Source: an uncultured Oscillospiraceae bacterium | GTDB taxonomy: Bacteria; Bacillota; Clostridia; Oscillospirales; Ruminococcaceae | Length of the DNA: 11,841 nt | Direction: 5' to 3' | NCBI GenBank assembly: GCA_900556525.1 | Contig: USOZ01000036.1 | Location: 1 to 11,841, forward strand | Shown here: piece by piece, positions 1-11,841 of the stretch | How the letters are laid out: the number at the start of each line of letters is the position of its first letter | How positions within the stretch are numbered: position 1 is the first letter of the stretch | Notes under the pieces: generated by a model | What the model was told of the DNA's origin: nothing | Seen by the model: only the letters and a program-made list of their open reading frames with translations | Databases searched by the model: none | Position numbers and translations under genes: made by a program

Positions 1-760
1 TGGATAAGCCATTGGCGAGATATTCGTCCTCCAGATTGAAGCGGATTTCAAGCTGTTCGACATTGAAATCTGCCCGGAAATTTCGCCAAGTGCGATTATC
101 CCAATCTTTCAGCTTTGCCCATAAATCGGGGAAATGCCTGTATAACTGCCGCAGCTCATCAAGCGATTGAAGCGGACAGCACCAGCAGGATACTCTGTGA
201 AAATGTTCGTACAGACCTCCCCAATCATAGCCTTTTTCATAGCAGTAATTCAGGCAGTCTGCTTCGGTCATTCCCCATTCTATAAGCGGGTGAACGTGGC
301 TCGCCGATTTGTTCCGTTTGCGTTCAAGCCGGAACTGCTCGTCGGCTGCAATGCCGACATACTCGATTATGTTGTACTTTTCACGAAGCGGCTTTAGGTA
401 TTTCTCGCGGGGGACATCTTTGAGCCGTGAGGTACACCACCGCATTTTCGGACCAGCCCAGCTATATCCGTTGGAGCTGTTGCCGCCCTGTTTGACTGAC
501 AGAGAATTTTCTTTGCGCTCAATCGGGCATTCAAGCAGCAGGTATTCAAAGCTCTGTTCGGATTTCACACGGGTAATAGGCATTCCGACAGCATTTTCGA
601 CCTTGCTGATATGCTCGTACATCTGCGGAAACTCAATGCCCGTATCGCAGAATAGAACGCAGTCAATCGGAATTTTCCGTTCCACCATTCCAAGAAGCAT
701 AGCCGTGCTGTCTTTGCCGCCCGAAAATGAAACGAGGTTAAATGTAGGTTTATTCGTCAT
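1..760 (-). CDS. PAPS-reductase / PP-loop ATPase family protein (3' end outside window)
   Basis: The 253 visible residues belong to the phosphoadenosine phosphosulfate reductase-like (adenine nucleotide alpha-hydrolase) superfamily. Visible landmarks are the PP-loop SGGKDST at residues 13-19, CDTG at 38-41 after a hydrophobic strand, RWCTSRLK at 107-114, ADE at 139-141, and a cysteine cluster SCWCCP at 191-196 that could hold a metal or Fe-S centre. The start is firm: ATG at 760 has GGAGGTGAT 2-10 nt upstream (763-771). True sulfate-assimilation reductases sit with cysteine-biosynthesis genes. This one sits on a mobile element beside a zeta-type kinase, like other element-borne PAPS-reductase-like proteins (IbrA, DndC relatives), so a nucleotide- or sulfur-modifying accessory role is more likely than sulfate assimilation. 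The substrate is unknown. A strong terminator lies just upstream (787-825), leaving almost no room for a separate promoter. The gene continues past the left edge. Confidence 0.85.
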   Translation of the reverse strand, partial: MTNKPTFNLVSFSGGKDSTAMLLGMVERKIPIDCVLFCDTGIEFPQMYEHISKVENAVGMPITRVKSEQSFEYLLLECPIERKENSLSVKQGGNSSNGYSWAGPKMRWCTSRLKDVPREKYLKPLREKYNIIEYVGIAADEQFRLERKRNKSASHVHPLIEWGMTEADCLNYCYEKGYDWGGLYEHFHRVSCWCCPLQSLDELRQLYRHFPDLWAKLKDWDNRTWRNFRADFNVEQLEIRFNLEDEYLANGLS

Positions 761-786
761 ATATCACCTCCAAATGTTCTGTGAAA

Positions 787-825
787 CAAAAAAAGTGCCT
801 ACTGCGCTGTTACGCAGTAGGCACT
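787..825 (-). terminator. Intrinsic terminator after the zeta-like gene
   Basis: The perfect 13-bp arms AGTGCCTACTGCG (794-806) and CGCAGTAGGCACT (813-825) enclose a 6-nt loop. Read on the minus strand the stem runs directly into eight T residues (787-794). It lies about 20 nt after the zeta-like stop codon and about 16 nt before the Shine-Dalgarno of the PP-loop gene, so it ends the upstream transcript and may attenuate the downstream gene. Confidence 0.85.
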
Positions 826-844
826 AATCATAAGTATGTAAGGG

Positions 845-1858
845 TTATCTGTGCGGTTGCTTCGCCTTTGGCATTATGTCTTTGGCACGGCGGTGTTCGG
901 TGCGCCTTTGGACATACATCTGTGAGAGGTCGGGATTATTTCGAAAAATATCGTTCACCTCGTCGATCTTTGACCGTAATACACGGCAGTTATTTTCCGC
1001 CTGCTGTAAACGCTCTTTCAGAGTAGGTTTGAGCGCCGCCGCCAAATCCTCGCAGGAGCCGCTGTATTCAATCAGCTTCGGACGGCAGCCTAACGGCACA
1101 TCATTATTCCACTTGCTGAAACCGTCCACAAGTTCGGTGCGGTTTTTAAGCGTTTCGTAAGTGCTTCTGATACTGCCGCCGTATTTAGTAACAAGTTCAG
1201 GCTTGATATATCTGCCTGTTTCAAGAAAGCGGTTGATCATTCTGCCGAGAGCCTTGTTTCGGTCTAACTCGTTGAAGTGAATATAGACGGAATAGCCCTT
1301 TTTCTTCACGGCAGCGATAATATCCGTAAGTTCGGCACAATCGCCGCCAACGCGGGGATAGGTTATATTTTCGCCGTTTTGTATCGCAGTCTGGAACTGC
1401 CTGTCGGCAATAAGCTGGCTTTCAGTATGGACGATACCTGCGCCCCAGCCATCGTTGTATTCTGGAAGCAGCTTTTTTGCTTCATCGCTGTCGATAATTC
1501 GTGAATTGTACTGTTCAGAAATAGGCTCAACAAGTGCAGATGATTTTCCCGAAGCAGGTAAGCCGATAACTATATCAAGCCGTTTTTCTCGGCTGATTTC
1601 ACCTGTGAGTGACAGATGACCGTTGTCGTCAGTGACAGCACTGCCCGAACATTGAAGCCTGTTATATACACCGTTCTGAATACCCTCACGGTCTTTCAGT
1701 TTGACGGTCGGTACACCGTTTCCCAAGCAGGAATTAGCTTCTCGGATTTCTTTAAGCTGCTGTATTTCGGCTTCGAGGACATTCTCACTGTTCGCAAGCC
1801 GTTTCAGAACATTCTGCATTTCCGCAGAAACAGGCTCTCCCGTCAGTTTGTTTATCAA
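845..1858 (-). CDS. Zeta-toxin-like P-loop kinase
   Basis: About 337 residues. The core matches zeta toxin family kinases, which phosphorylate UDP-N-acetylglucosamine or related substrates and block cell-wall synthesis: Walker A GLPASGKSS at residues 99-107, then a hydrophobic strand ending IIDSDEAKK (about 121-128), VHTESQLIADRQ (about 144-155), and basic residues in the following helices. An N-terminal stretch (about 15-40) and the C-terminus (about 275-310) are Leu/Lys/Glu-rich and probably coiled coil, beyond the minimal kinase. Start choice: the ORF opens at GTG 1867, but that codon lies inside the near-perfect Shine-Dalgarno AAGGGGGTGAT (1863-1873). TTG at 1858, 8 nt beyond the G run, is the likely start. 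No epsilon-type antitoxin ORF is visible next to it: upstream is a terminator and an Rpn remnant, downstream a terminator and the PP-loop gene. Target and toxicity are inferred from the family only. Confidence 0.8.
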   Translation of the reverse strand: MINKLTGEPVSAEMQNVLKRLANSENVLEAEIQQLKEIREANSCLGNGVPTVKLKDREGIQNGVYNRLQCSGSAVTDDNGHLSLTGEISREKRLDIVIGLPASGKSSALVEPISEQYNSRIIDSDEAKKLLPEYNDGWGAGIVHTESQLIADRQFQTAIQNGENITYPRVGGDCAELTDIIAAVKKKGYSVYIHFNELDRNKALGRMINRFLETGRYIKPELVTKYGGSIRSTYETLKNRTELVDGFSKWNNDVPLGCRPKLIEYSGSCEDLAAALKPTLKERLQQAENNCRVLRSKIDEVNDIFRNNPDLSQMYVQRRTEHRRAKDIMPKAKQPHR

Positions 1859-1879
1859 TGTTATCACCCCCTTGAACGC

Positions 1880-1913
1880 AAAAAAGCGGAGAACGCTTTA
1901 CGTTCTCCGCTTT
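1880..1913 (-). terminator. Intrinsic terminator just upstream of the zeta-like gene
   Basis: The perfect 13-bp arms AAAGCGGAGAACG (1883-1895) and CGTTCTCCGCTTT (1901-1913) enclose a 5-nt loop. On the minus strand they are followed by a T run (1880-1885). The T run ends only about 7 nt before the Shine-Dalgarno of the zeta-like gene. It probably ends transcripts arriving from the Rpn remnant, and could also attenuate the kinase gene. Confidence 0.8.
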
Positions 1914-1940
1914 CAGCAAATATTTAGTTGTAATAGTTTA

Positions 1941-2183
1941 TTAGTTTAAGGATAAGATTGCATTAATCTGCGCTTCCGTCATACCACTGGCTTTCATCTT
2001 TTCGATAACCATAGCCACCCCTTCAGACTTGCCCTCGTCCTTTGCCTGCTTTAATGCAGAGGCTTCATCATGGAGAGCCTTTTCACGCAGACGGGCAAGC
2101 TCACGGGTTTTGGTATCTTCGCTCATATCATAGATAACCTTAACGGCTTTCTGGATAATAGGCATACTCGTTGCTTCTACCAT
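1941..2183 (-). pseudogene. C-terminal remnant of an Rpn-family (PD-(D/E)XK) recombination-promoting nuclease
   Basis: The 80 codons resemble the C-terminal tail of Rpn/YhgA-like 'putative transposase' nucleases: an IIQKAVKVIYDMSEDTKTRE helix, then REKALHDEASALKQAK, a charged EGKSEG stretch, and the typical end MKASGMTEAQINAIL. Full proteins of this family are about 280-310 residues with the PD-(D/E)XK catalytic core N-terminal. Here that core is absent. An in-frame TGA lies six codons before the ATG at 2183, and no nuclease-like frame was recognised upstream before the chemotaxis gene ends at 2366. The simplest reading is a truncated relic. An alternative is a standalone C-terminal protein like the RpnS proteins made from internal starts in enterobacterial rpn genes. 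The ATG lacks a good Shine-Dalgarno, which favours a relic. Confidence 0.65.
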
Positions 2184-2262
2184 TTTGCATCTTTTCCGTC
2201 ATCTTGCACAACTCTCCCTAGCAAGGCGGTAGCCTTGCGTCGTCCTAATTGTACAATCTGAC

Positions 2263-2336
2263 GAAAAATCGAGTTTTGCCAATAAGCAAAGTGTAATATT
2301 GGCAAAACTGACTGCGCAATATCCTGTCGATTTTTC
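2263..2336 (-). terminator. Nested inverted repeat downstream of the chemotaxis receptor gene, probable terminator
   Basis: The inner perfect 12-bp arms GTTTTGCCAATA (2273-2284) and TATTGGCAAAAC (2297-2308) are enclosed by outer arms GAAAAATCGA (2263-2272) and TCGATTTTTC (2327-2336). On the minus strand the inner hairpin is followed by TCGATTTTT, so it can act as the terminator of the receptor gene that stops at 2366. The outer arms touch the inner stem on one side and are offset by an 18-nt bulge on the other. The remaining stretch 2184-2262 holds only a small inverted repeat, GCAAGGC/GCCTTGC (2221-2238), and no gene. Confidence 0.5.
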
Positions 2337-2365
2337 AATAGGTTAGCGAAATATTTTTGAGCGTG

Positions 2366-4360
2366 TCAGTTGAACTTTTCCACGACATCGTTTATCTGCG
2401 CAGCAGTCTGTGCGTTTGAGCGGGTGAGGGTATTGAGCTTCTGCGCAATCGAATTTGTTACGCTGGCCTTTTCGTCAATGCTGCGTATGTTGTTCTCGTT
2501 ATTGAGAATAATGCTGTCAAAGTGCATTGCTTCGGCGCTGATGTTTTCAAGCAGACTGAAGATGTTTTCCATCTCGCCGTTGGTAGAGTCCATAGAATCC
2601 TTGAGGCTGCCAACAAGCTTGTTCATGTCGCCGAAGCTGTCGGCAATGTCCGTCCTGATAAAGTCTGTGATGTCCTTGAAACAATGCTCTATGCCTGCGA
2701 TGATGTCGTTCATGCTGCCGCACACGTCGAAAATCTCCTTGGCGGCGTCTGCGGAGTCCTCCGAAAGCTTTTTGATTTCATCTGCTACAACGGAGAATCC
2801 CGCACCGGCTGTGCCTGCTCTCGCCGCTTCGATTGAAGCATTTATGGCGAGAATGTTCGTCTGCGACGAGATATCCTGTATGCGCTTTACCTTTTCGTTG
2901 ATACTGTTAAGTTTATTAAGGTTATCAATGGCGGCGGAGATATCACCCTGGGTAAGCTCAGCCTTGTCTTTCATGGAGTTGGCCAGACTCTGCGCATTCT
3001 TTATCATGTCATCGGCAACCGAAATCCTTTCCGCATTGGATTTTTTGCTTTCTTGCATGATATCGTGTATTGAAGAGATGTCTGCGTTGACCTTCTGAAT
3101 GGTCTGCGATGTCTCGTTAATGCTGTCGGAAAGTTCCTTGGTAGAGCGCGAGTTATCCTCCGCGCAGGAAACAAGGGAAGTGACCGTTTCGTTCATGACT
3201 TCCGCGCCGCTGCTGAGCGACTCGGTACAGCCCCTGAGCATTGATACAACGCCGCGGAGCGTTTCTGTGAGAATGTGTACAGAAGTGGCGATGTTGCCTA
3301 TCTCATTTTTCCTGCCGACGAAGCGTTCAATGTTCTTGCTGCTCACAAGAGACAGCTCGCCGAGCTCATTTACAGCCTCCTTCACCTTGCGCAGCGGCTT
3401 TGTGATGAGATGTGCTGTCACGAATACCGCAAGCACTACTATCACTAGCGTCAGCACGGTAAGCAGCATGTTCGTACGGGCAATGCTGTTGCTTGCCGCC
3501 AGTATCTCTGCGGAGGAATCCTGCATGGTAAGTATCAGGTTGTATTCGGGCAGTGACTTGAATGCGATGATATCATCGGCGCTGTAAACAACTCCCTTGC
3601 TTTCGCCGCTGCTTACGCGATTGATAATTGAAAGCATGGCTTCGTCCTCAACGGCAGCCATTATCAGCGAATTGTCGGTGTTGTAGGTGTAGATAAGGTT
3701 TGTAATGTCAAGTATCGCGTACTTTTCCTGCTCCATGCCGGAAATGGTCATCTTCGAGAGCAGGTCATTAAGTCCCGCAAGGAACGGGCCGCCGCCGACA
3801 AGTCCTATGGGCGTGCCTGCGTCATCAGTTATGGACATACGCAGATTGAATATGAGCTGACCCGAAGCGGGAGAGACGAATGCGCCGCCGTTGTAGAAGC
3901 CGTTCGGCGCGGAAGTCATCGTCGCCTGATAGGGCGCGAGCGCGTCACCCTTGCGCGTAACCATGCCCACTACAGAAGGGGAGGAATGCGCAAGCACTGT
4001 TGTGTCCCACTTGCTGAGGTAAACTCCTTCCCATGATTCGAGTTGTGCGAAGAAGCGCTCGGTGTATGCCTGCGCCGCCTGCTGTTTAGCTGCGTTGTCG
4101 GGTTCAAGCAGCAGTTCTTTAAGCTCGTCCGCCGTTGCATACTGCCTCAGCGACCGTTCTGATTCCTGTACGAACAGCTCTATCATGTTTGCCTGACCGT
4201 CAAGAGCGGTGTACATATTATCAATAGAGCTCTGCTTCGATGTCCGTGTAACTGAAGAAGTCATTACAAGGTACAGGCACGAAAGGCACAGAAGCGAGAT
4301 AACAGCGACGCTGAGGGTAATTACGGTTGCCATTTTCATTTGTTTGAAACTCTTTATCAT
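2366..4360 (-). CDS. Methyl-accepting chemotaxis protein (transmembrane dCache-type receptor)
   Basis: A complete 664-residue receptor that would sit in polar arrays and signal through CheW/CheA. Domain order: short cytoplasmic tail, first membrane helix about 11-33, extracellular sensor about 34-295 with dCache-like features ([16 protein letters not shown] at 113-128; [20 protein letters not shown] at 171-190), second membrane helix about 297-319, HAMP about 317-375, then a long signalling coiled coil. The conserved hairpin tip is around 493-537 ([39 protein letters not shown]). No C-terminal CheR-docking pentapeptide is seen; the protein ends VVEKFN. The start ATG 4360 has AAGGAGA at 4368-4374. 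A promoter (4550-4578) and a leader with a long hairpin (4392-4430) precede it. No other chemotaxis gene is nearby, so it must plug into host machinery. The ligand cannot be told. Confidence 0.95.
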
Positions 4361-4391
4361 GGAAATATCTCCTTTTCGGTATATTTTTTGC

Positions 4392-4430
4392 TATGGCAAC
4401 ACTGCACAATCTTTGTGCGGTGTTGCCATA
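4392..4430. repeat. 18-bp-stem palindrome in the chemotaxis-gene leader; resembles two fused IS ends
   Basis: TATGGCAACAC (4392-4402) pairs perfectly with GTGTTGCCATA (4420-4430), and the inner TGCACAA (4403-4409) pairs with TTGTGCG (4413-4419) with one G:T, leaving a 3-nt loop. On the plus strand it is followed by a T-rich tract, so it could terminate plus-strand transcription; in the receptor mRNA it is a leader hairpin about 18 nt upstream of the Shine-Dalgarno. Its right arm, 4411-4427, matches 16 of 17 positions of the presumed IS left end at 4741-4757 in inverted orientation. This suggests two terminal repeats of the same IS family joined head to head. Confidence 0.6.
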
Positions 4431-4549
4431 TGTTTATTTTGTTTTGTCTTTTCAAAGCAGACAACTCGCGAATGTATCGGAGAAGTGCTTTACAGTGACA
4501 TTAGTCATGCTTCTGACGACATATGAATAAGTCACGACACCATATATCA

Positions 4550-4578
4550 ATTTTAACACAGTTTGGAATGGTTGTAAA
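4550..4578 (-). promoter_or_regulatory. Probable sigma-A promoter of the chemotaxis receptor gene
   Basis: On the minus strand TTTACA (4578-4573) and TAAAAT (4555-4550) are separated by 17 bp. The predicted start near 4543 gives a leader of about 180 nt that includes the 4392-4430 hairpin. I do not see a c-di-GMP riboswitch signature in it. The rest of 4431-4740 holds no supportable gene. Confidence 0.5.
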
Positions 4579-4798
4579 TAGATTTGTGAAAATTCATCAA
4601 TCTAACAAAAAAACGCAGGACGTTTTTGGCAGTTTTAGGGGTAGTGTTTCGTGTCGCCCGCGGCTGTGATTACCGTCTGCAAATAATGACAGACTGAGTG
4701 ATACTGCCGCCCTGAAAGAGAACTGTAAAAAATGTAATAGGGCAACGCCGCACAAAGCCCACAAATTAGAGATTAAGCACGATTAGTAAACAATCCGG

Positions 4799-4827
4799 TT
4801 GCAGAGTAAAATAAAAAATGGTATAAT
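4799..4827 (+). promoter_or_regulatory. Transposase promoter, likely giving a leaderless mRNA
   Basis: TTGCAG (4799-4804), a 17-bp spacer, and a perfect TATAAT (4822-4827). The ATG is at 4834, only 6 nt after the -10 box, so the transcript would begin at or about the start codon. No Shine-Dalgarno could fit. Confidence 0.65.
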
Positions 4828-4833
4828 AAAAGT

Positions 4834-5004
4834 ATGAATAAGCAGATAAGTTTATCGAACCCGGAGGACGAACTGTCACAGGTACGAGTTCCGTGGAACG
4901 AATGGACAGCAATGATAAAGCCGTGCTATTATAAAGGAGAGCGCGGGAATAAGCCATACGACCTGGAATTAATGCTGAGACTCTACCTGATACAGAATCT
5001 ATAT
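4834..5004 (+). pseudogene. IS5-family transposase, N-terminal fragment
   Basis: 57 codons from ATG 4834 encode the N-terminal (DUF772-like) region of an IS5-family transposase: MIKPCYYKGERGNKPYDLEL followed by MLRLYLIQNLY. Family members continue at this point with an N/DL(A/S)DEA segment. Here the true continuation (NLADEATVEQV) lies at 5523-5491 on the minus strand. The plus-strand frame instead runs into unrelated codons and stops at 5067. The break falls within TATAT at 5000-5004. Confidence 0.85.
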
Positions 5005-5523
5005 TTTATCAGTTTCCCAGAACGATTATTTACGATTGCTTCTTCACGCTTTTCTGCGCCAAGATAACCGCTGTCGCCATAAACGATTTCTTCCTCACCG
5101 GTAAGGAGTTCAGACATTATCGTTACATCGTGAACATTCGCCGGAGTGGCTTTAACGGTATGCGTAAGTCCGCTGTCCTTATCAACTCCGATATGCGCTT
5201 TATAGCCGAAATACCACGTGTTCCCCCCTGCGCGTCTGATGTGCTTCAGAGTCACGTTTGAGTTCCTTGTTTTTCGTGGAGGTCGGCGCTGCTATTATCG
5301 TTGAATCTACTATCGTTCCTTTTTTCAGGATCAGTCCTTTTGCTGTGAGCTGCTCTACCACCTGTGAAAAAAGCTTTTCCTGCAGCTCATTTTTTACCAA
5401 CAGATTTCTGAATCTTCCCAGCGTATCTCCGTCCGGTATCTGATTACTTGATTCCACGCCGCAGAAATCAGAAAACGCTCTGCTGTCCGTTACTTGTTCA
5501 ACAGTTGCTTCGTCAGCTAAATT
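5005..5523 (-). pseudogene. IS5-family transposase, central catalytic segment, inverted and frameshifted
   Basis: Read on minus, this 519-bp piece begins NLADEATVEQVTDSRAFSDF, continues with IPDGDTLGRFRNLL, then IVDSTIIAAPTSTKNKE (first catalytic Asp), YFGYKAHIGVDKDSGL, and VYGDSGYLGAEKR (second catalytic Asp), and ends AIVNNRSGKLIK. This is the middle of the protein whose two ends lie on plus at 4834-5004 and 5524-5773. Near 5223-5228 a run of six G (minus strand) shifts the frame by +1: five G would give RRGNTWYFGYK in one frame. The segment is bounded by TATAT (5000-5004) and its complement ATATA (5524-5528), which looks like the crossover microhomology. Confidence 0.9.
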
Positions 5524-5773
5524 ATATAAATTGAACCGCCGTCCATCTCAGAGCAATGACAATTCCGTCAGATCAAAGGCACAAATCAAACGTCGGGAAA
5601 GGGAGAAATCATCAGTCAGGTCAAAGGTTGAACACGTTTTTGGAGTAGTCAAAGGACTGCTCAGGTACCGAAAAACCCGGTACAAAGGTCTGCGAAAACA
5701 GACCGCTAAATTGAATATCATGTTCGCCCTGGCGAATCTGATTCTGGCTGACAGACCTCATTTGGCAGCTTGA
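5524..5773 (+). pseudogene. IS5-family transposase, C-terminal fragment
   Basis: On plus, in the frame ending with TGA at 5771-5773, this reads NRRPSQSNDNSVRSK, then SSVRSKVEHVFGVVKGLLRY (the catalytic Glu of the DDE triad), RKTRYKGLRKQTAKLNIMFA and LANLILADR. The TTG at 5531 is only an in-frame codon, not a real start. Joined to the re-inverted centre with one G removed, the three pieces make one frame of 312 codons plus stop, the usual IS5-family size. The last residues (PHLAA) may already be fused flanking sequence. Confidence 0.85.
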
Positions 5774-5864
5774 AACAGTCCAAGCCTTCCATAAGCATTT
5801 GACCAACAATATTGTATTCCATTCTTTTCCCAAATCCTGCCGAACTTCTGAATGACATTCCCAT
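5774..5864 (-). pseudogene. N-terminal stub of an element gene cut off by the IS
   Basis: ATG at 5864 has an acceptable Shine-Dalgarno (AGGGGGA, about 9 nt upstream) and lies 20 bp after the stop of the 82-residue gene on the same strand, so it is a natural second operon member. The product starts MGMSFRSSAGFGKRMEYNIV and continues GQMLMEGLDCFK. After about 33 codons the frame enters IS DNA and stops near codon 48. The opening GKRxEYxVxGQMLxEGLDC resembles the start of small element-borne proteins with a restriction-endonuclease-like fold, but the part that would carry catalytic residues is missing, so this is only a suggestion. The missing 3' portion is not found on the other side of the IS remnant. 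Confidence 0.55.
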
Positions 5865-5884
5865 AACGAAAGTCCCCCTATGAA

Positions 5885-6133
5885 TTACAAGTCGTCGGCG
5901 GTTATCACACCGTCCGCAATCATTCGCCGTTCCTGTTCCTCAAACGGCATATTCCGTATCATATCCTTGTGAGTAAACGCCCAATTCAGGACGTCAACAA
6001 ATTTTGGATTAAAGCCCTTGTGATACTTTCTGTTCGCAAGCTCGTCCATAAACTTGATTGACCAAGAAGATGTGAACTCGCCCCATTCAACTTCCTCAAC
6101 ACCGATTGCGCTGAAACCCTCGATTTTATCCAT
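5885..6133 (-). CDS. Small unknown protein (82 residues)
   Basis: I do not recognise the family. The product is soluble and acidic, has no membrane segment, and is rich in aromatic residues (WGEFTSSWSIKFMDEL, YHKGFNPKFVDVLNWAF), ending in an acidic tail ITADDL. It looks like a compact helical protein. The start ATG 6133 is supported by AAGGAG 8 nt upstream and by a near-perfect promoter at 6169-6198. It forms an operon with the truncated gene starting at 5864. The good promoter, ribosome binding site and open frame argue that it is real and expressed. Small proteins in this position of mobile elements are often accessory or antirestriction-like, but nothing in the sequence shows a function. 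Confidence 0.7.
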   Translation of the reverse strand: MDKIEGFSAIGVEEVEWGEFTSSWSIKFMDELANRKYHKGFNPKFVDVLNWAFTHKDMIRNMPFEEQERRMIADGVITADDL

Positions 6134-6168
6134 AGGCTGCTCCTTTCTGCCATATGTTCTTTATCTTA

Positions 6169-6198
6169 ATTATACAATGTCTGCGGCTGTTTTGTCAA
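6169..6198 (-). promoter_or_regulatory. Consensus sigma-A promoter for the 82-residue gene
   Basis: On minus, TTGACA (6198-6193) and TATAAT (6174-6169) both match consensus exactly, with an 18-bp spacer. The predicted start near 6162 gives a leader of about 30 nt to ATG 6133. The -10 box overlaps the TAA of the small ORF 6170-6364. This is the strongest promoter visible in the window. Confidence 0.85.
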
Positions 6199-6364
6199 GG
6201 AGAGTATGCTGTTCGTTCTTCCTGCCGCTGATACAGGCTATCGTATCTTTCTCCTGGAAAATGAAGCTGATGTAACGCACGGCGGCTTCGACATCTTCAC
6301 AGTTCTTGCCATTGTTCTCCATCTCCTCGGCTGCGGCGGCAAGAACTGATGTCAGGCATACCAT
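6170..6364 (-). CDS. Possible small ORF, probably part of a degraded gene
   Basis: 64 codons with a gene-like composition (VLAAAAEEMENNGKNCEDVE, AAVRYISFIFQEKDTIACIS) but no Shine-Dalgarno before ATG 6364; a stop codon lies three codons upstream. The well-formed start at 6429, with AAAGGA, opens a different frame that closes after 25 codons at 6352, overlapping this ORF. The likely history is one gene of about 85 codons broken by indels near 6355-6400, but this is inferred. No family is recognised. Confidence 0.4.
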   Translation of the reverse strand: MVCLTSVLAAAAEEMENNGKNCEDVEAAVRYISFIFQEKDTIACISGRKNEQHTLLDKTAADIV

Positions 6365-6429
6365 AGCCGATTACCTGAATGAACTCGGTGATAAGTGTAT
6401 TTCAGCTTTGATTTTTCACCAATAGTCAT
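6352..6429 (-). CDS. 25-codon ORF, possible frameshifted 5' part of the gene continuing at 6364
   Basis: ATG 6429 has AAAGGA 7 nt upstream and overlaps the stop of the preceding mini-ORF (ATGA), so translation here is plausible. The product starts MTIGEKSKLKYT and stops at 6352. A third frame over 6355-6395 reads LITEFIQVIGYGM, which would join the two parts better, suggesting two small indels. Confidence 0.35.
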   Translation of the reverse strand: MTIGEKSKLKYTYHRVHSGNRLWYA

Positions 6430-6503
6430 ATTTTCGTCCTTTCTGAAAAGAAAAAGTTGAGTGAAGAAGCCGGTACCCTCGACAACCGGGTATATACAGC
6501 CAT
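6426..6503 (-). CDS. 25-codon mini-ORF with an optimal ribosome binding site
   Basis: AAAGGAGG stands 5 nt before ATG 6503. The product is MAVYTRLSRVPASSLNFFFS ERTKI, with no recognised family. Its TGA overlaps the ATG of the next ORF (ATGA at 6429-6426), giving translational coupling. It follows the DUF6017-type gene (stop at 6537) by 33 nt. It could be a leader peptide, a true microprotein or a decayed gene start. Confidence 0.4.
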   Translation of the reverse strand: MAVYTRLSRVPASSLNFFFSERTKI

Positions 6504-6536
6504 GTCCGCCTCCTTTCACGAAATGAAATGCCGATG

Positions 6537-7487
6537 TCAGGCCTTACCCTCACGAATATCGTTGTAAGCCATATTTGAAAAGTAATTGCTGACAGTCACC
6601 TTGGAATTGTACAGTGCCGTGATGAGATATGACCGCACATTTCCGATACGGCTTGAATTATGCTCAAGAGCGTACAGCACATAGTTGATTTCTTCCTGTG
6701 TCAGCTTCAGAAAACGGCTTTTTACTATTTCCTGCGGCACATCTTCTCCGTTCACACGAATAGTCGGTGCGCTTGAACACACCACATCGACCATAATCTC
6801 AACAAGCTCATCAACCTGCTGTCTGGCAATGAAGTTATTGGCATAGGCTTCATCGTAGCTGATATTGCTGCATATTATTTCCCGGTAGTCCTTGCGTTCA
6901 GCAGCAGAAGCCGTTGCTTTATCTGTCCTATCATTCCCATCACTGCGCACAGGCACAGGAGTGAATGAGTGGATTGATTGGTCAGTATTTAATATATTAT
7001 TATTTAATTTTTGAATTGTGTCCGCTTCGGGATTATCCGCTGCCGATTTATCCGCAGGTGGATTTTCCGCTGACGGATAAACAGATTGGCTTTCCTTACG
7101 CTTTTTCTTGGGCGCTGTGCTTTTCTGCATCGGTTTTTCAGCAGGATTTTCAGCTGTTTTCTGTTCTTCCGAAACAAAATCGGGATTGTCATCGGGGCTT
7201 TCATACACTCGGTATTCGTTCCGAGCCATTCGTCCCAACTCATCACGGAGCTGTTTACGGACGATGTATCCGTACTTTTCAAGTTCCTTGACTGCAGTCT
7301 TAACGCTGTCAACGCCGTCTGCGGCGATAACAGCCAAGCCAGTGACCGTATAGTCCCAATCCGGCGGCAAACTCAATATCACAGACAGCAAGCCCTTTGC
7401 CTTGAAAGAAAGCCGCCTGTCTTTTAGGTGAGTATTTGACATAACCGTGTAATTTGCGGTTTTCTCAACTCTGAAAACAGTTGACAT
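6537..7487 (-). CDS. Winged-helix DNA-binding protein with DUF6017-type C-terminus
   Basis: 316 residues in three parts. Residues 1-98 form a winged-helix domain of the type found in replication and partition regulators of Clostridial elements (YTVMSNTHLKDRRLSFKAKG, LSVILSLPPDWDYTVTGLAV, AVKELEKYGYIV, then the wing NEYRVYESP). Residues 100-195 are a low-complexity Pro/Lys/Ala/Asp linker. Residues 200-316 match the DUF6017 pattern (RQQVDELVEIMVDVV, QEEINYVLYALEHNSSRIGN, VRSYLITALYNS). ATG 7487 has GAGGA 5 nt upstream. It follows parA-parB on the same strand, 90 bp after the parB stop, separated by a hairpin. Position and architecture fit a replication-initiator-like or partition-regulating protein. 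An initiator role is inferred, since no iterons are seen. Confidence 0.8.
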   Translation of the reverse strand: MSTVFRVEKTANYTVMSNTHLKDRRLSFKAKGLLSVILSLPPDWDYTVTGLAVIAADGVDSVKTAVKELEKYGYIVRKQLRDELGRMARNEYRVYESPDDNPDFVSEEQKTAENPAEKPMQKSTAPKKKRKESQSVYPSAENPPADKSAADNPEADTIQKLNNNILNTDQSIHSFTPVPVRSDGNDRTDKATASAAERKDYREIICSNISYDEAYANNFIARQQVDELVEIMVDVVCSSAPTIRVNGEDVPQEIVKSRFLKLTQEEINYVLYALEHNSSRIGNVRSYLITALYNSKVTVSNYFSNMAYNDIREGKA

Positions 7488-7536
7488 AGTGTTCCTCTTT
7501 TCCTCTGTTTAGCGCAGCTAACGCTTATCGTCAAAA

Positions 7537-7567
7537 TCAGCCGACCACTTGATATGCAGTCGGCTGA
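7537..7567 (-). terminator. Hairpin between parB and the DUF6017-type gene
   Basis: The perfect 9-bp arms TCAGCCGAC (7537-7545) and GTCGGCTGA (7559-7567) have a 13-nt loop. On minus it is followed only by a short TTTT, so it is a weak terminator or an mRNA-processing/stability hairpin that sets different levels for parAB and the downstream gene. Confidence 0.45.
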
Positions 7568-7577
7568 AAATGTGGTG

Positions 7578-8561
7578 TTAAGTTTTGGTGCTGTTACGCA
7601 GTTTCTTTGCAAGACCGCTAATAATCTCAAAATCGGCGCTGCTTGTTATTTCAAGAAGCCGGGTCATATACCGAGAGAGCGCAGCAGCTTCGCTATCCGA
7701 GAGCATACAAGGCTCGTAATTCTCCGATACGATTTCAACTTCATCGTCATTGTCGGGAGTATAGCCGTCTGTTAAGCAGTCCTCTGCGCCCTCGTTTTCA
7801 TCGGCGGTATCCTCAGCTTCCGAAGCGGGCAGGGGTACGGCTTTTTCTTTTTTCGGCTTTGACGGAGATTTCTTCTGAATTTCCTTAACCTCCTTGTGAG
7901 ATATATCGGGCTTGTTTTCGATAATATCCCTCTGCTGTTCGGGAGCGAGCTTTGCTACCTCGTTCGCAGTGGATATGGACATATCGCCGGACTTTACCGC
8001 CTGTTCGACGTCGGGGATTGCGTTGTGCTTGATATTATCAATTTTTGCGATTTGAGCGGGGGACACATTCAGGACCTTTGCGATATTGTTCCGCATTTTA
8101 CCCTTGACGGGCTTTCCTGCTTCCTCCAATGCCTTGAAGATACGCTCCAGTTCCTCATACTCACGCATAGTATCTGCGCTTGTGTAGGTGCGCTGTGTAG
8201 CGTTCAGCATAATAAGGTCTAACTGCGTTTCTTCATCAGACTTTTCGCCCTTGACATAGCAGGGAACAGTGGTTGATTTACGCCGCCCTTCGGAAATAAG
8301 GAGCTTTATTGCCGCCAGCCGCCTGTGTCCGCTGATAAGCTTATATTTACCGTTCTCCGCAGCTGTTGCAACGAGAACGCTCATCAATCCCTGTCGTTCA
8401 ATATCCTCGGCGAGTTCCTCTATCTCCGCCATTTCGTAGAAATTGTCCTTGTTCGGCTGAATATCGTCAACCTCAATCATTTTCAGGCTGTCGATGAAGC
8501 TGTCGGAAGCCGCTGTTTTCAAATCCTCGGCTATTGCGTTGTTGAGAATAAGTTTAGCCAT
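7578..8561 (-). CDS. parB: ParB-family partition protein
   Basis: 327 residues. The ParB N-terminal domain covers about 25-125, with the CTP-binding/arginine motif GHRR at 78-81 (YKLISGHRRLAAIKLL) and LNATQR at 119-124. A helix-turn-helix for specific DNA binding follows at about 155-180 (NNIAKVLNVSPAQIAKIDNI), and a further SISTANEVAKLAP helix pair. From about 230 there is a Lys/Pro then very acidic linker (AEDTADENEGAED) and a short helical C-terminus. The start ATG 8561 lies 4 nt after the parA stop codon, with AAAGGGTG overlapping the end of parA, so the two are translationally coupled. ParB would bind a centromere site; the palindrome at 9319-9336 upstream of parA is one candidate. No nuclease-specific residues are evident. 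Confidence 0.93.
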   Translation of the reverse strand: MAKLILNNAIAEDLKTAASDSFIDSLKMIEVDDIQPNKDNFYEMAEIEELAEDIERQGLMSVLVATAAENGKYKLISGHRRLAAIKLLISEGRRKSTTVPCYVKGEKSDEETQLDLIMLNATQRTYTSADTMREYEELERIFKALEEAGKPVKGKMRNNIAKVLNVSPAQIAKIDNIKHNAIPDVEQAVKSGDMSISTANEVAKLAPEQQRDIIENKPDISHKEVKEIQKKSPSKPKKEKAVPLPASEAEDTADENEGAEDCLTDGYTPDNDDEVEIVSENYEPCMLSDSEAAALSRYMTRLLEITSSADFEIISGLAKKLRNSTKT

Positions 8562-8565
8562 TCAA

Positions 8566-9300
8566 TCACACCCTTTCTCTGATTTCGGCAGCTAAATCTG
8601 CGTAGCTTTTCGCCGCACTCGTCCAACCCATATATTCGCCTGCGGTCAGACCGCCGCTTAATGAGTTCTTGATGACCTTGCTATACGGGATTTTGCTTTT
8701 CAGAGTTTTATTTCCAAGCGTTTCATTGAGCAGCTCAAGGAGCTGTGCGTCTGCCGAGTTCTTCTTGTCGTACTTATTTATAATACAGCCGCCGAATTTT
8801 GCTCCGCACTTCTTAACCATACCCGTGACCGTTGGTATGCCTTGTATTGCGAATGTTCCGAGTTCTATCGGTATAAATACCACATCACACGCTCCGATGA
8901 GCCGTTCGGTGACTTTGGTGAGCGCAGGGGGCAAGTCAAGGAGAACATAATCGTATGCAGAGCCGAAAGAAAGAATTTTCCGAGCGATAGCCGCCTGTTC
9001 CTCGTCCGAAAAGCTGTCAAACTCTGATGTAATGCCGTTCAGCTTCGGTGTAGCCGTGATTATGTCGATATTATCGTACCGAGTGTGGCACAGAGCCGTT
9101 TCAGGCGAAAACTCGGTATTCACGAGAGCCTGCTCCAACCCCTCTTTCAGTTCCTCGGTGAAGAAGCGTGAGCAGTTAGCTTGTCCGTCCACATCAATGA
9201 TAAGGACTTTGCTGTTCTTCGCAAGCTCATAGCTTACGTTGATAGCCGAGGTAGTCTTTCCGACGCCGCCTTTGTTGTTATAAAACGCTATTGACTTCAT
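8566..9300 (-). CDS. parA: ParA-family partition ATPase
   Basis: 244 residues, deviant-Walker ATPase of the small ParA/Soj type (no N-terminal DNA-binding extension, so probably not autoregulating through such a domain). Visible: Walker A KGGVGKTT at 10-17, Walker A' DVDGQAN at 36-42, Walker B VLLDLPPAL at 119-127, and VFIPIELGTFAIQGI at 141-155. It would form nucleotide-dependent contacts with the nucleoid and ParB to place element copies in daughter cells. ATG 9300 is set by AAAGAGG at 9308-9314, 7 nt upstream. It is first in a parA-parB pair. The 149-bp gap before it is almost entirely inverted repeats (9319-9336, 9365-9421, 9423-9448), which points to regulation at the leader or operator level. 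Confidence 0.95.
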   Translation of the reverse strand: MKSIAFYNNKGGVGKTTSAINVSYELAKNSKVLIIDVDGQANCSRFFTEELKEGLEQALVNTEFSPETALCHTRYDNIDIITATPKLNGITSEFDSFSDEEQAAIARKILSFGSAYDYVLLDLPPALTKVTERLIGACDVVFIPIELGTFAIQGIPTVTGMVKKCGAKFGGCIINKYDKKNSADAQLLELLNETLGNKTLKSKIPYSKVIKNSLSGGLTAGEYMGWTSAAKSYADLAAEIRERV

Positions 9301-9318
9301 AAGTAAACCTCTTTTCTT

Positions 9319-9336
9319 GGTGCTATATGTAGCACC
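9319..9336. promoter_or_regulatory. Perfect palindrome upstream of parA: candidate operator or parS-like site
   Basis: GGTGCTA (9319-9325) and TAGCACC (9330-9336) are perfect inverted arms around a 4-nt centre, 19 nt before the parA start. The dyad is typical of a dimer-binding site. It is not the Bacillus parS sequence. Whether ParB, the winged-helix protein or RNA folding uses it cannot be told. Confidence 0.55.
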
Positions 9337-9364
9337 TTTTCAACCTCTTTTTTCTCCTATATTT

Positions 9365-9421
9365 GTACGGCGAGGGTGAGGAAAGAGGAAACCTCACCCA
9401 AAGGAGCTACCTTTGCCGTAC
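9365..9421 (-). promoter_or_regulatory. Nested three-way-junction structure in the parA leader
   Basis: The outer arms GTACGGC (9365-9371) and GCCGTAC (9415-9421) enclose two adjacent hairpins: GGGTGAGG/CCTCACCC (9374-9381/9392-9399) and AAAGG/CCTTT (9400-9404/9410-9414). All pairs are Watson-Crick, and only two bases (9372-9373) at the junction are unpaired. No T tract follows, so it is not a simple terminator. The 10-nt loop of the larger hairpin reads UUUCCUCUUU on minus; its CCUCUUU part is the exact complement of the parA Shine-Dalgarno AAAGAGG. Confidence 0.7.
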
Positions 9422-9422
9422 T

Positions 9423-9448
9423 GTTAAATCCCTTGGGGGGAGTTTAAC
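9423..9448 (-). terminator. Hairpin directly after the DUF6075 stop codon
   Basis: GTTAAATCCC (9423-9432) pairs with GGGA-G-TTTAAC (9438-9448) with one bulged base. It starts 1 nt after the stop codon of the DUF6075 gene on minus. There is no U tract, so it is more likely a 3'-end-protecting or processing hairpin adjoining the three-way junction than an intrinsic terminator. Confidence 0.45.
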
Positions 9449-9449
9449 C

Positions 9450-9809
9450 TTAATATTCGTGTTCGGGGTATCTCAGCTTAATTGCTTCAAAGTAGTAGTT
9501 GGCGTAAGTAGAGGTGAATATCTCGTTGGGAGTAAATCGCTTTTCCTCGCCTTTCTCAATGAAGCCGTTCCAAAGGTTGAACGCAAGCCGTGTTGTCTGA
9601 ACAGATGTTCCTGTCTGCCAACCGCTGTGCAGACCGTCGGGATTGATAGCGTCCTCTTTGAAATCGAACACATCGTTAATGTGCCTTGCACAATCCTTGT
9701 CGAGCGTGAACAGATACGCAACCGCACGGTGATAGCAATCGGTGGATCTCATTCTTGCGAGAACGGAGTAATACTTCTTTTCGTGTTCGCTGTTCATAAA
9801 CTGCACCAT
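9450..9809 (-). CDS. DUF6075-type small protein
   Basis: 119 residues from ATG 9809. The frame is open to 9983, but the extra 58 codons look non-coding, and AAAGGAG 7 nt before ATG 9809 sets the start; an extended -10 box lies within the longer ORF. The pattern NSEHEKKYYSVLARMRSTDC, YHRAVAYLFTLDKDCARHIN, FDFKEDAINPDGLHSGWQTG, TRLAFNLWNGF and the end YANYYFEAIKLRYPE resembles the DUF6075 family, common on Clostridial mobile elements and without an established function. No membrane segment or signal peptide; probably a compact cytoplasmic helical protein. It precedes parA by 149 bp on the same strand and may share its transcript. The conserved LAFNLWNG and YYFEAIKLRYP are the best family markers. 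Confidence 0.75.
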   Translation of the reverse strand: MVQFMNSEHEKKYYSVLARMRSTDCYHRAVAYLFTLDKDCARHINDVFDFKEDAINPDGLHSGWQTGTSVQTTRLAFNLWNGFIEKGEEKRFTPNEIFTSTYANYYFEAIKLRYPEHEY

Positions 9810-9857
9810 AGGGTACTCCTTTCTGATATGTCCTTGCGCTGTTTTCCTTGCAAGTGC

Positions 9858-9866
9858 ATTGTAACA
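9858..9866 (-). promoter_or_regulatory. Extended -10 promoter of the DUF6075 gene
   Basis: On minus, TGTTACAAT (9866-9858) is an extended -10 box (TGN followed by TACAAT) about 49 nt before ATG 9809. I see no good -35 box. The preceding stretch 9867-9994 is AT-rich and shows no supportable gene. Confidence 0.45.
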
Positions 9867-9994
9867 CATTAAAGCGTTAAAGCCTATACATTTCTGAAAA
9901 AAGAAAACCTTTTGCAAAGATTTCGTAGACTTCAACAAAAGAGCGTGCAACAATATGTAAACTTTAGCATGAATAGCCAGCATAAAAAGGGTAT

Positions 9995-10029
9995 AAAAAA
10001 GCAGCCCTCCGCATTATGAACGGAGGGCT
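9995..10029 (-). terminator. Strong intrinsic terminator left of the att site
   Basis: AGCCCTCCG (10003-10011) and CGGAGGGCT (10021-10029) form a perfect 9-bp GC-rich stem with a 9-nt loop. On minus it is followed by GC and then six T (9995-10000). The only minus-strand gene upstream is the integrase (stop at 10330), so in this arrangement the integrase transcript would cross the att site and end here. Confidence 0.85.
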
Positions 10030-10115
10030 TGGTATGATGTGTCGTAAAATCGTGGCCTTTGTTTGGTCTTTATTATCGACAAAACCCACTTGATATTGCT
10101 ATAAAACGCTAAAAA

Positions 10116-10174
10116 CTGATTGCTGAAAAACCGCATAATACTGCGGTTTGCCGCACTTCACCATAAATCAGCAA
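10116..10174. repeat. Inverted repeats flanking the att core
   Basis: AAACCGCA (10128-10135) and TGCGGTTT (10142-10149) form a perfect 8-bp hairpin. TTGCTGA (10120-10126) and TCAGCAA (10168-10174) are a second inverted pair around it. Placed within 75 bp of the att core, they could be integrase or excisionase binding sites. The gene-free stretch 10030-10329 holds these repeats, the att core and the tRNA-type terminator, and nothing else that I can support. Confidence 0.4.
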
Positions 10175-10189
10175 AAGTCCTAAACTCAA

Positions 10190-10212
10190 TTCGATTCCCG
10201 TACGGGTCACCA
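10190..10212 (+). other. Attachment-site core: 3' end of a tRNA gene
   Basis: Read on plus this is a tRNA 3' end: T-loop TTCGATT (10190-10196), T-stem 3' strand CCCGT (10197-10201), acceptor 3' strand ACGGGTC (10202-10208), discriminator A, and CCA (10210-10212). The preceding bases (CTCAA) do not pair with CCCGT and no tRNA body exists upstream, so it is not a tRNA gene. It lies 118 bp from the stop of a tyrosine integrase, as expected for an att core. The target tRNA would begin GACCCGT; a tRNA-Lys is possible but unproven. Confidence 0.75.
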
Positions 10213-10222
10213 TACTACAAAG

Positions 10223-10264
10223 CTCCCGAATGGCTTAATGAAGCCGTTCGGGAGGTTTCGTTTT
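10223..10264 (+). terminator. Terminator in tRNA orientation just past the att core
   Basis: The 14-bp stem CTCCCGAATGGCTT (10223-10236) with AAGCCGTTCGGGAG (10241-10254) has one G:T pair and a 4-nt loop, followed on plus by GTTTCGTTTT. It starts 11 nt after the CCA. It would terminate the target tRNA transcript and shield the element from it. Confidence 0.75.
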
Positions 10265-10329
10265 ATGTGCGAAAATGAAATTGTCCGCTGTTTGTCCGCT
10301 ATTCTGTTTTTTCAGCGGACAAATTTGTT

Positions 10330-11517
10330 TTACCTGTCTGCCTTATGTCTGTTTTTGAGAAAGTCGAAAGCGCTGTCCATGGCTTCAGAAACACGAGCCT
10401 GTGCAGTATCAAACTGGTGTGAGTAAACATTCAACGTCGTAGTTGAGTTCGAGTGTCCGAGCGCACCTGACACGGTAGTCACGTCAAGTCCCGCTGAAAT
10501 CAGCGCAGAAGCTGCAAAGTGGCGAAAACTATGTATCCCGTAAAAAGGCAGCTCGTTCTTTTCACAAAATTCTTTCAGCCAGCCGTAGGGAGTTTGATTG
10601 TTCATCGGTTCGCCGTTCCATTTAACAAAAAGTCGGTCGCTTTCAACCCATTTGTCGCCGTATTTCAACGCCTGCTCGTCCTGTTCTTCTCTAAGCTGTC
10701 TCAGAATGTCCATGATGAATTGCGAAATTTTCAGCGTCCTCTGCGAGCGTTTTGTTTTTGTTGTGTCCGTGTAAATCCCGCGCTCTGCCGTGTAATTCGA
10801 TGTGCGCCGAATGCTGATAATGTTGCTTTTGAAATCAACATCTTTCCATTCCAAACCGAGCATTTCAGAGCGTCGCAGCCCGCTGTAAGCAATGAGGTAA
10901 AAGAAAGCGCGATACTTGAGCGGTTCACCGGCAAGTCTGCTCAGAAGCAGTTCCATTTCTTCCTGCGAGTAAATTTTCTTTTCACAGACCTCACCGCCGG
11001 GAATAATCACCCTCCTGCACGGATTATCCGAAAGAAGTTCCATTCGCACAGCGTAGCTAAAAACGTCAGAAATGAAGCTGAGATAGTGGCGTATAGTTTT
11101 CTGTGCAAGCGGCTTGCCTGTTTTTTCATTTGCGCCGTCCTTTGCGAGCGAGTTAACAAACCCTTGAAGCTGCCGTGCGGAAATTTTGTCAATGCGAAGA
11201 TGTCCCAAAGCGAGATATACGCGCCCCCGAAGCTGAAGCATGCGTTCTAAAGTGGTGCTTCGGAGGCTGTTTTTTGCACAGTTTTCAAACCACTCCTCGG
11301 CCAACTCTTCAAATTTGACCGCCGAAACGCGCAGACCGTGCATGCATTTCTCCTCGAAAATCACAGCCTGCCGCTGAAGTTCTTTTTCGATCTGACGTTC
11401 GCTCATGCCTGCTTCGGGTCGCCATGTCATTGCCTGTTCTTTGTGATTGCCGTGCGTGTCATATCCTGTGGAAACACGAATTTGATACGAGTTTCCACGT
11501 TTTCTGATAGTTGCCAT
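10330..11517 (-). CDS. int: Tyrosine recombinase / site-specific integrase
   Basis: 395 residues, full length for a phage/ICE-type integrase. N-terminal about 1-50 is a small arm-binding domain (MATIRKRGNSYQIRVSTGYD). The core-binding SAM-like helical domain covers about 65-165 and the catalytic domain about 180-375. Active-site residues are visible: Arg215 in YSGLRRSEML, a Lys near 256 in TKTKRSQRT, His329 and Arg332 in GIHSFRHFA, His355 in GALGHSNS, and the nucleophile Tyr365 in NVYSHQF. ATG 11517 has AAAGGAAA (11523-11530) upstream. The excisionase-like gene precedes it in the same direction, with a strong terminator (11535-11569) between them. Its 3' end faces the tRNA-derived att core, the usual xis-int-att order. 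It should integrate and excise the element at that tRNA 3' end. Confidence 0.95.
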   Translation of the reverse strand: MATIRKRGNSYQIRVSTGYDTHGNHKEQAMTWRPEAGMSERQIEKELQRQAVIFEEKCMHGLRVSAVKFEELAEEWFENCAKNSLRSTTLERMLQLRGRVYLALGHLRIDKISARQLQGFVNSLAKDGANEKTGKPLAQKTIRHYLSFISDVFSYAVRMELLSDNPCRRVIIPGGEVCEKKIYSQEEMELLLSRLAGEPLKYRAFFYLIAYSGLRRSEMLGLEWKDVDFKSNIISIRRTSNYTAERGIYTDTTKTKRSQRTLKISQFIMDILRQLREEQDEQALKYGDKWVESDRLFVKWNGEPMNNQTPYGWLKEFCEKNELPFYGIHSFRHFAASALISAGLDVTTVSGALGHSNSTTTLNVYSHQFDTAQARVSEAMDSAFDFLKNRHKADR

Positions 11518-11534
11518 AATATTTTCCTTTCAAT

Positions 11535-11569
11535 AAAAAAATGCTCTGTGCGCGGTTCACAGAGCATTT
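11535..11569 (-). terminator. Intrinsic terminator between the excisionase-like gene and int
   Basis: The perfect 12-bp arms AAATGCTCTGTG (11539-11550) and CACAGAGCATTT (11558-11569) have a 7-nt loop. On minus the stem runs into seven T (11535-11541). It ends 4 nt before the int Shine-Dalgarno and starts 5 nt after the excisionase stop, so it should make int expression depend on readthrough or on another signal. The plus side is also T-rich. Confidence 0.85.
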
Positions 11570-11574
11570 GATTT

Positions 11575-11841
11575 TTATTTTTGGTTTAACCGATAAAAGT
11601 ATTGAAGGAGACCTTCTTTGGAAATAAGATATTTTCCATGCTCTCCTTTACCGGCCCGTATATACGGAATTTTGCCGTTAAGCAAAAGATTGCGCAACGA
11701 GCCGTAACTTATCCCGTGGATAAGTTTGAGCGCCTGGTTTATAGTTATGAATTCCAGGCGAGTCTTGCTGTCCTCCTTATCGGAAGCAGAAGAATTTTCT
11801 ATTGACAGTTCTTCAGCAACGCTGAATTTGCCGGAAGGATT
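11575..11841 (-). CDS. Excisionase-like helix-turn-helix protein (5' end outside window)
   Basis: 88 residues are visible, read on minus from the right edge and ending in TAA at 11577-11575. After an Asn/Ser/Glu-rich N-terminal stretch comes RLEFITINQALKLIHGISYG, SLRNLLLNGKIPYIRAGKG, and KYLISKEGLLQYFYRLNQK. This has the pattern of excisionase-family / MerR-like winged helix proteins (helix, turn, recognition helix 'SYGSLRNLLLNGKIP', then a wing with YLI). It sits immediately upstream of int, as xis genes do. There is no ATG in the visible part; GGAGG within it is not followed by a usable start, so the gene probably begins beyond the window. It would bind att arms and bias the integrase towards excision, or regulate int. 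Confidence 0.75.
   Translation of the reverse strand, partial: NPSGKFSVAEELSIENSSASDKEDSKTRLEFITINQALKLIHGISYGSLRNLLLNGKIPYIRAGKGEHGKYLISKEGLLQYFYRLNQK

Follow-up and report, generated by a model that had tools for sequence, protein, structure and literature searches.

Pseudoknots that sequester the Shine-Dalgarno (SD) sequence occur in preQ1, SAM-II and other riboswitches, while leader pseudoknots of the repZ/repA type are known from IncB and IncL/M plasmids. In the case of plasmid ColIb-P9 (IncI-alpha), the excerpted text of PMC8383071 describes repZ translation as dependent on a leader pseudoknot located upstream of the ribosome-binding site. In mosquito-borne flaviviral xrRNAs, the L3 loop of a three-way junction forms a pseudoknot with sequence further downstream (PMC5760640, excerpt), and the PK2 helix of flaviviral xrRNAs comprises 2-7 bp (PMC8571300, excerpt). 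The locus analyzed here carries, directly before a partition gene, a compact three-way junction predicted to form a pseudoknot with the strand that follows it. We regard this leader as a probable RNA control element of a new kind; the literature search, limited in collection and wording, yielded no published account of it that we recognized and returned nothing on DUF6017 or DUF6075. The reading we favor, at roughly even confidence, is that of a structured leader RNA exerting translational control in cis over the next gene.

The window, by which we mean the whole stretch of 11,841 nucleotides that was analyzed, encodes on its minus strand an integrase (10330-11517) and a DUF6075 protein, the latter in a gene with its stop at 9450; these are followed by parA (8566-9300), encoding an AAA_31 ATPase (Pfam PF13614, E 1.9e-36), parB (7578-8561) downstream of it and, as the last gene of the series, a DUF6017/HTH_36 gene (6537-7487), which we take to resemble a replication initiator. 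Given this DUF6075-parA-parB-DUF6017 arrangement on the minus strand, the 149-nt gap between the DUF6075 stop and the parA start (9301-9449) looks like the parA leader within an apparent maintenance operon, minus being the coding strand of the junction element as well. ARAGORN detected no tRNA gene in the window; by eye, a stretch resembling a tRNA 3' end lies near the integrase (10185-10212) and may represent an attachment site. Broken transposase-like frames (4983-5773), by eye a probable decayed insertion sequence, lie between a chemotaxis-receptor gene (2366-4360) and the genes of the integrative element. A gene with a Zeta_toxin domain (845-1867; PF06414, E 1.7e-13) has similar genes, by eye, in loci L093 and L099.

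On the minus strand, positions 9365-9421 are predicted to fold into a three-way junction in which the outer stem P1 (7 bp, 9421-9415/9371-9365) encloses the hairpins P2 (5 bp, 9414-9410/9404-9400) and P3 (8 bp, 9399-9392/9381-9374). All stems are free of mismatches, and only two bases of the junction (9373-9372) stay unpaired. The earlier note had read this same arrangement from the letters, and refolding agrees with it, the shuffled sequences being far worse; its description of the surroundings, with a 10-bp hairpin at 9423-9448, a dyad at 9319-9336, a 149-nt gap before parA and no U tract after the element, was likewise accurate. The minus-strand segment folds with an MFE of -28.1 kcal/mol (z -4.96) and its plus-strand complement with -27.4 kcal/mol (z -5.63), none of 200 dinucleotide shuffles being as good in either case, and the complete gap gives a fold z of -3.56. 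Rfam 15 returned no match at the gathering threshold in the window, the best sub-threshold hit being MIR477 (E 0.28), and none in 11 loci carrying the element, so that the earlier impression of an unnamed RNA family holds against this collection.

The set of relatives was enlarged with three covariance models (R1, R2 and R3), and the resulting alignment, A8, comprises 26 rows from 24 places, window included, corresponding to 21 distinct sequences that are mutually related. In A8, both partners change in 16 of the 20 pairs. Of the 403 cells, 95.8% are paired, and covariation scores 0.639, compared with 0.229 in shuffles. A single shuffle in 500 reaches 16 pairs, 22 in 500 reach the number of pair types, and none reaches the other three measures. 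The alignment was fitted to the structure and is biased towards it; controls slid by 1-3 columns give at most 5 covarying pairs and at most 57.1% paired cells, and these slides agree with the plain sequences. Covariation is complete in P1 (7/7) and P3 (8/8) and is found at one of five pairs in P2; in L004, the outer stem differs entirely in its letters and retains its pairing. Compensatory change among aligned relatives, to which the earlier note had looked as a check, is thus present, and the predicted junction fold is more than a chance arrangement, because relatives carry such changes. Strong conservation is restricted to the core of P2 (9400-9414), GGUMGCKCC (M = A or C; K = U or G), which is near-invariant in the printed alignment apart from L091 and L144, and we propose this hairpin as a candidate recognition site. 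The non-Watson-Crick cells of A8, read on the sense strand, comprise 19 G.U, 4 A.C and 13 others, and the excess of G.U over A.C points to the minus-strand transcript, rather than its complement, as the conserved fold.

A scan of GTDB contigs with ParA recovered seven loci, including two distant ones at 26-28% identity. The earlier note had regarded absence of the element from relatives with the same parA as evidence against it, and the relatives are divided: L001, L002 and L004 carry the element upstream of parA, whereas in L003 (ParA 63% identical) and L005 (60% over residues 1-134) the DUF6075 gene runs into parA and no element is present. Searches with the core pattern added copies in genomes G001 and G005. 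In the Clostridia genus of G304, which includes G001, G004 and G005, 12 of 43 genomes carry the element at 22 places (E <= 0.01); outside this genus it was found in G002 alone (R3, 1 of 95 genomes of the order of G002, part of the candidates being scored). A class-wide sample around G001 (R3) gave 1 of 331, G001 only, an absence that is soft since part of the first-look candidates was scored, and the core-pattern search of 394 genomes of the order of G001 matched G001 itself alone. Family samples searched with R2, in which 18-22 first-look candidates were scored per genome, gave 2/297, 2/297 and 2/247 on largely overlapping genome lists, and R3 gave 7/41 each, again in overlapping sets, among the relatives of G304 and of G005. 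In the family of G002, R2 matched 2 of 70 genomes, one match being L092, which was rejected as a GC-rich inverted repeat. Structure-descriptor matches beyond the known copies, including one within parA (9174, plus strand), were rejected as well. In counting, L149 repeats the two places of L147, and L090 and L142, identical to L088, were counted once with it. The named relative records are Clostridia MAGs, one of them from roe deer rectum. The 149-nt gap had no blastn match in plasmid and phage collections at E <= 1, and ParA identity stayed below 60% in all of the best 5,000 plasmid records and in all 116 phage records. In IMG/VR, neither an exact core match nor a ParA relative was found; a looser core gave 67 stretches, which a crude filter on the outer stem reduced to three, and on inspection by eye the junction was seen in none.

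Further analysis was based on 22 distinct copies, differing in element or downstream sequence and including the window. The gene that follows in the sense direction is parA in 13 of them, a DUF6017-type gene with the same N-terminus as the DUF6017 protein of the window in 2, another gene in 5, and has no clear start in the remaining 2. The other genes include that of the L088 type and that of L095 (8622-9419), neither with a Pfam match, the latter related by eye to the genes after L148 and L091. Two copies lie 2.8-3.5 kb apart on each of G001 C2, G304 C8 and G005 C2, two lie 1.8 kb apart on G1066 C204, and G1053 C3 holds three. As copies stand before different genes, several to a contig, the element is portable and not partition-specific. 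One related contig, that of L099, carries a TraG/VirD4-type coupling protein, and another, that of L095, an integrase. Three arrangements may be recorded here. L147 (95-606) contains two junctions at a spacing of 0.46 kb, of which one is followed by parA and the other by a gene whose product has a hydrophobic N-terminus; a tandem pair of 244-245 aa genes in L097 (10241-11847) has a junction at the first gene only, the second having palindromes and an SD; and in L010, where the junction precedes a DUF6017-type gene, the upstream flank holds a terminator-like hairpin ending about 50 nt away, an interval that may contain a promoter.

The recurrence of copies before different genes of one contig, together with the near-invariant P2 core, would also be expected of a platform for an RNA-binding protein, encoded by the integrative element or by the host, that acts on transcription through attenuation or antitermination. 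We consider this improbable: the sole terminator-like site in 9250-10100 (minus strand, 10029-10003) precedes the DUF6075 gene, with none between the junction and parA, and the distance from the pseudoknot to the start codon, given below, is narrow.

The pseudoknot, absent from the earlier note, would join a segment of the P3 loop, CCUCUUU (9388-9382), to the strand AAAGAGG (9350-9344), hereafter copy 1, which lies 14 nt after P1. A P3-loop segment complementary to a strand starting 7-14 nt past P1 is found in 22 of 22 distinct copies, with stems of 5-9 bp and at least 5 nt in a row in every copy. Pairing each loop with its own downstream strand gives a sum of 152 over the 22 copies, against a permutation mean of 113 and a maximum of 139 (0/20,000); with one copy per loop sequence (n=14) the sum is 98 versus 70 (0/20,000), and an initial test covering 7 lineages had given 14/5,040. 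Within single copies, the shuffles that match the observed pseudoknot range from 0/2,000 (L008) to 191/2,000 (window, 7 bp). Loop and strand change in concert, from CCUCUUU/AAAGAGG in the window to AGCCUUCUU/AAGAAGGCU in L008, CCUCUAUU/AAUAGAGG in L152 and CAGCCU/AGGCUG in L140, and L151 has a G.U at a position that is A-U in L153. Two copies, L151 (7 pairs with the G.U) and L145, have only 5 consecutive Watson-Crick pairs, and in both the SD match is better than the copy-1 match. In 22/22 copies the loop strand is preceded by a linker of 2-6 nt and followed by one of 0-2 nt, which gives the predicted pseudoknot the geometry of the classical H-type.

A pseudoknot upstream of the ribosome-binding site of a maintenance operon invites comparison with the antisense copy-number or incompatibility switch of ColIb-P9 repZ (PMC8383071, excerpt), in which case a plus-strand RNA over the junction would block the needed pseudoknot. 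The plus strand does fold well, and two of the 22 copies precede a DUF6017-type gene, which looks initiator-like. We nevertheless give such a switch a slim chance, since a simple consensus scan of 9250-10100 found no promoter-like site on either strand (1.2 expected by chance), the wobble pairs indicate the sense strand, and incompatibility targets should diverge between elements, whereas the P2 core is near-invariant.

In the window, the parA SD (9308-9314) has the same letters as copy 1, AAAGAGG, and is thereby also complementary to the P3 loop, the loop:copy 1 and loop:SD duplexes having equal energies of -8.1 kcal/mol. Among the 20 copies whose gene start is known, the loop-to-SD match is at least 6 nt in 14 and 3-4 nt in six (L140, L146, the two in L147, L091 and L154); permutations reach the observed sum in 77/20,000 with one copy per loop (n=13) and in 8/20,000 with all 20. 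The SD and spacing tests leave aside L143 and L144, which have no clear gene start, and the spacing test also L010 and L141, whose DUF6017-gene leaders place the start codon at 144 and 106 nt. In the 18 copies that enter it, the pseudoknot lies 24-59 nt from the start codon by raw count (sd 9.3), and the effective distance, with paired parts of the spacer removed, is 16-28 nt (sd 3.2), compared with a mean sd of 8.0 in shuffles (0/500), although this test is weakened by a palindromic spacer that many copies share by descent. The longer spacers contain hairpins: the window has one, L145 has another of different sequence, and L150 has two.

The spacer hairpin of the window, GGUGCUACAUAUAGCACC (9319-9336), is the dyad of the earlier note, and its core belongs to a separate dispersed palindrome, GTGCTAYATRTAGCAC (9320-9335). 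This palindrome and its variants (<=3 mismatches) occur in both orientations 3 times in L093, 7 times in L095 and 10 times in L097, about 20 kb each, and 15 of these 20 sites have no adjoining junction. It looks like a candidate DNA operator or ParB site that doubles as a spacer hairpin here. Several palindrome sites lie directly before the SDs of junction-less genes. In IMG/VR, the palindrome pattern gave 40 stretches, 39 with a single site, which were taken as chance. On the other side of the junction, 1 nt 5' of it, the 10-bp hairpin at 9423-9448 contains one bulged C; hairpins of this type (GUUAAA../..UUUAAC, with varying letters) precede about 10 of the 22 distinct copies by eye, the window among them, and another type precedes about 4 of 22. 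In about six others, a stretch resembling TTGACGGGTCACTCCC lies further 5'.

Copy 1 could itself recruit ribosomes to a short leader ORF that is coupled to parA through an ATGA overlap, in which case the pseudoknot would hide this site. A GTG frame from 9335 in the window does end in a TGA overlapping the parA ATG, and similar frames are seen by eye in L012, L088 and L140; by the same inspection, L011, L008, L009 and L146 have no frame with a usual start codon, and we attach very little credence to this alternative. Conjugative elements pass through single-stranded DNA, and both strands of the junction fold, two points in favor of a single-strand origin, transfer or centromere site. Such a DNA element is most improbable in view of the SD and open frame that follow in sense 20 of the 22 distinct copies (sense side examined), the complementarity to the SD, the narrow start-codon distance and the several copies per contig before different genes. 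Among the options raised in the earlier note, the translational switch therefore gains, whereas the DNA origin or centromere loses ground: a cis-acting RNA is favored because of the covariation, the direction of the wobbles and the covarying pseudoknot tied to the start codon.

Under translational control in cis, the mRNA would fold into the three-way junction, and the P3 loop would pair with the purine-rich strand just past it to form the H-type pseudoknot, the edge of which would come to lie about 25 nt upstream of the start codon, at the rear of the site covered by the 30S subunit. In most copies, the window included, the loop could alternatively pair with the SD region, creating two mutually exclusive states: pseudoknot with free SD, presumably on, and loop on SD, presumably off. 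The near-invariant P2 hairpin would be the likely binding site of a putative factor that sets the balance and may be common to several genes of one integrative element. As six of 20 copies have a loop-SD match of 3-4 nt, the on/off swap is not universal; only the pseudoknot is.

Unlikely, but with appreciable weight, is an element that blocks 5'-to-3' exonucleases or governs mRNA stability or processing, stopping RNase J or marking a processing site such that, within the polycistronic mRNA, sequences downstream of it would persist longer than those upstream. Its nested topology is that of the mosquito-borne flaviviral xrRNAs, one of which halts bacterial RNase J1 in vitro (PMC5760640, excerpt), and the copy of the window sits between two cistrons, with copies repeating on single contigs; yet such a block needs neither a narrow start-codon distance nor loop-SD complementarity. 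A related and distinctly doubtful proposal is that of a bacterial xrRNA counterpart, or a compact ring-like pseudoknot, acting as a portable post-transcriptional module of integrative elements. If this were true, a single factor or nuclease could jointly set the output of parA, the replication-type gene and others. If translational control is correct, post-transcriptional switching joins the means by which maintenance genes are tuned. With this element, the leaders of partition and other genes in Clostridia mobile elements gain an RNA family that covaries strongly, is pseudoknotted and has no Rfam 15 match. Its repeated, near-invariant P2 hairpin allows a search for a partner, and because copy 1 and the SD compete for the same loop, the mechanism would be testable by a few point mutants.

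Compared with known systems, the locus resembles the ParA/ParB loci of Clostridia integrative elements in its DUF6075-parA-parB-DUF6017 order and nearby integrase. It shares with the SD-sequestering riboswitches a loop segment complementary to the SD region (14 of 20 copies), but differs in that SD pairing is not found in all copies, the universal partner is located 5' of the SD, the genes that follow have no metabolic role, and no Rfam match exists. The flaviviral xrRNA appears closest in topology, sharing by pairing topology both the three-way junction and the L3-to-downstream pseudoknot in its excerpted description; here, however, the pseudoknot stems have 5-9 bp, versus 2-7 bp for PK2 (PMC8571300, excerpt), and the element resides in Clostridia mobile elements before start codons. 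The repZ leader pseudoknot appears closest in working principle, and membership is claimed in neither class. Unlike repZ, the hairpin here belongs to a three-way junction, in which a second, near-invariant hairpin forms another arm, and the element, repeated before different genes, precedes mostly parA, a replication initiator not being the general rule. No antisense RNA was found, the simple consensus scan of 9250-10100 being blank for promoters. As in the repZ leader, so far as the excerpt describes it, the loop of a hairpin is complementary to leader sequence that lies before the ribosome-binding site of a maintenance gene, a complementarity present in all 22 copies here.
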